Positions 1 through 64,000 of a stretch of DNA of 64,000 nucleotides are shown here, one piece after another. This DNA comes from Chryseobacterium binzhouense (GTDB lineage: Bacteria > Bacteroidota > Bacteroidia > Flavobacteriales > Weeksellaceae). Position 1 is the first letter of the stretch. Each line of letters starts with the position of its first letter. Made by a program: the position numbers and the translations under genes. The stretch spans positions 1-64,000 of the forward strand of contig NZ_VKOG01000005.1 in the NCBI RefSeq assembly GCF_007474545.1, read 5' to 3'. The notes beneath the pieces are model-generated. The model worked only from the letters and a program-made list of their open reading frames with translations, had not been told where the DNA came from and searched no databases.

Positions 1-91
1 TTCTTCTGCACATTTTTACATCTCCCACATCACCCAACTTTTTCATTTCCCATTCCCCTTCAAACTCCGGAAATCGTAAATTAGGAAACAT
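1..91 (-). CDS. hsdS: HsdS-like type I restriction specificity subunit, 5' end only
   Basis: Read on the minus strand from an ATG at 91-89, this gives 30 codons containing NLRFPEFEGEWEMKKLGDV. Motifs of this kind (RFPEFEGEW followed by KKLGD) open the target-recognition domains of type I specificity subunits in Bacteroidetes. The frame stays open to the window edge, so the rest lies outside. Upstream the frame is closed by a stop near 118, and I find no TAnnTTTG promoter between it and the divergent recombinase, so this could be a silent cassette rather than the expressed gene. HsdS would choose the DNA target for HsdM methylation and HsdR cleavage. The assignment rests on a short motif only. 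Confidence 0.7.
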   Translation of the reverse strand, partial: MFPNLRFPEFEGEWEMKKLGDVGDVKMCRR

Positions 92-147
92 AAAGTTCAA
101 TTTTCCCCAAGTACATTAGGGAGTTTTTATCTCATTAATTCTCAGTC

Positions 148-179
148 TTGACGATTTTATGGTAAAGGCTCTAACTTTA
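148..179 (+). promoter_or_regulatory. Possible promoter of the recombinase gene
   Basis: TTG at 148-150 and TAACTTTA at 172-179, spaced 21 nt, match the Bacteroidetes TTG/TAnnTTTG consensus except for the last base. It lies about 25 nt before the recombinase ATG. Confidence 0.35.
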
Positions 180-205
180 GGATTTTAATCTAAACCAAAA
201 AAATT

Positions 206-1132
206 ATGACAAGAAAGAAAACATTGGCAGAAATCGCTGAATTATGGAAGAATGACAAAAAGCTGTATGTGAAAAAATCAACCTTTTCGGCTTATGTGCT
301 GTTGCTGGAAAACCATTTATTGCCTGTATTTAAAGACTATTCTGAGATTGAAGATGAAGATGTACAGAAGTTTGTATTTCAAAAACTGGAGCAGGGATTG
401 AGCCAGAAAAGTATCAAAGATATTCTCATTGTTTTGAAAATGGTGCTGAAGTTCGGGGCAAAGAATAAATGGATTGAGTTTATCAATTTCGATGTGCAGT
501 ATCCCACAGTTCGCGAAACTCACACCATTGAAGTGTTAAGCAGAACGCATCAGAAAAAAGTGATGAACTATATTCAGGAGCATTTTACTTTTAGAAATCT
601 GGGAGTTTATATCTGTCTTTGTTCGGGAATGCGCATTGGGGAAATCTGTGCCCTGACTTGGGAAGATATTGATACGGACAACGGAATTATCAACATCCGC
701 AAAACCATTCAGAGAATTTATGTGATTGATGGAGGAGAAAGAAGAACAGAATTGTTGATTGATTCACCTAAAACCAAAAATTCCATCCGGGAAATCCCAA
801 TGAGCAGAGATTTGCTAAGAATGCTGAAACCCTTTAAGAAAATTGTAAATCCGGCTTTTTATGTACTGACCAATGATTCTAAACCCACAGAACCCAGAAC
901 TTACCGAAGCTATTACAAAAACCTGATGCGTTATCTAGAAATTCCGGATATTAAATTCCACGGTTTGAGGCACAGTTTTGCGACACGATGTATCGAAAGC
1001 AAATGCGACTATAAAACAGTGAGTGTTTTACTGGGACATTCCAATATCAGTACCACTTTAAATTTGTATGTGCATCCCAATTTGGAACAGAAGAAAAAAG
1101 CCATCGACCAGATGTTTAAAGCGCTAAAATAG
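206..1132 (+). CDS. Tyrosine recombinase/integrase beside a type I R-M locus
   Basis: The 308-residue protein has an N-terminal core-binding region (about 1-105) and a C-terminal catalytic domain. The expected catalytic set is visible: R143 in GMRIGE, H252 and R255 in HGLRHSFAT, H278 in LLGHSN and Y288 in LNLYVHP. A lysine in the SPKTKNS segment (about 188-192) is the likely beta-hairpin Lys. Such enzymes cut and rejoin DNA through a covalent phosphotyrosine link. It sits between a divergent hsdS fragment and hsdR. In many Bacteroidetes type I loci a recombinase in this position inverts or swaps hsdS segments, and I infer the same role here. No other phage or conjugative gene lies nearby, so a prophage integrase is less likely. 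Confidence 0.88.
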   Translation: MTRKKTLAEIAELWKNDKKLYVKKSTFSAYVLLLENHLLPVFKDYSEIEDEDVQKFVFQKLEQGLSQKSIKDILIVLKMVLKFGAKNKWIEFINFDVQYPTVRETHTIEVLSRTHQKKVMNYIQEHFTFRNLGVYICLCSGMRIGEICALTWEDIDTDNGIINIRKTIQRIYVIDGGERRTELLIDSPKTKNSIREIPMSRDLLRMLKPFKKIVNPAFYVLTNDSKPTEPRTYRSYYKNLMRYLEIPDIKFHGLRHSFATRCIESKCDYKTVSVLLGHSNISTTLNLYVHPNLEQKKKAIDQMFKALK

Positions 1133-1164
1133 TTGCAGTTATCACGGATTATTTCTTACATTTG
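1133..1164 (+). promoter_or_regulatory. Predicted hsdR promoter
   Basis: TTG at 1133-1135, directly after the recombinase stop, and a full TACATTTG at 1157-1164 with 21 nt between them match the Bacteroidetes sigma consensus. This would give hsdR its own transcript with a leader of about 60 nt. Confidence 0.5.
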
Positions 1165-1176
1165 GGAAAACTAAAA

Positions 1177-1213
1177 AAACTTTGTCAGGGGTTCTGAAGC
1201 TTTGACAAAGTTT
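1177..1213 (+). promoter_or_regulatory. Long hairpin in the hsdR leader
   Basis: AAACTTTGTCA (1177-1187) and TGACAAAGTTT (1203-1213) form a perfect 11-bp stem around a 15-nt loop. It lies between the predicted hsdR promoter and the hsdR ATG. No T-run follows, so it is not a typical terminator. It may be a dispersed palindrome or a leader structure affecting hsdR expression. Confidence 0.5.
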
Positions 1214-1233
1214 ATAACCAAATTAAAAACCAA

Positions 1234-4125
1234 ATGTCAAGTCAGCCGGAATATATTTTAGAGCAAAAATTAGTAGAACAATTACAACAATTAGGTCATA
1301 AAAAAGTTACGATATGTAATGAGGCAGACCTTATTAAAAACCTAAAGAATCAGCTCGAGATTCACAATAAAAAAACATTCTCAGATTCTGAGTTTGAAAA
1401 AATCCTCAATCATCTTTCCAAAGGAAATGTTTTTGAAAAGGCTAAAACATTACGTGACCGTTTTCATTTTTTTAAAGATGACGGTACTTCGGAATGGATT
1501 GAATTCATCAGTCAGGATCATTGGTGCCAGAATCAATTTCAGGTAACGAATCAAATTGCTCAGGAAGGAAATTTTAAAAACAGATATGACGTAACCATTC
1601 TCATCAACGGATTACCTTTGGTGCAGATTGAGCTGAAACGCCGCGGTCTGGAAATGAAAGAGGCTTTTAATCAAATTGACAGATACAGGCATCAATCATT
1701 TAATTCAGGGTATGGATTGTTTAACTACGTTCAAATTTTTGTTATCAGTAATGGAGAAAATACAAAGTATTATGCCAACAGCATCAATACCCGTCAACAA
1801 ATAAGTGAAAGCTTTGAACAAACCTTTTACTGGTCTGATGAAGAAAATAATAATATAACCAAAATTGATGAATTTGCTTCAGCTTTCTTAGAGCCTTGTC
1901 ATTTAGCTAAAATGATTACAAAATATATTGTACTTAATCAAGCTCATAAAGTTTTAATGGTTTTAAGACCCTATCAATATTATGCTGTTGAAAAAATCGT
2001 AGACCGCGTAAAGAATACTAATAAAAATGGTTTCATATGGCATACTACGGGTTCGGGAAAAACATTAACTTCTTTTAAAGCAAGTCAGATTTTAAAAGAA
2101 ATTCCTAATGTAGAAAAAGTAATTTTTGTAGTTGACCGAAAAGATCTGGATTACCAAACCCAGATTGAATTTAATGCATTTGAAGAAGGAAGTGTAGATA
2201 CAACAAATAATACAAAAAACTTAGTTCAAAAGCTTTCGGGTAATACTAAATTAATTGTTACAACACTCCAAAAGCTTAATACTGCTATAACGAAAGAAAA
2301 ACACGGAAATAAGATTGAGCATCTGAGAAATAAAAAGGTAATCTTTATTTTTGATGAATGCCATAGAAGCCAATTTGGAGAAACCCACCAAAACATTAAA
2401 AAGCATTTCCAGAAAGCACAAATGATTGGCTTTACAGGAACTCCAATTTCAGAGGTTAATTCTGTTGGATTATTGGATGGAAAACCTGCTACAACCAATC
2501 GGTTATTTGAAGAACCATTACACAAGTATGTAATTACTGATGCAATTGGTGATGGAAATGTTTTGAAATTTTCTGTAGAATATGTTGGTCGATATAAAGA
2601 AAAAGAAAACAGTAATAATTATATAGACACCGATGTAGAGGCAATAGATACCCGGGAACTTTTAGAGAGTCCACAAAGAATTGAGAAGATAACAGATTAT
2701 ATTATTTCTCAATATAATCGAAAGACAAATAACAGAATGTTCAATGCTATGTTCTGTGTAAGTAGTATTGATGTTTTGCAACAATATTATGACTTGTTTC
2801 AAAAGAAAAAAGAAGAGGGAAAGCATAATCTAAAAATAGCAACGATATTCAGCTATGGAACTAACATTCCTGAAAAAAATGCAACCGGAAATTTTAAATT
2901 GGAAGATGAAGATGATTTTGTACTTGTTGCTGAGCCAAGAGCTAATTACGGAGATTCTCACGACAGAGTAGTCTTGGAAGGATATATTGGGCATTATAAT
3001 GAAATGTTCAGTATGAATTACACTACAAAAGATAGCCAAAGCTTCTATGAATATTATAATAATGTTTCTAAAAGAGTTAAAAATAAAGAAATTGACTTAC
3101 TGATAGTTGTAAATATGTTTTTAACAGGATTTGACAGTAAAACATTAAATACACTATTTGTTGATAAAAATTTAAAATATCATGGGTTGATTCAGGCATT
3201 TTCAAGAACTAACAGAATTCTGGACAAGAGTAAATCCCAAGGTAATATTGTTTGCTTCCGCAATCTGAAGTCTGCAACAGATGATGCAATAACGCTTTTT
3301 TCAAACAAGAATGCTATTAAAGATATTATTATTCTTCCAATAGAAGACTATGTTGAACTTTTTAATGATGCATTAGAAAAACTAAAGGTTGTTGCACCTG
3401 AAATACAAACTGTCAGTACTTATAAATCTGAAGAAGAAAAATTAGAATTCATAAAAGCTTTCCGTGAGGTAATGCGTGTTCTGAATGTATTAAAATCATT
3501 TGCAGATTTTAGTTTTGATAAGATTGAAATAGATGAAGATGAATTTGAAGGATATAAGGGTAAATATCTTGATTTATGGAATGAAGTTAGAGTAGGACTG
3601 AGTAATGGAAATGGAAAAGTGAGCATTCTTGATGATGTGGATTTTGAGCTAGAACTTATTCATCGTGATGAAATTAATGTAAATTACATCCTATCTCTTT
3701 TAGCTAATCTTACCGAATCAAATCTAAAAGGTGATAAATTAGAAAAAAAGAAAAAAGAAATCCGAGATATCCTTTCCGGCGATGCCAAGCTTCGAAGTAA
3801 AAAAGAACTGATAGAAAAATTCATTGAAGAAAACCTGCCACATATTTCTGACGGAGATAACGTCAATGAAGAATTTGAAAAATACTGGAATAAAGAAAAA
3901 AACTTTGCTTTTGAAAAAATAGCAACCGAAGAATCTTTAAATAAAGAAAAGTTCAGAGATGCTATCGACGATTTTCTTTTTACTTCCAAAACACCCAAGA
4001 TAAGTGACACCTTAAAACTCCTTGAAATAAAGCCAAAGCTTACTGAACGTAATAATATCGGAAGAAGAATTATTCAGAAAGTGCAGGATTTTGTGGAGGT
4101 GTTTATTGATGGGGTGGCAAGTTAA
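1234..4125 (+). CDS. hsdR: Type I restriction enzyme, HsdR (nuclease/translocase) subunit
   Basis: The 963-residue protein has the HsdR domain order. An N-terminal PD-(D/E)xK nuclease contains D119, E133 and K135 in YDV...QIELK. A superfamily 2 helicase motor follows with Walker A (HTTGSGKT, about 270-277), DECH (374-377) and the GFTGTP motif. A C-terminal helical region should bind HsdM. With HsdM and HsdS it would translocate unmethylated DNA and cut it far from the target site. No hsdM is in the window, and only the start of an hsdS-like gene is visible on the other strand. The rest of the system presumably lies to the left. McrBC genes follow in the same direction after 81 bp. Confidence 0.95.
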   Translation: MSSQPEYILEQKLVEQLQQLGHKKVTICNEADLIKNLKNQLEIHNKKTFSDSEFEKILNHLSKGNVFEKAKTLRDRFHFFKDDGTSEWIEFISQDHWCQNQFQVTNQIAQEGNFKNRYDVTILINGLPLVQIELKRRGLEMKEAFNQIDRYRHQSFNSGYGLFNYVQIFVISNGENTKYYANSINTRQQISESFEQTFYWSDEENNNITKIDEFASAFLEPCHLAKMITKYIVLNQAHKVLMVLRPYQYYAVEKIVDRVKNTNKNGFIWHTTGSGKTLTSFKASQILKEIPNVEKVIFVVDRKDLDYQTQIEFNAFEEGSVDTTNNTKNLVQKLSGNTKLIVTTLQKLNTAITKEKHGNKIEHLRNKKVIFIFDECHRSQFGETHQNIKKHFQKAQMIGFTGTPISEVNSVGLLDGKPATTNRLFEEPLHKYVITDAIGDGNVLKFSVEYVGRYKEKENSNNYIDTDVEAIDTRELLESPQRIEKITDYIISQYNRKTNNRMFNAMFCVSSIDVLQQYYDLFQKKKEEGKHNLKIATIFSYGTNIPEKNATGNFKLEDEDDFVLVAEPRANYGDSHDRVVLEGYIGHYNEMFSMNYTTKDSQSFYEYYNNVSKRVKNKEIDLLIVVNMFLTGFDSKTLNTLFVDKNLKYHGLIQAFSRTNRILDKSKSQGNIVCFRNLKSATDDAITLFSNKNAIKDIIILPIEDYVELFNDALEKLKVVAPEIQTVSTYKSEEEKLEFIKAFREVMRVLNVLKSFADFSFDKIEIDEDEFEGYKGKYLDLWNEVRVGLSNGNGKVSILDDVDFELELIHRDEINVNYILSLLANLTESNLKGDKLEKKKKEIRDILSGDAKLRSKKELIEKFIEENLPHISDGDNVNEEFEKYWNKEKNFAFEKIATEESLNKEKFRDAIDDFLFTSKTPKISDTLKLLEIKPKLTERNNIGRRIIQKVQDFVEVFIDGVAS

Positions 4126-4206
4126 ATGGGATACAAAACTATAACAATTATTAAAGATCTAAAAATATCTACAAATTAAACTAAAAGTTAAAAAGAAATA
4201 GTATAT

Positions 4207-6438
4207 ATGGCAAGTCTACCAAACCAATTGACTAAAGAACAGGTTATTACAGCTTTAGAATATATTATTACTAATAATGTTGATTTAAAAGGTTCTACTA
4301 AGTATGATTTAGAATATAAAGGTAAAGCTTATCCTCCAAAAGAAGTTGTCAGATGGGCTGCCAGATTAGCCAATATTAAAGACTGGCAAAAGAAAAGGTT
4401 TTATGGTGGCGATAATACTAATGCACCGTTAAGAAAAATGGGTTTTACTATTAAAAACAAACTTAATGAAGATGTTAATCTGAATATAATTAAAAAATAT
4501 AAAAGCATTGTTTTAGAAGACAATAGAAATGAAATCTATAAATGGAAGTTAATAAACAGTTTTAAAGGACGACCAGATATATTAGCTGATAATTTCGCTT
4601 CAGAAATCACATCAGTAAATTATAACAATTTAATTTATCATAGTGGTATTGCTGTAAGAAATCATATCTCTAAGGAGTTTCCAGAAGATTATAGAAATGC
4701 ATTTAGAATACTATTTAATGAAGATATTCTCTTGCAAGAAAGAATCGTAGAATTTCAAAATGAAGTTTCGGAAATTTATAAAAAGATGGGAGAGAATCTA
4801 AATCATCATCACGACGAGCGTACAATTTCTACCTATCTGACTTTTAAATATCCTGAAAAATATACTTTATATAAAAGCTCTTTTTATAAATCTTATTGTG
4901 ATTTATTAGGAATACCGACAGAAAGTAAAAATAAAAAATATTTACATTATCTCAGCTTAGTTGATAATTTAATATCTAATTACATTGTTAAGGATCAAGA
5001 ATTACTCAATCTGAAAAATAGATTTTTAACTAAGGATTGTTTTTCTGATAGCAATAATTTAATATTTGCTCAAGATATACTTTACCAAGTTCTTAACTCA
5101 ATTGATGATACTAACGATGATATTATACCTATTGAAATGATTAATAAAATATCAACACCTCTCAACCAAATCCTCTACGGTCCTCCCGGAACTGGAAAAA
5201 CATATAACACCATCAACAAAGCAATAAGCATTGCAAATCCTGAATTTAATGTCAATCAAAGCAGAGAAATCTTAAAAGCTGAATACAATCGATTGGTAGA
5301 AGCCGGACAAATTGTTTTTACAACGTTCCATCAAAGTATGAGCTATGAAGATTTTATTGAAGGAATAAAACCTGTAATGAATGAAGATGAAGGTGAGTTA
5401 AATTATGAAGTTCAAAATGGAATTTTTAAAGAAATATGTAAACATGCTGGAGAAATAAAGGAAGCAATAGTTGTTGATGATTTTGATGAAAGTTGGGAAA
5501 AGCTAATTGAATTAGTAAAAGAAAAGATTGCAGATGAAAAACTGCTTAAAATTGGATCGTGGGAATATGGATTATCATCAAAAGAATCATTAAAATACTC
5601 GTCATTAAATTCTCCCTCCCAGTATACTTTTACAATTACCAAACAAAATATTCAGGATGCCTATCAAAATAAACAGGCTAGACCTTCGGGAGCATTTCAA
5701 AAGGATATGGGTGATATTGTTCAATTTATGAAAGTGAGTTGTGGTTTGCCAGATTATGAACAAAGAGAAGAAAAATTTATAAGCAAACATCAGAATAAGA
5801 ATTTCGTTCTAATCATCGACGAAATCAACCGTGGCAATATCTCTCAGATTTTCGGTGAATTAATTACCTTAATCGAGGATAGCAAACGCTTAGGAAATGC
5901 AGAAGAAATACAGGTTACTTTACCTTACAGCAAAACAAAATTCGGAGTACCATCCAATCTCTACATTATAGGTACAATGAACACCGCAGATCGAAGTGTA
6001 GAAGCGTTAGATACAGCTTTGAGAAGACGGTTCAGCTTTGTTGAAATGATGCCAAATTCAAATATTGTGGCAAATGAAACTTTTCAGGATAGCTTTCTGA
6101 GAGTTGATGTGATGCAAAAGATTAATCAAAGACTAGAACTGCTTTTAGATAAAAACTATACTTTGGGACATTCTTATTTTCTGAAAGATAATTTCAGGTC
6201 ATCCTTCAAAAACGAAATTATCCCTTTGCTACAGGAATATTTCTACAACGATTGCGGCAAGATAGGCTTGATTTTAGGAAAAGGTTTTGTAAGAGAAAAA
6301 GAAATTTCTAAAGCTAATCAGCACAGTGTATTTGCAGATTTTGATACAAGAAACGAAATTGAAATCATGAAGTCCTATGAACTTATTCCATTTGAAGAAG
6401 TTGATTTTGAATTTGCTTTACAATTATTATTAGCGTAG
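4207..6438 (+). CDS. mcrB: McrB-like AAA+ GTPase of a type IV (modification-dependent) restriction system
   Basis: The 743-residue protein has a C-terminal McrB motor with YGPPGTGKT (about 324-332), Walker B LIIDEINRGNIS (about 535-546) and GTMNTADRS with ALRRRF (about 588-610). This class uses GTP to translocate DNA and drives cleavage by McrC. The first 80 residues contain a YKGKAYPPKEVVRWAA segment, which resembles the head domain in front of some McrA/McrB-type modification readers. The middle part is unrecognised and probably sets target specificity. DNA for the N-terminal half is markedly AT-rich (74 G+C in 300 nt at 4441-4740, about 25%) compared with mcrC (about 36%), suggesting a mosaic gene. 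mcrC starts 2 bp after the stop, so the two are translationally coupled. Confidence 0.88.
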   Translation: MASLPNQLTKEQVITALEYIITNNVDLKGSTKYDLEYKGKAYPPKEVVRWAARLANIKDWQKKRFYGGDNTNAPLRKMGFTIKNKLNEDVNLNIIKKYKSIVLEDNRNEIYKWKLINSFKGRPDILADNFASEITSVNYNNLIYHSGIAVRNHISKEFPEDYRNAFRILFNEDILLQERIVEFQNEVSEIYKKMGENLNHHHDERTISTYLTFKYPEKYTLYKSSFYKSYCDLLGIPTESKNKKYLHYLSLVDNLISNYIVKDQELLNLKNRFLTKDCFSDSNNLIFAQDILYQVLNSIDDTNDDIIPIEMINKISTPLNQILYGPPGTGKTYNTINKAISIANPEFNVNQSREILKAEYNRLVEAGQIVFTTFHQSMSYEDFIEGIKPVMNEDEGELNYEVQNGIFKEICKHAGEIKEAIVVDDFDESWEKLIELVKEKIADEKLLKIGSWEYGLSSKESLKYSSLNSPSQYTFTITKQNIQDAYQNKQARPSGAFQKDMGDIVQFMKVSCGLPDYEQREEKFISKHQNKNFVLIIDEINRGNISQIFGELITLIEDSKRLGNAEEIQVTLPYSKTKFGVPSNLYIIGTMNTADRSVEALDTALRRRFSFVEMMPNSNIVANETFQDSFLRVDVMQKINQRLELLLDKNYTLGHSYFLKDNFRSSFKNEIIPLLQEYFYNDCGKIGLILGKGFVREKEISKANQHSVFADFDTRNEIEIMKSYELIPFEEVDFEFALQLLLA

Positions 6439-6440
6439 AA

Positions 6441-7676
6441 ATGTTAAAAAAAGATTCTATTCAGGTTTTTGAACACAGTTTTTTGCCAATTGGAGAAAAA
6501 GGATTTGAACAACGTCATTTTGTGGCGTTGTCCAAACTCAATGCTCTGCACGATTATCAATATTTTGATTTGAAATATAATGGAGTAGTGTTCAAACAAT
6601 TTGTAGGTGTCATTCAGGTTGATGGTTTGACGATAGAGATTCTTCCAAAGATAGACCGTAATGAATCTGAAGAGCATAAATCCAAATGGCGGGACGTTCT
6701 CATCGAAATGCTTCGGGTTACCAAAAAATTAAAAATCCAGCAGGTCGGTCAGGCGAATGTTTCAAGGCAATCCATCCATCTGTTGGATATTTATTTTGAA
6801 TGGTTTATAAATGAAGTACAGTTGTTGATTCATCAAGGTTTAATCAAACAATACTACAGAGAAACTGGAAATGTAAAAGCTTTAAAAGGCAAGTTGGAGT
6901 TTGCTGGTCATATCAATAAAAATTTGGTTCATAAAGAAAGATTCTACACCACGCATCAGGTTTACGACAAAGACCATTTGATTCATCAGATTTTAGGACA
7001 GGCTTTAGATATTATTGAACATCTTTCAAAAGGTACTTACCTCTACAGCAAATGTAAAACTGTACAGCTGGATTTTCCGGAAGTCAAAGTAATAAAAGCT
7101 GATAAAACTACTTTTTCCAAAATTCTGAAGTCGAGAAAAACTGCACCTTACGAAACAGCACTATCCATCGCTAGATTGATTATATTGAATTATGCTCCCA
7201 ACATTTCAAGCGGTTCAGAGAAAATGCTTGCTTTGCTTTTTGATATGAACAGTCTTTGGGAAGAATATGTTTTGGTAAGATTGAAGCAGAGTGTGCAGGA
7301 AAGCGATGCCGGGATCGAATTGTACGGGCAGGATTCAAAAGTATTCTGGAATGGAATTAAGATTCGCCCTGACATTGTTTTGAAGAAAAATGGAGAGGTT
7401 GTTTTAGTTATTGATACCAAGTGGAAAAATATTGATCAATCACAACCTTCCACGCACGACTTGAGGCAGATGTATGTATATAATGAATATTGGAGAAGTA
7501 CACAATCTATATTACTATATCCTTCTAAAACTAACAATTTGAATGATTTTAAAAGTTTTGAAAAAATCGGAGAATTAAAAAAACACCAGTGTGCTTTGGC
7601 TAGACTGAATATTCTAAATTCTGACAGTAAACTAGATGATACAATTGGATTTCGGTTATTGGAAACTATTGAATAA
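6441..7676 (+). CDS. mcrC: McrC-family nuclease subunit
   Basis: The 411-residue protein resembles the McrC family in length and layout. An N-terminal beta-rich region carries FKQFVGVIQVDGLTIEILPK, a central helical part follows, and a C-terminal PD-(D/E)xK nuclease core RPDIVLKKNGEVVLVIDTKWK lies at about 308-328. McrC gives the nuclease activity to the McrB ring when modified DNA is met. The start codon is 2 bp after the mcrB stop, so one operon is certain by layout. The next gene is convergent and starts beyond a 40-bp gap, which marks the right border of the defence island. Confidence 0.9.
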   Translation: MLKKDSIQVFEHSFLPIGEKGFEQRHFVALSKLNALHDYQYFDLKYNGVVFKQFVGVIQVDGLTIEILPKIDRNESEEHKSKWRDVLIEMLRVTKKLKIQQVGQANVSRQSIHLLDIYFEWFINEVQLLIHQGLIKQYYRETGNVKALKGKLEFAGHINKNLVHKERFYTTHQVYDKDHLIHQILGQALDIIEHLSKGTYLYSKCKTVQLDFPEVKVIKADKTTFSKILKSRKTAPYETALSIARLIILNYAPNISSGSEKMLALLFDMNSLWEEYVLVRLKQSVQESDAGIELYGQDSKVFWNGIKIRPDIVLKKNGEVVLVIDTKWKNIDQSQPSTHDLRQMYVYNEYWRSTQSILLYPSKTNNLNDFKSFEKIGELKKHQCALARLNILNSDSKLDDTIGFRLLETIE

Positions 7677-7716
7677 GCACTACTTTAAAATTAGATATTG
7701 CATTTTAAATCACTTT

Positions 7717-8079
<363 letters not shown>

Positions 8080-8089
8080 TTAAAAATAA

Positions 8090-8097
8090 CAAATGTA
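8090..8097 (-). promoter_or_regulatory. Promoter -7 element for the 117-residue gene
   Basis: On the minus strand these bases read TACATTTG, a full match to TAnnTTTG, about 20 nt before the ATG at 8070. No clear TTG partner is seen. It lies 16 bp from the end of MITE-like copy 1, so the element's insertion may have replaced the upstream part of this promoter. Confidence 0.5.
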
Positions 8098-8112
8098 CTT
8101 ATCTTTTTATTT

Positions 8113-8369
8113 AACCTGAGTTCGGGATAACATTATATAAAACGCAAAGCTTAACAAAAGTATTGATCACATGATTTTAAAGATTTAAGATATACAAAGG
8201 CGTATAACTTATCGAAGTAATACAAAATTCTTGTATTACTTTGATAAACGAAGTGGCATTGTTTAGCTTGAAAGCATTTCAAAAAAGTAATATTTCTTTG
8301 TTTTTCCTTGCGATAAATTAATTTTATTTTGAAAATCAGTCAGTTAAAAATATCTCTTATCTCGAGTTC
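8113..8369. mobile_element. MITE-like repeat, copy 1 (degenerate right end)
   Basis: The left end reads AACCTGAGTTCGGGATAAC and the right end CTTATCTCGAGTTC, which is an imperfect inverted copy. The interior matches the element at 8943-9225 along its whole length: both hold TTTAAGATATACAAA, TAAACG(A/G)AGTG, TTGTTTAGCTT and TTTGTTTTTC(C/T)TTGC followed by ATAAATTAAT. It has no coding capacity. A local inverted repeat (AGTAATACAA and TTGTATTACT) occurs near 8216-8240. The outer right end has decayed and no target duplication is clear. Confidence 0.6.
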
Positions 8370-8576
8370 ACGCTATTTAACCTAAATTCAGAAAAAGCAA
8401 ATATTATAATACTTCTGAGCTTTGTAAATAACCTTTGTCTCCGTTTTGGTGAAAAATGTTGTTAAGTGTAATGCCATTGTCGGTGTTAACGAATTGCAAA
8501 TCTAATTTCTTTGCTTAACATTGCAACCATCAATACTATGAAATCATTTTAAATAAATCGGCTCTTTCAGGTTGTG
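8370..8576. other. AT-rich spacer between MITE-like copy 1 and DUF1294
   Basis: No ORF, RNA gene or strong hairpin was found here. It contains several short repeats of the type GTTAA and ATTGCAA but nothing I can assign. Confidence 0.4.
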
Positions 8577-8584
8577 TATATTTG
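8577..8584 (+). promoter_or_regulatory. -7 element directly before the DUF1294 start
   Basis: TATATTTG, a full match to TAnnTTTG, ends 5 bases before the ATG at 8590. Transcription starting about 5-7 nt downstream would give a leaderless or nearly leaderless mRNA. No TTG is found at the expected -33 position. Confidence 0.45.
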
Positions 8585-8589
8585 CAGCT

Positions 8590-8850
8590 ATGATTTATTA
8601 TGTATCTGTGATCAGTCTCATTAGTTTTGGGCTGTTTGGATTTGACAAAAGGAAAGCGGTAAAACGTCAGAGAAGAATTTCGGAATCTACTTTATTAGCT
8701 GCAGCATTACTGGGAGGAACCATCGGTGCGCTTCTGGGTATGATCCTTTTCAGACATAAGATCTCTAAAAAATCTTTTCTTTTCAAAATAGTATTCGTTA
8801 TCGCTATACAAATAATGGCTGTAGTGGCTTATAATAAATTACAGAAGTAA
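8590..8850 (+). CDS. DUF1294 family small membrane protein
   Basis: The 86-residue protein has the DUF1294 pattern: a first membrane helix, then FGFDKRKAVKRQRRISE with the typical DK..A....RI.E signature, then a glycine-rich helix (LLGGTIGALLGMILF), a basic loop RHKISKKSF and a final helix. Function is unknown for the family. I chose the ATG at 8590 because the frame's extension to 8572 would start inside the promoter element. The gene is flanked by two related MITE-like repeats. Confidence 0.8.
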   Translation: MIYYVSVISLISFGLFGFDKRKAVKRQRRISESTLLAAALLGGTIGALLGMILFRHKISKKSFLFKIVFVIAIQIMAVVAYNKLQK

Positions 8851-8942
8851 TCATCAGTAAGTAACTTTTTTCCTCCATTTTCAAGGACCTGCTGATACAT
8901 TAATTGGATTTGTTCTGAAGAAGTATACGAATAACTTAATCA

Positions 8943-9225
8943 AACCTGAGTTGGGGATAAGTTTTCTTAAACGCAACGTTAAGCAAAGAGATTCAATTAT
9001 CAAGAATTCAGCTTTTAAGATATACAAAAGCACTTCGACTACGCTCAGTATAAACTTTAACTTATTAAAATAATACCATTTTTGTCTTTTTTCAATAAAC
9101 GGAGTGCCTTTGTTTAGCTTAAAAACTTTTAAAAAGTAAAAAATCTTTTGTTTTTCTTTGCAATAAATTAATATGATGCTATAAATCAATTATTTAAATT
9201 TATTTCTTATCCTCGAACTGAGGTT
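8943..9225. mobile_element. MITE-like repeat, copy 2, with inverted ends and AATCA target duplication
   Basis: The ends are inverted repeats: left AACCTGAGTTGGGGATAAG (8943-8961), right complement AACCTCAGTTCGAGGATAAG (9206-9225). AATCA occurs directly outside both ends (8938-8942 and 9226-9230), as expected for a 5-bp target duplication. The 283-bp body is AT-rich, has no convincing ORF and matches copy 1 at 8113-8369. This fits a non-autonomous transposable element. The transposase that would move it is not in the window. Confidence 0.7.
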
Positions 9226-9367
9226 AATCAAAGACAATCTATAGAAACTAATGAAAAGTTCAAGAATTAACTTTAACAGTGCATTAACAAAGTTTTAGCA
9301 TTTCATTTTGGCTGACGGCATTATTTTTTCAAGTCTATGACTAGATAACACCAAAAAATTTAATAGT

Positions 9368-9916
9368 ATGTCAAAAAAAATTGCCATTTTAGCAACACAC
9401 GGATTTGAAGAAAGCGAACTGAAATCACCAAAAGAACACATTGAGCAGCAGGGATGGACTGCCCACATCATCAGTCCGGAATCGGGAAGCATCAAAGCAT
9501 GGTCTGAGAAAAACTGGGGAAAAGAATACACTGTAGATAAAACATTAAGCGAAGCATCGGCATCAGATTATGATGCGCTGGTTTTGCCGGGCGGTGTCAT
9601 CAATCCTGATCAGTTAAGAACCAATGAAGATGCTTTGTCATTTGTTAAAGATTTTTTCAGCCAGCATAAACCGGTTGCTGCAATCTGCCACGGACCGCAG
9701 ATTCTCATCAATGCTGGTGCGGTTGAAGGAAGAAATCTTACTTCGGTAAAAGCCATTAGCCAGGATTTGAAAAATGCAGGAGCCCAATGGGAAGACAGTG
9801 AAGTAGTGGTAGACAGTGGTTTGGTGACCAGCAGAACTCCCGAAGATTTACCGGCATTCAATGCAAAACTTGTAGAAGAAGTAAAAGAAGGGAAACATCA
9901 GGAGCAGACGCTGTAA
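9368..9916 (+). CDS. DJ-1/PfpI-family protein (type 1 glutamine amidotransferase fold)
   Basis: The 182-residue protein matches the PfpI/YhbO class. An N-terminal KKIAILATHGFEESEL strand-loop carries the conserved Glu near position 14-15. The nucleophile elbow AAICHGPQIL holds the catalytic Cys at about residue 112 followed by His. Members act as deglycases, chaperones or stress proteins in the cytosol, and the exact activity cannot be read from sequence. It stands alone, with its own strong terminator. Confidence 0.88.
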   Translation: MSKKIAILATHGFEESELKSPKEHIEQQGWTAHIISPESGSIKAWSEKNWGKEYTVDKTLSEASASDYDALVLPGGVINPDQLRTNEDALSFVKDFFSQHKPVAAICHGPQILINAGAVEGRNLTSVKAISQDLKNAGAQWEDSEVVVDSGLVTSRTPEDLPAFNAKLVEEVKEGKHQEQTL

Positions 9917-9952
9917 AACAGTAAGGTACACTATACGTTATAGTAAACAGTA

Positions 9953-9987
9953 AAGGTTTAAGTCCAAATGGATTTAAACCTTTTTTA
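9953..9987 (+). terminator. Rho-independent terminator after the PfpI-like gene
   Basis: AAGGTTTAAGTCC and GGATTTAAACCTT form a 13-bp stem with an AAAT loop, followed by a T-run. A smaller palindrome ACTATA-CGT-TATAGT lies just upstream at 9930-9944. Confidence 0.85.
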
Positions 9988-10095
9988 GTAAAGGTGAAAA
10001 ATTTAATCTGTATGATTATTTTCAGAATACAAATCTTCCATGTTTTTATTTCTTCCGAATAACTTCTTCATTATTAATTTGTTAAATAATAGACA

Positions 10096-10132
10096 TTGTT
10101 GATGTTTAATTCATTAAAAATCACTAATTTCG
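10096..10132 (+). promoter_or_regulatory. Possible typA promoter
   Basis: TAATTTCG at 10125-10132 resembles TAnnTTTG with one change, and TTG occurs at 10096-10098 and again at 10099-10101. Spacing is 23 nt or more, at the long end of the usual range. It lies about 18 nt before the typA ATG. Confidence 0.35.
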
Positions 10133-10150
10133 CACCCGTAAAAATCATTC

Positions 10151-11956
10151 ATGCAAAACATTAGAAATATTGCGATTATCGCACACGTTGACCACGGTAA
10201 AACTACCTTGGTTGATAAAATTATTCATGCTACAAACATTTTCAGAGAAAATCAGGAAAGTGGAGAATTAATAATGGATAACAACGATCTTGAAAGAGAA
10301 AGAGGAATTACCATTTTATCAAAAAATATTTCTGTTACTTATAAAGACACAAAAATTAACGTAATCGATACTCCTGGTCACGCCGATTTTGGTGGGGAAG
10401 TAGAGAGAGTATTGAAAATGGCAGACGGAGTTATTTTGTTGGTGGATGCGTTCGAAGGACCAATGCCACAGACAAGATTCGTATTGCAGAAAGCTTTGGA
10501 ATTGGGATTAAGACCATTGGTGGTAATCAACAAAGTAGATAAGCCAAACTGTCGTCCGGACGAAGTTCACGATCAGGTTTTTGATTTATTCTTCAACCTG
10601 GAAGCGACTGAAGAGCAGCTGGATTTCCCAACATTCTACGGTTCTTCAAAACAGGGATGGTTCAACACATCACTGGAACAGACTGAAGATATTTTGCCAT
10701 TACTGGATGGTATTTTACAATATGTTCCGGCTCCGAAAATAGAAGAAGGAAACCTTCAGATGCAGATTACTTCTCTTGATTATTCTTCTTTCCTGGGAAG
10801 AATTGCGATCGGAAAAGTGACAAGAGGTGAGCTTAAGGAATCTCAGTGGATCGGTCTTGCTCAGGCAGACGGAAAAATTGCAAAAGGAAAAATAAAAGAA
10901 TTATACGTTTTCGAAGGTTTAGGAAAGAAAAAAGTAACTGAAGTTCAGGCAGGAGATATCTGTGCCGTAGTAGGTTTTGATGCTTTCCAGATCGGAGATT
11001 CTTTTGTAGATCTTGAAAACCCTGAACCGTTGGAAAGAACAGCTATTGATGAGCCTACGTTGAACATGACGTTCTCTATCAACAATTCACCTTTCTTCGG
11101 TAAAGACGGTAAATATGTAACTTCTAATCACCTGAAAGAAAGATTACACAAAGAATTAGAGAAAAATCTTGCATTGAGAGTTCAGCAGACAGATGATGCC
11201 AATACATTCCTTGTATTCGGTAGAGGTATTCTTCACTTATCTGTTTTAATTGAAACCATGAGAAGAGAAGGATATGAAATGACCATCGGTCAGCCGCAGG
11301 TAATCCTGAGAGAAATTGATGGTGAAAACTGTGAGCCTTACGAATCTTTGGTAGTGGATGTACCTGAAGAATATGCTTCAAGAGTTATTGATCTGGCTAC
11401 TCAGAGAAAAGGTGATCTTCACATTATGGAAACAAAAGGTGAAATGCAGCACATGGAGTTTGAAATTCCTTCAAGAGGTTTGATCGGGTTGCGTTCTCAG
11501 ATGTTGACAGCAACTGCAGGAGAAGCAATTATGGCACACCGTTTCACAGAATACAAGCCTTTCAAAGGAGCAATTCCGGGAAGAAACAATGGGGTATTGA
11601 TCAGCAAAACTCAAGGTCCTGCTACTGAATATTCAATCAATAAACTACAGGACAGAGGTAAATTTTTCGTTGATCCGGGTGAGGAAATCTATGCAGGAAT
11701 GATTATAGGTGAACAGAACAAGCCGGGAGATTTGGTGGTAAACATTGTTGAAGCTAAGCAGCTGAACAATATGCGTGCAGCCGGAAAAGATAAAGATACC
11801 GGTGTTGCACCAAAAATCTTGTTCTCTCTGGAAGAATGTATGGAATATATTCAGGCAGATGAAGCAATTGAAGTTACTCCTAATTTCATAAGAATGAGAA
11901 AGAAAATTCTTTCTGAAGAAGAAAGAAAAAGAGTGGAAAGAACGGCGAAAGCATAA
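10151..11956 (+). CDS. typA: Translational GTPase TypA/BipA
   Basis: The 601-residue protein has the full TypA layout. The G domain shows G1 AHVDHGKTT (about residues 10-18), GITILSKN in switch I, G3 DTPGHADFGGEVERV and G4 NKVDK. Domain II, EF-G-like domains III and V and the TypA-specific C-terminal domain (SRGLIGLRS, TEYKPFKG, PGRNNGVL) follow. It binds ribosomes and is linked to assembly and stress adaptation. It is a single gene with its own terminator. Confidence 0.97.
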   Translation: MQNIRNIAIIAHVDHGKTTLVDKIIHATNIFRENQESGELIMDNNDLERERGITILSKNISVTYKDTKINVIDTPGHADFGGEVERVLKMADGVILLVDAFEGPMPQTRFVLQKALELGLRPLVVINKVDKPNCRPDEVHDQVFDLFFNLEATEEQLDFPTFYGSSKQGWFNTSLEQTEDILPLLDGILQYVPAPKIEEGNLQMQITSLDYSSFLGRIAIGKVTRGELKESQWIGLAQADGKIAKGKIKELYVFEGLGKKKVTEVQAGDICAVVGFDAFQIGDSFVDLENPEPLERTAIDEPTLNMTFSINNSPFFGKDGKYVTSNHLKERLHKELEKNLALRVQQTDDANTFLVFGRGILHLSVLIETMRREGYEMTIGQPQVILREIDGENCEPYESLVVDVPEEYASRVIDLATQRKGDLHIMETKGEMQHMEFEIPSRGLIGLRSQMLTATAGEAIMAHRFTEYKPFKGAIPGRNNGVLISKTQGPATEYSINKLQDRGKFFVDPGEEIYAGMIIGEQNKPGDLVVNIVEAKQLNNMRAAGKDKDTGVAPKILFSLEECMEYIQADEAIEVTPNFIRMRKKILSEEERKRVERTAKA

Positions 11957-11976
11957 ATTTCACACCTATATAAATC

Positions 11977-12003
11977 AAGCCTCGGAATTCCGGGGCTTTT
12001 TTT
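11977..12003 (+). terminator. Terminator after typA
   Basis: AAGCCTCGG-AATT-CCGGGGCTT forms a 9-bp stem with one wobble pair, followed by TTTTTTT. Confidence 0.85.
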
Positions 12004-12297
12004 ATGAATGGAGTTTTACTAATCATACCTATCATTAGCGGCTGAATATTTGCATAAAAGTTTTTATCATTTCAGATGATTGAATGTTTCTAATTAAGTT
12101 GAATATCCGCAATGAATCATTATAGATTCTGAGTTTACTTCTGTTAAAAATTTTAATACAATTAAAAGCAGACAATCATCATTAATGAAGCGAAATTTAT
12201 CAATCAGCATAGATTATCTCTTTCCTGACTTGTTTTAGCCTTAAATGTTAAAGATAAGAATAAAATTAATCTGACCAAAAATATACTGACATAGCGT
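12004..12297. other. AT-rich spacer between typA and the M23 peptidase gene
   Basis: About 290 bases without an assignable element. It contains no full TAnnTTTG match on the plus strand and no clear hairpin. An open frame on the minus strand here overlaps the peptidase signal sequence and looks accidental. Confidence 0.4.
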
Positions 12298-13407
12298 ATG
12301 AAAATATTCCACTCCTTACTCATTCTTTCTCTTCTTTTTATTCTTCTCATATCATGTGACGGATTAAAAAAAGCGAGAAATATTTTTGAAACTTCAGAAC
12401 GTATAAAGTATGAACGAAACTTCTCAGGTGCAGACAGTCTTATGACACAGTGGAAAAGCAATTTTGCATCTGCCGCAGATAATCAGCTTGTTGTAAAAGA
12501 TGGTGATGTATTTTCTGTTCAGGTCAATGAAATCAGCATTCCTGCGTTGGGCTATTCTGTGGAACTTCAGCAGGGACGGCTTTTAGTGGTAGAAGCCATT
12601 GCCGGTGATCCCAATGCAAAGATCTTTGTTGATATCAGCAAAAAGGTTTATTCTAAAGAAAAAGCAGAAAGTGCACTCATCAGTAAAGGGAGATTTACAA
12701 AAAGAATTGAAAATACAGGATCGTATAAAATTATTGTGCAGCCGGAAATCAATTTTGCCGGAACATTTGTATTGAAGATCTATACGCAACCTTCGCTCAG
12801 TTTTCCTGTGGCAGGAAAAGGGAACAGTGATGTTCAGAGTTTTTGGGGTGCAAGCCGTGACGGTGGTGGCAGAAGTCATGAAGGAATAGATATTTTTGCA
12901 CGAAGGGGCACTCCTGTAACAGCAGTAATCAACGGAACGGTCACAAGAACCGGAAATCAGGGCTTAGGCGGGAAGCAGGTCTGGATGAGAGATCCGGAAA
13001 TGAATTATTCTTACTATTATGCACATTTAGACAGTATTATTGCAAATAGCGGTCAGCGGGTAAAAGCGGGTGACACATTAGGATTAGTGGGAAGTACAGG
13101 AAATGCAGCCGGAGGTTCGCCACATCTTCACTTCGGAATTTATACCTTGGGTGGAGCAGTAGATCCCTATCCTTTTGTAAAAAAGACTAAATTACCTGAA
13201 TCTGTTTCTCCGCCGTTGAAAATACTTTCTGCAAAGTTTGCCAAAGCGGGATCTGTGATAAGATCCGGACCGGGTACAGAATATACGACTCTTAAAAAAT
13301 TAGCAGGTAGAACAGCCATAAAAATTCTCGCTGCAGGGAAAGACTGGTGTCATATAAAAACTGATGACGGAACTGAAGGATTTATATATTCAGACAGGCT
13401 TGAATAA
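12298..13407 (+). CDS. M23 peptidase lipoprotein with C-terminal SH3 domain
   Basis: The 369-residue protein starts with a lipoprotein signal ending LLIS-C20. Residues about 60-170 form a beta-rich domain of unknown role. The LytM/M23 domain follows, with zinc/catalytic residues H194 and D198 in HEGID and H276/H278 in HLHFG. The bacterial SH3 domain at about 315-369 (RSGPGTEYTTLKKL, DWCHIKTDDGTEGFIYSDRL) would bind cell-wall glycan or peptide. M23 enzymes cut peptidoglycan cross-links, or act as activators when residues are lost; here the metal set is complete. Probably anchored to a membrane facing the periplasm. The next gene, also a lipoprotein, follows after 107 bp. Confidence 0.9.
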   Translation: MKIFHSLLILSLLFILLISCDGLKKARNIFETSERIKYERNFSGADSLMTQWKSNFASAADNQLVVKDGDVFSVQVNEISIPALGYSVELQQGRLLVVEAIAGDPNAKIFVDISKKVYSKEKAESALISKGRFTKRIENTGSYKIIVQPEINFAGTFVLKIYTQPSLSFPVAGKGNSDVQSFWGASRDGGGRSHEGIDIFARRGTPVTAVINGTVTRTGNQGLGGKQVWMRDPEMNYSYYYAHLDSIIANSGQRVKAGDTLGLVGSTGNAAGGSPHLHFGIYTLGGAVDPYPFVKKTKLPESVSPPLKILSAKFAKAGSVIRSGPGTEYTTLKKLAGRTAIKILAAGKDWCHIKTDDGTEGFIYSDRLE

Positions 13408-13514
13408 TGCTGTTTGTCATAATTAATGAGTCTAAATGGTTATATCCTTTTTTTGTATTCTGAATTTTATTATCTTGAAATCCTTAATTACAGATCAGTT
13501 TGAATTATAGATCA

Positions 13515-15107
13515 ATGAAAATCACTCATATAAAATTAGTATGCCTTTTGGGACTGTTTGCATCTTTCACTACTTCTTGTGCTGTGAGAGAAAAATTGCC
13601 TGCAGCAAAACCCGCAAAAACACCAGACAAGACGGTTAAAATTCCAAATCCGGTATCTGTTCCTCCTGTAGCAGCAGTTGAGGAAGAGTTAAAAGTAGAT
13701 CTTCCGGCTATCAACCGTGAATTCCGTGGAGTATGGATTGCAAGTGTAGCCAATATCAACTGGCCTTCAAGAAATAATTTATCTGTAGAACAGCAGAAAA
13801 GAGAAGCCATCAGTATGCTGAATATGCTGCAGGAAAACAATTTTAATGCTGTCATTTTTCAGGTTCGTCCTTCTGCAGATGCGTTGTACACAAGCGAGCT
13901 TGAGCCATGGTCATATTTCCTGACCGGGAAAACCGGTGAGCCGCCTTATCCCAATTATGATCCTTTGCAATTCTGGATTGAAGAATCTCATAAAAGAGGA
14001 ATGGAACTTCATGTATGGCTGAATCCTTACAGAGCACATCATTCTAACGGAGGTGCCGTTACCAATCTGTCTATGGTCAATAAGCTTTCAGATATAACCA
14101 TCAGATTAAAAAACGGAATGTACTGGTTTGATCCTGCCAATCCGAAAACTCAGGGACACGTGTCTAATGTGGTAAAAGATATTGTAAAAAGATATGATAT
14201 TGATGCAGTGCATTTTGATGATTATTTTTATCCTTATGCAACGTACAACCGGGGAGCAGATTTCCCTGATCATACCTCCTGGAACGAATATGTAAAAAAC
14301 GGCGGAACATTAAACAGAGCAGACTGGAGACGGGACAACGTCAATAAATTTGTAGAAAGAATTTATAAAGAAATTCATGCAGAAAAAAATCATGTAAAAT
14401 TCGGCATCAGTCCGTTTGGGATATGGAAACCCGGTTATCCCGAAGGAATTGTAGGTTCATCACAATATGATGAGTTGTATGCTGATGCTAAATTATGGCT
14501 TAATAATGGCTGGGTAGATTATTTTTCGCCGCAGTTATACTGGCCGATTGAATCTAAAGGACAAAGTTTTCCTGCATTGCTGAACTGGTGGAAATCTGAA
14601 AATACCATGAACCGCCATCTTTGGCCCGGCTTAAATACAGTGGAAATCAAAGCTTCTGACCGTCCTTCCGAGATCAAAAATCAGGTAGAATTATCAAGAC
14701 AGATTTTAAATAGCAGCACAGGAACCATCCATTGGAGTATTGCAGGCTTAACGAAAAACGCCGGTATGCTCCCTACACTAAAAAACGGACCGTATAAGGA
14801 AAAAGCACTAACTCCAAAAAGTCCATGGATTAAAACACTTCCTTTAGAAAAGCCTACTTTGTTTACCAACGAGAATGGAAGTTTTGTACAGACCAGCTGG
14901 AGTTCAAAAAAAATTGGTAATGTATTTCAATGGGTTCTTTTTACACAATACGATGGAGTTTGGAATACTGAAATCCTGACTTTGGAAACACTTTCGAAGG
15001 ATATTCCAAAGTTTAAAAATGGTAAAACATTAAATGCGGTAGCAATAAAGGCGATAGACCGTTTGGGAAATGAAAGCGATTATATGGCGAAGAAAGTAAA
15101 GCAATAA
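13515..15107 (+). CDS. GHL10-family (DUF187) glycoside hydrolase-like lipoprotein
   Basis: The 530-residue protein has a lipoprotein signal ending FTTS-C22 and a GHL10 catalytic-type domain. That domain opens with REFRGVWIASVANINWPS and continues with VIFQVRPSADALY, LHVWLNPYRAHH, IDAVHFDDYFYP and KFGISPFGIW. This family (YngK-like) is thought to act on peptidoglycan-related glycans. A fibronectin-like C-terminal domain at about 430-530 follows. I prefer the ATG at 13515 over an in-frame TTG at 13500 because it gives a standard signal peptide. A bidirectional-looking hairpin separates it from the convergent next gene. Confidence 0.88.
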   Translation: MKITHIKLVCLLGLFASFTTSCAVREKLPAAKPAKTPDKTVKIPNPVSVPPVAAVEEELKVDLPAINREFRGVWIASVANINWPSRNNLSVEQQKREAISMLNMLQENNFNAVIFQVRPSADALYTSELEPWSYFLTGKTGEPPYPNYDPLQFWIEESHKRGMELHVWLNPYRAHHSNGGAVTNLSMVNKLSDITIRLKNGMYWFDPANPKTQGHVSNVVKDIVKRYDIDAVHFDDYFYPYATYNRGADFPDHTSWNEYVKNGGTLNRADWRRDNVNKFVERIYKEIHAEKNHVKFGISPFGIWKPGYPEGIVGSSQYDELYADAKLWLNNGWVDYFSPQLYWPIESKGQSFPALLNWWKSENTMNRHLWPGLNTVEIKASDRPSEIKNQVELSRQILNSSTGTIHWSIAGLTKNAGMLPTLKNGPYKEKALTPKSPWIKTLPLEKPTLFTNENGSFVQTSWSSKKIGNVFQWVLFTQYDGVWNTEILTLETLSKDIPKFKNGKTLNAVAIKAIDRLGNESDYMAKKVKQ

Positions 15108-15117
15108 TCAATATAAT

Positions 15118-15147
15118 AAGGCTGATGGATTATCAGCCTTATTTTTT
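15118..15147 (+). terminator. Terminator between convergent genes
   Basis: AAGGCTGAT-GGATT-ATCAGCCTT is a perfect 9-bp stem followed by ATTTTTTT. It sits between the GHL10 gene and the convergent secreted-protein gene ending at 15153. Confidence 0.85.
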
Positions 15148-15152
15148 TAATC

Positions 15153-15713
15153 TTAAAAAACCTGTACAATAGTAAATTTTGCAGATCCCGAAGTAATGGT
15201 GAACCATTCTCCCTCTAAAGTAGACCTGAACTGGTACGTTTCTGAAGCTCCGTTGCACGAATCATAAGCAGGATCTCCCAATTCCAGCTCTGCACCATAA
15301 TTAAAGTTGGCGTCTCTCCCAACCATCAGACAGTCAGTCCAGTCGGTTGCTGTTGTGATGACGCTGACATTATTTAATGAAGGATGAGCGGGAGTTCTCC
15401 ATGTTTGGGGATTTGTTGCTGAAGTTTGCACCAACCATTGGCTAACCGGTGGAGTAGCCGACAATCCCTGATTGAATTGTCTAAATTCCGCAATAAAAGG
15501 ACTTCCTCCACTTGCGGGATCAAAAGTCAGATTATAATTGCTGTAATCATTACTTGAAACTCTGGGGTAACAACTGCCATTAAGACCATTTGCTTCAATT
15601 CTCGCCTCCAGGAAATAGGATGAATAGTTGTAAACGAGCAATGTAGACTGCTGTGCATTGGTATATACTGCAAGCCACAGTACTGAGAATAAAGTTAAGA
15701 TTTTCGTTTTCAT
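15153..15713 (-). CDS. Secreted protein of an unnamed paralogous family (member 1)
   Basis: The 186-residue protein has a signal peptide ending about TNA-QQ. The mature part shares a plan with the proteins at 16701-17264 and 17274-17795. This comprises an N-terminal L.VYNYSSY motif, a Cys in GSCYPRVS, a PAHPSL segment followed by TDW, a second Cys (DSCNGAS), and the closing EWFTITSG plus a beta strand ending in Phe. The two shared Cys suggest a disulfide. No cofactor or catalytic motif is visible and I do not recognise the family. It lies divergent to the other two copies across a 611-bp spacer. Confidence 0.8.
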   Translation of the reverse strand: MKTKILTLFSVLWLAVYTNAQQSTLLVYNYSSYFLEARIEANGLNGSCYPRVSSNDYSNYNLTFDPASGGSPFIAEFRQFNQGLSATPPVSQWLVQTSATNPQTWRTPAHPSLNNVSVITTATDWTDCLMVGRDANFNYGAELELGDPAYDSCNGASETYQFRSTLEGEWFTITSGSAKFTIVQVF

Positions 15714-16324
15714 AATATTTAATTTAGTTTATTAGAGTAATACTTCATGTTTCTGATAATAATTAACTCAAATCATTGTTTTAATTGCATTTTTCATTGT
15801 TAATTGATTTAACTTAATCCTGTGTTAAACTACTCATAGATATTTAACACCACAAGCTGTTGTTGTAATAATTTATCAATTTATGTTTCTTTCATGGTCA
15901 GATATTAAACAATTATACAGTCTGATATATTGCAAGTGGTTTAAAATGAGTTTATTATCAAATGTTTTTTTTAACAAAGCATCAGAGATATTATTTCTTA
16001 GTGGTATACTAATGAGGATCGCATGAAATTTAAGTACATATATATATCATTTAAATTTGAATAATAATTTACACTGAAATATTTAATCATGAAAGATGTT
16101 ATGCAAAGTATTGATTGATAATTATTTGTATTGCAACCATAAGTGTAAATTTATAAATAATTCCCATTATATGTAAATATTTTAGTTTAATCCATAATGA
16201 TGGAAATAATTTATTGTTAAATTGCAGTACACTTAATTCATTGTTTTTTGAAAATTTAATCCGTTAACTAAAATCTAGAAGTTACAATTCATCAAACCTT
16301 TTTAATAACAAAAATTTATTTACT
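15714..16324. other. Large AT-rich divergent spacer in the secreted-protein cluster
   Basis: 611 bases without a credible ORF or RNA gene. It presumably carries the promoters for the minus-strand gene at 15713 and the plus-strand gene at 16325, although I find no full TAnnTTTG with a good TTG partner. The inverted repeat listed at 15822-15850 is the only clear symmetry. Confidence 0.45.
15822..15850. promoter_or_regulatory. Inverted repeat in the divergent spacer
   Basis: GTGTTAAA (15822-15829) and TTTAACAC (15843-15850) are perfect inverted copies 13 nt apart. It could be an operator for the divergent secreted-protein genes, but it is about 110 bp from the nearer start and untested. Confidence 0.35.
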
Positions 16325-16696
16325 ATGAAAAAAATTCTTTTTACACTTAGCCTTTTAATGGTTGTGTTAAATTCTTGCACCAACGAAAGTGCAACTGTTA
16401 ATACAGTAGAATCTATGAAAACTCCTGAAATGCAAAACTTTGCCAAAGCAATGCGAAGTCTGGGAGATCCCGCCAATAGAGCCACCGAGGAAGAAAAAAG
16501 AAGCGGAAGTGCAGAATTAAGCGACAGAAGAAAAAGAATTCTTCTTCCTTCTGCAACAGAACTTATTAAGTCTACCGGAGTTACAGATGCGCAAATCCAG
16601 CAGAAAACAAATGGAGATGTTTCTGCGATTTTGGTCTGGGCAATCCAGATTAATCAGGAAAAAATGGCTCAAATAAGAAATAACGTGAAATTGTAA
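16325..16696 (+). CDS. Small lipoprotein of unknown function
   Basis: The 123-residue protein has a lipoprotein signal ending VLNS-C18. The mature part is helical and charged (RATEEEKRSG, SDRRKRILLPS) and ends in RNNVKL. I do not recognise it. It starts an apparent operon with the two secreted paralogues: the next ATG is only 4 bp after its stop. Confidence 0.75.
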   Translation: MKKILFTLSLLMVVLNSCTNESATVNTVESMKTPEMQNFAKAMRSLGDPANRATEEEKRSGSAELSDRRKRILLPSATELIKSTGVTDAQIQQKTNGDVSAILVWAIQINQEKMAQIRNNVKL

Positions 16697-16700
16697 TATT

Positions 16701-17264
16701 ATGAAAAAGCATTTTTTAATAATCTGCTGTGCTTTAGGAACCCAGATTTTTGCACAGCAAAGTAAGCTTACCATCAACAATTATTCACCTTACGATTTTC
16801 GTGGTCAGTTAATGGCGACTCCATTAGGAACCTGTTATCCTATGGTCAGTATCGGATATCCCGCCGTACCCGATCAACTTCTAGTACCCGCATCCGACAG
16901 CTTTTACCTGTCAACGTACAATGATGGTGTGGCAGCAGGTATCAGCTCTTTTTTTGTTACGACCTCACCAACTAATCCTGGTATGCCAAGAATTCCAAAC
17001 CACCCTACATTATCCCCAATGGGACCTATCTCATTAAATACTGACTGGAGACACACTAAATTTCAAATGTGGTTTGCAGGAACAAATACTCCGGTGTCTT
17101 CAGGAGGAACAAACGTACCTGAAACTTATTTTTTAGGAAATTTGGGAGATGGTACTAATAGCTGTTTCAGCGGACCGACCAATGTTTCCAGTGTTTATGG
17201 CTATGCTGAATGGTATACTATTACGTCCGGAAGTATAAAATATACTTTTATTGATATTTTTTAA
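16701..17264 (+). CDS. Secreted protein of an unnamed paralogous family (member 2)
   Basis: The 187-residue protein has a signal peptide ending about IFA-QQ. It repeats the family plan: LTINNYSPY, a Cys in GTCYPMVS, PNHPTL followed by NTDW, a second Cys (NSCFSGP), then EWYTITSG and a final strand KYTFIDIF ending in Phe. Between the conserved parts it is Pro/Gly/Thr rich. It lies 4 bp after the small lipoprotein and 9 bp before member 3, so the three are probably co-transcribed. Function unknown. Confidence 0.8.
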   Translation: MKKHFLIICCALGTQIFAQQSKLTINNYSPYDFRGQLMATPLGTCYPMVSIGYPAVPDQLLVPASDSFYLSTYNDGVAAGISSFFVTTSPTNPGMPRIPNHPTLSPMGPISLNTDWRHTKFQMWFAGTNTPVSSGGTNVPETYFLGNLGDGTNSCFSGPTNVSSVYGYAEWYTITSGSIKYTFIDIF

Positions 17265-17273
17265 TTGAAGATT

Positions 17274-17795
17274 ATGGAAAAGATATTTTTAATGTTCAGC
17301 TTATTTTTAAGCACCATTGCATTTTCCCAAGTAACTCCGCTTACAATAAACAATTATTCAAGTTATAAGCTTACAGGGAGGTTGAGAGCTGCTGATCTGA
17401 CCAATTGTGTTCCGGAACTTTACGTGGGAAATACCTTGTCTAGTGGCAATTTTACAATTCCGGCTTCTTCGAGTACAGAATACGTTAAATATTACACCGC
17501 TAATACCGCTACTATTCCCGTATTCGATTACCTTGTAAGAATGTCTAATACGACACCGGCTTCAGTACTTCCTTACAATCATCCGAATGTAGTGGCTATT
17601 TCACCTACCACCGACTGGTCATTTTATGCATTTGATTTAAGAGATGCAGCAAATAATATTTATGATCATTTTGAATTAGGAGTAGTTCCTTGTGCAAGCA
17701 ATTATCCTACCTATGAGATGGGATCGGTTTCGGAGGCGGAATGGTTTACTATTACTTCTGGAGGAACTGTCCACAGCTATATCCAGATTTATTAA
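17274..17795 (+). CDS. Secreted protein of an unnamed paralogous family (member 3)
   Basis: The 173-residue protein has a signal peptide ending about AFS-QV. It shares LTINNYSSY, a Cys in TNCVPEL, YNHPNV followed by TTDW, a second Cys (VPCASNY) and EWFTITSG, and ends in Tyr. I chose the ATG at 17274 rather than a TTG 9 nt upstream because it gives a compact signal peptide. It is last in the operon, before a strong terminator. Confidence 0.8.
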   Translation: MEKIFLMFSLFLSTIAFSQVTPLTINNYSSYKLTGRLRAADLTNCVPELYVGNTLSSGNFTIPASSSTEYVKYYTANTATIPVFDYLVRMSNTTPASVLPYNHPNVVAISPTTDWSFYAFDLRDAANNIYDHFELGVVPCASNYPTYEMGSVSEAEWFTITSGGTVHSYIQIY

Positions 17796-17815
17796 TTACA
17801 TTCTCTAACAATAAA

Positions 17816-17848
17816 AATAGCTCCTTATTTGTAAGGAGCTATTCTATA
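17816..17848. terminator. Symmetric terminator between the secreted-protein operon and metG
   Basis: AATAGCTCCTTA-TTTG-TAAGGAGCTATT is a perfect 12-bp stem. It lies between converging transcripts and may serve both, though the T-runs are weak. Confidence 0.75.
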
Positions 17849-17864
17849 TTATACAAAATTGATC

Positions 17865-19898
17865 TTATCCAATCTCAATACCATTATCTACCGTTTCGTC
17901 AGGCGTTACAAAAGATAATTTTCCGTCCGGTTTTGTGGTTAAAAGCAACATTCCCTGAGATTCGATTCCTCTGATTTTTCTCGGAGCAAGATTTAATAAA
18001 ATCATTACCTGCTTTCCAATCACTTCTTCCGGAGTAAAGCTTTCTGCAATTCCTGAAACTACCGTTCTTACATCCACTCCGGTATCTACTTTCAGTTTTA
18101 ACAATTTATCTGCTTTTTCTACTTTTTCAGCTTCTAAAATGGTTGCAGTTCTTAAGTCGATTTTTGTAAAATCATCAAAAGTGATTTCGTCTTTCATAGG
18201 GTTGGCGTTAGGGTTTGTTTTTTTATTGTTTTGTTTGGTGCTTTCCAGTTTTTGGATTTGAGCTTCGATAACATCGTCTTCAATTTTTGAGAAAAGAAGA
18301 GATGCTTCGTTGATTTTGTGACCAGTTTCAATTAAAACAGATTTAGTTTCAACGTCTTTCCAATCTGTTTTTTGAACATTAAATAGAGTCAATAATTTTT
18401 CAGAACTGAAAGGCATAAAAGGTTCACATAATTGAGCTAAAGCAACAGCAATCTGAGCGCCTACAAATAGAGAATGCGCCGCTTTTTCAGGATGGTCTTT
18501 AATGGTTTTCCAAGGTTCTTCTGTCTGAAGATACTGGTTTCCAAAACGTGCTAAATTCATTAAAGCTGTTAAAGAATTTCTGAATTCATAGTTTTCCAGA
18601 AAACCTGAAATTTCTTTTGCAGCTTTATTGATTTCTGCTAATTCAGGAGTATTTACATCACCTTGAGGAACAATTCCGTCATAGTATTTATGAATTAAAA
18701 CTGCCACTCTGTTGATGAAGTTTCCGAAAATCCCAACCAATTCTGAATTGTTTTTGGTTTGGAAATCCTTCCAGGTAAAGTTATTGTCTTTTGTTTCCGG
18801 AGCCGATGAAAGCAGTGCGTAACGCAAAACATCCTGTTGTCCGGGGAAATCTTCCACATATTCGTGCGCCCAAACCGCCCAGTTTCTTGAAGTTGAGATT
18901 TTATCGTTTTCAAGATTCAGAAATTCAAAAGCAGGAACATTTTTCGGCATATTAAAATCGCCGTGAGCTTTCATCATCGAAGGGAAAATAATACAGTGAA
19001 ACACAATATTATCTTTTCCAATAAAGTGAACCAAATCAGATTCTTCGCTTTGCCAGTAATCTTTCCAGTCTTTTCCGTTTTTCTCAGCCCATTCTTTCGT
19101 GAAAGAAATATAACCGATTGGTGCATCAAACCAAACGTAAAGTACTTTTCCTTCAGCATTCGGAAGCGGAACAGGAACACCCCAATTCAAATCTCTGGTC
19201 ATTGCACGAGGTTTCAAACCGTCATTCAACCAGGATTTTACCTGTCCGTAGACATTCGGCTTCCAGTCGTCTTTATGACCTTCAATGATCCATTCGTTTA
19301 GGAAATCTTCGTATTCATTTAATGGTAAATACCAGTTTTTTGTTTCTTTTAAAATAGGAACATTGCCGCTCAACATTGATTTTGGATTGATCAATTCGGA
19401 TGGTGAAAGGGTAGAACCGCATTTTTCACACTGATCTCCGTACGCATTTTCATTACCACAATTCGGGCAGGTTCCTACAATATACCGGTCTGCTAAAAAT
19501 TCTCCCGCCTGTTCGTCAAAATACTGCTCAGACATTTCTTCTGTAAACTTCCCTTTTTCATAAAGAACTTTAAAGAAATCCTGACTTGTTTCCCGGTGAT
19601 TTACAGAAGTTGTTCTTGAATACTCGTCAAAAGAAATCCCCAAATCTGAGAAAGATTTTTTGATGATTTCGTGGTATTTATCAACAATATCCTGCGGCGT
19701 AACGCCTTCTTTTTTAGCTCTTATGGTAATAGGGATTCCGTGTTCATCGCTTCCGCAGATAAACGCCACATCTTTCCCTGATCTTCTCTGAAATCTCGCA
19801 TAAACATCTGCAGGAATATAAACACCTGCCAAATGCCCAATATGAACCGGTCCGTTTGCATAAGGCAAAGCTGCCGTAATCATCTTTCTGTTTGACAT
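17865..19898 (-). CDS. metG: Methionyl-tRNA synthetase
   Basis: The 677-residue protein charges tRNA-Met with methionine. It has the class I HIGH motif (HIGH, residues 19-22), a knuckle with CPNCGNENAYGDQCEKC at about 143-159 for zinc, and the KMSKS counterpart KISTS at 333-337. A C-terminal EMAP/tRNA-binding domain (about 575-677: IDLRTATILEAEKVEKADKL, VVSGIAESFTPEEVIGKQV) follows a lysine/asparagine-rich linker. The length fits the bacterial form with the C-terminal dimerisation domain. Confidence 0.98.
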   Translation of the reverse strand: MSNRKMITAALPYANGPVHIGHLAGVYIPADVYARFQRRSGKDVAFICGSDEHGIPITIRAKKEGVTPQDIVDKYHEIIKKSFSDLGISFDEYSRTTSVNHRETSQDFFKVLYEKGKFTEEMSEQYFDEQAGEFLADRYIVGTCPNCGNENAYGDQCEKCGSTLSPSELINPKSMLSGNVPILKETKNWYLPLNEYEDFLNEWIIEGHKDDWKPNVYGQVKSWLNDGLKPRAMTRDLNWGVPVPLPNAEGKVLYVWFDAPIGYISFTKEWAEKNGKDWKDYWQSEESDLVHFIGKDNIVFHCIIFPSMMKAHGDFNMPKNVPAFEFLNLENDKISTSRNWAVWAHEYVEDFPGQQDVLRYALLSSAPETKDNNFTWKDFQTKNNSELVGIFGNFINRVAVLIHKYYDGIVPQGDVNTPELAEINKAAKEISGFLENYEFRNSLTALMNLARFGNQYLQTEEPWKTIKDHPEKAAHSLFVGAQIAVALAQLCEPFMPFSSEKLLTLFNVQKTDWKDVETKSVLIETGHKINEASLLFSKIEDDVIEAQIQKLESTKQNNKKTNPNANPMKDEITFDDFTKIDLRTATILEAEKVEKADKLLKLKVDTGVDVRTVVSGIAESFTPEEVIGKQVMILLNLAPRKIRGIESQGMLLLTTKPDGKLSFVTPDETVDNGIEIG

Positions 19899-19920
19899 TT
19901 ATAGTATAGTTTTAAGTCTG

Positions 19921-19928
19921 CAAAGATA
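19921..19928 (-). promoter_or_regulatory. metG promoter -7 element
   Basis: The minus strand reads TATCTTTG, a full match to TAnnTTTG, about 22 nt before the metG ATG. A TTG lies 22 nt further upstream. Confidence 0.6.
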
Positions 19929-20227
19929 AGGTAAATCTTCAAAATTATCTCAATATGAATATTATGAAACAAAATAGGTCTAATTAGTTAATTAATATGA
20001 TAATAAGTTAAACATTTGTTTAACCTATTGTTAATTTACAAACCATGTTATGTTATGCATATTTTCATTAAATAATTTGTTATCAGTAAATTAAATAAAA
20101 TTACTTGTTTAATATACATAATTTTATGTTAAATTAAAATAAAATTATGATAATTATAATTTTTTTATAAATTGCACCAAAGCTTAAAGCTAAAGAAAAA
20201 TAAAGAAACTATATAAAATATAATATT
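19929..20227. other. Very AT-rich spacer between metG and the Sus locus
   Basis: About 300 bases composed mainly of A and T, with no ORF or hairpin of note. The SusC promoter should be here, but only weak candidates exist (for example TAAATTG around 20170), so it may depend on an activator. Confidence 0.4.
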
Positions 20228-23107
20228 GTGAAAAACTTTACAACGGTATTGAAAATTGCGCCGGCATTTTTATTGGCAAGCTCAATATTGCAGGCACAAA
20301 ATAACGACTCTCTTACAAAAGAAAAGACTATTGAAGAAGTTGTTTTAGTGGGTTTTGGAGCTAAGAAGAAAACAGATCTTACAGGATCAGTGACTGCTGT
20401 AACTGAGAAGGATTTTAACAAAGGTGCAATTGTCTCCGCTGATCAACTGATACAGGGGAAGGCTCCAGGAGTTAGGATAACCAATAACGGAGGTTCACCA
20501 GATTCTAATCCAAATATAAGAATTAGAGGAGGATCATCTCTAAGTGCATCTAATAACCCTTTGATTGTTATTGACGGAATTCCTCTTGATGCTACTAATC
20601 CAGCAGGAATACAAAACCCTTTAGCTTTAGTAAATCCAAATGATATAGAATCATTTTCAATTCTGAAAGATGCTTCCGCTACAGCGATTTACGGTGCGAG
20701 AGCTTCTAATGGTGTAATTTTGATTAAAACGAAATCAGGCGGCGGAAAATTAAAAATGAGTTTCAACACCAATGTTTCTGTTGGAAAAGTTTCAAAATAC
20801 ATTGATGTAATGGACTCTGACCAGTTCGTAGATTTTGTTAAAAACTATTTTCCAAATGATGTATGGAAGCTTGGTGTTGGTGGAGATATCAACAACCCGA
20901 CTGTCATGGGAAAAGTTTATGACACCAACTGGCAGGATGTAGTTTACAGAACTTCAGTATCTACAGATAACAACTTTAGTGCCTCTGGAAATCTCTTTAA
21001 TAGATTACCTGTAAGATTATCTTTAGGATATAACAGGACAGAAGGGGTAGTGAGAAATGATGATTTAGAACGATATTCTGCAACCTTAAGACTTACACCA
21101 ACATTTTTTGATAAACATCTAAAAGTAGATGTTAATGCAAAAGGGTTTAAAGTAGACAAACAGACTGTAGATGCTGGTGGTGCAATAGGAAGTGCATTAT
21201 CAAGAAATCCAACATTACCAGTATATAGTAGTGATGTTTGGGGCATGAATGGACCTAACTATTTTGGAGGATATTATCAAAATTATTACATTGGAACAAA
21301 TGGACGTTACAATTTAACAACTGATTCTAATCCTCTTGGTCTCCTTGAGCAGAGATTTAGGCCAGAAAACACAATGCGTTTTTTAGGAAATGTTGAGTTG
21401 GATTATAAATTTCACTTCTTACCAGATTTAAGAGCGGTTGTCAATATGGGTATTGAATCTTCAAGAACTAAAATTCGTGAAACTTATGCACCTAATGCCC
21501 GTAATTCAGTAATCAATTTAGTATACAATTCTTTGGATGATATCTTATATAATCCAGGCTTGGGATATGCGGAAAACCAGTTTACTAATAATAGAAACTT
21601 GGATGCATATTTAGTTTATAACAGAAAAATTAATGACTTTTTTACTAATTTTTTAATTCAGGGAGGTTATACTTATCAGGATTTTAGATATGATGGAAAT
21701 AAAGAGCAATTCTACGCAGATCCAAGCGGTTCCGGAATTAGAATTCCGCAACCAAACAGAGCTAATCCTACATTTGGATATTTTAATCACCTGAATTTAC
21801 AGTCTTTCTTTGCAAGGACTAATGTAGATATTAAAAACAGATATTTGTTTACTGCATCTTTCAGAGCAGATGCATCTTCTCTATTTAATGGCTTTGACAA
21901 CCAGTGGGGATATTTTCCTTCTGCAGCAGTTGCATGGAAAATGCAGGAAGAGGAATTTCTTAGAAACTCATCTGTTGTTAAAGAACTTAAGCTAAGATTA
22001 GGATGGGGGCAGACAGGTCAGCAAGATATAACTCAGATTTCTGGAGGTTTTTATCCTTCAAGACCTTTATTTTCTTTAGGCTCTGAAACTGCTCAATACC
22101 TTCCTGGTTTTAACATTTATAATGCTTTGCCTTTTAATCAAAATCTGAAATGGGAAACAACGACAAGCTGGAATGCAGGTGTAGATTTCAGCCTATTCAG
22201 AAATAATTTAATTTCAGGAAGCATTGATTTTTATGATAGAAAATCTACCGATCTATTACTGAAAGCTCCACTACCACCTGGACAAGGTCTTACTAATGAA
22301 TTTTCGGATAATGTTGGATCTTTAAGAAATCGTGGGGTAGAAATGAATCTTAATGTAAATCCAATTAAAAATGAAAATCTAAACTGGAATATTTTTGGTA
22401 ATTTTTCCTATAATAAAGGAGAAATTTTAGAACTGAAATATTATGACAGAATTTCTGCAGGAGGAGATCTTCCAGTAGGAACAGGCGTAAAAGTTGCATA
22501 TAATGTTGTTGGTTTACAGCCATATTCAGCCTGGGTGTTCCAACAGGTTTATGATGCGTCAGGTAACCCTATTGCAGATTCTTTTGTAGACAGAAATGGT
22601 GATGGAATTATCACTAACGAAGATCGTTATGATGCTCAAATGATTCCTAATTTTACTTATGGATTTGGAACATCGTTAACGTACAAAAATTGGGATTTCA
22701 CTGCTAACCTGAGGGGACAGATTGGCGGTAAAGTGTATGATGGAAGACATGTTGCGCAAGGTTTTGTTAATCAGACCAAGCCGTCAAACTCAGAACATTT
22801 AAATAATACTCTTGATTTCTCAAACAATCAGTATTCTATAAATCTTGTTCAGCCAACTGACAATATGTTTTTCTCAGATTATTTCTTGCATGATGCTTCA
22901 TTTCTGAGAATGGATAATGTTACTTTAGGTTATAAAATTGACAAAATATTTGGCAACAAACTAGATTTAAGAATTTACGGATCAGTAAACAATGCTTTTA
23001 TTATTACTAATTATAAAGGACAAGATCCTGAGAATTTTGGAGGAATTGATAGTAATTTTTATCCAAGACCAAGAATTTATACTTTAGGCTTTAACTTTAA
23101 TTTTTAA
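20228..23107 (+). CDS. susC: SusC/RagA-family TonB-linked outer-membrane transporter
   Basis: The 959-residue protein starts with GTG (no ATG is available upstream) and has a signal peptide ending about LQA-QN. A TonB-box-like IEEVVLVGFG and plug domain follow at once (DLTGSVTAV, IRGGSSLSASNNPLIVIDGIP, ILKDASATAIYGARASNGVILI). The C-terminal beta-barrel ends YTLGFNFNF. The carboxypeptidase-like domain that usually precedes the plug in SusC proteins is missing. With SusD it would import oligosaccharides across the outer membrane using TonB energy. The downstream GH97 and GH13 enzymes point to starch-type alpha-glucans. SusD starts 10 bp after the stop. Confidence 0.95.
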   Translation: MKNFTTVLKIAPAFLLASSILQAQNNDSLTKEKTIEEVVLVGFGAKKKTDLTGSVTAVTEKDFNKGAIVSADQLIQGKAPGVRITNNGGSPDSNPNIRIRGGSSLSASNNPLIVIDGIPLDATNPAGIQNPLALVNPNDIESFSILKDASATAIYGARASNGVILIKTKSGGGKLKMSFNTNVSVGKVSKYIDVMDSDQFVDFVKNYFPNDVWKLGVGGDINNPTVMGKVYDTNWQDVVYRTSVSTDNNFSASGNLFNRLPVRLSLGYNRTEGVVRNDDLERYSATLRLTPTFFDKHLKVDVNAKGFKVDKQTVDAGGAIGSALSRNPTLPVYSSDVWGMNGPNYFGGYYQNYYIGTNGRYNLTTDSNPLGLLEQRFRPENTMRFLGNVELDYKFHFLPDLRAVVNMGIESSRTKIRETYAPNARNSVINLVYNSLDDILYNPGLGYAENQFTNNRNLDAYLVYNRKINDFFTNFLIQGGYTYQDFRYDGNKEQFYADPSGSGIRIPQPNRANPTFGYFNHLNLQSFFARTNVDIKNRYLFTASFRADASSLFNGFDNQWGYFPSAAVAWKMQEEEFLRNSSVVKELKLRLGWGQTGQQDITQISGGFYPSRPLFSLGSETAQYLPGFNIYNALPFNQNLKWETTTSWNAGVDFSLFRNNLISGSIDFYDRKSTDLLLKAPLPPGQGLTNEFSDNVGSLRNRGVEMNLNVNPIKNENLNWNIFGNFSYNKGEILELKYYDRISAGGDLPVGTGVKVAYNVVGLQPYSAWVFQQVYDASGNPIADSFVDRNGDGIITNEDRYDAQMIPNFTYGFGTSLTYKNWDFTANLRGQIGGKVYDGRHVAQGFVNQTKPSNSEHLNNTLDFSNNQYSINLVQPTDNMFFSDYFLHDASFLRMDNVTLGYKIDKIFGNKLDLRIYGSVNNAFIITNYKGQDPENFGGIDSNFYPRPRIYTLGFNFNF

Positions 23108-23117
23108 TTGATTTAAA

Positions 23118-24671
23118 ATGAAAAAAACAAAAATATATAGCATATTAGCAATAGCAGGATTATTTCTTGCATCTTGTACCAATGATCTGGTAACTGAACC
23201 TAAATATGAACTGACTTTAGAAGAGTTATTGGTAAGAGATCCTAATGCCGTAGAAGGATTACTATCCAGAATGTATTCCACATTTGCACTCTCCAGTGTT
23301 TCAGGTCCGGGAGATTCTGATATCGCAGGAGCTAATGCTGGAGAATCACCTTTTATCAGGGGGCTTGTAAATCTTAATGATTTTACGGCTGATGGAATGA
23401 AAAATAGGTGGGGAGATAACGGATTAGACCAGTTAACGACAACAACAGGATGGAATTCTAATAATAAATTTTTTAAATATGTATACGACAGAATTTATTA
23501 TACTATTCCTCAAACTACTAATCTCATTATTATTTTGAAAGAAAAAGTAGACGTTCCAAATGAAGACCAGTATATTAGTGAACTAAGGTTTTTAAGAGCA
23601 TTATCATATTATTATTTAATTGATTTTTTTGGAAAAGGCCCATTAGTCAATGATGAAAATTATGGTACTCCTAACCCTATTCCTGAAGCTTCAAGGGCTG
23701 AACTATTTGCATTTGTAGAATCCGAGCTTAAAGATATCGAATCGAAGATTGCTCCATCAAATAGCTACGGTAGAGCAAATCAGGCTGTAGTTCAGATGTT
23801 ATTAGCTAAATTATATCTTAATGCTGAGGTCTACACCGGATCCGCAAAGTATAGTGAGGCTGCAACTTATGCTACAAAAGTAATTACAAGTGGTATATAT
23901 CAGTTAGAGTCTAATTTCGCGAAAAATTTCCGAGCTGATAATAATACTTCCAAAGAAATTATTTTCCCTTTGATTGCTGATGCTAGCAATTCTCAAAGCT
24001 TTGGTAATACTACCTATATTGTGAATGGAAATCTGAACTCAGCTACTATGACTTTAGATACATATGGAGCAACAGAAGGCTGGGGCGGGCACCGTGCAAC
24101 AAAAGGATGGTATGGACTTTTCGCACCCAATGCAGCAGCACTTGCAGCAAGTACAGATGTTAGAGCAAAGCAATTTTGGTTAACAGGCCACAATTATGAA
24201 ATGGCTGACTATAAAGAGTGGACCGATGGTTATCCTTCAATAAAATTTTCTAATAAGAATTCAGATGGTTCTGGTGCCGTAACATCTTTTTCATCTACTG
24301 ACTTTCCTCTTTTCAGATTAGCAGATGCCTATCTTATATATGCTGAGTGTGCTTTGAGAGGCGCTTCTACAGCCAATGTAGCACAGGGTCTTACCTATGT
24401 TAATCAAATTCGCACAAGATCAAATGCTTCTTCTCTTCCTGCACTTACTTTACAAAACGTATTGGATGAAAGAGGTAGAGAGTTAGGTCTTGAGGGTGTC
24501 AGAAGACAGGATTTAATAAGATTCGGAAGATTTACCGGCGCAACTTATCTTTGGCCTTGGAAAGGAGGTGTAGCAAACGGAACATCTATATCAGATAATT
24601 ATAAGCTTTTCCCAATTCCAGCTTCTGCAATTCAGGCAAATCCTAATCTAACTCAAAATCCAGGGTATTAA
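23118..24671 (+). CDS. susD: SusD/RagB-family outer-membrane glycan-binding lipoprotein
   Basis: The 517-residue lipoprotein has a signal ending FLAS-C20. It shows the SusD helical scaffold, with an N-terminal TPR-like region (QYISELRFLRALSYYYLIDFFG, at about 155) and a C-terminal part with FPLFRLADAYLIYAECALRG and VLDERGRELGLEGVRRQDLIRFGRF, ending LFPIPASAIQANPNLTQNPGY. It forms the lid of the SusC barrel and captures the glycan. It lies 10 bp after susC and 18 bp before the SusE-like gene. Confidence 0.95.
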   Translation: MKKTKIYSILAIAGLFLASCTNDLVTEPKYELTLEELLVRDPNAVEGLLSRMYSTFALSSVSGPGDSDIAGANAGESPFIRGLVNLNDFTADGMKNRWGDNGLDQLTTTTGWNSNNKFFKYVYDRIYYTIPQTTNLIIILKEKVDVPNEDQYISELRFLRALSYYYLIDFFGKGPLVNDENYGTPNPIPEASRAELFAFVESELKDIESKIAPSNSYGRANQAVVQMLLAKLYLNAEVYTGSAKYSEAATYATKVITSGIYQLESNFAKNFRADNNTSKEIIFPLIADASNSQSFGNTTYIVNGNLNSATMTLDTYGATEGWGGHRATKGWYGLFAPNAAALAASTDVRAKQFWLTGHNYEMADYKEWTDGYPSIKFSNKNSDGSGAVTSFSSTDFPLFRLADAYLIYAECALRGASTANVAQGLTYVNQIRTRSNASSLPALTLQNVLDERGRELGLEGVRRQDLIRFGRFTGATYLWPWKGGVANGTSISDNYKLFPIPASAIQANPNLTQNPGY

Positions 24672-24689
24672 TTTTTAAATTGTTAAAAA

Positions 24690-25757
24690 ATGAAAAAAAT
24701 AATTAATATATTATTAACTTCAATGCTGTTTTTATTTATTTTCTCGTGTGTAGAGGAAGATGATAAGATAGTTTTAAATGAAGTTTCAGAAGGAAATATT
24801 TCTGCTGATAAAAGCACTTTGGTTCTTAATAACGCTACACCAGAAGTGGAAGCGATAAAGTTTTCATATAAAATTCCTGCTTTTGATGTTTTGGTTGTTC
24901 CTCAATATTCAATTGAAATAGCATTGAAAGGCACAAATTTCAATAATTCTCAGTCTATATCGACAACAAAAGATCCAGCTACATTAACTCTTACACACAA
25001 AATCTTTAACGAACGATTAGTAGCTTTAGGAGCAAAACCAGGAGAAGAGACTGATATAGAAGTAAGGTTGAGAACATTTTTTAATCAGAATGCAAATTAT
25101 TATTCTAATGTGCTTTCGTTAAAAGTAACACCTTTTGTTGATCTGAAAAATCTATATCTTGTTGGCGATGCTACAGAAGCAGGATGGAATAACAACAACA
25201 ACAATCCTGTACTTTTTAGAGATCCGGTTAATGTTAACAAATTTTACTTCAGAGGATATTTTGCTGCCGGAGCATTTAAAGTATTAGAAAAGCTTGGCGA
25301 ATGGCATCCACAATGGGGAGTAAACGGAAGTGTAGTTTCAGTTAGCAATCCTAACGGATCCAACGAACCAGGTGTATTTAGTATTCCTTCTGCTGGATAC
25401 TACAGTTTCGAAATTGATATTAACTTGAAAACATTCACTTTAACCCCTTCTACATCTGGTAATGTCTATACAACTATAGGTATTATTGGTTCTTCAACAC
25501 CTGACGGATGGAACAGTGATCAGGATATGGTTACATCATCTTTTAATCCTCATATTTGGAAGATAAGTAACGTTTCACTTACTGTTGGGGAAGCAAAATT
25601 TAGAGCTAATAATGATTGGGGAACTAACTGGGGAAGCAATACTCCTTTTTCGGGAATTGCAACATCTGGCGGTGCTAATATACCTGTAAATGAAGCAGGT
25701 AATTATGACGTCTATTTCAATGATTTAGATGGAAGATATATTTTTGTTAAGAAATAA
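24690..25757 (+). CDS. susE: SusE/SusF-like outer-membrane starch-binding lipoprotein
   Basis: The 355-residue lipoprotein has a signal ending FIFS-C20. The N-terminal Ig-like SusE domain (about 30-150) is followed by two starch-binding modules with the usual aromatic pattern. The first is YLVGDATEAGWNN...EWHPQWG (about 152-215), the second GIIGSSTPDGWNSDQD...NDWGTNWGS (about 268-350). Such proteins hold alpha-glucan at the cell surface. A strong terminator follows, so susC-susD-susE can be made as a separate transcript. Confidence 0.88.
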   Translation: MKKIINILLTSMLFLFIFSCVEEDDKIVLNEVSEGNISADKSTLVLNNATPEVEAIKFSYKIPAFDVLVVPQYSIEIALKGTNFNNSQSISTTKDPATLTLTHKIFNERLVALGAKPGEETDIEVRLRTFFNQNANYYSNVLSLKVTPFVDLKNLYLVGDATEAGWNNNNNNPVLFRDPVNVNKFYFRGYFAAGAFKVLEKLGEWHPQWGVNGSVVSVSNPNGSNEPGVFSIPSAGYYSFEIDINLKTFTLTPSTSGNVYTTIGIIGSSTPDGWNSDQDMVTSSFNPHIWKISNVSLTVGEAKFRANNDWGTNWGSNTPFSGIATSGGANIPVNEAGNYDVYFNDLDGRYIFVKK

Positions 25758-25777
25758 TAATAATGGATTTCACATAG

Positions 25778-25812
25778 CAAAGTGTTGCTTTTCAGCAGCA
25801 CTTTGTTTATTT
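25778..25812 (+). terminator. Intra-locus terminator between susE and GH97
   Basis: CAAAGTGTTGCT-TTTC-AGCAGCACTTTG forms a 12-bp stem (one wobble) followed by TTTATTTTT. It would set surface proteins apart from the enzyme genes downstream. Confidence 0.8.
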
Positions 25813-25835
25813 TTATACGTTTATAAATAATCATT

Positions 25836-27995
25836 ATGAAGAAAATTACAATGGGAGCAGCTTTGTTCTCCATGATGTTTGCCGGTATCAATGCACAATC
25901 CCTCAAATCTCCTGACGGGAAATTTGAAATGAACTTCCAGCTAAAACAGGGGGTTCCATACTATAATCTTAAATACAATGGAAATATTGTTGTAGAAGAT
26001 TCTAAATTAGGATTAAGAATTTTTAAAGACAAAGCCATAAAATTTGCTTCTGAAATTGCAAAGCCTGAAGATGCTAAGTTCGATTTAAATAGCGGATTTA
26101 CAAAAATTGCGGAAAAAAGAGATACCAAAAATGAAACCTGGCAGCCTGTATTAGGCGAAAAGAAAAATTACATCAATCATTATAACGAGTTGGCCCTTAC
26201 TCTTAATCAGGCTTCTACAGAAAGAAGTATTGTTGTTAAATTCAGATTATTTAATGACGGATTAGGTTTCAGATATGAATTTCCTCAGCAGAAAAATTTA
26301 AACTACTTCGTCATTAGAGAAGAAGACTCTGAAATAGATCTGACTTCTGATATGAAAGCATGGTGGATGGTTGCAGATTATGATTCGCAGGAATATAAAT
26401 ACCAGGAGACAAAAATTTCTGAAATCCCTTCAAAATGGGCAGGTGCAGCAGATGCAAATGCTTCCCAGACGTTAATAAAAAATGCAGTACAGTCTCCTTT
26501 AATGTTGAAAAGAGAAGGTAAAGAACCTTTATACATCAATATTGCTGAAGCAGCAGTGCTAGATTATCCAGCCTCTCATTTAGAAGTTGATGCTCAGAAT
26601 TTTAAATTTAAAACTCACCTTACTGCAGACAGGCAGGGAGCTAAAGGATATGTTCAGACTCCAATGGTTACCCCATGGAGAACCATTATTGTTTCTCCAA
26701 AGGCAGAAGAAGTAATGGCTTCTAAAATGCTTTTTAATCTTAATGAACCCACAAAATATACGGATACTTCTTATATTCATCCTACAAAATACATGGGAGT
26801 ATGGTGGGAAATGATTATTGGTAAATCTCAGTGGGCTTACGGACAACCGGAATCTAATGTTCGAATTGGCGAAACTGATTTTGCAAAATTGACTCCCAAC
26901 GGAAAACATGCTGCTAATAATACCAAAGTGAAAGAATATATTGATTTCGCTGCTGAAAACGGTTTCGACGGATTACTGATAGAAGGCTGGAATATAGGAT
27001 GGGAAGACTGGTTTGGAAATTCAAAAGAATTTGTATTCGATTTTATTACTCCATATCCTGATTTTGACATTAAAATGCTGAATGACTATGCACATTCTAA
27101 GGGTATCAAACTCATCATGCATCACGAAACTTCAGGTTCAGCCACAAACTATGAAAGATGGGCAGACAAAGCTTTTCAGCTGATGAATAAATACGGGTAT
27201 GATGCGGTGAAAACCGGATATGTAGGAGATATTATTCCAAGGGGAGAACATCATTATTCTCAATGGACGATCAATCATTTTTACAGAATTGCTGAGAAAG
27301 CAAATGAGTATAAAATTATGATAAATTCACATGAATCGGTTCGTCCGACTGGGGAGAGCAGAACCTATCCAAACTATATTTCGGCTGAAGCTGCGAGAGG
27401 AACCGAATATGAGGCCTTCGGCGGGAACAATCCTGATCACCAGACAATTCTTCCGTTTACACGATGGATGGGAGGCTCGATGGATTACACACCGGGGATT
27501 TTCCAGACAAAACTGGATTATTATTTCCCTGGAGATAAGCGTTTCGTAAAAACAACGCTGGTAAAGCAGTTAGCGCTGTATGTAGTAATGTATATGCCTC
27601 TTCAGATGGCGGCAGATTTACCTGAAAACTACAAAAAGCACATGGATGCCTTCCAGTTTATCAAAGATGTAGCGGCAGACTGGGATGATACGAAAATTTT
27701 ATCGGCAGAACCGGGCGATTATATCATTACTGCGAGAAAAGCAAAAGGAACAGAAAACTGGTTCGTTGGCGGAATTACCGATGAAAACAAGCGTGATTAC
27801 ACGGTAGATTTCTCATTCCTGAACAAAGGTCAGAAATATGAAGCTACCATTTATGAAGATGGAAAGGATGCGGATTACATCAACAATCCTCAAAGCTATA
27901 ACATCTACAAAAAGGAGATCACCAGCAAATCTAAAATCAATTTTAAAATGGTACGAAGCGGAGGTTTTGCCATCTCTATCAAGCCTGTAAAATAA
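25836..27995 (+). CDS. susB: GH97 alpha-glucosidase (SusB-like)
   Basis: The 719-residue protein has a signal peptide ending about INA-QS, so it acts in the periplasm. It has the GH97 N-terminal beta-sandwich, a (beta/alpha)8 barrel and a C-terminal beta domain. Three glutamates, E431 (HHETSG), E500 (NSHESV) and E524 (GTEYEA), keep the same spacing as E439, E508 and E532 that I recall for the inverting SusB of Bacteroides thetaiotaomicron (constant offset of 8). This predicts an inverting, calcium-dependent alpha-glucosidase releasing glucose from maltodextrins. The retaining GH97 branch, which uses Asp instead, is less likely. Confidence 0.93.
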   Translation: MKKITMGAALFSMMFAGINAQSLKSPDGKFEMNFQLKQGVPYYNLKYNGNIVVEDSKLGLRIFKDKAIKFASEIAKPEDAKFDLNSGFTKIAEKRDTKNETWQPVLGEKKNYINHYNELALTLNQASTERSIVVKFRLFNDGLGFRYEFPQQKNLNYFVIREEDSEIDLTSDMKAWWMVADYDSQEYKYQETKISEIPSKWAGAADANASQTLIKNAVQSPLMLKREGKEPLYINIAEAAVLDYPASHLEVDAQNFKFKTHLTADRQGAKGYVQTPMVTPWRTIIVSPKAEEVMASKMLFNLNEPTKYTDTSYIHPTKYMGVWWEMIIGKSQWAYGQPESNVRIGETDFAKLTPNGKHAANNTKVKEYIDFAAENGFDGLLIEGWNIGWEDWFGNSKEFVFDFITPYPDFDIKMLNDYAHSKGIKLIMHHETSGSATNYERWADKAFQLMNKYGYDAVKTGYVGDIIPRGEHHYSQWTINHFYRIAEKANEYKIMINSHESVRPTGESRTYPNYISAEAARGTEYEAFGGNNPDHQTILPFTRWMGGSMDYTPGIFQTKLDYYFPGDKRFVKTTLVKQLALYVVMYMPLQMAADLPENYKKHMDAFQFIKDVAADWDDTKILSAEPGDYIITARKAKGTENWFVGGITDENKRDYTVDFSFLNKGQKYEATIYEDGKDADYINNPQSYNIYKKEITSKSKINFKMVRSGGFAISIKPVK

Positions 27996-28010
27996 TTTAA
28001 TCAACTAAAA

Positions 28011-28041
28011 AACCTTACAGATTTTTCTGTAGGGTTTTTTT
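28011..28041 (+). terminator. Terminator after GH97
   Basis: AACCTTACAGA-TTTT-TCTGTAGGGTT is an 11-bp stem (one wobble) followed by TTTTT. Confidence 0.85.
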
Positions 28042-28054
28042 AACACATATTCCT

Positions 28055-28534
28055 ATGATAAAAAAAATTCTTACCCCCATTCAGATGCCATTTTGGTGGC
28101 AGGATCTTCTTTTTGCTGTTCCAAGAATAGTTTGCGGATATTTACTCACCAGTGATTTTGGTGCTGCAAAGTTTGGTTTGCCTTGGTCTCCGGCAGACAA
28201 TAATCTGAAATTTTTTGAAGTGGCTTTCTGGTTTCCGAATGATGTCGCGGAATACGGTGGTCTTTTTGCCATGTTTCCTGCATTTTTTGCATGGATGGGC
28301 GCATTCAGCGAAGCGGTGGGCGGAATTTTTTTGCTGTTGGGATTGTTTACAAGACCTTTTGCAGTACTTGTCTTCATTACCATGTTTGTTGCTGTGTTTT
28401 TTCAGCAGATGAATCAGGGAGTGTGGAATATGCTGCCTGCAATGGGAATTATGTGGGTAAGTTTATTTTACATTATTTTAGGCTCAGGAAGATTTGGTTT
28501 AGATTATATAATTGCTAAAAAAATGATCCGATGA
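28055..28534 (+). CDS. DoxX-family membrane protein
   Basis: The 159-residue protein has four predicted membrane helices (about 18-35, 62-85, 92-115, 125-148) with the DoxX-type PRIVCGYLL and FSEAVGGIFLLLGLFTRPFA segments. Members are linked to quinone or redox functions, but the role of this one is unknown. Its stop overlaps the next start by 4 bp (ATGA), so the two are coupled inside the glucan locus. Confidence 0.85.
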   Translation: MIKKILTPIQMPFWWQDLLFAVPRIVCGYLLTSDFGAAKFGLPWSPADNNLKFFEVAFWFPNDVAEYGGLFAMFPAFFAWMGAFSEAVGGIFLLLGLFTRPFAVLVFITMFVAVFFQQMNQGVWNMLPAMGIMWVSLFYIILGSGRFGLDYIIAKKMIR

Positions 28535-28890
28535 AAAAAATAGTATTTCTTATGATGTGCTGTTTTCTGATGCTCAGTTGTGTTCAGAAAACATATAAAC
28601 AGACTGTGATTTATACCATTGAAATTCCTGATTCTGATAATGTTACATCTGTAGGAGTCAGAGGGAAAGACAAGCCTCTGAGCTGGGATCAGGATACTGA
28701 GCTTAAAAAAATTAATGATAAAGGGATTTATCAGGTTAAGGTAACATATCTTACAGGGTATAAATTTACAGAAGTGAAATTTACCCGTAACGGAGAATAT
28801 GAACTTCAGGATATGCCAAACAGGAGAATTGAATTTAACAATTCAGGAACGACTCAATACAAAGCAGTTTTTAATAAGCCATTAAAATAA
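28531..28890 (+). CDS. Small lipoprotein with a carbohydrate-binding-like domain
   Basis: The 119-residue protein has a lipoprotein signal ending LMLS-C17. The mature part looks like one beta-sandwich with VTSVGVRGKDKPLSWDQD, GIYQVKVTY and KFTEVKFTRNGEYELQD, a layout like CBM20/CBM48 starch-binding modules. I do not recognise it as a named family. Its place between DoxX (4-bp overlap) and GH13 (34-bp gap) supports a role in holding alpha-glucan. Confidence 0.7.
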   Translation: MKKIVFLMMCCFLMLSCVQKTYKQTVIYTIEIPDSDNVTSVGVRGKDKPLSWDQDTELKKINDKGIYQVKVTYLTGYKFTEVKFTRNGEYELQDMPNRRIEFNNSGTTQYKAVFNKPLK

Positions 28891-28924
28891 AAACGAAATC
28901 ATTTATATTACATTTTGAAAAATT

Positions 28925-30778
28925 ATGCGTCATAAACTTTTTTCTATCACATCGCTTTGCGCATCATCTTTATTTTTTTCACAGATCCAGAAAGTAGAAC
29001 CTGCATTCTGGTGGAAAGGAATGAAAAACCCGGAACTTCAAATTCTGATGTACGGGAAAGATATTGCGAAAAATGAAATTGAACTTTCAGACGGAGTTCA
29101 GATCAAGGATATCCAGAAAGTAGAAAATCCAAACTATGTTTTTGTAACCGTTAATACCAATGAAATTAACGTTCCGAAATTCAGCATCAATGTAAAAAAC
29201 GGAAAGAAAAATGTCGGTTCTTACACGTATGAACTGAAGCAGAGAAATTCAAATTCAGCAAACAGAGAATCCTATTCTTCCAAAGACGTGATGTATCTCA
29301 TCATGCCCGATCGTTTTGCAAATGGCGATGAAAAAAACGATTCCAGCCCCAATTTAACGGAAAAAGCAAACCGAAATCTTCCTAACGGCAGACACGGCGG
29401 AGATCTGCGCGGAATTATCAACAATTTGGATTATATTCAGAATCTAGGAGCAACCGCTGTCTGGCTTACTCCGGTGAATGAAGATAACGAAAAAGTATAT
29501 TCTTATCACGGATATGCACAGACAGATTTATACAAAATTGATCAGCGTTACGGAACCAACGAAGAGTATAAAGAACTTTCCCAAAAACTGAATCAAAGAA
29601 AAATGAAGCTCGTGATGGATTATGTAACCAATCACTGGGGAATTTCACACTGGATGATTAAAGATCTGCCTACAAAAGACTGGATTCACTGGTTCAGCGA
29701 TGGCGAAAATGGTTTTAAACGTTCCAATTATAAAACAACTACTCAGTTTGATACAAATGCTTCTGAGGTGGATAAAAAATTGGCCTTAGACGGATGGTTT
29801 GATACAACAATGCCCGATATTAATCAGAAAAATCCTTTGGTTCTAAAATATTTAACACAGAATGCAATCTGGTGGATCGAATATGCCGAATTGGGAGGTT
29901 TCCGTGTAGACACCTATCCTTACAACGACAAGGAAGCAATGGCAAAATGGGCAAAAGCCATTACTGATGAATATCCGAACTTCAATATTGTGGGAGAAGC
30001 CTGGCTATATTCCAGTGCGCATATTGCAGCGTGGCAGAAGGATTCGAAAATAGGAGAGGCGGCAAATTATAATTCAAACCTTCCTTCTGTAATGGATTTT
30101 ACGTTGTATTCTGATCTTCCGAAAGCTTTGAAAGAAAAAGACGGATGGGATTCCGGAATGGTAAAACTATACAACGTATTTACCAGCGATTTCCTGTACC
30201 CGAATATCAATAACCTTTTGGTGTTTTTTGAAAATCACGATACCGAAAGATTTAACGAAGTTTTCAATGGGAATCCTGCGGAATATAAACTGGCAATGAC
30301 CTTAATATCAACAGTTCGCGGAATTCCACAGCTGTATTACGGTTCTGAAGTGGGAATGCGCGGCGACAAAAACAAAGGGGGCGATGCAGACATCAGAAGA
30401 GATTTTCCGGGCGGCTGGAAATCAGATAAGATCAATGCTTTCAATTCTTCAACTCAGACTCCTGAACAAAAAGAATTTTACGATTTTACTCAGAAGTTGC
30501 TGAACTGGAGAAAAGGTAAAGAAGTCATTCATACAGGAAAAACCAAAAATTTCGTTCCTCAGAATAATGTTTTTGTGTATTTTAGATATAACGAAAAAGA
30601 AAGCGTAATGGTCATTTTAAATAATAATGATTCAGAACAAACGATCGACGTGAAGCATTTCGCAGAATCTCTGAACGGTTTTTCAAAAGGGAAAGACATC
30701 ATTTCCGGCAAAGAATTTCCGGTAAAGGACAATTTTAAAATTCCTGCAAAATCATCGATGGTTATTGAATTGAATTAA
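28925..30778 (+). CDS. GH13 alpha-amylase family enzyme (neopullulanase/cyclomaltodextrinase-like, SusA type)
   Basis: The 617-residue protein has a signal peptide ending about FFS-QI, so it should work in the periplasm. An N-terminal cyclomaltodextrinase-type domain (about 22-110, PAFWWKGMKNPELQILMYG) precedes the catalytic barrel. The four GH13 regions are present: DYVTNH, GGFRVDTY with nucleophile D329, VGEAW with acid E358, and ENHDTERF with D439. A C-terminal beta domain follows. It would cut alpha-1,4 links in imported maltodextrin or cyclodextrin, feeding GH97 and the transporter downstream. Confidence 0.93.
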   Translation: MRHKLFSITSLCASSLFFSQIQKVEPAFWWKGMKNPELQILMYGKDIAKNEIELSDGVQIKDIQKVENPNYVFVTVNTNEINVPKFSINVKNGKKNVGSYTYELKQRNSNSANRESYSSKDVMYLIMPDRFANGDEKNDSSPNLTEKANRNLPNGRHGGDLRGIINNLDYIQNLGATAVWLTPVNEDNEKVYSYHGYAQTDLYKIDQRYGTNEEYKELSQKLNQRKMKLVMDYVTNHWGISHWMIKDLPTKDWIHWFSDGENGFKRSNYKTTTQFDTNASEVDKKLALDGWFDTTMPDINQKNPLVLKYLTQNAIWWIEYAELGGFRVDTYPYNDKEAMAKWAKAITDEYPNFNIVGEAWLYSSAHIAAWQKDSKIGEAANYNSNLPSVMDFTLYSDLPKALKEKDGWDSGMVKLYNVFTSDFLYPNINNLLVFFENHDTERFNEVFNGNPAEYKLAMTLISTVRGIPQLYYGSEVGMRGDKNKGGDADIRRDFPGGWKSDKINAFNSSTQTPEQKEFYDFTQKLLNWRKGKEVIHTGKTKNFVPQNNVFVYFRYNEKESVMVILNNNDSEQTIDVKHFAESLNGFSKGKDIISGKEFPVKDNFKIPAKSSMVIELN

Positions 30779-30784
30779 AACTAA

Positions 30785-30905
30785 CTTTCACAATTAAAAT
30801 CTTTGTGATCTTACCTAAGTGAAACGCCTTTGCGAACTTAAAGACAGTTAGTAGTTAAAAAGAAAACTTTGAGCTCTTTGCGTTAAAAAATAAAATTAAA
30901 GGTTT
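30785..30905. repeat. Degenerate CTTTGCG-type intergenic repeat
   Basis: The spacer between GH13 and the NTF2-like gene holds three imperfect units around CTTTGTGATCTTA, CTTTGCGAACTTAAAG and CTTTGAGCTCTTTGCGTTAAA. I recall similar sequence in intergenic regions of related flavobacteria. No ORF is present. Confidence 0.4.
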
Positions 30906-30915
30906 ATAATTAAAA

Positions 30916-31431
30916 ATGAAAAAAACAACAATATTCTTTACATTCATCCTATTTGTATTGAGTTTTACATCCATTTCTGCTCAGTCAAAATTCGATAAAG
31001 AAAAAACAGAAATCGGAACTATGCTCGACGGATTTAATGTCGCGGCAGCAAAAGCAGATTTCACCACCTATTTTAATTATTTTGCCGATGAATCTGTTTT
31101 TATCGGGACAGATGCTACAGAAGTCTGGGACAAAAAAGCCTTTATGATTTGGGCAAAACCCTATTTCGATAAAAAGAAAACATGGAATTTTACTTCTCTG
31201 AAAAGAAATATTTACTTCAGCAAAGACGTAAAACTGGCTTGGTTTGATGAAGTATTGGATACCCAAATGAAAATCTGCCGAGGCTCTGGAGTTTTAGAAA
31301 AAATCAACGGAGTTTGGAAGGTGAAACAATATGTACTTTCTATGACGGTTCCCAATGAAGTTGTTGACAAAGTAGTTGGCGAAAAAACTGCGATTGAAGA
31401 TGAATTAATTCAGAAATTAAAAACTAAATAA
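30916..31431 (+). CDS. Secreted NTF2-like (SnoaL/DUF4440-type) protein
   Basis: The 171-residue protein has a signal peptide ending about ISA-QS. The cone-shaped NTF2-like fold is suggested by MLDGFNVAAAKADFTTYFNYFADESVFIGTD-type spacing early on, W.FTSL...YFSKDVKLAWFDEVLD in the middle, and SGVLEKINGVWKVKQYVLSM at the end. The role is unknown. Its stop shares one base with the start of the sugar transporter, so they are translated together. Confidence 0.82.
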   Translation: MKKTTIFFTFILFVLSFTSISAQSKFDKEKTEIGTMLDGFNVAAAKADFTTYFNYFADESVFIGTDATEVWDKKAFMIWAKPYFDKKKTWNFTSLKRNIYFSKDVKLAWFDEVLDTQMKICRGSGVLEKINGVWKVKQYVLSMTVPNEVVDKVVGEKTAIEDELIQKLKTK

Positions 31432-32837
31432 TGAAAAAAAATATCAGTGGCTCATTAGAAAGGAGAAAAAAACCGAATCTTTCTATGCTTCAAATTATTA
31501 ATATGAGCATGGGATTTCTCGGAATCCAGATGGCTTTTGGTCTGCAAAACGGAAATGCAAGCCGGATTTTGGCAAATTTCGGAGCCGATGTTCACGAATT
31601 ATCATGGTTTTGGCTCGTTGCGCCGGTTACAGGTTTGATTGTTCAGCCCATTATTGGTCATATGGGAGATAATACATGGAGTCCACTTGGGAGAAGAAAA
31701 CCTTATTTTTTAATTGGGGCCGTTTTATGCGCCATCGGATTGGTAATGCTTCCCAATGCAGCTTCCGCCACACAGATGATGGCAGCAAATGTCTTGTTGA
31801 TCGCTGTTATTTTCTTAGCAATGATGGATGCGTCTATTAATGTAGCAATGGAGCCTTTCCGTGCTTTGGTAGGAGATATGCTGCCAAAACATCAGGCGAC
31901 AATAGGCTTTTCAGTTCAGACGATTTTGATAGGAATCGGGGCGGTAATCGGCTCAGATTTACCCAACTGGCTTACCAAAATGGGAATTTCTAATGAGGCT
32001 CCGAAAGGATTTGTTGCAGATAATGTTATCTATTCTTTTTACATTGGTGCGGCCGTACTTATTGTATCAATTCTATATACAATTATTACGATCAAAGAGT
32101 ATTCTCCTGAAGAATTTGCTTCATTTGAAGGCGGAAAGGAAATTGTAGAAGAAAAATCTAAAATGTCAGATATTTTCAAGGATTTTGCCAATGTGCCGTC
32201 CCAGATGAAAAAACTGGGCGTGGTGCAGTTCTTCTCGTGGTTTGCCTTATTTACGATGTGGGTTTTTACAACCAGTGCTTTGGCAACCCATCATTTCGGT
32301 CTTTCTCCTGAAGATACCCATTCAGCGGAATTTAATAAAGCGGGAGATTTAACGGGAAGTCTTTTTGGAAGTTATAATTTCTATGCTATTTTCTTTGCTT
32401 TTGCGCTGACTCCGATTGCCAAATTTATCGGTAAAAAGCAGACTCACGCTTTGGCTTTGGCAAGTGGAGGATTAGGATTGATTTCGATGTATTTTATTAA
32501 AGATATAAGTTACCTCTGGATTTCCATGGTAGGATTAGGCTTTGCGTGGGCAAGTATTCTGGCAATGCCTTATGCCATGCTTATTGATTCTATTCCACAG
32601 AAAAAAATGGGCGTTTACATGGGAATTTTCAACTTTTTTATTGTAATTCCACAAATCATAAACGGTATATTCGGAGGTCCGATTGTAAGTGGTGTTTTTG
32701 GTAAAATGGCAATTGATTATATCATTGTCGGAGGTATCTGCATGTTGTTGGGAGCAGTTTTGACGATGATTTTGGTTAAATCCGGAGGTGATACTCCGAA
32801 AGAAATTGAGGAAGAGATTCAACAGGTCCATTTTTAA
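31431..32837 (+). CDS. MFS sugar transporter (maltose/maltodextrin type)
   Basis: The 468-residue protein has about 12 membrane helices. The N-terminal signature SMGFLGIQMAFGLQNGNASRILANFGA, followed by APVTGLIVQPIIGHMGDNTWSPLGRRKPY, is typical of the SLC45-like/GPH-type disaccharide transporters in Bacteroidetes glucan loci. It would carry maltose or short maltodextrins through the inner membrane with a proton. It is the last gene of the locus and overlaps the previous gene by one base. Confidence 0.88.
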   Translation: MKKNISGSLERRKKPNLSMLQIINMSMGFLGIQMAFGLQNGNASRILANFGADVHELSWFWLVAPVTGLIVQPIIGHMGDNTWSPLGRRKPYFLIGAVLCAIGLVMLPNAASATQMMAANVLLIAVIFLAMMDASINVAMEPFRALVGDMLPKHQATIGFSVQTILIGIGAVIGSDLPNWLTKMGISNEAPKGFVADNVIYSFYIGAAVLIVSILYTIITIKEYSPEEFASFEGGKEIVEEKSKMSDIFKDFANVPSQMKKLGVVQFFSWFALFTMWVFTTSALATHHFGLSPEDTHSAEFNKAGDLTGSLFGSYNFYAIFFAFALTPIAKFIGKKQTHALALASGGLGLISMYFIKDISYLWISMVGLGFAWASILAMPYAMLIDSIPQKKMGVYMGIFNFFIVIPQIINGIFGGPIVSGVFGKMAIDYIIVGGICMLLGAVLTMILVKSGGDTPKEIEEEIQQVHF

Positions 32838-32861
32838 TAATATTTAAAAGTTTCATATATA

Positions 32862-32890
32862 AAGCGGACTTATTGTTCGCTTTTTTATTT
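32862..32890 (+). terminator. Terminator at the end of the glucan locus
   Basis: AAGCGGAC-TTATT-GTTCGCTT is an 8-bp stem (one wobble) followed by TTTTTTATTT. Confidence 0.8.
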
Positions 32891-32977
32891 TCTACAGATT
32901 ACATTTTTGAATTTGTTTAATCAAATACCTTCAAAGCTTTCTTATCTTACGTCAACATTTTCAGGGCTTGCAAGATC

Positions 32978-32985
32978 TACATTTG
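32978..32985 (+). promoter_or_regulatory. Possible pirin promoter -7 element
   Basis: TACATTTG fully matches TAnnTTTG about 50 nt before the pirin ATG. No TTG is found at the right distance upstream. Confidence 0.4.
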
Positions 32986-33035
32986 TATTGTAATTAATGA
33001 TAACAATAAAAAATAATTAAATAATAATAAAAGAT

Positions 33036-33764
33036 ATGAAAACAGTTTATCACAAAGCAGATACAAGAGGTCATGCCAATCACGGATGGTTAAATTCTTA
33101 TCACACATTCAGTTTTGCAGGATATCAAAACCAGGAAAGAATTAATTTTGGAGTTTTAAGGGTTTTAAATGATGATACCGTTTCTCAGGGAATGGGTTTC
33201 GGAACACATCCCCACAGAGACATGGAGATTATTTCTATTCCGTTGGAAGGAGATCTGGAGCATAAAGATTCTATGGGAACAACTGCGGTTATTAAAAAAG
33301 GTGAGATTCAGGTAATGAGTGCCGGAACAGGAGTTCAGCATAGCGAATACAACAAAAATAAAGATGAACCTGTTAAATTTTTACAAATTTGGGTTTTTCC
33401 CAGAGAAATTGGCGTTGAACCGAGATATGACCAGCAAAATATTAAAAGTGAAGAGAAGATCAATGACTTCCAGCAGATTCTCTCACCTGATAAAAATGAT
33501 GCCGGAGTTTGGATACATCAGGATGCATGGTTTAATTTAGCTAATTTCAAAAATGGAAATTCAAAAGACTACCAACTGAATAAAAACGGAAACGGAGTCT
33601 ATGCATTTGTTCTTAGCGGAACTGCAAAAATTGGTGATCAGATTTTAAACAGCAGAGACGGACTGGGAATTTGGGATACTCAGAGTTTTAATGTTGAAGC
33701 ACTTGAAGATGCAGAAATTCTTTTAATGGAAGTTCCAATGGAGTTACCGGCGTATCTTAAATAA
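33036..33764 (+). CDS. Pirin-family bicupin protein
   Basis: The 242-residue protein has the pirin N-terminus (ADTRGHANHGWLNSYHTFSFAGY) and metal ligands H58 and H60 in THPHRDMEI, and H102 and E104 in HSEYN. The two cupin domains lie at about 15-135 and 150-235. Bacterial pirins such as YhhW can have quercetinase activity, but the natural substrate is unknown. It lies before the FMN reductase gene, separated by a REP-like repeat. Confidence 0.92.
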   Translation: MKTVYHKADTRGHANHGWLNSYHTFSFAGYQNQERINFGVLRVLNDDTVSQGMGFGTHPHRDMEIISIPLEGDLEHKDSMGTTAVIKKGEIQVMSAGTGVQHSEYNKNKDEPVKFLQIWVFPREIGVEPRYDQQNIKSEEKINDFQQILSPDKNDAGVWIHQDAWFNLANFKNGNSKDYQLNKNGNGVYAFVLSGTAKIGDQILNSRDGLGIWDTQSFNVEALEDAEILLMEVPMELPAYLK

Positions 33765-33787
33765 ACCCTAATTTTGAACCACAAAAA

Positions 33788-33842
33788 TTCCCATCCTTCG
33801 GAAGGGTGGCGAAAAATCATTGATTTTTTGACGGGGTGGTTG
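33788..33842. repeat. REP-like double hairpin between pirin and FMN reductase genes
   Basis: The first hairpin is CCATCCTT-CGG-AAGGGTGG (33791-33809, 8 bp with one wobble). The second is AAAAATCA-T-TGATTTTT (33812-33828, perfect 8 bp), followed by GACGGGGTGG. Paired hairpins of this kind recur between genes in related flavobacteria. It has no T-run and no ORF. Confidence 0.55.
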
Positions 33843-33889
33843 CATAAAAAACCAATAATAAAACATATCAAAATATACAATTAAAATAA

Positions 33890-34441
33890 ATGAAAATTTT
33901 AGCAATAGCAGGAAGCAATTCCGATACATCGATCAACAAAATGCTGGTTACTTACGCAGCTTCATTAATTCCAAACGCAGAAGTGGAAATTGTAGACATG
34001 AATGCGTTTGAAATGCCTATCTACAAGCATCAGCGTGAAGTAGAAAGCGGAGTTCCGCAGGGCGCAAAAAACTTTGCAGAGAAAATTGACGCATCAGACA
34101 TACTTTTGGTATCTTTATCTGAACACAACGGAACTTACTCTTCAGCATTCAAAAATGTGTTCGACTGGACTTCGAGAATCAAAGAAAGAGCAGTCTGGAA
34201 TGAGAAGCCGATGCTGCTAATGGCAACAGCTCCCGGTGGAAGAGGAGGTCTGGGAGTTCTGGAAGCAGCCGAAAAGCGTTTTCCACTTCACGGAGGAAAT
34301 ATTGTAGAAACTTTTTCACTTCCCTTTTTTAATGATAATTTCAACAGAGAAAGTCTAAGTATTTCTAATGAAGAGAAAAACAATGAGTTAAAAGAGAAAA
34401 TGAGCAAAATTGCTACGTTAGAATCAATACTCGAAAAATAG
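33890..34441 (+). CDS. NAD(P)H-dependent FMN reductase-like flavodoxin-fold protein
   Basis: The 183-residue cytosolic protein has the flavodoxin-like fold. The first strand and phosphate loop read KILAIAGSNSDTSINKML, SEHNGTYSSAFKNVFDW binds the flavin ring side, and ATAPGGRGG forms the second loop. It would reduce FMN, quinones or azo compounds with NAD(P)H. Its stop codon touches the promoter of the small transcription unit that follows. Confidence 0.88.
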   Translation: MKILAIAGSNSDTSINKMLVTYAASLIPNAEVEIVDMNAFEMPIYKHQREVESGVPQGAKNFAEKIDASDILLVSLSEHNGTYSSAFKNVFDWTSRIKERAVWNEKPMLLMATAPGGRGGLGVLEAAEKRFPLHGGNIVETFSLPFFNDNFNRESLSISNEEKNNELKEKMSKIATLESILEK

Positions 34442-34442
34442 A

Positions 34443-34473
34443 TTTGAAATTTAACGGAAAATTAATATCTTTG
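34443..34473 (+). promoter_or_regulatory. Strong promoter of an orphan small unit
   Basis: TTTG at 34443-34446 and TATCTTTG at 34466-34473 with 19 nt between them make the best match in the window to the Bacteroidetes sigma consensus. Expected start of transcription is near 34480. Confidence 0.7.
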
Positions 34474-34486
34474 CAAAAAGAAAAAA

Positions 34487-34561
34487 ATGAAGATTCAGTC
34501 TACTTTTAATCAATGTTTTTCAAAATATGGAAAAACTGTGGACTCTGAAACTTTCAGATAA
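34487..34561 (+). CDS. Possible 24-residue peptide ORF inside the small unit
   Basis: An ATG about 7 nt after the predicted transcript start opens 24 codons (MKIQSTFNQCFSKYG...), closed by TAA 6 nt before the terminator stem. It carries no signal peptide and I do not recognise it. It could be a leader peptide for purM, a free micropeptide, or a chance frame in a small RNA of about 125 nt. Confidence 0.4.
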   Translation: MKIQSTFNQCFSKYGKTVDSETFR

Positions 34562-34567
34562 AACATC

Positions 34568-34602
34568 AGCCGATAATCGACCAAGATTGTCGGCTTTTTT
34601 AT
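34568..34602 (+). terminator. Terminator of the orphan small unit, upstream of purM
   Basis: AGCCGATAATC-GACCAA-GATTGTCGGCT is an 11-bp stem with one wobble, followed by TTTTTTATTTT. It lies about 90 nt before the purM start. Confidence 0.85.
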
Positions 34603-34688
34603 TTTCTTTAAAAGGATAAAAGTAAATGTAAAAAGATAAAGATAACAGTCTGTAATCTGAAATCTTGCATCTAAAATCTAATATAATA

Positions 34689-35681
34689 ATGAGCAACACG
34701 TACAAATCAGCAGGAGTAGACAAAGAGGAAGGATACAAAACCGTTGACAAGATCAAAAAAGCGGTGGGCGAAACGCACAATGCAAATGTTTTGAATCATT
34801 TGGGAAGTTTCGGGGCATTCTATGAGATCGGAGGATACAAGAATCCGGTTTTGGTTTCAGGAACTGATGGAGTGGGAACAAAACTTAAAGTTGCGCTAGA
34901 TTCAAAAAAATACGATTCTATCGGAGTAGACTGTTTCGCAATGTGCGCCAATGATATTCTTTGTCACGGCGCAAAACCATTATTTTTCCTGGATTATCTT
35001 GCTTGTGGAAAACTGGACTCCGAAATTGCTGCTGAAATCGTTTTGGGAATGGTAGAAGCCTGTAAAGATAATAATTGTGCATTAATTGGTGGTGAAACTG
35101 CTGAAATGCCGGGAATGTACCAGCCTGGAGATTATGATGTTGCGGGATTCTGCGTAGGAATCGTTGAAAAAGACCAGATTATTGATGGTTCAAAAATCAA
35201 ATCAGGGGACAAGATTATTGCTCTTCCAAGCTCAGGTTTCCATTCCAACGGATTCTCTCTGGTAAGAAAAGTTTTCCCGGATTTTAACGAAGAATTTGAA
35301 GGTAAACCTTTGTACGAAACACTTTTGGTTCCAACCAGATTATATTATAAAGATATTCATAATATCCTTGAAGAAGTAGAAGTTTCAGGGATTGCACACA
35401 TCACGGGAGGAGGTCTGTATGAAAACATTCCTAGAATCATAGCTGACGGACTTTGCGCATCGATTGATGCTTCAAAAATAAATATTCCGACGATCATGCT
35501 GGAATTGGAAAAAAGAGGGGGAGTTGCCCGTGAAGAAATGTTCGGAACATTCAACATGGGGGTCGGAATGATTGTCGTAGTGGATGCAGAGCACTCCGAA
35601 AAAGTATTGCATCTTTTAGACGATGCTTATGAAATCGGAGAAATTACAGAAGGAAGCGAAAAAATCGATTTGAAATTCTAA
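34689..35681 (+). CDS. purM: Phosphoribosylformylglycinamidine cyclo-ligase
   Basis: The 330-residue protein makes aminoimidazole ribotide (AIR) from FGAM with ATP. Typical PurM motifs are YKSAGVDKEEGY at the start, SGTDGVGTKLKVA, GVDCFAMCANDILCHGAKPLFFLDY, GGETAEMPGMY, LPSSGFHSNGFSLVRKV, HITGGGLYENIPRI and FNMGVGMIVVV. I use the ATG at 34689; an in-frame ATG 24 nt upstream would add residues from a repeat-rich spacer. It is first in a run of purine genes. Confidence 0.96.
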   Translation: MSNTYKSAGVDKEEGYKTVDKIKKAVGETHNANVLNHLGSFGAFYEIGGYKNPVLVSGTDGVGTKLKVALDSKKYDSIGVDCFAMCANDILCHGAKPLFFLDYLACGKLDSEIAAEIVLGMVEACKDNNCALIGGETAEMPGMYQPGDYDVAGFCVGIVEKDQIIDGSKIKSGDKIIALPSSGFHSNGFSLVRKVFPDFNEEFEGKPLYETLLVPTRLYYKDIHNILEEVEVSGIAHITGGGLYENIPRIIADGLCASIDASKINIPTIMLELEKRGGVAREEMFGTFNMGVGMIVVVDAEHSEKVLHLLDDAYEIGEITEGSEKIDLKF

Positions 35682-35757
35682 AGGACATCAGATTTAAGAT
35701 CTCAGATCTCAGACTTTTATTCTGAAATCTAATATCTGAAATCTATTACCTAAATTA

Positions 35758-36330
35758 ATGAAAAACTTAGTCATACTCGTTTCAGGTTCAGGAACCAATC
35801 TTCAGAGAATTATTGATACTATTGATAATGGAGAAATCCGGAATGCAAAAGTATCATTAGTGATTGCTGACAGAGAATGTTACGGATTGGAAAGAGCGAA
35901 AAACCATAACATAGAAAATGTTCTCATCCCGAGAGGAAAAAACTTCAGTAAAGAATTGGCTGAAAAAATTCCTCAGAATACAGACTTAATCGTTTTAGCA
36001 GGATTTTTATCTATTCTGAAACCTGAATTCTGTGAAAAATGGAGCGGAAAAATAATCAATATTCATCCGGCTCTGCTTCCGAAATTCGGAGGGAAAGGAA
36101 TGTGGGGACATCATGTGCACAATGCCGTAATTGAAGCAAAAGAAAGACAAAGCGGGGCAACCGTACATTTTGTAACGTCTGGAATTGATGAAGGAGAAGC
36201 CATTCTTCAGAAATCATTCGACATTACAGAAGATGATACCCCCGAAACCGTTGCGGAAAAAGTTCATTTGATAGAATATGAAATTTTTCCAATTGCGATA
36301 GACAAAGTACTTAATAATGTAACAATCTAA
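35758..36330 (+). CDS. purN: Phosphoribosylglycinamide formyltransferase
   Basis: The 190-residue protein transfers a formyl group from 10-formyl-THF to GAR. It shows VSGSGTNLQRIID at the phosphate site, and NIHPALLPKFGGKGMWGHHVH, where the Asn and His are the conserved catalytic pair. SGATVHFVTSGIDEGEAI contains the conserved Asp. It lies 76 bp after purM. Confidence 0.96.
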   Translation: MKNLVILVSGSGTNLQRIIDTIDNGEIRNAKVSLVIADRECYGLERAKNHNIENVLIPRGKNFSKELAEKIPQNTDLIVLAGFLSILKPEFCEKWSGKIINIHPALLPKFGGKGMWGHHVHNAVIEAKERQSGATVHFVTSGIDEGEAILQKSFDITEDDTPETVAEKVHLIEYEIFPIAIDKVLNNVTI

Positions 36331-36369
36331 TAATTAACAATTTACCAATTTAATGATTGTTAGATTGTT
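36321..36369. repeat. Inverted repeat overlapping the purN stop
   Basis: AACAATCTAA (36321-36330, including the stop codon) pairs with TTAGATTGTT (36360-36369). A second inner pair, AACAATTTA (36336-36344) and TAAATTGTT (36377-36385), offers an alternative fold. The sequence is low in complexity and may be a dispersed flavobacterial repeat. Confidence 0.4.
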
Positions 36370-36453
36370 ATACTGATAAATTGTTATATTAAAATAAAAG
36401 ACACATTTAGATTTTAATTATTTCGAAAACAGGAAAATCTAAATAAAAATAAA

Positions 36454-36496
36454 AGATCGGAGGTGAAAGACCCGGTCTACAGTTTGAAATAACTGT
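36454..36496 (+). promoter_or_regulatory. Structured purH leader with anti-SD complement in a loop
   Basis: Stem 1 is AGATCGG (36454-36460) with CCGGTCT (3672-78 in the last digits, i.e. 36472-36478), closing a loop that holds AGGTGAAAGAC. Stem 2 is ACAGTT (36479-36484) with AACTGT (36491-36496) around TGAAAT. GGAGGTGA (36459-36466) is complementary to the 3' end of 16S rRNA, which is rare in this phylum, and it lies about 55 nt before the purH ATG. This suggests a translational control element. No known riboswitch class was recognised. Confidence 0.45.
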
Positions 36497-36520
36497 AAAA
36501 AGTAAAAAATCGAAAGTAAA

Positions 36521-38038
36521 ATGAGCAAAAAGAGAGTTTTAATCAGTGTTTCTGACAAAAGCGGATTAACCGAATTCGCGCAGTTTTTGGAAGCCCAAAA
36601 TTATGAATTGATTTCTACAGGAGGGACGTTCAAACATTTGAAAGACGCTGGTTTAAATCCGATTCAGATTGATGAGGTTACCAATTTCCCGGAAATGTTG
36701 GATGGAAGAGTGAAAACATTACACCCGAAAGTTCACGGCGGATTGTTGGCGGTACGTTCCAACGAAGAACATATGAAAACCGTTCAGGAACACGGAATTG
36801 GACTGATTGACATGGTAATTGTGAATCTTTATCCTTTCTTTGAAAATGTAAACAAAAACATTTCTCTTCACGAAAAGGTAGAGTTCATTGACATCGGAGG
36901 TCCTTCAATGCTACGTTCTGCTGCTAAAAACTTTGATTCTGTTACGGTAATTACTGATGTAGAAGATTATGCGACAGTAAAGATCGAAATGGAGCAAAAC
37001 GGTGACACCTATATCGAAACCCGTAAAAAACTGGCAGGAAAGGTGTTCAACCTTACTTCGGCTTATGACGCAGCAATTTCAAGAATGCTTTTGGATGAAG
37101 AATATCCAACCTATCTGAATGCTTCCTACAAAAAAGTTTCTGATCTTAGATACGGAGAAAACCCTCATCAGACAGCAGCTTACTATGTGTCTACTTTCGA
37201 AAATGGCGCGATGAAAGATTTCGAACAGTTAGGAGGTAAAGAATTGTCTTTCAATAATCTTCGTGATATGGATCTTTGCTGGAAAGTGGTGAGAGAATTC
37301 AAAGAAGAAATGGCTTGTTGTGCGGTAAAGCATTCAACACCTTGCGGAGTGGCAATTGGTACATCAGCTCTGGAGACTTACCAGAAAACTTTTGAGTGTG
37401 ATCCGGTATCTATATTTGGCGGAATTGTTGCAATGAATTACAAAATTGATGCAGCAACAGCAGAAGAATTAAATAAAACTTTCCTTGAAATTGTGATGGC
37501 TCCGGAGTTTGATAACGAAGCGCTTGAAATTTTAAGAAAGAAAAAAAACTTAAGAATCATCAAAATTATCAATCCTGTTTCAGACAAACAGACTTGGGTG
37601 AAAATTGACGGTGGAATCCTTGTTCAGGACAACGACAGCATTTTCTCAGACGAAATCAAAGTTGTCACAGAAACGCAGCCGACAGAAGAGCAGAAAAAGG
37701 CATTACTTTTCTCTCAGAGAGTGGTAAAATATGTAAAATCAAATGCCATTGTTGTTTCCAACGGAATTCAGGCTTTTGGAATCGGTGGAGGACAGGTAAA
37801 CAGAATCTGGGCTACTCAGCAGGCGATTGAAAGAGCTAAAGAAAAATTCTCCGGAGAATTGGTATTGGCATCAGATGCATTTTTTCCTTTCCGTGATGTG
37901 GTAGACTTCTGCGCTCAGGAAGGTATTACAGCAATCATTCAGCCGGGAGGAAGTGTAAAAGATCAGGACAGCATTGATGCTGCTAATGAACACAAGATCC
38001 CGATGATGTTTACAGCCGTAAGACACTTTTTGCATTAA
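36521..38038 (+). CDS. purH: Bifunctional AICAR transformylase/IMP cyclohydrolase
   Basis: The 505-residue protein does the last two steps to IMP. The IMP cyclohydrolase (MGS-like) domain at about 1-145 has [31 protein letters not shown] and [14 protein letters not shown]. The AICAR transformylase domain follows with [30 protein letters not shown] (catalytic Lys-His), [10 protein letters not shown] and SDAFFPFRD, ending [13 protein letters not shown]. It starts about 190 bp after purN behind a structured leader. Confidence 0.97.
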
Positions 38039-38064
38039 AATGAAATTAAAATAAATATTTAGGA

Positions 38065-38095
38065 TTGTATTTATTGCATTCAAATTATATATTTG
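38065..38095 (+). promoter_or_regulatory. purD promoter
   Basis: TTG at 38065-38067 and TATATTTG at 38088-38095, with 20 nt between them, closely match the consensus. Transcription should start near 38102, giving a leader of about 22 nt. purD therefore probably has its own promoter. Confidence 0.65.
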
Positions 38096-38123
38096 TAAAA
38101 TAGACTAGTTAATAATATAAAAT

Positions 38124-39362
38124 ATGAGAATATTAATCATAGGTGAAGGCGGAAGAGAATCTGCTTTAGCAGCAAAACTTCAGAAAGATTCCAGAATTAC
38201 AAAAATGTTTTTTGCAAACGGGAATGCGACTACTGATGCAATAGGGAAGAATGTACATTTATCCGACATTAAAGAATTGAGAGATTTTGCAATCAAGGAA
38301 AAAGTAGATTTAACGATTGTTGGTCCGGAAGCACCACTTGTTGCTGGTTTGAAGGACGAATTTAAGAAACACGGACTTAAAGTTTTCGGACCCAACCAAA
38401 AAGTGGCGAGTCTGGAAGGCAGTAAGGCTTTTTCTAAGAAGTTTATGCAGACCTATGATATCAAAACAGCCAAAGCTGTGGTTTTTGATTCTTATCCTGA
38501 AGCTAAAGAATATGTACAGACTCAAAACTACCCATTGGTAGTAAAAGCAAGTGGTCTTGCAGGAGGAAAAGGTGTAGTAATCTGTGAAAATCGTGAAGAA
38601 GCAGAAGCGACGATTCACGATTTTATGATCAGAAGAATCTACGGCGATGCAGGAATCAGATTGGTTATCGAAGAATATCTTGAAGGTTTTGAAGCATCAA
38701 TCATTGCATTTTCTAATGGTGAAAAATTATTTCCTTGTATCGCAGCGAAGGATTATAAAAAAGTCGGAAACGGAGATACAGGTGCAAACACTGGAGGAAT
38801 GGGTGCGGTAGCTCCAAGTCCGGAATTTACACAAGAGCATTTTGCTGATTTTGAAAAGAATATTCTTGAACCAACATTAAAAGGTCTGAAAGCAGAAGGT
38901 TTCGGCTTTAAAGGAATTATTTTCTTCGGATTAATGGTTACCAAAAACGGAACGTATCTTCTTGAATATAACATGAGATTTGGAGATCCAGAAACTCAGG
39001 TTTTGATGGCATTAATGGAAAACAATCTTCTAGATGTTATTCAGGACTGTATGGATGGAAAAGACATTCAGCTTAAATTTAAAGACGAAAAAGCAGTCTG
39101 CTTAGTTATGTGTTCCGGTGGTTATCCAAGAAATATGGAGCTTGGCTTTGAAATAAAAGGTGGAGATAAAATAAAACACAGCCAGCTTTTATACGCAGGA
39201 GCTATCAAAAAAGGAGACAAAGTGGTTTCTAATGGCGGTAGAGTATTAAATTTAGTGGCTACAGGTGCGACTTATGAAGATGCTCGTAAGAAGGTTTATG
39301 AAGATGCACTTCCTGTACATTTCGATTACAGCTTTTACAGAGAAGACATCGGAAAGTTTTAA
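38124..39362 (+). CDS. purD: Phosphoribosylamine-glycine ligase (GARS)
   Basis: The 412-residue ATP-grasp enzyme joins phosphoribosylamine and glycine. The start MRILIIGEGGRESALAAKL is typical, followed by VGPEAPLVAGL, GPNQKVASLEGSKAFSKKFM, the ATP-grasp loop PLVVKASGLAGGKGVVI, GANTGGMGAVAPSP and EYNMRFGDPETQV. Gene order purM-purN-purH-purD is split by its own promoter and terminator. Confidence 0.97.
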   Translation: MRILIIGEGGRESALAAKLQKDSRITKMFFANGNATTDAIGKNVHLSDIKELRDFAIKEKVDLTIVGPEAPLVAGLKDEFKKHGLKVFGPNQKVASLEGSKAFSKKFMQTYDIKTAKAVVFDSYPEAKEYVQTQNYPLVVKASGLAGGKGVVICENREEAEATIHDFMIRRIYGDAGIRLVIEEYLEGFEASIIAFSNGEKLFPCIAAKDYKKVGNGDTGANTGGMGAVAPSPEFTQEHFADFEKNILEPTLKGLKAEGFGFKGIIFFGLMVTKNGTYLLEYNMRFGDPETQVLMALMENNLLDVIQDCMDGKDIQLKFKDEKAVCLVMCSGGYPRNMELGFEIKGGDKIKHSQLLYAGAIKKGDKVVSNGGRVLNLVATGATYEDARKKVYEDALPVHFDYSFYREDIGKF

Positions 39363-39373
39363 AATAAATCACG

Positions 39374-39407
39374 AAAAAAGATTTGGAGAAATCCAGGTCT
39401 TTTTTTG
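39374..39407 (+). terminator. Terminator after purD
   Basis: A 14-bp stem (two G-U pairs) starts AAAAAAGATTTGGA, is closed by a GAAA tetraloop and ends in TTTTTTT. Confidence 0.85.
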
Positions 39408-39420
39408 TAAAGAATTTAAT

Positions 39421-39495
39421 AGCAGTAAGCTTTAAGCTATAGGCAATAAGCTTTGAAATTTACAAATAGCCTACTGCTCACAGCCTATAGCCTCA
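39421..39495. repeat. Inverted repeats before guaA
   Basis: GCTATAGGC (about 39433-39441) pairs perfectly with GCCTATAGC (about 39482-39490), and AGCAGTAAGC (39421-39430) nearly pairs with GCCTACTGCT (39468-39477). The segment is built from TAAGCTxTAAGC- and CTATAG-like words, suggesting a dispersed repeat, and could fold in the guaA leader. Confidence 0.45.
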
Positions 39496-39515
39496 AGCAT
39501 TAATAAAATTTTAAA

Positions 39516-41045
39516 ATGAACAACGGTATTATCATACTAGATTTCGGATCACAATATAATCAGCTTATCGGAAGAAGAATCCGTGAAATGGGCGTATATT
39601 CTGAAATTTTACCATTCAACACACCCTTAGAAACAATTTTAGAAAAACAGCCAAAAGGAATTATTCTTTCCGGAGGACCTAGTTCTGTGAATGCAGAAAA
39701 CGCCCATCTTGTTGAAAAAGAATTGTACGAACAGGGCATTCCAGTTTTGGGAATCTGCTACGGAATGCAGCTTACGGCTCATCTTTTAGGCGGTAAAGTT
39801 CATAAAGGCGTAAAAGGTGAATACGGAAAAGCTCACCTTGAAATTGTAAACGAGTCATCTCTGTTGAAAGGAGTTACCAATAATTCTATAGTTTGGATGA
39901 GTCATTTTGACGAGGTCGGAATGCTGCCTCCAGGTTTTGAACTTAATGCACAATCCGGAGTAATTGCCTCTATTGCAAACGAAGAAAAGAAAATCTATTG
40001 TGTACAGTTTCATCCTGAAGTTTCTCATACGGAAGAAGGTGGAAAAATGCTTGAAAATTTCGTTTTCGGAATTTGTGATGCAGAAAAAAACTGGAAACTG
40101 ACGAATTATATTGAAAAAACCGTTGCAGAAATCCGTGAAAGAGTAGGAGATCAAAAAGTAATTTTAGGTTTATCCGGCGGGGTAGATTCATCTGTTGCAG
40201 CAGTTCTCATTCACAAGGCAATCGGGGATCAGTTAACTTGTATTTTCGTTGATACAGGTTTGCTCAGAAAAGATGAAGACAAAAAAGTAATGGATAATTA
40301 CGGCGAGCATTTCCACATGAATATCAAATTGGTAGATGCTAAAGAAAGATTTTTGTCAAAGTTAGCCGGAGTAGAGGATCCTGAAACCAAAAGAAAAATC
40401 ATCGGAAATGAATTTATTCACGTTTTCGACGAAGAATCTCATAAAATTGAAGGCGCTAAATTTTTAGCACAAGGAACAATTTATCCGGACGTTATTGAAA
40501 GTCAGTCTGTAAACGGACCTTCTGCGGTAATTAAATCCCATCACAATGTGGGCGGTCTTCCTGAGGAAATGGAGTTTGAACTGCTTGAACCATTAAGAGA
40601 ATTATTCAAGGATGAAGTAAGAAAAGTAGGGGAAGAATTGGGAATTCCTCATCATTTGGTGCACAGACATCCTTTTCCTGGTCCTGGTTTAGGAATTAGA
40701 GTATTGGGAGCTGTAGATGCAGAAAAAGTAAGAATTTTGCAGGAAGCTGATGATATTTTTATTGAAGAATTGTACAAAAACGATCTGTATGAAAAAGTTT
40801 CTCAGGCTTTCGTAGTACTTCTTCCGGTAAAATCTGTAGGAGTGATGGGCGATGAAAGAACGTATGAATACACAGCAGTCGTTCGTTCTGCAAATACCAT
40901 CGACTTTATGACGGCAACTTGGAGCAGACTTCCTTATGAATTTTTAGATACTGTTTCCAGCAGAATCATCAACGAAGTAAGAGGAATTAATAGAGTAGCC
41001 TACGATATTTCCAGCAAACCACCTGCAACTATTGAGTGGGAATAG
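39516..41045 (+). CDS. guaA: GMP synthase (glutamine-hydrolysing)
   Basis: The 509-residue protein converts XMP to GMP. The N-terminal class I amidotransferase has nucleophile C81 in LGICYGMQL and the His/Glu pair in VQFHPEVSH. The ATP-pyrophosphatase domain has the P-loop LSGGVDSSVAAVLIH (about 216), and the C-terminal dimerisation domain ends RVAYDISSKPPATIEWE, the classic GuaA end. It lies at the end of the purine run and has a terminator. Confidence 0.97.
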   Translation: MNNGIIILDFGSQYNQLIGRRIREMGVYSEILPFNTPLETILEKQPKGIILSGGPSSVNAENAHLVEKELYEQGIPVLGICYGMQLTAHLLGGKVHKGVKGEYGKAHLEIVNESSLLKGVTNNSIVWMSHFDEVGMLPPGFELNAQSGVIASIANEEKKIYCVQFHPEVSHTEEGGKMLENFVFGICDAEKNWKLTNYIEKTVAEIRERVGDQKVILGLSGGVDSSVAAVLIHKAIGDQLTCIFVDTGLLRKDEDKKVMDNYGEHFHMNIKLVDAKERFLSKLAGVEDPETKRKIIGNEFIHVFDEESHKIEGAKFLAQGTIYPDVIESQSVNGPSAVIKSHHNVGGLPEEMEFELLEPLRELFKDEVRKVGEELGIPHHLVHRHPFPGPGLGIRVLGAVDAEKVRILQEADDIFIEELYKNDLYEKVSQAFVVLLPVKSVGVMGDERTYEYTAVVRSANTIDFMTATWSRLPYEFLDTVSSRIINEVRGINRVAYDISSKPPATIEWE

Positions 41046-41066
41046 TTTTGCTCTGAATTAAATAAT

Positions 41067-41095
41067 AATCCTGTCTTTACTAGACGGGATTTTTT
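41067..41095 (+). terminator. Terminator after guaA
   Basis: AATCCTGTCT-TTACT-AGACGGGATT is a 10-bp stem with one wobble, followed by TTTTG. Confidence 0.8.
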
Positions 41096-41153
41096 GTTTT
41101 TAGTATTTTTGTTGATTAAACTTACACTGTTAATTTTAAAAAAACACTATAAA

Positions 41154-41831
41154 ATGAAGATTAAAATTTTTTTAAATAAAAGAAAATACGAATTGCTTTT
41201 AGCGGCACTTATTCAGCATCTTTTTATTGGCATTATTGTAAAAGACACTACTTTTTATACCGAAGTTCTTTGGCCTGTGAATATGCTCATTTTGGGTTTG
41301 GCAAGTATTGGAGTTTTCATTGAAAAAGGAAGACTTAAAAATATGACTAAAAATTTTTTAACGATTTTGGTTATTGTTCTGCCCATTATACTGTCATTTT
41401 TTAAGGGTGTTCCTGAATTCATGTTTTTTCTTAACATCAGCTATGTCGTATTTTATTTTTTTATTTTTCTTGAGGTTTTCAAATTTTTGGTAAAACCAAG
41501 CTATATTAACACAGATATTATTTCCGCTTCAGCGTGCGGATTATTATTGCTGTTAGAAGCTTTTGTCTTCATGTTTCAGATTTATGCATATTCAGATACT
41601 CACTCTTTTAAAGGATTAAATTATTCCAGTCCGGCGCATACATTTATGGATCTCGTATATTTTTGCTCCGTTACCCTAACTACCATTGGTTACGGTGATA
41701 TTACTCCCAACTCGTATCAAACCAAACTCATTACTTCACTTATTGGAATTGTCGGACAGTTTTATTCCGTTGTTTTAGTGGGAATTATTATCAGTAAATT
41801 CTCAAATAAAATAAATAATAATTTACATTAG
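41154..41831 (+). CDS. Ion channel-domain membrane protein (K+ channel-like)
   Basis: The 225-residue protein has about six hydrophobic segments. The pore loop TLTTIGYGDITP near residue 185 carries the K+ selectivity filter (TIGYGD), flanked by the last two helices, so it fits the Ion_trans_2 two-helix pore with extra N-terminal helices. No cytosolic RCK domain is present. I chose the ATG at 41154 over a TTG at 41094, since the latter sits in the guaA terminator. Substrate inferred from the filter only. Confidence 0.82.
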   Translation: MKIKIFLNKRKYELLLAALIQHLFIGIIVKDTTFYTEVLWPVNMLILGLASIGVFIEKGRLKNMTKNFLTILVIVLPIILSFFKGVPEFMFFLNISYVVFYFFIFLEVFKFLVKPSYINTDIISASACGLLLLLEAFVFMFQIYAYSDTHSFKGLNYSSPAHTFMDLVYFCSVTLTTIGYGDITPNSYQTKLITSLIGIVGQFYSVVLVGIIISKFSNKINNNLH

Positions 41832-41919
41832 AATATATATTTTATATTTTAAAATTGCGATAATGATTTATTGTCAAAAAAAAATTATATTTTTGGATTT
41901 AACTATTAAAAAAACAACT

Positions 41920-42324
41920 ATGAAATGGTATTTAAAAGTACTTAAACAGTACGCAGATTTTAACGGAAGAGCTAGAAGAACTGAATATTGGATGTACATT
42001 CTATTCAATATGATTTTTGCAATAATAGCTGCAATTTTAGACAATATTTTAGGATTAAAATTTTCTTCTGAAAGTCCATACGGATTTATTTATATGGTTT
42101 ATGCTTTGGCTGTATTTATCCCTGGATTAGCGGTTTCAGTAAGAAGATTGCATGATGTTGGGAAAAGTGGTTGGTTTCTTCTAATTGCATTTATTCCTAT
42201 AATTGGAGCTATCTGGTTATTGATTTTGTACTTTACAGAAGGTGATTCTGGGACAAACCAATATGGTTTAAATCCTAAAGAAAATTTCAGCGAAATAAAT
42301 GAAATTGGCACAAAGGAATTTTAA
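41920..42324 (+). CDS. DUF805 family membrane protein
   Basis: The 134-residue protein has the DUF805 start (KWYLKVLKQYADFNGRARRTEYWMY), three to four membrane helices and the conserved VRRLHDVGKSGWFLLI, then YFTEGDSGTNQYGLNPK at the end. Function is unknown for the family. I use the ATG at 41920, as the upstream extension to 41863 is not family-like. A TATTTTTG promoter-like element lies at 41888-41895. Confidence 0.88.
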   Translation: MKWYLKVLKQYADFNGRARRTEYWMYILFNMIFAIIAAILDNILGLKFSSESPYGFIYMVYALAVFIPGLAVSVRRLHDVGKSGWFLLIAFIPIIGAIWLLILYFTEGDSGTNQYGLNPKENFSEINEIGTKEF

Positions 42325-42337
42325 CTTATAATCACAT

Positions 42338-42369
42338 AAAAGCGCTTCAATATTTTGAAGCGCTTTTCT
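42338..42369. terminator. Perfect symmetric terminator between DUF805 and acyl-CoA dehydrogenase genes
   Basis: AAAAGCGCTTCAA-TATT-TTGAAGCGCTTTT is a near-perfect 13-bp stem with A and T arms, so it can stop transcription from both sides. Confidence 0.85.
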
Positions 42370-42391
42370 TATTCACTATATATTTATGTTT

Positions 42392-44170
42392 TTAGTAATG
42401 TCCTTTCGCAATATAATGTGCTGCAACCTTTTCAGTCAGAGCAACCACATTAGGATTATTGGTATATTTTGTAAATCTTCTTAATCCTGAAAGCATCATT
42501 CTCTGTTCATCGCCTTCTGCGAAAGAGATAATCCCTTCTTTTGCTGCCACGATAATTTTTTCAACCGCTTTGTAAAGGTTTAACTGAGCCATTGCTGCTT
42601 CTACAGAATCAGCAGAGAAGTGTTTTTCAGCTCTTAAAACTGTGGATTCTGCCATGTAAATCTGATTAAGAATTTCCGAAGCATTTAACAGTAAATGCTG
42701 CTGTTTTTCAATATCCATCATGTATTTCTGAAGCGCTGCTCCGGAAACCATTAAGAATACTTTTTTAAGATTCGCAATAATTGCTTTTTCTTCGCTCATG
42801 AATGCTGAATAATCCGGAACTTCGAATGAAGGAATTCCCATTAATTCTTTGCTGATTGCCATTGCCGGAGATAATAAATCTAATTCTCCTTTCATCGCTC
42901 TCTTAATCAGCATTCCCACGGCTAAAAGTCTGTTGATTTCGTTGGTTCCTTCATAAATTCTGGAAATTCTGGAATCTCTCCATGCAGCTTCCATCGGCGT
43001 ATCTTCAGAGAATCCCATTCCTCCATACACCTGAATTCCTTCGTCTGCGGTGTGCTGTGCAAGATCTGAAACGAAAACTTTAAGAATTGAACATTCTACT
43101 GCGAATTCCTCAACACCTTTTAATTCTGCCGCCTGATGATCCATTCCTTCTGCAACCAGTTCATCAATTTTATCCTGAATATTTTTTGCTGCTCTGTAAG
43201 ATCCTGCCTCACTTACAAAAACTCCGGTTGCCATTTCAGCAATTTTCTTTCTGATTGCCCCGAAAGTTGAAATAGAAACCCCGAACTGTTTTCTCTCGTT
43301 AGAATACTGAATAGAGTGGTTTAAAATTCTTCTCTGAGCATCCAGACAAGCTGCAGCTAATTTAATACGCCCAACGTTCAGTGCGTTTAAAGCGATCTTA
43401 AATCCGTTGTTTCTTTCTCCTAAAAGATTTTCCACGGGAACTTTCATGTCATTAAAGAAAACCTGACGGGTAGAAGAGGCGCGAATCCCTAATTTATGTT
43501 CTTCCTCACCAAAAGTAAGACTCTCAGGATTTTCCAGCTCAGAACGGTTGATTACGAAACCTGTGATGTTTTTATCGTCATCAATTTTGGCAAACAAAGT
43601 AAAAGTATCGGCAAATCCTGCATTTGAAATCCACATTTTCTGTCCGTTGATGATGTAATGCTTTCCGTCTTCGGACAATTTTGCTCTTGTTTTCCCTGAA
43701 TTGGCATCAGAACCAGCATCCGGTTCAGTTAAACAATAAGCTCCGAATTTTGTTCCCGCAGCTAAATCCGGAAGGTATTTTTGTTTCTGAGCTTCTGTTC
43801 CGTAAAGAACGATCGGAAGGGTACCGATTCCTGTATGCGCTCCGTAGGCTGTTGCCAAAGAACCAGTAACTCCGGAAATGTAATCGCAGGCAAGCATAGT
43901 GGTTACGAATCCCATTCCAAGACCGCCGTAATTTTCAGGAACGGCAATTCCCAATAATCCCATTTCTCCAAGCTTACGCATTACTTCTTCCGTAAATGCA
44001 TAATCTTTTTTCTCGAAACGTTCTTTTTGCGGAACGACTTCTCGGTCTATAAATTCTTTCGCAGAATCGCGAAGCATTTTTTGTTCTTCATTCAGTTCTT
44101 CAAGACTGAAAATTTCGTTTGCAGGAATTTCTTTAATTAAGAATTCTCCACCTTTTACTATATTTCCCAT
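42392..44170 (-). CDS. Acyl-CoA dehydrogenase (long-chain/VLCAD-like)
   Basis: The 592-residue flavoprotein does the first step of beta-oxidation. The ACAD core (about 30-440) shows AYCLTEPDAGSDANS for FAD/substrate binding, MWISNAG, the RKQFG segment, and catalytic E407 in RIYEGTNEINR. A C-terminal extension of about 150 residues, like VLCAD/ACAD9, follows. It is the last gene of the marR-fad cluster, 33 bp after the unknown membrane protein. Confidence 0.93.
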   Translation of the reverse strand: MGNIVKGGEFLIKEIPANEIFSLEELNEEQKMLRDSAKEFIDREVVPQKERFEKKDYAFTEEVMRKLGEMGLLGIAVPENYGGLGMGFVTTMLACDYISGVTGSLATAYGAHTGIGTLPIVLYGTEAQKQKYLPDLAAGTKFGAYCLTEPDAGSDANSGKTRAKLSEDGKHYIINGQKMWISNAGFADTFTLFAKIDDDKNITGFVINRSELENPESLTFGEEEHKLGIRASSTRQVFFNDMKVPVENLLGERNNGFKIALNALNVGRIKLAAACLDAQRRILNHSIQYSNERKQFGVSISTFGAIRKKIAEMATGVFVSEAGSYRAAKNIQDKIDELVAEGMDHQAAELKGVEEFAVECSILKVFVSDLAQHTADEGIQVYGGMGFSEDTPMEAAWRDSRISRIYEGTNEINRLLAVGMLIKRAMKGELDLLSPAMAISKELMGIPSFEVPDYSAFMSEEKAIIANLKKVFLMVSGAALQKYMMDIEKQQHLLLNASEILNQIYMAESTVLRAEKHFSADSVEAAMAQLNLYKAVEKIIVAAKEGIISFAEGDEQRMMLSGLRRFTKYTNNPNVVALTEKVAAHYIAKGHY

Positions 44171-44203
44171 TTAATATTTGATTTTTTTCTTTTTAGTATT
44201 AAA

Positions 44204-44749
44204 TTATTTTGTTATTTCGAACATATCTGGATGTACTAAAGAATATTTTACATTAATTTTTTGATTTCTTTTATACATTCCATTTTCATTTCTCAATTCA
44301 AATTCGAAGTCTTTATTTTCAATTTTGTAGTTTAAATATGCAACAGGTCTTTTTCCATATCTTAATGGAATGCTGTCAAGTCTTGAAATTACACCTGCAA
44401 CTTTATTTGTCTCAGAAGAATCCAGGAATCTTTTTTTTCTTTGTGTTGACAGTTCAAAAGAGATTATTAGTGTAGCAAATAGCAAAACCAACAAAGTAAC
44501 TATCGATACAGCGTTTAAAAAGACATATTTAATTTTTTTCAACGGTTGGAAAAAGAAATTTCCAGGATTTTCTCCAACAATTCTTTCATAAGTAGACAAT
44601 GTAAGTCCAATATAGCTAAACATGAGCAGTAGAAAAAGTATTATTGATATCCCAAAACTATTATGATACTCATAGTTATATCCAAAAAAGTATATTAATA
44701 TTATTATTAAAATTATAATAATAGTTGAAACTTTTTTTCCTGTTGACAT
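44204..44749 (-). CDS. Membrane protein of unknown function in the fad cluster
   Basis: The 181-residue protein has three hydrophobic helices (about 8-24, 31-50, 75-97) and a soluble C-terminal domain with a short beta-rich pattern (PVAYLNYKIENKDFEFEL, INVKYSLVHPDMFEI) similar in shape to DUF3592. I do not recognise it. It lies 11 bp after fadA and 33 bp before the dehydrogenase, so it is probably co-transcribed. Its base composition is more AT-rich than the genes around it. Confidence 0.7.
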   Translation of the reverse strand: MSTGKKVSTIIIILIIILIYFFGYNYEYHNSFGISIILFLLLMFSYIGLTLSTYERIVGENPGNFFFQPLKKIKYVFLNAVSIVTLLVLLFATLIISFELSTQRKKRFLDSSETNKVAGVISRLDSIPLRYGKRPVAYLNYKIENKDFEFELRNENGMYKRNQKINVKYSLVHPDMFEITK

Positions 44750-44760
44750 TCAGTTTCATT

Positions 44761-45939
44761 CTAAAGAAGTTCAAAAATACTCGCTGCTCCCTGTCCTGTT
44801 CCAACGCACATAGAAACCAAACCATATTTATTTCCGCGTTTTCTCATTTCGTCAAGAAGCTGAACCGTTAATTTTGTTCCGGTACATCCAAGAGGGTGAC
44901 CTAAAGCAATGGCTCCACCGTTTACATTTAAAATATCCGGATTTAATCCCAGTTCTTTTTTGATTGCAACTGATTGTGAAGCAAATGCTTCGTTCAGTTC
45001 GATAAGCTCAATATCTTTTAATTCCAGACCTGCCTGTTTTAAAGCTTTTGGGATTGCATAAATTGGTCCCATTCCCATAATTCTTGGTTCCAATCCTGCT
45101 GCGGCGTATGCAACAAGTCTTGCTTCAGGTTCAAGTCCCAATTCTTTTACCATTTCTTCGCTCATAACCATTACGAAAGCGGCTCCGTCGCTCATCTGGG
45201 ATGAGTTTCCGGCAGTTACACTTCCTCCGTTGGCAAAAACTGGTCTTAATTTAGCCAGACCTTCAAGTGAGGTATCTGCTCTCGGACCTTCGTCTATTGA
45301 AAAGTCAAACTTTTTAGTCTGCATTTTCTGGTTTTCATCCAAAAAATTATATTCAACAGGAATCGGAACAATCTGATTTTTAAATTTTCCTTCTTGATTT
45401 GCTTTTAAAGCTTTCATGTGAGATTCAAAAGCAAACTGATCCTGTTCTTCTCTTGTAATTTTATATTGCTTGGCAACTTCTTCTGCAGTATAACCCATTC
45501 CCCAATAATAATCAGGATTGGTTTTGGCAATCTGAGTTTCAGGAACCGGTTTGTAACCACCCATCGGAATATAAGACATGGATTCTGTACCTCCCGCAAT
45601 GATGCAGTCTGCCATTCCTGCCTGAATTTTTGCTGAAGCAATCGCAATGGCTTCACTTCCGGATGCACAGTATCTGTTTACGGTAACTCCGGGAACTTTA
45701 TCAGTATTAAGCCCCATTAAAGAAATCAGACGTGCCACATTTAAGCCCTGTTCAGCTTCCGGCATCGCATTTCCTACGATAAGGTCATCGATTCTGTTTT
45801 TGTCTAATTGCGGAAGTTCAGCCATTAATTTTTCAATTACGGTTGCCGCCATTACATCGGGTCTGGTGAATCTTAAACTTCCTTTTGGAGCTTTTCCAAC
45901 GGCAGTTCTGAACCCTTTTACTATATATGCTGTTTTCAT
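44761..45939 (-). CDS. fadA: Acetyl-CoA acyltransferase (thiolase)
   Basis: The 392-residue thiolase cuts 3-ketoacyl-CoA. C91 in NRYCASGSEAIA is the acyl-carrying nucleophile, His in NGGAIALGHPLGCTG and Cys in SMCVGTGQGA near residue 378 complete the site, and NEAFASQS is present. It works with the fadB-like enzyme upstream. The two are separated by a REP/RAYT element of about 600 bp, so read-through of the hairpins would be needed for co-expression. Confidence 0.94.
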   Translation of the reverse strand: MKTAYIVKGFRTAVGKAPKGSLRFTRPDVMAATVIEKLMAELPQLDKNRIDDLIVGNAMPEAEQGLNVARLISLMGLNTDKVPGVTVNRYCASGSEAIAIASAKIQAGMADCIIAGGTESMSYIPMGGYKPVPETQIAKTNPDYYWGMGYTAEEVAKQYKITREEQDQFAFESHMKALKANQEGKFKNQIVPIPVEYNFLDENQKMQTKKFDFSIDEGPRADTSLEGLAKLRPVFANGGSVTAGNSSQMSDGAAFVMVMSEEMVKELGLEPEARLVAYAAAGLEPRIMGMGPIYAIPKALKQAGLELKDIELIELNEAFASQSVAIKKELGLNPDILNVNGGAIALGHPLGCTGTKLTVQLLDEMRKRGNKYGLVSMCVGTGQGAASIFELL

Positions 45940-45974
45940 ATGTTTATTTAATTAAATTTTTTTGAGAATTTTTT

Positions 45975-45998
45975 GCCTCATAGAGGTAAACTGTTAAT
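45975..45998 (+). repeat. REP unit A (CCTC type)
   Basis: Hairpin GCCTC-ATA-GAGGT followed by the tail AAACTGTTAAT. Compared with unit C the loop and outer pair differ, but the stem is the same CCTC/GAGG type. Confidence 0.65.
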
Positions 45999-46019
45999 AG
46001 TTGTTTGTTTTTGCTTTGT

Positions 46020-46046
46020 GGAGCTCCGTAGGAGCGACCTGTTAAT
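46020..46046 (+). repeat. REP unit B (CTCC type)
   Basis: Hairpin GCTCC-GTA-GGAGC followed by the tail GACCTGTTAAT. The transposase stop codon (46042-46044, minus strand) lies inside the tail. Confidence 0.7.
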
Positions 46047-46506
46047 CTTTAATCCATTCAAATACATATTCCGGATTATATTCAATTTCAAATTTTTCCA
46101 TAAAATCCAAATATTCTTCTTTAAATGTTTTCTTTTTATGATGTTCTTCCTGATTTAAAATATATTTAATAACAGAATCTACACTGCTTTTAGAATAGGA
46201 AAAAGCTCCATATCCTTCCTGCCAATTGAATTTTCCATTTGTCCATCCTTTTTCATTAATGAATTTTGATGAACCTGCTTTAATATCTCTTACTAAATCC
46301 GAAATTGTAACTGTCGGACTAATACTTACAAGAATGTGTACATGATCCGGCATTGCAAAAACAGCTAATAATTTTTGATTTCTGTTGGAAACAATACCTG
46401 TAATCAATTTATGTAATTCTTCTCTGTTTTCTTTTGAAATCAGATTTTGTCTTCCTTTAACAGCGAAAACAATTTGAATATAAATTTGAGTGTATGTATT
46501 TGCCAT
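46042..46506 (-). CDS. REP-associated tyrosine transposase (RAYT, IS200/Y1 type)
   Basis: The 154-residue Y1-type single-strand transposase has the HUH motif in MPDHVHILVS (about residues 53-62) and WQEGYGAFSYSKSSVD with YILNQEEHHKK (about 105-135), where the Tyr of KYILNQ is the likely nucleophile. This is the form that goes with REP hairpins rather than full IS200/IS605 elements. Two REP units in direct orientation lie on its left and two in inverse orientation on its right. It interrupts the fadB-fadA operon in the same direction, and may be domesticated. Confidence 0.9.
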   Translation of the reverse strand: MANTYTQIYIQIVFAVKGRQNLISKENREELHKLITGIVSNRNQKLLAVFAMPDHVHILVSISPTVTISDLVRDIKAGSSKFINEKGWTNGKFNWQEGYGAFSYSKSSVDSVIKYILNQEEHHKKKTFKEEYLDFMEKFEIEYNPEYVFEWIKD

Positions 46507-46511
46507 AAAAC

Positions 46512-46535
46512 TAACAGGTCGCCTCTACGAGGCTC
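46512..46535 (-). repeat. REP unit C (CCTC type, inverted)
   Basis: On the minus strand it reads GAGCCTC-GTA-GAGGC then GACCTGTTA. The stem differs from units B and D by swapped pairs that keep pairing, which supports the hairpin. Confidence 0.7.
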
Positions 46536-46561
46536 AATGTCTTTCTAAAATTATTCTGCTA

Positions 46562-46587
46562 TTATCAGTTCGCTCCTACGGAGCTCC
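46562..46587 (-). repeat. REP unit D (CTCC type, inverted)
   Basis: On the minus strand it reads GGAGCTCC-GTA-GGAGC then GAACTGATAA, nearly the same as unit B. It ends 3 bp from the fadB stop codon. Confidence 0.7.
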
Positions 46588-46590
46588 CTA

Positions 46591-48984
46591 TTAATTTCTC
46601 AGCGGTTTACCATTTTGTAACATATACTGAATTCTTTCCAGTGTTTTTCTTTCACCGCAAAGCTGTAAGAATGTTTCTCTTTCAAGATTCAATAGATATT
46701 GTTCTGTGACAACGGTTGGTTCAGAAAGATTTCCACCCACCATTACGTTGGCTAATTTGTCCGCAATTTTCTTATCGTGTTCAGAAATATAATTTCCGGT
46801 CAACATCTGGTCGGTTCCTACGTAGAACATTCCCAATGCATCTTTACCCAGAACTTTTACTTTTTGTTCGATAGGTTGTGTGTAGCCGTGTTCTGCTAAA
46901 CTTTTGGCAAGCATTTTTGCAGTTTTGATCTGGGTTCTTTTATCTACTAAAACAATATCTTTTCCATGTTCCAAAATTCCCATGTCGTAGGCTTCGTAAG
47001 CGGAAGTTGCTACTTTACCCATGGCGATATTCATGAAAGCCTCACGAAGTCTGTTATTTTTAACGTCATCGCTGTGGAATTCTCTTGATGTTCTTAACGT
47101 TAATTCCTTGGTTCCTCCACCACCTGGAATAACCCCAACTCCAGTTTCTACCAATCCGATGTATGTTTCTGCTGCAGCAACCACTCGGTCTGCATGCATG
47201 GTCATTTCGCAACCACCACCTAATGTCATTCCGTGGGGAGCAACCACTACAGGAATAGAAGAGTAGCGAACTCTCATCATCGATTTCTGGAAGTAGGCAA
47301 TCGCCATATTGAGATCATCCCAATCCTGTTCGATTGCCATCATTAAAATCATTGCCAAATTGGCTCCAACAGAGAAATTCGTGCCCTGATTTCCGACAAC
47401 CAATCCGTCATATTCTTTTTCAGCTAAATCAATCGCTCGGTTTAGTCCATCCAAAACTTCACCTCCCAAAGAATTCATTTTAGAACGAATCTCGAAATTG
47501 ATGATTCCGTCACCTAAATCTTCAATCGCCGCTCCCGAATTACTCCAAAGCGTTTTATTTTTTCTAATATTATCCAGAATAATGAATGAATCCTGTCCCG
47601 GAATTGTATTATATTGTCCTGAATTTTTATCCACATAAATACTTTGACCTTCTTCATTAACTTTATAGAAAGTCTCTACATTGTTTACCCAGTCTGAAAC
47701 TTCGTAACCTGCTTCTTTAGCCAGTTCAATACCTTTTTGAACTCCTACTGCATCCCAAATCTCATACGGACCGTTTTCCCAACCGAAACCAGCTCTCATT
47801 GCATCGTCGATTTTATATACTTCATCAGAAATCTCCGGAATTTTATGTGAAACATAAGCGAATAATGCTCCTAATGATTTTCTGTATAGTTCTCCTGCTT
47901 TATCTTTTCCACCGATTAAAACTTTAAATCTGTCAATCGGCTTATCAATATTTTTCGTTAATTCTAAAGTTGGGAAAGAAGATTTTCCCTGAAGCTCATA
48001 TTCTAAAGTATCCAGATTTAATCCGTGAATTTCAGATTTTCCTTCTGCATTTTTTACTTTTTTATAGAAACCCTGCTGTGTTTTTGAACCTAACCATTTG
48101 TTATCAACCATTTTCTGGATGTAATCGGGCAGGGCGAAGACATCATTGAAATCATTGGCTTCTGCACCGCTTTGACGGACACCATTTGCTACCATTACTA
48201 AGGTATCAAGACCTACAACGTCTGCTGTTCTGAATGTCGCAGATTTTGGACGACCAATAACCGGTCCTGTTAATTTATCTACTTCAGAAACGGTTAAACC
48301 CAACTTCTGAACATTGTGAAGGAGATCCATCATCGAGAAAACTCCAATTCTGTTGGCAATGAACGCAGGAGTATCTTTTGCTAAAACGGTTGTTTTTCCT
48401 AAGAATTTTGCTCCGTAGTTCATGTAGAAATCAATAACTTCAGGAGCGGTATCGTTTGTAGGAATAATTTCTAAAAGAGGAAGATATCTTACCGGATTAA
48501 AAAAGTGTGTTCCTGCAAAATAATGTTTGAAATCATCACTTCTTCCTTCTGTTAATAAATGAATAGGAATTCCGGAAGTGTTGGAAGAAATCAGCGTTCC
48601 CGGTTTTCTGAACTGCTCAATTTTCTCATAAACAGACTTTTTGATGTCCAGTCTTTCAACAACAACTTCAATAATCCAGTCTGTATTTTTTATTTTCGGT
48701 AAATCATCATCAAAGTTTCCAACCTTTATTCTGTCTGCAAATTTTGGAGAATAGAGTAGTGCAGGACTTGCTTTCTTCAGTTTTTCAAAGTTTTCTGAAG
48801 CGATTCTGTTTCTCACCGCTTTGTCATCTTTGGTCAAACCTTTTTTCTGTTCTGTTTCAGAAAGTTCAAAAGGAACGATATCCAACAGCGTAACTTCTAC
48901 GCCAATATTGGCGAAATGCGCTGCAATACCGCTTCCCATAATTCCTGAACCAAGAACCGTAACGTGTTTGATTCGTCTTTTCAT
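46591..48984 (-). CDS. fadB: Bifunctional 3-hydroxyacyl-CoA dehydrogenase/enoyl-CoA hydratase
   Basis: The 797-residue protein carries the two middle steps of beta-oxidation. The NAD-binding dehydrogenase comes first (VTVLGSGIMGSGIAAHFA at about 8-25, SSNTSGIPI, GTHFFNPVRYLPLLEI, KDTPAFIANRIG). A crotonase-type hydratase domain follows at about 480-750 (NQGTNFSVGANLAMI, HGMTLGGGCEMTMHADRVVAA, ETGVGVIPGGGGTKEL). This order is the reverse of E. coli FadB. It lies 66 bp downstream of marR in the same direction, so it is probably under its control. Confidence 0.94.
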   Translation of the reverse strand: MKRRIKHVTVLGSGIMGSGIAAHFANIGVEVTLLDIVPFELSETEQKKGLTKDDKAVRNRIASENFEKLKKASPALLYSPKFADRIKVGNFDDDLPKIKNTDWIIEVVVERLDIKKSVYEKIEQFRKPGTLISSNTSGIPIHLLTEGRSDDFKHYFAGTHFFNPVRYLPLLEIIPTNDTAPEVIDFYMNYGAKFLGKTTVLAKDTPAFIANRIGVFSMMDLLHNVQKLGLTVSEVDKLTGPVIGRPKSATFRTADVVGLDTLVMVANGVRQSGAEANDFNDVFALPDYIQKMVDNKWLGSKTQQGFYKKVKNAEGKSEIHGLNLDTLEYELQGKSSFPTLELTKNIDKPIDRFKVLIGGKDKAGELYRKSLGALFAYVSHKIPEISDEVYKIDDAMRAGFGWENGPYEIWDAVGVQKGIELAKEAGYEVSDWVNNVETFYKVNEEGQSIYVDKNSGQYNTIPGQDSFIILDNIRKNKTLWSNSGAAIEDLGDGIINFEIRSKMNSLGGEVLDGLNRAIDLAEKEYDGLVVGNQGTNFSVGANLAMILMMAIEQDWDDLNMAIAYFQKSMMRVRYSSIPVVVAPHGMTLGGGCEMTMHADRVVAAAETYIGLVETGVGVIPGGGGTKELTLRTSREFHSDDVKNNRLREAFMNIAMGKVATSAYEAYDMGILEHGKDIVLVDKRTQIKTAKMLAKSLAEHGYTQPIEQKVKVLGKDALGMFYVGTDQMLTGNYISEHDKKIADKLANVMVGGNLSEPTVVTEQYLLNLERETFLQLCGERKTLERIQYMLQNGKPLRN

Positions 48985-49050
48985 ATGTAGATATTTTTTG
49001 TTTTTAATGGTAATATATTAATGCCCGGATTCCTCAAATAATATGGATGT

Positions 49051-49500
49051 TTATTTTTTATTATTAAGGTCATGAGAAATTTTCATAATTTCTGTCATTA
49101 CTTCCTTGAATATTTCCAGTTTTTCCGGTGAAATTTTCTCCATCACTTTTTTATTGAAATTCACGACTACTTCTTTTGAAAGGTTTCTGGAGTTAAGTCC
49201 TTTCTCTGTAAGTTTTATAATAACTTCACGCTTATCTGCTGTAGTTTTTTCTTTGTAGATATAACCGTTATCTTCCAAAAGTTTGATAATTCTGGTAAGC
49301 GAAGTCGGCTCAATTGCCATTTTTGGACCCAGATTGGTGCTTCTTGTACCTTCTTTAGGATCAATTTTCAATAATGTGAGTGCTTGTACTGCGGTAGAAT
49401 CATATTCCTGCGCCAAATCTGAGTACATTTTCTGTACCGAAATCCACGTTTGTTTCAGAATAAGATCAATATTTTCTATTTTTTCTTTATTTGGTTCCAT
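49051..49500 (-). CDS. MarR-family regulator of the fad cluster
   Basis: The 149-residue winged-helix protein has the MarR core: MAIEPTSLTRIIKLLEDNGYIYKEKTTADKREVIIKLTEKG, with the DxR wing motif (ADKREV) at about 101-106. It likely represses its own operon and the beta-oxidation genes, and releases DNA when an acyl-CoA or fatty acid binds (inferred from neighbours). Two perfect palindromes with a TGCATGCA core lie 33 and 118 bp upstream and are probable operators. Confidence 0.9.
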   Translation of the reverse strand: MEPNKEKIENIDLILKQTWISVQKMYSDLAQEYDSTAVQALTLLKIDPKEGTRSTNLGPKMAIEPTSLTRIIKLLEDNGYIYKEKTTADKREVIIKLTEKGLNSRNLSKEVVVNFNKKVMEKISPEKLEIFKEVMTEIMKISHDLNNKK

Positions 49501-49522
49501 ACTTTTTGTGTCATGGTTTACC

Positions 49523-49530
49523 CAAATTTA
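49523..49530 (-). promoter_or_regulatory. marR operon promoter -7 element
   Basis: The minus strand reads TAAATTTG, a full match to TAnnTTTG, 23 nt before the marR ATG. The operator palindrome starts 3 bp upstream and would cover the -33 region. Confidence 0.55.
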
Positions 49531-49532
49531 GC

Positions 49533-49556
49533 AAATATTATGCATGCATAATATTT
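49533..49556. promoter_or_regulatory. MarR operator 1: perfect 24-bp palindrome
   Basis: AAATATTATGCA is followed at once by its exact inverted copy TGCATAATATTT. It overlaps the expected -33 box of the marR-fad promoter, so binding would block transcription. Confidence 0.75.
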
Positions 49557-49617
49557 ATTTTCGTTAAAATTTGTTAACTTATTGAAAATTAATAGATTAA
49601 TTTATATGAAAAGCATA

Positions 49618-49637
49618 ATACTATGCATGCATAGTAT
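49618..49637. promoter_or_regulatory. MarR operator 2: perfect 20-bp palindrome
   Basis: ATACTATGCA followed by its inverted copy TGCATAGTAT. It shares TATGCATGCATA with operator 1, and the two centres are 83 bp apart (about 8 helical turns). Confidence 0.7.
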
Positions 49638-49663
49638 ATGAAAGTAATAAAGGATTTACTGTA

Positions 49664-50587
49664 TTAATGAATGGTTCTTAAAAAATTAATGATTTCTTCA
49701 AAAGATTCACATTCACGCTTTCCGCTTTCATGTGTTATAATCCATTTTTGATCATTCCATTCGAAAAATAAATTCGAAAGATTTTTTTCAAAGTTTTTCT
49801 GAAGCAAAGAGAACAGCATTTCTTTATAAACATCTGGTGCAACGATGTGCGGAGCAACAAATTGCTCGTTTATTGTAAAAAGTGAGGCATTGGTAAGTTC
49901 TTCATGTTGAAGCAGAACATCTTCAACAATTCCTGAATAGAGATTTTGATCTTTCAAGTACCATATTTTATCGGCAAATTCTTTTGCCAATCGCCAGTCA
50001 TGAGACGAAAAAAGAATAAGTTTATTTTGCTTTTTTGCAAGTTTTCTGAGTGTTTGAAGGATGATAACTTTATTTTTTTCATCCAGATGTGTTGTGGGTT
50101 CATCCAGAATGATAATTGGGGAATTCTGCGTAATTGCTCTTCCTATAAAAGCTTTCTGAAGATTTCCGTCTGAAAGATTTTTAAGCAGTATATTTTTATA
50201 TTGAACGATGCCCAATTCTTCAATAATGTGGGAAACTTCTTCTCTGTCTTCTTGATTCAATTCAAAATAAAAAGGATAATAAATGTATTTTCCTAACGAA
50301 ATAAGATCCTCTACAGTGTAATTCTGAGGAATAACCGACTTGGAAAAAACAACGGCAATCTGCTCGGCAATTTCTTTTACCGAAAGACTTTTGATATTTC
50401 TTCCGCTAATAAAAATTTCACCGTTCAAAAGCGGAATCTGATGTAGAATAGATTTGATTAAAGTAGTTTTCCCGACACCGTTATTTCCAATCAAAAGACA
50501 GACTTCCCCCAGATTCAAACTGGCATTCGCTTCTGAGATTAATTTTTTATTGTAGCCAATATCTGCTTGTTTGATTTGAAGATGCAT
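49664..50587 (-). CDS. ABC transporter ATP-binding protein (FecE/BtuD-like), stand-alone
   Basis: The 307-residue ATPase has Walker A IGNNGVGKTT (about 34-43), a Q-loop, the signature NLSDGNLQKAFIGRA (a variant of LSGGQ), Walker B PIIILDEPTTHLDEK and a switch His in FSSHDWRLAKE. The first 220 residues resemble ATPases for iron-siderophore, heme or cobalamin import. The last 85 residues are an extra domain. No permease or binding protein lies nearby, so the transport partners are elsewhere or it has another role. It ends 42 bp from the radical SAM gene, in the same direction. Confidence 0.85.
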   Translation of the reverse strand: MHLQIKQADIGYNKKLISEANASLNLGEVCLLIGNNGVGKTTLIKSILHQIPLLNGEIFISGRNIKSLSVKEIAEQIAVVFSKSVIPQNYTVEDLISLGKYIYYPFYFELNQEDREEVSHIIEELGIVQYKNILLKNLSDGNLQKAFIGRAITQNSPIIILDEPTTHLDEKNKVIILQTLRKLAKKQNKLILFSSHDWRLAKEFADKIWYLKDQNLYSGIVEDVLLQHEELTNASLFTINEQFVAPHIVAPDVYKEMLFSLLQKNFEKNLSNLFFEWNDQKWIITHESGKRECESFEEIINFLRTIH

Positions 50588-50629
50588 GAGATTGTTAAAA
50601 AATAACTTATTGATTTAAATATACAAAAA

Positions 50630-52825
50630 TTATAAGCTCAGAATAATTCCGTTTTCCTTTAACTGCTGAATCGGTTTTGAGAACCAGAATAGCTCAAAGT
50701 TTTCAAACTCCTCTTCAAATCCTTCCTTCATTTGCTTCAAAGTCATTTTATGGCTGTTTTCTAAAGAATTGGTTTCTATAATTCTGATTAGCCAGCTTGC
50801 CATTTTCTGTTCAATATCTATGGTGACAATATTGTTTTTTAAATGAAAAGTAACTTTAGAATAAGACCAGGAGTTTTGCTTTTTTGTTTTAATATAATTT
50901 TCAACAACCATATTTTTAGCTAAAAATATAATTTTTGAATCAGGCTTAAAAACAAAGGAGTCTTCTTCTAAAAGACAATCGTGGATATAATCCGGATGAA
51001 CTGTAGATCTAGGTATTTTGAAATCAAACCATTCCTGTAATGGAATTTCAAAATTGATTCCGTGCATATAGTTAAAAAGCGATTTTTTTAAACCAAAACT
51101 GAATTTACTGTGATCAATCCCTGTTTTATCTTTAAAATCAATATCATTATTGGCAAATTTAATCTCCTGCCGTATCGGAATTACTCCAAATTCTTCCGGA
51201 TTCTTTCCTACAGGTGAATGTGCGGTCATTGCAAACTGATGCCAAAAACCACTTTGCAAAATTCCCATTTCAAAAAGCTGACGAACCATTTCTAATGAAT
51301 CTACAGTTTCCTGCACGGTCTGAGTAGGATAACCGTACATGAGATAAGCATGAACCATGATTCCGGCTTCTGTAAAATTTCTTGTAACTTTTGTGACCTG
51401 ATTTACAGAAACTCCTTTGTCAATTAACTTTAAAAGTCTGTCACTTGCCACCTCCAGTCCACCGGAAACAGCAACGCATCCTGACATTTTAAGCAAAAAG
51501 CATAAATCCTGTGTAAAACTCTTTTCAAACCGAATATTTGTCCACCAAGTTACTACAAGTTTTCTGCGTAAGATTTCCAGTGCAACTTCCCGCATCAAAG
51601 CAGGAGGCGCAGCTTCATCTACAAAATGAAAGCCTGTTTCTCCGGTCTGAAGAATTAGTTCTTCCATTCTGTCGACCAGAATTTTAGCAGAAATAGGCTC
51701 GTAAATCTTAATATAATCTAATGATATATCGCAAAATGTACACTTCCCCCAATAGCAACCGTGTGCCATCGTCAATTTATTCCATCTTCCGTCGCTCCAT
51801 AAACTGTGCATCGGATTGGCAATTTCGATCACAGAAATATACTGATCTAACTGTAAATCTGTATAATCAGGAGTTCCAATTTCGGATTGTCTGTAATCTT
51901 GTCTTTCAGCATTATTTTTGTAAACAACTTTTTGATTTTCAAAGAGGAATGTTCGTTTGAACTGAGACTCCTGAATTTTTTCCGGATTACAAATGTTTTC
52001 ATAAAGCAACTCAATTGGCAGTTCTCCATCATCTAAAGTAATGAAATCAAAAAACTCAAAAACTCTTTCATCTTTCAGATCTCTGAGTTCTGTGTTTGGA
52101 AAACCGCCTCCCATTGCTGTTTTAATATGAGGATAGTTTTCTTTGATAAATTTTGCAGAACGAAAAGCAGAATATAAATTCCCGGGGAAAGGAACTGAAA
52201 AACAAATGAGCTTTGGCTTAACAGATTCAATCTTTTGCTGGAGAATTTCCAAAGTAAAAGTATCTGTGAAAGTAAAATCCTGATGTAATTTAGAATACAA
52301 TTCATCAAACGAATTAGCTGATTTTCCCAATCTTTCTGCATATCTGCTGAAACCAAAATCGGCATCTGTATTTTCTACAATATAATCAGAAATATCTTCC
52401 AGATAAAGTGTTGCCAAATGCTTTGCTTTATCCTGTAAACCCATATTCCCAAAAGCAAATTCCATATCATCAAGCTGATTGAAACGGGAAGCTTCGGGAA
52501 GGAAATTCATAGAACAGATCTGTCTTGCTAAAGTAGGATTTTTTCCCTGCAGAAAAAGAATAACCTGATCAATGGTTTTAATATATTCTTCTCTTAAAGT
52601 AAAAATTCTTTGTGAGTTTTCGGATATATTATTCTGTTCCTGACTTTTCGCAAAAATTTTCTGAAATCCGTCTTTTGAAAATAGTTTTAATATTACTTCA
52701 ATTCCCAAATCAACCTGATAGCTTGAAATACCTTTAGTATTCAAAAAACCTTTGATATAAGCAGTTGCAGGATAGGGTGTATTGAGTTGCGTAAAGGGCG
52801 GCGTAATAAGAAGAATATCTTTCAA
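50630..52825 (-). CDS. B12-binding-domain radical SAM protein
   Basis: The 731-residue protein has an N-terminal cobalamin-binding-like Rossmann region (ILLITPPFTQLNTPYPATAYIKGFL, KFIKENYPHIKTAMGGGFPNTE; no DxHxxG seen). The radical SAM core has the cluster cysteines in GCYWGKCTFCD, C357, C362 and C365. The spacing is CX4CX2C rather than the usual CX3CX2C. Later SAM-domain motifs (VSGGLEVASDRLLKLIDKG, YLMYGYPTQTVQE) are normal. A helical C-terminal part of about 150 residues follows. Substrate unknown. Confidence 0.85.
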   Translation of the reverse strand: MKDILLITPPFTQLNTPYPATAYIKGFLNTKGISSYQVDLGIEVILKLFSKDGFQKIFAKSQEQNNISENSQRIFTLREEYIKTIDQVILFLQGKNPTLARQICSMNFLPEASRFNQLDDMEFAFGNMGLQDKAKHLATLYLEDISDYIVENTDADFGFSRYAERLGKSANSFDELYSKLHQDFTFTDTFTLEILQQKIESVKPKLICFSVPFPGNLYSAFRSAKFIKENYPHIKTAMGGGFPNTELRDLKDERVFEFFDFITLDDGELPIELLYENICNPEKIQESQFKRTFLFENQKVVYKNNAERQDYRQSEIGTPDYTDLQLDQYISVIEIANPMHSLWSDGRWNKLTMAHGCYWGKCTFCDISLDYIKIYEPISAKILVDRMEELILQTGETGFHFVDEAAPPALMREVALEILRRKLVVTWWTNIRFEKSFTQDLCFLLKMSGCVAVSGGLEVASDRLLKLIDKGVSVNQVTKVTRNFTEAGIMVHAYLMYGYPTQTVQETVDSLEMVRQLFEMGILQSGFWHQFAMTAHSPVGKNPEEFGVIPIRQEIKFANNDIDFKDKTGIDHSKFSFGLKKSLFNYMHGINFEIPLQEWFDFKIPRSTVHPDYIHDCLLEEDSFVFKPDSKIIFLAKNMVVENYIKTKKQNSWSYSKVTFHLKNNIVTIDIEQKMASWLIRIIETNSLENSHKMTLKQMKEGFEEEFENFELFWFSKPIQQLKENGIILSL

Positions 52826-52870
52826 AAGAAAAGCTTTATTGATGTTTTTTTAAATTCGTACAATTAATGA

Positions 52871-52902
52871 TGGAAAAAAACCTCAGAAATTTCTGAGGTT
52901 TT
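52871..52902 (-). terminator. Terminator of the oxoamine synthase gene
   Basis: On the minus strand AAACCTCAGA-AATT-TCTGAGGTTT (10 bp) is followed by TTTTTCC. It lies 10 bp after the stop. Confidence 0.8.
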
Positions 52903-52912
52903 GTATTCTAAC

Positions 52913-54187
52913 TTAAATTTCTTTGAAATTTAAACCCTGCTCAGCAAGCAGTTTCTGCTCCTGATCTTTATAGAATCCGCTTGTAAGCTTATCATGTATT
53001 GCTTCAAACGCAGCCAGTGTTTCATCAATTTCTGCATCGGTATGAGAAGCTGTAGGAATTAATCTTAATAAGATCATTCCTTTTGGAATAACCGGATAAA
53101 CGACTACCGAAGTGAAGATTCTGAAGTTTTCTCTTAAATCTTTTACCAACAGAGTTGCTTCTACAGGAGTTCCCTGCATCATAACAGGTGTTACACATGT
53201 ATTGGTATCACCAATATTGAATCCTCTATCTAAAAGACCTTTTTGAAGTTTATGAGTGTTTTCCCAAAGTTTAGCTTTAATTTCCGGCTTTGTTCTTAAT
53301 AATTCAAGTCTCTTTAAACCACCGATTACCATTGGCATCGTTAAAGATTTTGCAAAAATCTGAGATCTAAGGTTGAATTTTAAGTATCTGATGATTTCTT
53401 TGTCTCCGGCAATAAAAGCTCCGAAACCAGCCATAGATTTTGCAAAAGTTGAAAAATAAACATCAATTTTATCCTGACATCCTTGTTCTTCTCCGGCTCC
53501 GGCTCCTGTTTCACCAAGAGTACCAAATCCATGGGCATCGTCTACCAAAAGTCTGAACTGATATTTAGATTTCAGATCACAGATTTCTTTTAGTTTACCT
53601 TGCTGTCCTCTCATTCCGAAAACGCCTTCAGTAATTACCAAAATTCCGCCGCCTGTTTCTTCAGCCACTTTTGTTGCTCTCTGAAGGTTTTTTTCAAGGC
53701 TTTCAATATCATTGTGTCTGTAAGTAAATCTTTTACCGGAATGAAGTCTTACCCCGTCAACAATACAAGCATGAGAATCTACGTCGTAAACTATTACATC
53801 ATTTCTTCCAACCAAAGCATCAATAGTAGAAACCATTCCCTGATAACCGAAGTTTAACAAATATGCTGATTCTTTCTGAACAAATTCTGCTAATTCTCTC
53901 TCAAGCTGCAAATGCTGATGCGTTTCTCCCGACATTGCTCTTGCTCCCATCGGATAGTACATTCCGAATTCTGCTGCAGCTTTTGCATCTGCTTCCAAAA
54001 CTTCAGGGTGATTACACATTCCTAAATAGTCGTTGGCGCTCCAAAAAATGACTTCTCTTCCCTGAAACTGCATTCTCGGACCAATAGGTCCTTCAAGTTT
54101 AGGAAAAATAAAATATCCTTCACCATAATCTGCAAACTGCCCCAACGGACCAGGGTTCTGCTTTATTCTTTCAAAAATATCTAACAT
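52913..54187 (-). CDS. sulB: Alpha-oxoamine synthase family PLP enzyme, candidate cysteate acyltransferase
   Basis: The 424-residue protein joins an amino acid to an acyl thioester and belongs with AONS, KBL, ALAS and serine palmitoyltransferase. It shows FWSANDYLGMCNHPEV, GTHQHLQLE-like GETHQHLQLERELAEF, VDDAHGFGTLGETGAGAGE and the PLP lysine K250 in STFAKSMAGF. It is about 30 residues longer than Kbl or BioF, and carries extended ends as in sphingolipid-type enzymes. A cysteine-synthase-like gene lies directly upstream. In Chryseobacterium and Flavobacterium such a pair makes cysteate and capnine-type sulfonolipids, and I infer this role. Serine palmitoyltransferase is the main alternative. 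Confidence 0.75.
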   Translation of the reverse strand: MLDIFERIKQNPGPLGQFADYGEGYFIFPKLEGPIGPRMQFQGREVIFWSANDYLGMCNHPEVLEADAKAAAEFGMYYPMGARAMSGETHQHLQLERELAEFVQKESAYLLNFGYQGMVSTIDALVGRNDVIVYDVDSHACIVDGVRLHSGKRFTYRHNDIESLEKNLQRATKVAEETGGGILVITEGVFGMRGQQGKLKEICDLKSKYQFRLLVDDAHGFGTLGETGAGAGEEQGCQDKIDVYFSTFAKSMAGFGAFIAGDKEIIRYLKFNLRSQIFAKSLTMPMVIGGLKRLELLRTKPEIKAKLWENTHKLQKGLLDRGFNIGDTNTCVTPVMMQGTPVEATLLVKDLRENFRIFTSVVVYPVIPKGMILLRLIPTASHTDAEIDETLAAFEAIHDKLTSGFYKDQEQKLLAEQGLNFKEI

Positions 54188-54204
54188 TATGTTGTAGTTT
54201 TTAA

Positions 54205-54239
54205 GTAAAAAAGCCTTTTGTGAATTACAAAAAAGGCTT
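54205..54239 (-). terminator. Hairpin/T-run between the sulfonolipid genes
   Basis: On the minus strand AAGCCTTTTTTGT and ACAAAAGGCTT form a stem (two bulged T), followed by TTTTTAC. It lies between the stop at 54262 and the next start at 54187. It may limit how much of the second gene is made. Confidence 0.65.
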
Positions 54240-54261
54240 ACTTTTTATCAGTTTAAAATTT

Positions 54262-55299
54262 TTATTTGATAATTTCTGTCTTGAAGACTTCTTCATAATT
54301 GTGAAAACAGTTATTAATGAAGCCCTGCTCTTCCATCCATTTATCGCTGTAAACCTTTGTAATATATCTGGAACCATGATCCGGATAGATCAATACTACA
54401 AAATCGTTCTCAGTAAATTGGTATGAATTAGCATATTGAATCAATGCCTGAGTTACGGCTCCTGTAGTATATCCGCCCATGATGGCTTCTTTTAAAGCAA
54501 TTTCTCTGGTTCTGTAGGCAGACATCTCATCATTCACTCTCACAAAATGATCTACTTTATCAAAAAGAAGAGCAGAAGGAATTAAATTTTTTCCCATCCC
54601 TTCGATCTGATAAGGATGTACATCTTCTTTATGTATTTCCCCGGTTTCATGATAACTTTTAAGAATAGATCCGTCTGCATCTACCCCTATAATCTTTATA
54701 TCAGGATTTTTTTCTTTTAAAAATTTGGCAGATCCGGAAAGTGTTCCTCCAGTTCCTGTGCATGCAAAAAGATGGGTTATTTTTCCCTGAGTCTGCTCCC
54801 ACAATTCAGGACCAGTGGTCTGATAATGTGCATCAACATTCAGCTCATTAAAGTATTGGTTGATGTAAATAGAATTTGGAGTTTCAGCAGCAATTCTTTT
54901 TGCTACCTCATAATAAGATCTCGGGTCATTCGCAGGAACATTCGCAGGACATACATAAACTTTTGCTCCTAAAGCTTTAAGGTAAGCAATTTTCTCAGGC
55001 TTAGTTTTATCACTCACTGCCAGAATACATTTGTAACCTTTAATAATACAAACCATGGCGATGGAAAAACCTGTATTTCCGGAAGTGGTTTCTACTACCA
55101 CAGAATCTTCCTTTAATAAACCTTTTTTTTCAGCGTTTTCTATGATATGAAGTGCGATTCTATCTTTTGTGGAATGTCCAGGATTATATGATTCTAACTT
55201 AGCATAAACAGTTGCAGGTATGTCTTTTGTAACGGTATTTAGTTTTACCAAAGGCGTGCTCCCGATTAAGCCAAGAATATTATCGTAAACATTACTCAT
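54262..55299 (-). CDS. sulA: Cysteine-synthase-family PLP enzyme, candidate cysteate synthase
   Basis: The 345-residue fold-type II PLP protein resembles CysK/CysM. The PLP lysine is K45 in NPGHSTKDR (most cysteine synthases have SVKDR here). TTSGNTGFS at about 71-79 binds the substrate carboxylate, and a GTGGTLSGSA phosphate loop follows. Cysteine or cystathionine synthesis is possible, but the next gene is an acyl-transferring oxoamine synthase. Together they match the SulA/SulB arrangement for sulfonolipids in this genus, where SulA makes cysteate from phosphoserine and sulfite. Confidence 0.78.
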   Translation of the reverse strand: MSNVYDNILGLIGSTPLVKLNTVTKDIPATVYAKLESYNPGHSTKDRIALHIIENAEKKGLLKEDSVVVETTSGNTGFSIAMVCIIKGYKCILAVSDKTKPEKIAYLKALGAKVYVCPANVPANDPRSYYEVAKRIAAETPNSIYINQYFNELNVDAHYQTTGPELWEQTQGKITHLFACTGTGGTLSGSAKFLKEKNPDIKIIGVDADGSILKSYHETGEIHKEDVHPYQIEGMGKNLIPSALLFDKVDHFVRVNDEMSAYRTREIALKEAIMGGYTTGAVTQALIQYANSYQFTENDFVVLIYPDHGSRYITKVYSDKWMEEQGFINNCFHNYEEVFKTEIIK

Positions 55300-55330
55300 T
55301 ATTTGTTATTTTTCAATAAAAATCTGTCGG

Positions 55331-55338
55331 CAAAAATA
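55331..55338 (-). promoter_or_regulatory. Promoter -7 element for the sulfonolipid gene pair
   Basis: The minus strand reads TATTTTTG, a full match to TAnnTTTG, about 31 nt before the ATG at 55299. No clear -33 TTG. Confidence 0.45.
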
Positions 55339-55520
55339 CAAAAAAATAAATACTATTTAAACTTTTACTCAATTATAAGTTTGTCGATATGCAAAAATGT
55401 AATTTATTTCTGCTTACAGCAATGCGAAACAGACAAAAATTGCGCCGTATTTTTTAAAATTTGTTAAAATGAAGATAAACTAATCTAAAAACCTTATTTT
55501 CGCATCATTGATTTTATACT

Positions 55521-58500
55521 ATGAAAAACTGGACTTTTAGGCAATGGAATACCATTCTCGGATGGGTGATTTTCGTTATTGCATTTTTCACGTACTTATC
55601 AACCATAGAACCCAATTTTAGTTTTTGGGACTGTGGTGAATATATTTCTTCAGCAGTAAAACTGGAAGTAACACATGCTCCGGGCGCTGCATTATTTCAG
55701 ATTATAGGAGCTGTTGCTGCTATTTTTGCTTTTGGACAAGGCGAAAATTACTCTGTTGTCATTAATGGAATGTCAGCTTTATTCAGTGCACTTACCATTT
55801 TATTTTTATTCTGGACGATCACTCATTTTGTGCGAAGACTATTGAATAAAGATTTTGAAGAAATTACCAGACATCAGGAAATTGCCATACTTTTTGCCGG
55901 TGTTATCGGTTCTTTATGTTTCACATTTTCAGATACTTTTTGGTTTTCTGCGGTAGAAGGTGAAGTTTATTCTATGGCATCCATGTTTATTGCATTGCTT
56001 GTATGGCTGATTACCAAATGGGAAAATGAATATCTTGAGAAAGACAGTGAAAGATGGATTATTTTAATTTTCTTTATTCTTGGGCTTTCTGTAGGTGTTC
56101 ACATGATGTGTATGTTGGCTATTCCTGCCGTTTGTCTCGTTTATTATGCCAGAAATTATAAGTTCACTTGGATGAACTTTCTTTGGGCTAATACCATTAC
56201 TTTGGGAATTTTAATTATTGTATTTAAACTTATTTTCCCTATCATCATGACCTTGTTCGGAAGACTTGAAATCTTCTTCGTAAATGGCTTGAGTCTGCCA
56301 TTCCATTCAGGAACAATTGTTGGATTTATCATTATGATCGGGCTTTGCTATTTAATGATTAAATACGCAAAAAAAGCGAAAAGAAATATTTATCAGACCA
56401 TTGCTTTATCCGTAGTTTATATGATTATTGGTTTTTCTTGCTGGATGGTTATTCCGATCAGGGCTAATGCAAATCCGCCGATGAACCTTAATGATCCTGA
56501 TACTGCCATCGGGATGCTTGATTATTACAACAGAGAGCAATACGGTGACTGGCCAACAATTTACGGACAAAACTACACCGCATTTTTAGATGCCAACGGA
56601 ATTCAGAAGAATGAAGACGGAAGTTTCAAAACAACTAAGAAAGGTGATGTTTATGAAAAAGACGAGAAAACAGGAAGATATATAAAAACCAGTGAGCGTT
56701 TCAATTACGTTTTCGATAAGTCTCATGTGAGTCTTATGCCGAGAATGTTTAATGATGATAAAGACGTAATGAATAATTACATTTCCATGTACGGAGCTCC
56801 TGATTTTACATTTAATTATGACAATGAAGATGTTGCAGACAGCCCTGAAGCTCAGGAAATTTTCAGTGAACTGAAAGCAAAGTATAATGATGGTGATATT
56901 ACCGCAGCAGATTATCTGAAAGTAAGACCATACAACCTTATTAAAGTTCAGAAACCTTCTTTGATGCAGAATATGGATTATTTCATTACATTTCAGAATG
57001 GTTATTATTTCTTAAGATATCTTTTATGGAATTTCGCCGGAAGGCAAAATGATCTGGAAGGTTCTACAGACGATTTAAGAGGAAACTGGATCTCCGGAAT
57101 CTCTTTTATTGATGATGCAAGACTTGGGAATCAGGATGCAATGCCTGCCAAATATAAAAATGACAGTACTGTAGCTTTTTTCTTTTTACCTCTTATTTTA
57201 GGAATTTTGGGATGCTACTTTCAGTTTAGCAGAGATTTCGGAAGATTTTATGCAATATTATCATTGTTTGTCCTTACAAGTGTCGGAATTATCTTCTATA
57301 CTGGTGTAAAACCTTTTGAGCCGAGAGAAAGAGATTACGCAATGGTAGGCTCATTCTATGCTTTTGCAATATGGATTGGTCTGGGAGCAGGAGCAATTCT
57401 TTGGTATTTACAATCAAAGGTAAAATCAAATGCAGCCAATATCGGATTTGGTATTGTTCTATTAGGAATTCCTTTGATGATGGGCTTTCAGAATTATACC
57501 TCTCATGACAGAAGCGAAAGATACACAGCGTATGATTACTCTTATTCGGTACTAAAATCGTTGCCGAAGAATGATATATTATTTGTATACGGTGATAATG
57601 ATACATATCCGGTTTGGGCAATGCAGGAAACTGAAAGATTCAGAGATGATGTGAAAGTAGTTAATTTTACCCTTCTTTCCACTCCCTGGAATATTGATCA
57701 GGTGAAAAGAAAAACTTACAATGCAGAAGGAATACCGAGCCAGCTTACCCATGAAGATTACAGAGACGGAGTAAATGACCAGATTTATCTGATGAAAAAG
57801 AATGATTGGAAAAATATTCTTGAAAACCTTCAACAGTCTGGTGCTCCTGAAGAAATCATCAAACCATTCCAGAAATATCTTGTACAGGATTCTATGACGG
57901 TAAAGGAAGCGGTAGATTTTATTAAAATGAAATCGCCTGAAAAGGATGAAGTCCTGAAAATGATTTATGGTGAAGAACGTTACGAAAAATATAATTTTCT
58001 TCCGGTTAATAAATTTGTAATTCCTGTTAACAAAGCAAATGCTGTAAAAGCAGGGATCATCAGTGCTTCGGAAGCAAACAAGGCTGCAGACCAGATCATT
58101 GTTGACTACAAAGCCGGCACATTGTATAAAAACAATCTGATGATGTTTGATCTTTTAGCCAACTTCGACTGGAAAAGACCTATCAATTTCTCTTCAGGTG
58201 GAGTTTATGACAGTGAAAATATTTTCTATCTGGATGACTATCTTCAGTTTGATGGCTTCAGCTATCGTTTTATTCCGATCTATACACCAAGAAGCAGCGA
58301 TGGCGAAATGGGAAGGGTAGATGTCAACTCACTTTATAATGTTGTGAAAAATTTCAGATGGGGTAATTTCAAAAATCTGAATGTACATTTTGACGAGACT
58401 GCAACATCTAATATTATGAGCTACAGAAGTTCTGCAAGCAGAGCCGCCGCAGCCTTGGCTTTAGCCGGACAAAAAGCAAAAGCAGTAGAAATTTTAGATT

Positions 58501-59006
58501 TGGCTTCAAGGGAAATTCCTGCCGAAAAATATAATGATCCTAGATCTTTAAGCTCTATGGTGTATGGATATATTGTTTCCGGACAGGAAGAAAAAGGATT
58601 AAAACTAGCTGAAATACTTAAAAAAGGTATCTTTTCTGAATATGATTATTATCTTTCGTTAAGCCCAAGCGAACAAAGATATATGGGAAGAGCCATGAAA
58701 TCGAAGCCTATGGAATATTCTTTAGTCGTTACTTCTGTTACGGATGCTTATCAGAAAATAGGTAAAAAAGATAAAGCTTACGCTTACTTGGTGAAGTCTA
58801 TTGAGCCTATTGATCAGAAATTTAATGTATTCATTAAAGATCTGCAGCAAATGGGTAAAGAAAAAGCGATAAAAGAATCTGAAAATGTACAGAAAATTAC
58901 ACCTTATTATCAATACTTATTTGATGTTATGGAACCGTATGATTCTACTTATGCCAAAGAAAAAGAAGATCAGATTACCACAGCAATCATTAAGGCAACA
59001 CAATAA
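55521..59006 (+). CDS. DUF2723/GT117 family membrane glycosyltransferase-like protein
   Basis: The 1161-residue protein starts with the DUF2723 signature (WDCGEYISSAVKLEVTHAPGAALFQIIG, residues about 36-63), where the acidic Asp-Cys-Gly-Glu lies after the first helix as in GT-C enzymes. About 10-12 membrane helices reach to residue 660. A large exported C-terminal region includes YGDNDTYPVWAMQE and TPWNIDQVKRKTYN, and a TPR-like helical tail. It is expected to transfer a sugar from a lipid carrier to periplasmic proteins (inferred from the family). It has its own UUCG-loop terminator. Confidence 0.88.
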   Translation: MKNWTFRQWNTILGWVIFVIAFFTYLSTIEPNFSFWDCGEYISSAVKLEVTHAPGAALFQIIGAVAAIFAFGQGENYSVVINGMSALFSALTILFLFWTITHFVRRLLNKDFEEITRHQEIAILFAGVIGSLCFTFSDTFWFSAVEGEVYSMASMFIALLVWLITKWENEYLEKDSERWIILIFFILGLSVGVHMMCMLAIPAVCLVYYARNYKFTWMNFLWANTITLGILIIVFKLIFPIIMTLFGRLEIFFVNGLSLPFHSGTIVGFIIMIGLCYLMIKYAKKAKRNIYQTIALSVVYMIIGFSCWMVIPIRANANPPMNLNDPDTAIGMLDYYNREQYGDWPTIYGQNYTAFLDANGIQKNEDGSFKTTKKGDVYEKDEKTGRYIKTSERFNYVFDKSHVSLMPRMFNDDKDVMNNYISMYGAPDFTFNYDNEDVADSPEAQEIFSELKAKYNDGDITAADYLKVRPYNLIKVQKPSLMQNMDYFITFQNGYYFLRYLLWNFAGRQNDLEGSTDDLRGNWISGISFIDDARLGNQDAMPAKYKNDSTVAFFFLPLILGILGCYFQFSRDFGRFYAILSLFVLTSVGIIFYTGVKPFEPRERDYAMVGSFYAFAIWIGLGAGAILWYLQSKVKSNAANIGFGIVLLGIPLMMGFQNYTSHDRSERYTAYDYSYSVLKSLPKNDILFVYGDNDTYPVWAMQETERFRDDVKVVNFTLLSTPWNIDQVKRKTYNAEGIPSQLTHEDYRDGVNDQIYLMKKNDWKNILENLQQSGAPEEIIKPFQKYLVQDSMTVKEAVDFIKMKSPEKDEVLKMIYGEERYEKYNFLPVNKFVIPVNKANAVKAGIISASEANKAADQIIVDYKAGTLYKNNLMMFDLLANFDWKRPINFSSGGVYDSENIFYLDDYLQFDGFSYRFIPIYTPRSSDGEMGRVDVNSLYNVVKNFRWGNFKNLNVHFDETATSNIMSYRSSASRAAAALALAGQKAKAVEILDLASREIPAEKYNDPRSLSSMVYGYIVSGQEEKGLKLAEILKKGIFSEYDYYLSLSPSEQRYMGRAMKSKPMEYSLVVTSVTDAYQKIGKKDKAYAYLVKSIEPIDQKFNVFIKDLQQMGKEKAIKESENVQKITPYYQYLFDVMEPYDSTYAKEKEDQITTAIIKATQ

Positions 59007-59016
59007 ACATATTAGA

Positions 59017-59043
59017 AAAACGGAACTTCGGTTCCGTTTTTTT
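59017..59043 (+). terminator. UUCG-loop terminator
   Basis: AAAACGGAAC-TTCG-GTTCCGTTTT is a perfect 10-bp stem with the stable UUCG tetraloop and a T-run. Confidence 0.9.
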
Positions 59044-59046
59044 ATG

Positions 59047-59077
59047 TTGATATTCATAAAATTTAAAATTATCTTTG
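59047..59077 (+). promoter_or_regulatory. Promoter of the GT-C-like gene
   Basis: TTG at 59047-59049 and TATCTTTG at 59070-59077, with 20 nt between them, match the consensus well. The ATG is at 59096. Confidence 0.65.
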
Positions 59078-59095
59078 TGCATCTAAAAAAGCGCA

Positions 59096-60586
59096 ATGTC
59101 TGAAACACAATACACAAAACTCCCGATTTATGCTGTCATTTTTGCCATACTGATCAAATTTGTTTTTTTTCTTACCCACCATATTCAGGAAGATGCCTTC
59201 ATCACCTGGAGAGTTGCTCAAAATTTGCTGGATTATGGCGTAATTGGTTTTAACGGTGAGACTAAAATTTCGGCATCTACAACGCATCTGTATGTTTTTG
59301 TTTCCTACATATTCAATGTGATTTTTGGCAAAGAAAACTTCATTATTCCTCTTTTGGCTTTCAACAGTATTTTGTTTTCCATAGGAAGCGTGCTGCTTTC
59401 GCATCTTTTATTCAAAAACAATTGGCATAAAGCGGTTTTCATTATTTTGTTTGGTATTTTACCACCTTCTATTAAGATTTCTATTCTTGGAATGGAGTAT
59501 GGAATCCTGTTTTTTCTTGAAATGGCTTTATTATATTACGGCTTTAAAAAAGAAAAAAAGTGGGCTTTACTTGTATTTCCAAGCCTGATATTATTTACCA
59601 GAATAGATACCGTGATTTTTCTTGGAATTATTTTTTTAACAGATATTTTCTGGAACAAAAAAATAAGATGGAATTATATTCTAGGAGGAATTGTTGGCGT
59701 TGCCGTATGTATCTGTTTCAATTGGTTTTATTTTGGAGAATGGGTTAATAATACGATTGTCGCCAAAAAACTGGCATATGACCGAACGTTTACTTTTCAG
59801 CAGAATTTAGAATATTTCAGACTTAATTACGGGAATTTCTGGGGAATGCTAAAGATGCCTTCAGATTTCAATCCGGTAACCATTATTATTGCTGTTTTTG
59901 AGATTTTATGCTTTATTTATCTTATCCGTCAACAAGATAAAAGAAACTATTTTCTATGGATCATTTTCCTTTTTGCATGGACAAAACAAATCATCTTTCT
60001 TTCTCAGAAGAGCCTTTTTGACTGGTATTATTGGGTTCCGCAGCTATTACTTTTCGTTCCTGTTTTTGTTTTTGTTTTAGAACAGAAAACTAAAAAAAAT
60101 CTTTGGCTTGCATCGCTTTTGATCTTTTATATTCTGCCAATGACAGCGTTTCAGAGTATACATTCTATAGCAACAGGAAATGGTGAATGGAACTACAGAA
60201 GATCTATCGGATTGTTTCTGAATCAATATGAAAAAGACAAAAACCAATGGATTTTGCTTGAACCTGCCGGCTATGTTCCATATTTTTCAGGTCTAAAAAC
60301 CATTGACGAAGTAGGATTGGTGGACAAACAAATTCAGGAAGAAATCAAAAAAGACAAACCTAATTATTGGCTTAATAGCGTTAAAAACAGAAAGCCGAAA
60401 TATCTTCTTTCTAATAAAGATCTTTTCGAAGGGAAAAATGCCGATTATTACAAATCAGAATATAAATTACTCAAAGAATTCAGAATTAAAAATCACATGG
60501 AAAGTGAAAATCGTGTTTTAGAAAAAATTTATAAACTAAAACCTTCGGGCACAGATTATAATTTATATGAAAGAATTAAGAAGTAA
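59096..60586 (+). CDS. GT-C-like polytopic membrane protein
   Basis: The 496-residue protein has about 10 membrane helices. Its first outer loop carries QEDAFITWRVAQNLLDYGVIGFNGE, with the acidic pair, the arginine and the GVIGFNGE turn seen in GT-C arabinosyl/mannosyltransferases, then STTHLYVF. A soluble C-terminal region of about 110 residues has QWILLEPAGYVPYFSGLKTIDEVGLVD. Lipid-linked sugar transfer is inferred, not shown. It follows the DUF2723 gene but with its own promoter. Confidence 0.72.
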   Translation: MSETQYTKLPIYAVIFAILIKFVFFLTHHIQEDAFITWRVAQNLLDYGVIGFNGETKISASTTHLYVFVSYIFNVIFGKENFIIPLLAFNSILFSIGSVLLSHLLFKNNWHKAVFIILFGILPPSIKISILGMEYGILFFLEMALLYYGFKKEKKWALLVFPSLILFTRIDTVIFLGIIFLTDIFWNKKIRWNYILGGIVGVAVCICFNWFYFGEWVNNTIVAKKLAYDRTFTFQQNLEYFRLNYGNFWGMLKMPSDFNPVTIIIAVFEILCFIYLIRQQDKRNYFLWIIFLFAWTKQIIFLSQKSLFDWYYWVPQLLLFVPVFVFVLEQKTKKNLWLASLLIFYILPMTAFQSIHSIATGNGEWNYRRSIGLFLNQYEKDKNQWILLEPAGYVPYFSGLKTIDEVGLVDKQIQEEIKKDKPNYWLNSVKNRKPKYLLSNKDLFEGKNADYYKSEYKLLKEFRIKNHMESENRVLEKIYKLKPSGTDYNLYERIKK

Positions 60587-60590
60587 TTTT

Positions 60591-60625
60591 GTTAGATGTT
60601 AGATGTTAGATGTTAGATGTTAGAT
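60591..60625 (+). repeat. Tandem heptamer repeat, five copies of GTTAGAT
   Basis: Five perfect 7-base units follow the GT-C-like stop by 4 bases, then decay into GATTGATGATGG. Such short tandem arrays can change copy number. The next gene starts 85 bp later. Confidence 0.8.
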
Positions 60626-60709
60626 GATTGATGATGGAAGTTTACAACTTTATATATATTTTTAACCAACACTAAAACACTAAAACCTTAAAATTCTCAA
60701 ATCAACCTC

Positions 60710-61234
60710 ATGAAATACTGTGCTTTTCTCCGCGGCGTCAATGTAAAAGGAACCAATATGAAAATGGCAGATGTCTGCAAAGTTTTTCAAGATGCCGGAA
60801 CGGAAAATGTGATCTCGGTTTTGGCTTCAGGAAACATTATTTTCAGTTCTGATGAAAAAATGGAAGAACTAAAAAGGATCCTTGAAAAATCAATGTCTGA
60901 ATATTTTAATTATGAAGCTTTCTTATTTCTTAAAACTGAAAAAGAAACAGAGAATATTTGGAAAGCAAATCCGTTTAGTGATAAAGTTGGTTTTCATAAA
61001 TATGCATTTGTAGGAAATAAGAATATAGAAAATATTTTAATGAAAGAATTTCAGGAAGCTGTAAAAGCTGAGGGTGAAGAAGGTGAAATTGTCAACAATA
61101 TATTTTACTGGCAGGTTCCAAAAGGAAATACAGTGGATTCAGGCTTTGGAAAAATTTTAGGCAAAAAAAGTTTAAAAGATCAGTTTACGAGCAGAAATTT
61201 GAATACATTTGAAAAAATTATAAAAAAGTTTTAA
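60710..61234 (+). CDS. DUF1697 family protein
   Basis: The 174-residue cytosolic protein opens with the DUF1697 signature YCAFLRGVNVKGTNMKMADV, then VISVLASGNIIFSS and FLKTEKETENIWKANPF. It ends with FGKILGKKSLKDQFTSRNLNTFEKI, also typical. No function is known. It is 10 bp upstream of the TPR-protein gene. Confidence 0.9.
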   Translation: MKYCAFLRGVNVKGTNMKMADVCKVFQDAGTENVISVLASGNIIFSSDEKMEELKRILEKSMSEYFNYEAFLFLKTEKETENIWKANPFSDKVGFHKYAFVGNKNIENILMKEFQEAVKAEGEEGEIVNNIFYWQVPKGNTVDSGFGKILGKKSLKDQFTSRNLNTFEKIIKKF

Positions 61235-61244
61235 AAATACAATT

Positions 61245-62117
61245 ATGAAAAAAATAATAATCAGTTCACTTATACTGTCAAACTTGATTGTATATAGCCA
61301 AAAATTTTCAGACTTAAAATTTGAAACAATAGTTCCAGATACAGAGAATCATTACATCGTATTACCTGTAAAAGAAGGAGACAAAAGCTATAATCTGGGA
61401 TTCATGTATTTTGATGAAACTGCAGGTTACACGTTAGATTATATAGGAGATCTTCATGAAGAGGAAGGGATATTAAAATTTAAAGAAAGAGAAGATGCTA
61501 AGAATTCTTCTATGAAAGTAAGAATTGAAAATTTAGGTTTTAAAAGTGCAATTATTTCAAATGAAATGTTGAAACAATTTAATTTACCCATCAAGCCAGA
61601 ATGGTTAAAAAATTATTTAAGCACAAAACCGGAAAACGAGAAAATTTTGAAGAGAGCCAGTATAATGAATGGCGCTAATTTCCCACAAATAGCTTTACCA
61701 AAGCTTTTAGAATTGCATAAAAATAATTTTAAAACAGAATCATTGTATTTTGAACTCGCTTTTTCTTACAATGCAATGGGTAAATTTGCAAAAGCTGAAA
61801 CGGTTTGTGACGAGGCAGTTAAAAATAAAAAAACCAATGATTTTATCTTTAAAGAATACATTTATAGTTTAGTACATCAAAATAAGCTTAAAGAAGCTGA
61901 TACTTTCATTGCTAAAAATAGTTCTTCTTATAAAAATGAAGCGAACAAAATTGAATCAATGATTAATCTTGTAGCTCTAAGTGCTCACAATAACAATTTT
62001 ATTATTGCTGAGAAATGGCTGAAGGAATTGAAGACTCAACCAAACATAAATCGTTATCAAAGAAATATAGATCAACTCGAAAGTATAATAAAAGAAAAAA
62101 AAAGTAAGATTCAATGA
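61245..62117 (+). CDS. Secreted TPR-repeat protein of unknown function
   Basis: The 290-residue protein has a signal peptide ending about IVYS-QK. The N-terminal half contains a retroviral-protease-like beta pattern (GDKSYNLGFMYFDETAGYTLDYIG). The C-terminal half (about 140-285) has two to three TPR-like helix pairs (SLYFELAFSYNAMGKFAKAETVCDEAV, FIIAEKWLKELKTQP). I do not recognise the family. Its stop overlaps the kdsA start by 4 bases (ATGA), so the genes are coupled. Confidence 0.72.
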   Translation: MKKIIISSLILSNLIVYSQKFSDLKFETIVPDTENHYIVLPVKEGDKSYNLGFMYFDETAGYTLDYIGDLHEEEGILKFKEREDAKNSSMKVRIENLGFKSAIISNEMLKQFNLPIKPEWLKNYLSTKPENEKILKRASIMNGANFPQIALPKLLELHKNNFKTESLYFELAFSYNAMGKFAKAETVCDEAVKNKKTNDFIFKEYIYSLVHQNKLKEADTFIAKNSSSYKNEANKIESMINLVALSAHNNNFIIAEKWLKELKTQPNINRYQRNIDQLESIIKEKKSKIQ

Positions 62118-62923
62118 TTCAACATTTAGAAAACATACACCACAAAGATTCAAAAAACTTTTTTCTCATTGCCGGTCCCTGCATTATTGAAGGTGAAAAT
62201 ATGGCATTAAGAATTGCTGAAAAAGTAATTGAGCTGACAAATAAATATAATATTCCTTATATTTTTAAAGGAAGTTTTAAAAAAGCCAATCGAAGCAGAG
62301 TTGACTCTTTTACTACAATCGGAGAAGAAAAGTCTCTGGAAATTCTTAAGAAAGTAGGAGAGACTTTCAACATTCCTACAACTACAGATATTCATGAAAA
62401 TGAACATGCAGCTTTAGCAGCTCAATATGTTGATGTATTGCAAATACCTGCGTTTTTGGTTCGTCAGACAGATCTTTTGGTAGCTGCTGCAAAAACTGGA
62501 AAGTGTGTTACCTTGAAAAAAGGACAGTTTCTTTCTCCCGAATCCATGAAATTTGCAGTAGAAAAAGTAACCGATTCAGACAATGATAAGGTTGCCATTA
62601 TTGAAAGAGGAAATTCTTTCGGGTATACCGATTTAATTGTTGATTACAGAGGAATACCTACCATGAGAAACTATGCTCCGGTTATTCTGGATGTCACCCA
62701 TTCTCTACAACAGCCCAATCAAAGTTCAGGAGTAACAGGAGGAAGACCGGATTTGATTGAAACAGTCGCTAAAGCAGGAATTGTTGTGGGAGCAGACGGA
62801 ATCTTCATTGAAACACATCCGACTCCCGAAACTGCTCTTTCTGACGGAGCCAATATGTTAAGATTAGATTTATTGGAAGATTTATTACAAAAACTGACAA
62901 GAGTAAGAGAATCTATATTATAA
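62114..62923 (+). CDS. kdsA: 3-deoxy-8-phosphooctulonate (KDO-8-P) synthase
   Basis: The 269-residue enzyme condenses PEP and arabinose-5-phosphate for lipopolysaccharide core. It has LIAGPCIIEGE with C23, FKGSFKKANRSR, TTDIHE, DVLQIPAFLVRQTDLL, KKGQFLSPESM, ERGNSFGYTDLIVDYRG and DVTHSLQQPN. Cys at the position where E. coli KdsA has Asn places it in the metal-dependent class (Aquifex type). It is translationally coupled to the TPR gene. Confidence 0.96.
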   Translation: MIQHLENIHHKDSKNFFLIAGPCIIEGENMALRIAEKVIELTNKYNIPYIFKGSFKKANRSRVDSFTTIGEEKSLEILKKVGETFNIPTTTDIHENEHAALAAQYVDVLQIPAFLVRQTDLLVAAAKTGKCVTLKKGQFLSPESMKFAVEKVTDSDNDKVAIIERGNSFGYTDLIVDYRGIPTMRNYAPVILDVTHSLQQPNQSSGVTGGRPDLIETVAKAGIVVGADGIFIETHPTPETALSDGANMLRLDLLEDLLQKLTRVRESIL

Positions 62924-62966
62924 TTGTTAAAAAATACTTAATTTTAGAAATTCTAAAAAATTCCGC

Positions 62967-64000
62967 TTGAAAAAACTAGTTTTACCACTGAGCTTAATGG
63001 TTCCGATGCTGTTTTTCTCACAAAACAGAAAAAGAGATACAACAACAAGAACTACGCAAATTGAGGAAGTTGTTTTCCAGAAAAGAGGTACAGGACGCAC
63101 CAATGATATTACAGCCGTAAGTATTTCAGGAAAAGATGCCAAAAATGTTTCCAGCATTTCGGGCGGAGTGGAAAGTTTGCTTAAAACACTTCCTTCGGTA
63201 AACTCAAATACAGAGCTCTCTTCCCAGTATATGGTACGTGGAGGCAATTATGACGAAAACTTAATTTACATTAATGATATTGAAATTTACAGACCTTTCC
63301 TGATCAGAAATTCACAACAGGAGGGCTTAAGTATCATCAATCCAGATATGGTTTCCACGGTCAACTTTTCAGCCGGAGGTTTTGAACCAAGATATGGTGA
63401 TAAAATGTCATCTGCCTTAAATGTTTATTATCGCGAGCCGAAAAAGTTTGAGCTTTCAGGAGAAGCAAGTTTAATAGGCGGAAGACTGACGACGGGTTTT
63501 GCTTCAGGAAAAGAAAACGGAAACGGAAATAAGAAATTTACCGCTTTATTTTCGGGAAGATACAGAAACACCAATCTCGTTCTGAATACTTTAAATGAAG
63601 ATACAGATTTCAATCCCACTTATTATGATTTTCAGTCTTATCTGAATTTTCACGCAACCGAAAAGCTTAACTTCTCCTTCATAGGATATTATTCTAAGAA
63701 TGATTATGAAATGATTCCTAAACAGAGAAGTGTAGATTTTGGTTCTATCAATCAGCCTCTTAATCTTACTGTATTTTATAACGGTAGAGAAAATGACCAG
63801 TATAAAAACATGATGGGAACTTTTTCTGCCAATTTCAAGGCATCGGATAAATGGAGATTTACGCTGGATAATTTTGCATATCAGAATCGTGAGAGAGAAT
63901 ATTATACAATTGCTTCCAGCTATGTTTTACAGACCTATGATCCGGTTACAGGAAACCCTATTACTTCTTATGATGTAGGCGGACAAATTGAGCATGCTAG
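62967..64000 (+). CDS. TonB-dependent receptor, 5' part (runs off window)
   Basis: From a TTG at 62967 the frame is open to the window edge (344 codons). The start gives a signal peptide KKLVLPLSLMVPMLFFSQ and then IEEVVFQKRG, a TonB-box-like segment. The plug domain follows (ITAVSISGKDAKNVSSISGG, LKTLPSVNSNTELSSQYMVRG, YDENLIYINDIEIYRPF, INPDMVSTVNFSAGGFEPRYGDK), then barrel strands. No ATG fits upstream, and the internal ATG codons would cut the signal peptide. The substrate is unknown. No carboxypeptidase-like N-terminal domain is present. Confidence 0.85.
   Translation, partial: MKKLVLPLSLMVPMLFFSQNRKRDTTTRTTQIEEVVFQKRGTGRTNDITAVSISGKDAKNVSSISGGVESLLKTLPSVNSNTELSSQYMVRGGNYDENLIYINDIEIYRPFLIRNSQQEGLSIINPDMVSTVNFSAGGFEPRYGDKMSSALNVYYREPKKFELSGEASLIGGRLTTGFASGKENGNGNKKFTALFSGRYRNTNLVLNTLNEDTDFNPTYYDFQSYLNFHATEKLNFSFIGYYSKNDYEMIPKQRSVDFGSINQPLNLTVFYNGRENDQYKNMMGTFSANFKASDKWRFTLDNFAYQNREREYYTIASSYVLQTYDPVTGNPITSYDVGGQIEHA

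Follow-up and report, generated by a model that had tools for sequence, protein, structure and literature searches.

A probable invertible hsdS switch in a Type I restriction-modification locus of Chryseobacterium binzhouense, with one recombinase flank joined to two hsdS genes in the same assembly

The left end of the analyzed DNA very probably belongs to a phase-variable (inverting) Type I restriction-modification (R-M) locus made up of hsdM, an expressed hsdS1, a presumably silent inverted hsdS2, a tyrosine recombinase, and hsdR. The whole stretch of 64,000 nucleotides, here called the window, comprises positions 1 to 64,000 of NZ_VKOG01000005.1 from Chryseobacterium binzhouense (GCF_007474545.1). 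This is contig C12 of a 3.61 Mb genome in 16 contigs, and window base 1 is the end of that contig. Inverting Type I R-M systems are already known; this further case comes with a well-defined 5' core in its hsdS genes and with direct evidence from the assembly.

An earlier note on this DNA had read the left edge as a piece of hsdS divergent from a recombinase and had suggested looking further left for hsdM, a full hsdS, and extra hsdS pieces. Extension to the left recovered hsdM, a full hsdS1, and a second full, inverted hsdS2 on contig C1, the relevant stretch of which is given in L005 coordinates. The right end of C1 (its last 88 bases) is identical to window 79-166 over exactly 88 bp, so C1 continues into the window. 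The gene order across C1 and the window is hsdM, hsdS1, inverted hsdS2, tyrosine recombinase, and hsdR. A complete Type I R-M set is present, with hsdM and hsdS on C1 and hsdR in the window, connected through the 88-bp overlap. The features of the locus are as follows.

L005 7310-8878, plus strand: hsdM, on contig C1
L005 8919-10118, plus strand: hsdS1, full, PF01420
L005 10180-11397, minus strand: hsdS2, full and inverted, PF01420
Window 1-88, minus strand: 5' end of hsdS1, inverted and attached to the recombinase side
Window 79-88, no strand: site A, proposed 10-bp crossover core, AATTAGGAAA; TTTCCTAATT in hsdS sense
Window 79-166, no strand: 88-bp overlap with the right end of C1 (hsdS2 side), by sequence identity
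Window 89-205, no strand: flank on the side of the recombinase, carrying at 148-179 a relaxed promoter-like match for that gene
Window 206-1132, plus strand: tyrosine recombinase, proposed hsdS invertase, PF00589
Window 1133-1164, plus strand: Bacteroidota-type promoter-like sequence before hsdR, TTG-N21-TACATTTG, by pattern match
Window 1234-4125, plus strand: hsdR, Type I restriction subunit (PF04313, PF18766, PF12008; TIGR00348; PADLOC REase_I)

The neighborhood holds further genes of interest. A Type II CRISPR-Cas set with Cas9, Cas1, and Cas2 occupies L005 165-5482 on C1, accompanied by at least 6 CRISPR repeats at a spacing of 77 bases; it ends ~1.8 kb upstream of hsdM, which places the switch in a defence region. 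Directly after hsdR, an McrBC-like pair consisting of an AAA ATPase gene (PF07728) and an McrC-family gene (PF10117) spans window 4207-7676. Similar hairpin-forming stretches, judged by eye to be of the CTTTGTCA...TGACAAAG type, occur at window ~1180-1212 after the recombinase and at L005 ~10130-10165 after hsdS1, and they may be terminators.

The HsdS-type opening noted earlier on the minus strand at the left edge, NLRFPEFEGEWEMKKLGDV, is present and corresponds to the start of the hsdS1 product, MKKQDTNMGNFPNLRFPEFEGEWEMKKLGDV as encoded on contig C1. Window 1-88 and the reverse complement of L005 8949-9036, within the intact hsdS1, are identical in 88 of 88 bases. A separate third hsdS cassette was rejected as the identity of the left-edge piece, which is the 5' end of hsdS1 in opposite orientation and breaks off because contig C12 ends there. 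Window 167-1200 has one copy in the readable genome, and from this single-copy recombinase flank and the two overlaps it follows that in C1 the flank runs into hsdS2 and in C12 into hsdS1. None of the 78 89-mers that cross the window junction (window 1-166) occurs in the compared 11.5 kb of C1. A shared stretch of exactly 88 bp also links four other contig-end pairs in the same assembly, and 88-base overlaps at a branch are the leftover of a de Bruijn assembly with 89-mers. Given this recurrence, the junction resembles a branch of the assembly graph at which the reads held both orientations. We infer from the assembly structure that both junction forms were present in the reads and coexisted in the culture. 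The proposal of hsdS inversion or shuffling made in the earlier note is supported by the genes and repeats recovered on C1 and by the assembly, in which one recombinase flank is attached to two hsdS genes.

Of the four junctions expected, the C. binzhouense assembly contains three. The reciprocal junction, hsdM-hsdS2, was not found in its readable sequence; five contigs, 1.0-2.7 kb long, appear as N and lie outside that sequence. An incomplete set of junctions would also fit an assembly artefact, in which the hsdS genes are fixed and the first 88 bases of the window were misjoined, and short-read assemblies do err at repeats. However, such a misjoin is very improbable, as a 10-bp repeat is unlikely to mislead an assembler with 88-bp overlaps, and the junction 89-mers are without exception new relative to the compared stretch of C1. 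Breaks at the same core that recur in related genomes argue against it as well.

A scan of genome contigs yielded 73 loci, and 71 with a near full-length recombinase remained after L122 and L123, which are partial or weak recombinase hits, were dropped; L048-L050 were dropped as duplicates of L105, L085, and L110. An inverted hsdS was found upstream of the recombinase in 52 of the 53 loci with at least 300 bp of upstream sequence, and hsdR was found downstream in 67 of the 70 loci with at least 1500 bp of downstream sequence (exceptions L078, L084, and L113). The upstream exception, L108 of Mucilaginibacter oryzae, carries at ~9720-10106 only a short forward hsdS start and a recombinase without its first residues, with no inverted hsdS, and is apparently a decayed or deleted switch.

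Contig ends within 300 bp of the recombinase occurred upstream in 18 of 71 relatives and downstream in 1 of 71. The fate of the hsdM contig was followed in 28 genomes selected because their recombinase contig ended upstream, 25 of which had an hsdM match. Six of the 28 were excluded (three lacked any hsdM match, and in G070, G075, and G084 the match reached only 44-47%), and in 12 of the 22 remaining genomes, all preselected in this way, the hsdM contig ended no more than 400 bp after hsdM. These breaks upstream of the recombinase and behind hsdM are the recurrence that speaks against a misjoin in the window.

The hsdM side and the recombinase side were compared in 11 of those 22 genomes. The same hsdS 5' end was present on both sides over 95-123 bp in G061, G071, G072, and G086, and 22-43 bp were common to both sides in G065, G074, G078, and G082. 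No match of at least 14 bp between the sides was found in G060, G062, and G066, which is expected if only the 10-bp core is common; in G060 and G062, the core closes the hsdM contig and opens the recombinase contig. Parapedobacter koreensis (G086) has a recombinase contig that opens with 95 bp of hsdS1, and hsdS2 ends the hsdM contig, having only 20 bp in common with that piece of hsdS1. In Cloacibacterium normanense (G061), the hsdM contig holds both hsdS1 and hsdS2, and its far end beyond hsdS2 is the hsdM-side flank again, with only the 10-bp core common to the recombinase contig, which begins with hsdS1. By this contig structure, hsdM-hsdS1, hsdM-hsdS2, and recombinase-hsdS1 junctions all occur in one assembly, and C. 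normanense has the reciprocal product hsdM-hsdS2, whereas the readable C. binzhouense assembly is without it. No second hsdS was seen in G071 and G072; they possibly hold two identical first TRDs, as do L062 and L117.

The inverted repeats that the hsdS copies were expected to share are a 10-bp stretch at their 5' ends and a perfect 34-base repeat in their centre. When 110 and 140 bp at the 5' ends of hsdS1 and hsdS2 were compared, no shared stretch was longer than the 10-bp core at window 79-88, and core and central repeat each lie at the same codon offset in both genes. This core is the proposed location of the crossover. In the mechanism proposed here, the recombinase would exchange strands within the core at the 5' ends of both hsdS genes, flipping the ~2.4-kb hsdS1-hsdS2 block and bringing the hsdS2 body behind hsdM. 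The 34-bp central repeat is a likely second exchange point, where a further exchange would swap the 3' halves (TRD2), and the two exchanges combined could give four HsdS proteins with four DNA specificities. The reading frame remains open in each of the four predicted hsdS combinations (399, 382, 411, and 428 codons). Methylation would be expected to change upon switching. Near the central site, the contigs of L066, L069, and L070 end 657-743 bp upstream of the recombinase without a common end base. Heterogeneity at the central site is unsupported by these contig ends, and it is the identity of the repeat alone that argues for use of the site. By eye, site A and the central site (site B) are loosely alike at most.

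The inversion could be real and still be the work of general homologous recombination or of another recombinase, with the neighboring recombinase incidental. Some relatives have long near-identical repeats that such recombination could use, since hsdS1 and hsdS2 share ~500 bases and the same first TRD in L062 (503/503) and L117 (527/528); it looks as if one hsdS had been copied onto the other in these two loci. In C. binzhouense, however, the common 5' stretch is just 10 bp, which is too short for ordinary homologous recombination, and across the relatives the recombinase adjoins an inverted hsdS in all but one of the 53 testable loci and keeps its active-site residues. Exchange by other means is considered quite unlikely on these grounds, even with the pneumococcal precedent that rarer inversions are independent of the recombinase PsrA, as described in passages of PMC7096588.

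Of the loci that have hsdM on the same contig (45 in all, with the composite C. binzhouense locus counted), 33 could be compared by core pattern. The core 10-mer was identical between both hsdS copies in 33 of 33 loci, with ten variants across loci. The permutation null had a mean of 7.2, and 0 of 100,000 permutations were as high. Most positions are already set by the search pattern, which leaves positions 1, 3, and 6 as the main informative ones. Between hsdS1 and hsdS2, identity is 0.24 at position -1, jumps to 1.00 over the core, and declines inside the gene. Among the other 12 loci, four with extra sequence after hsdM have a shared repeat with a core (L075, L084, L100, and L117), and two have a variant one (L087 and L092). 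L055, with unlike cores, counts against concerted change. A clear common core was not found in L051, L079, and L112, the shared repeat of L118 starts only at the end of the core, and L108 is without hsdS2. To judge from these comparisons, the core is evolving in concert in both hsdS copies. Chryseobacterium koreense has two such loci, L112 and L118, and their 5' site sequences differ.

The central site was tested in 29 of the 45 loci, 16 being left out. Its variable dinucleotide was concordant in 25 of 29 loci (null mean 11.3; 0 of 50,000 permutations as high), with the 4 discordant loci counting against. At both sites, the longest common stretches were longer within than between loci in the 35 loci compared (0 of 20,000 stratified permutations each), after 10 of the 45 had been left out by spacing.

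Exchange of TRDs was also followed across species. A total of 85 HsdS proteins were collected, of which 75 were split at the centre and 10 were unsplittable, and TRDs were clustered by single linkage at 55% identity, giving 33 multi-member clusters. Members from both hsdS1 and hsdS2 were found in 24 of these 33 clusters, 16 TRD1 clusters were paired with more than one TRD2 cluster, and 4 clusters mixed first and second TRDs. The first TRD of the C. binzhouense hsdS1 recurs in hsdS2 of L071, L075, and L117. From species to species, a given TRD can occur in hsdS1 or in hsdS2, and new TRD1-TRD2 pairings are seen.

The ORF at window 206-1132 encodes a tyrosine recombinase (PF00589, E 7e-29). The complete catalytic set ascribed to it earlier is present as R143, K189, H252, R255, H278, and Y288, which we take to be its catalytic residues. 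H252, R255, H278, and Y288 are invariant in 75 of 75 aligned recombinases (the C. binzhouense protein included) and R143 is kept in 74 of 75, L108 having been left out of the alignment for its missing start. An identity as the housekeeping recombinase XerC or XerD was rejected, with scores below both NCBIfam cut-offs (82.9 bits against 335.15 for XerC and 73.2 against 329.6 for XerD). The hsdR gene said to follow the recombinase was confirmed as ORF 1234-4125, with matches to PF04313, PF12008, and TIGR00348. The recombinase of the window probably catalyzes the hsdS exchange. Its closest named relatives belong to Chryseobacterium.

The family is patchy, being found in 11 of 395 Bacteroidota genomes at E <1e-80 (C. 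binzhouense included), and at E <1e-100 in 6 of 35 same-genus and 1 of 23 same-order relatives. It extends to Bacteroidales, where a Phocaeicola massiliensis plasmid record holds hsdM, several hsdS, and the recombinase. In a Bacteroides finegoldii plasmid record (L201 8001-8924; 63% identical recombinase), no hsd match was found within 8 kb, and none was found in the 2.8 kb examined for L160, which has a 66% identical recombinase. The patchy distribution and the B. finegoldii homologue away from hsd genes are what would be seen if the recombinase came from a mobile element beside a duplicated hsdS, the pair then serving as a store of between-strain diversity with no flipping within a population. 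This is very unlikely in light of the recurring gene order, the concerted core, and the C. binzhouense recombinase flank joined to both hsdS genes. A recombinase that serves the hsdS switch is the reading retained.

Promoters were searched with the exact pattern TTG-N(17-24)-TAnnTTTG and a relaxed form of it. An exact Bacteroidota-type match precedes hsdR at window 1133-1164, and the recombinase has a relaxed match on the plus strand at 148-179. The earlier note had found no promoter of the local type before the hsdS piece and had suggested that it may be silent. The first part holds for the exact pattern, which has no match facing hsdS2, and is weakened by one relaxed match that does face it (minus strand, window 185-212). 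These are matches of sequence and no proof of promoters. On this basis, the inverted hsdS2 is likely silent, and presumably only the hsdM-proximal hsdS is expressed.

Inversion in Type I systems has been described in several lineages. In pneumococcus, passages of PMC4948785 and PMC7096588 describe an inverting Type I system in which PsrA drives inversion at the 15-bp IR1. As presented there, the SpnIII/cod locus of S. pneumoniae is like the present one in having hsdM, an expressed hsdS with silent hsdS partners, a neighboring tyrosine recombinase (PsrA), and short and longer inverted repeats, with inversion swapping TRDs. That locus has three hsdS and three repeats, whereas two hsdS genes are found here. 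Unlike in those descriptions, the recombinase here has the silent hsdS on one side and hsdR on the other, and one of the exchange points falls at the extreme 5' end of hsdS, whereby its entire body would be swapped. The likeness to PsrA is drawn from anatomy.

Inverting Type I systems have also been reported in oral Bacteroidales, according to passages of PMC5690328 and PMC7394358. In the latter, the loci of P. gingivalis and T. forsythia resemble the present one in that hsdM is followed by a functional hsdS, with a silent copy on the other strand and inverted repeats common to the two; its passages on these two species are without this recombinase or its site. As described in the same survey, identical repeats of at least 20 bp are required, by which the 10-bp 5' core would be missed and the 34-bp central repeat would not. 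The R-M gene shufflons of Bacteroides fragilis (PMC5729914) offer another Bacteroidota case in which Type I R-M genes are shuffled. Passages of the survey PMC5903667 give 13 species with signs of inversion in their Type I systems, and an inversion signature in one Flavobacteriia sample, for which they do not name the gene. Among open-licence papers on Chryseobacterium, Flavobacterium, Flavobacteriia, and Sphingobacterium, no report of such a locus was found.

Draft genomes can be searched for such switches in a simple way by means of the 10-bp core and clustered contig ends, and this search would catch some switches whose 5' site escapes a 20-bp repeat-length filter. The recombinase family and the core together open the mechanism to a direct test in a laboratory strain. 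A wider reading is put forward as a tentative one that we stop short of favoring: one dedicated hsdS-invertase lineage may have spread through Bacteroidota with its R-M module, each locus keeping a private 10-bp core that is held in concert in both hsdS and insulates co-resident loci, and flipping may be so frequent that routine cultures, including type strains, are mixtures without a single methylome. If that were true, public assemblies with contigs that break off at the core would amount to a catalogue of mixed cultures. If the locus flips, cells within one culture would differ in the DNA sites that are methylated and restricted, which would bear on phage defence, on transformability, and possibly on gene expression.
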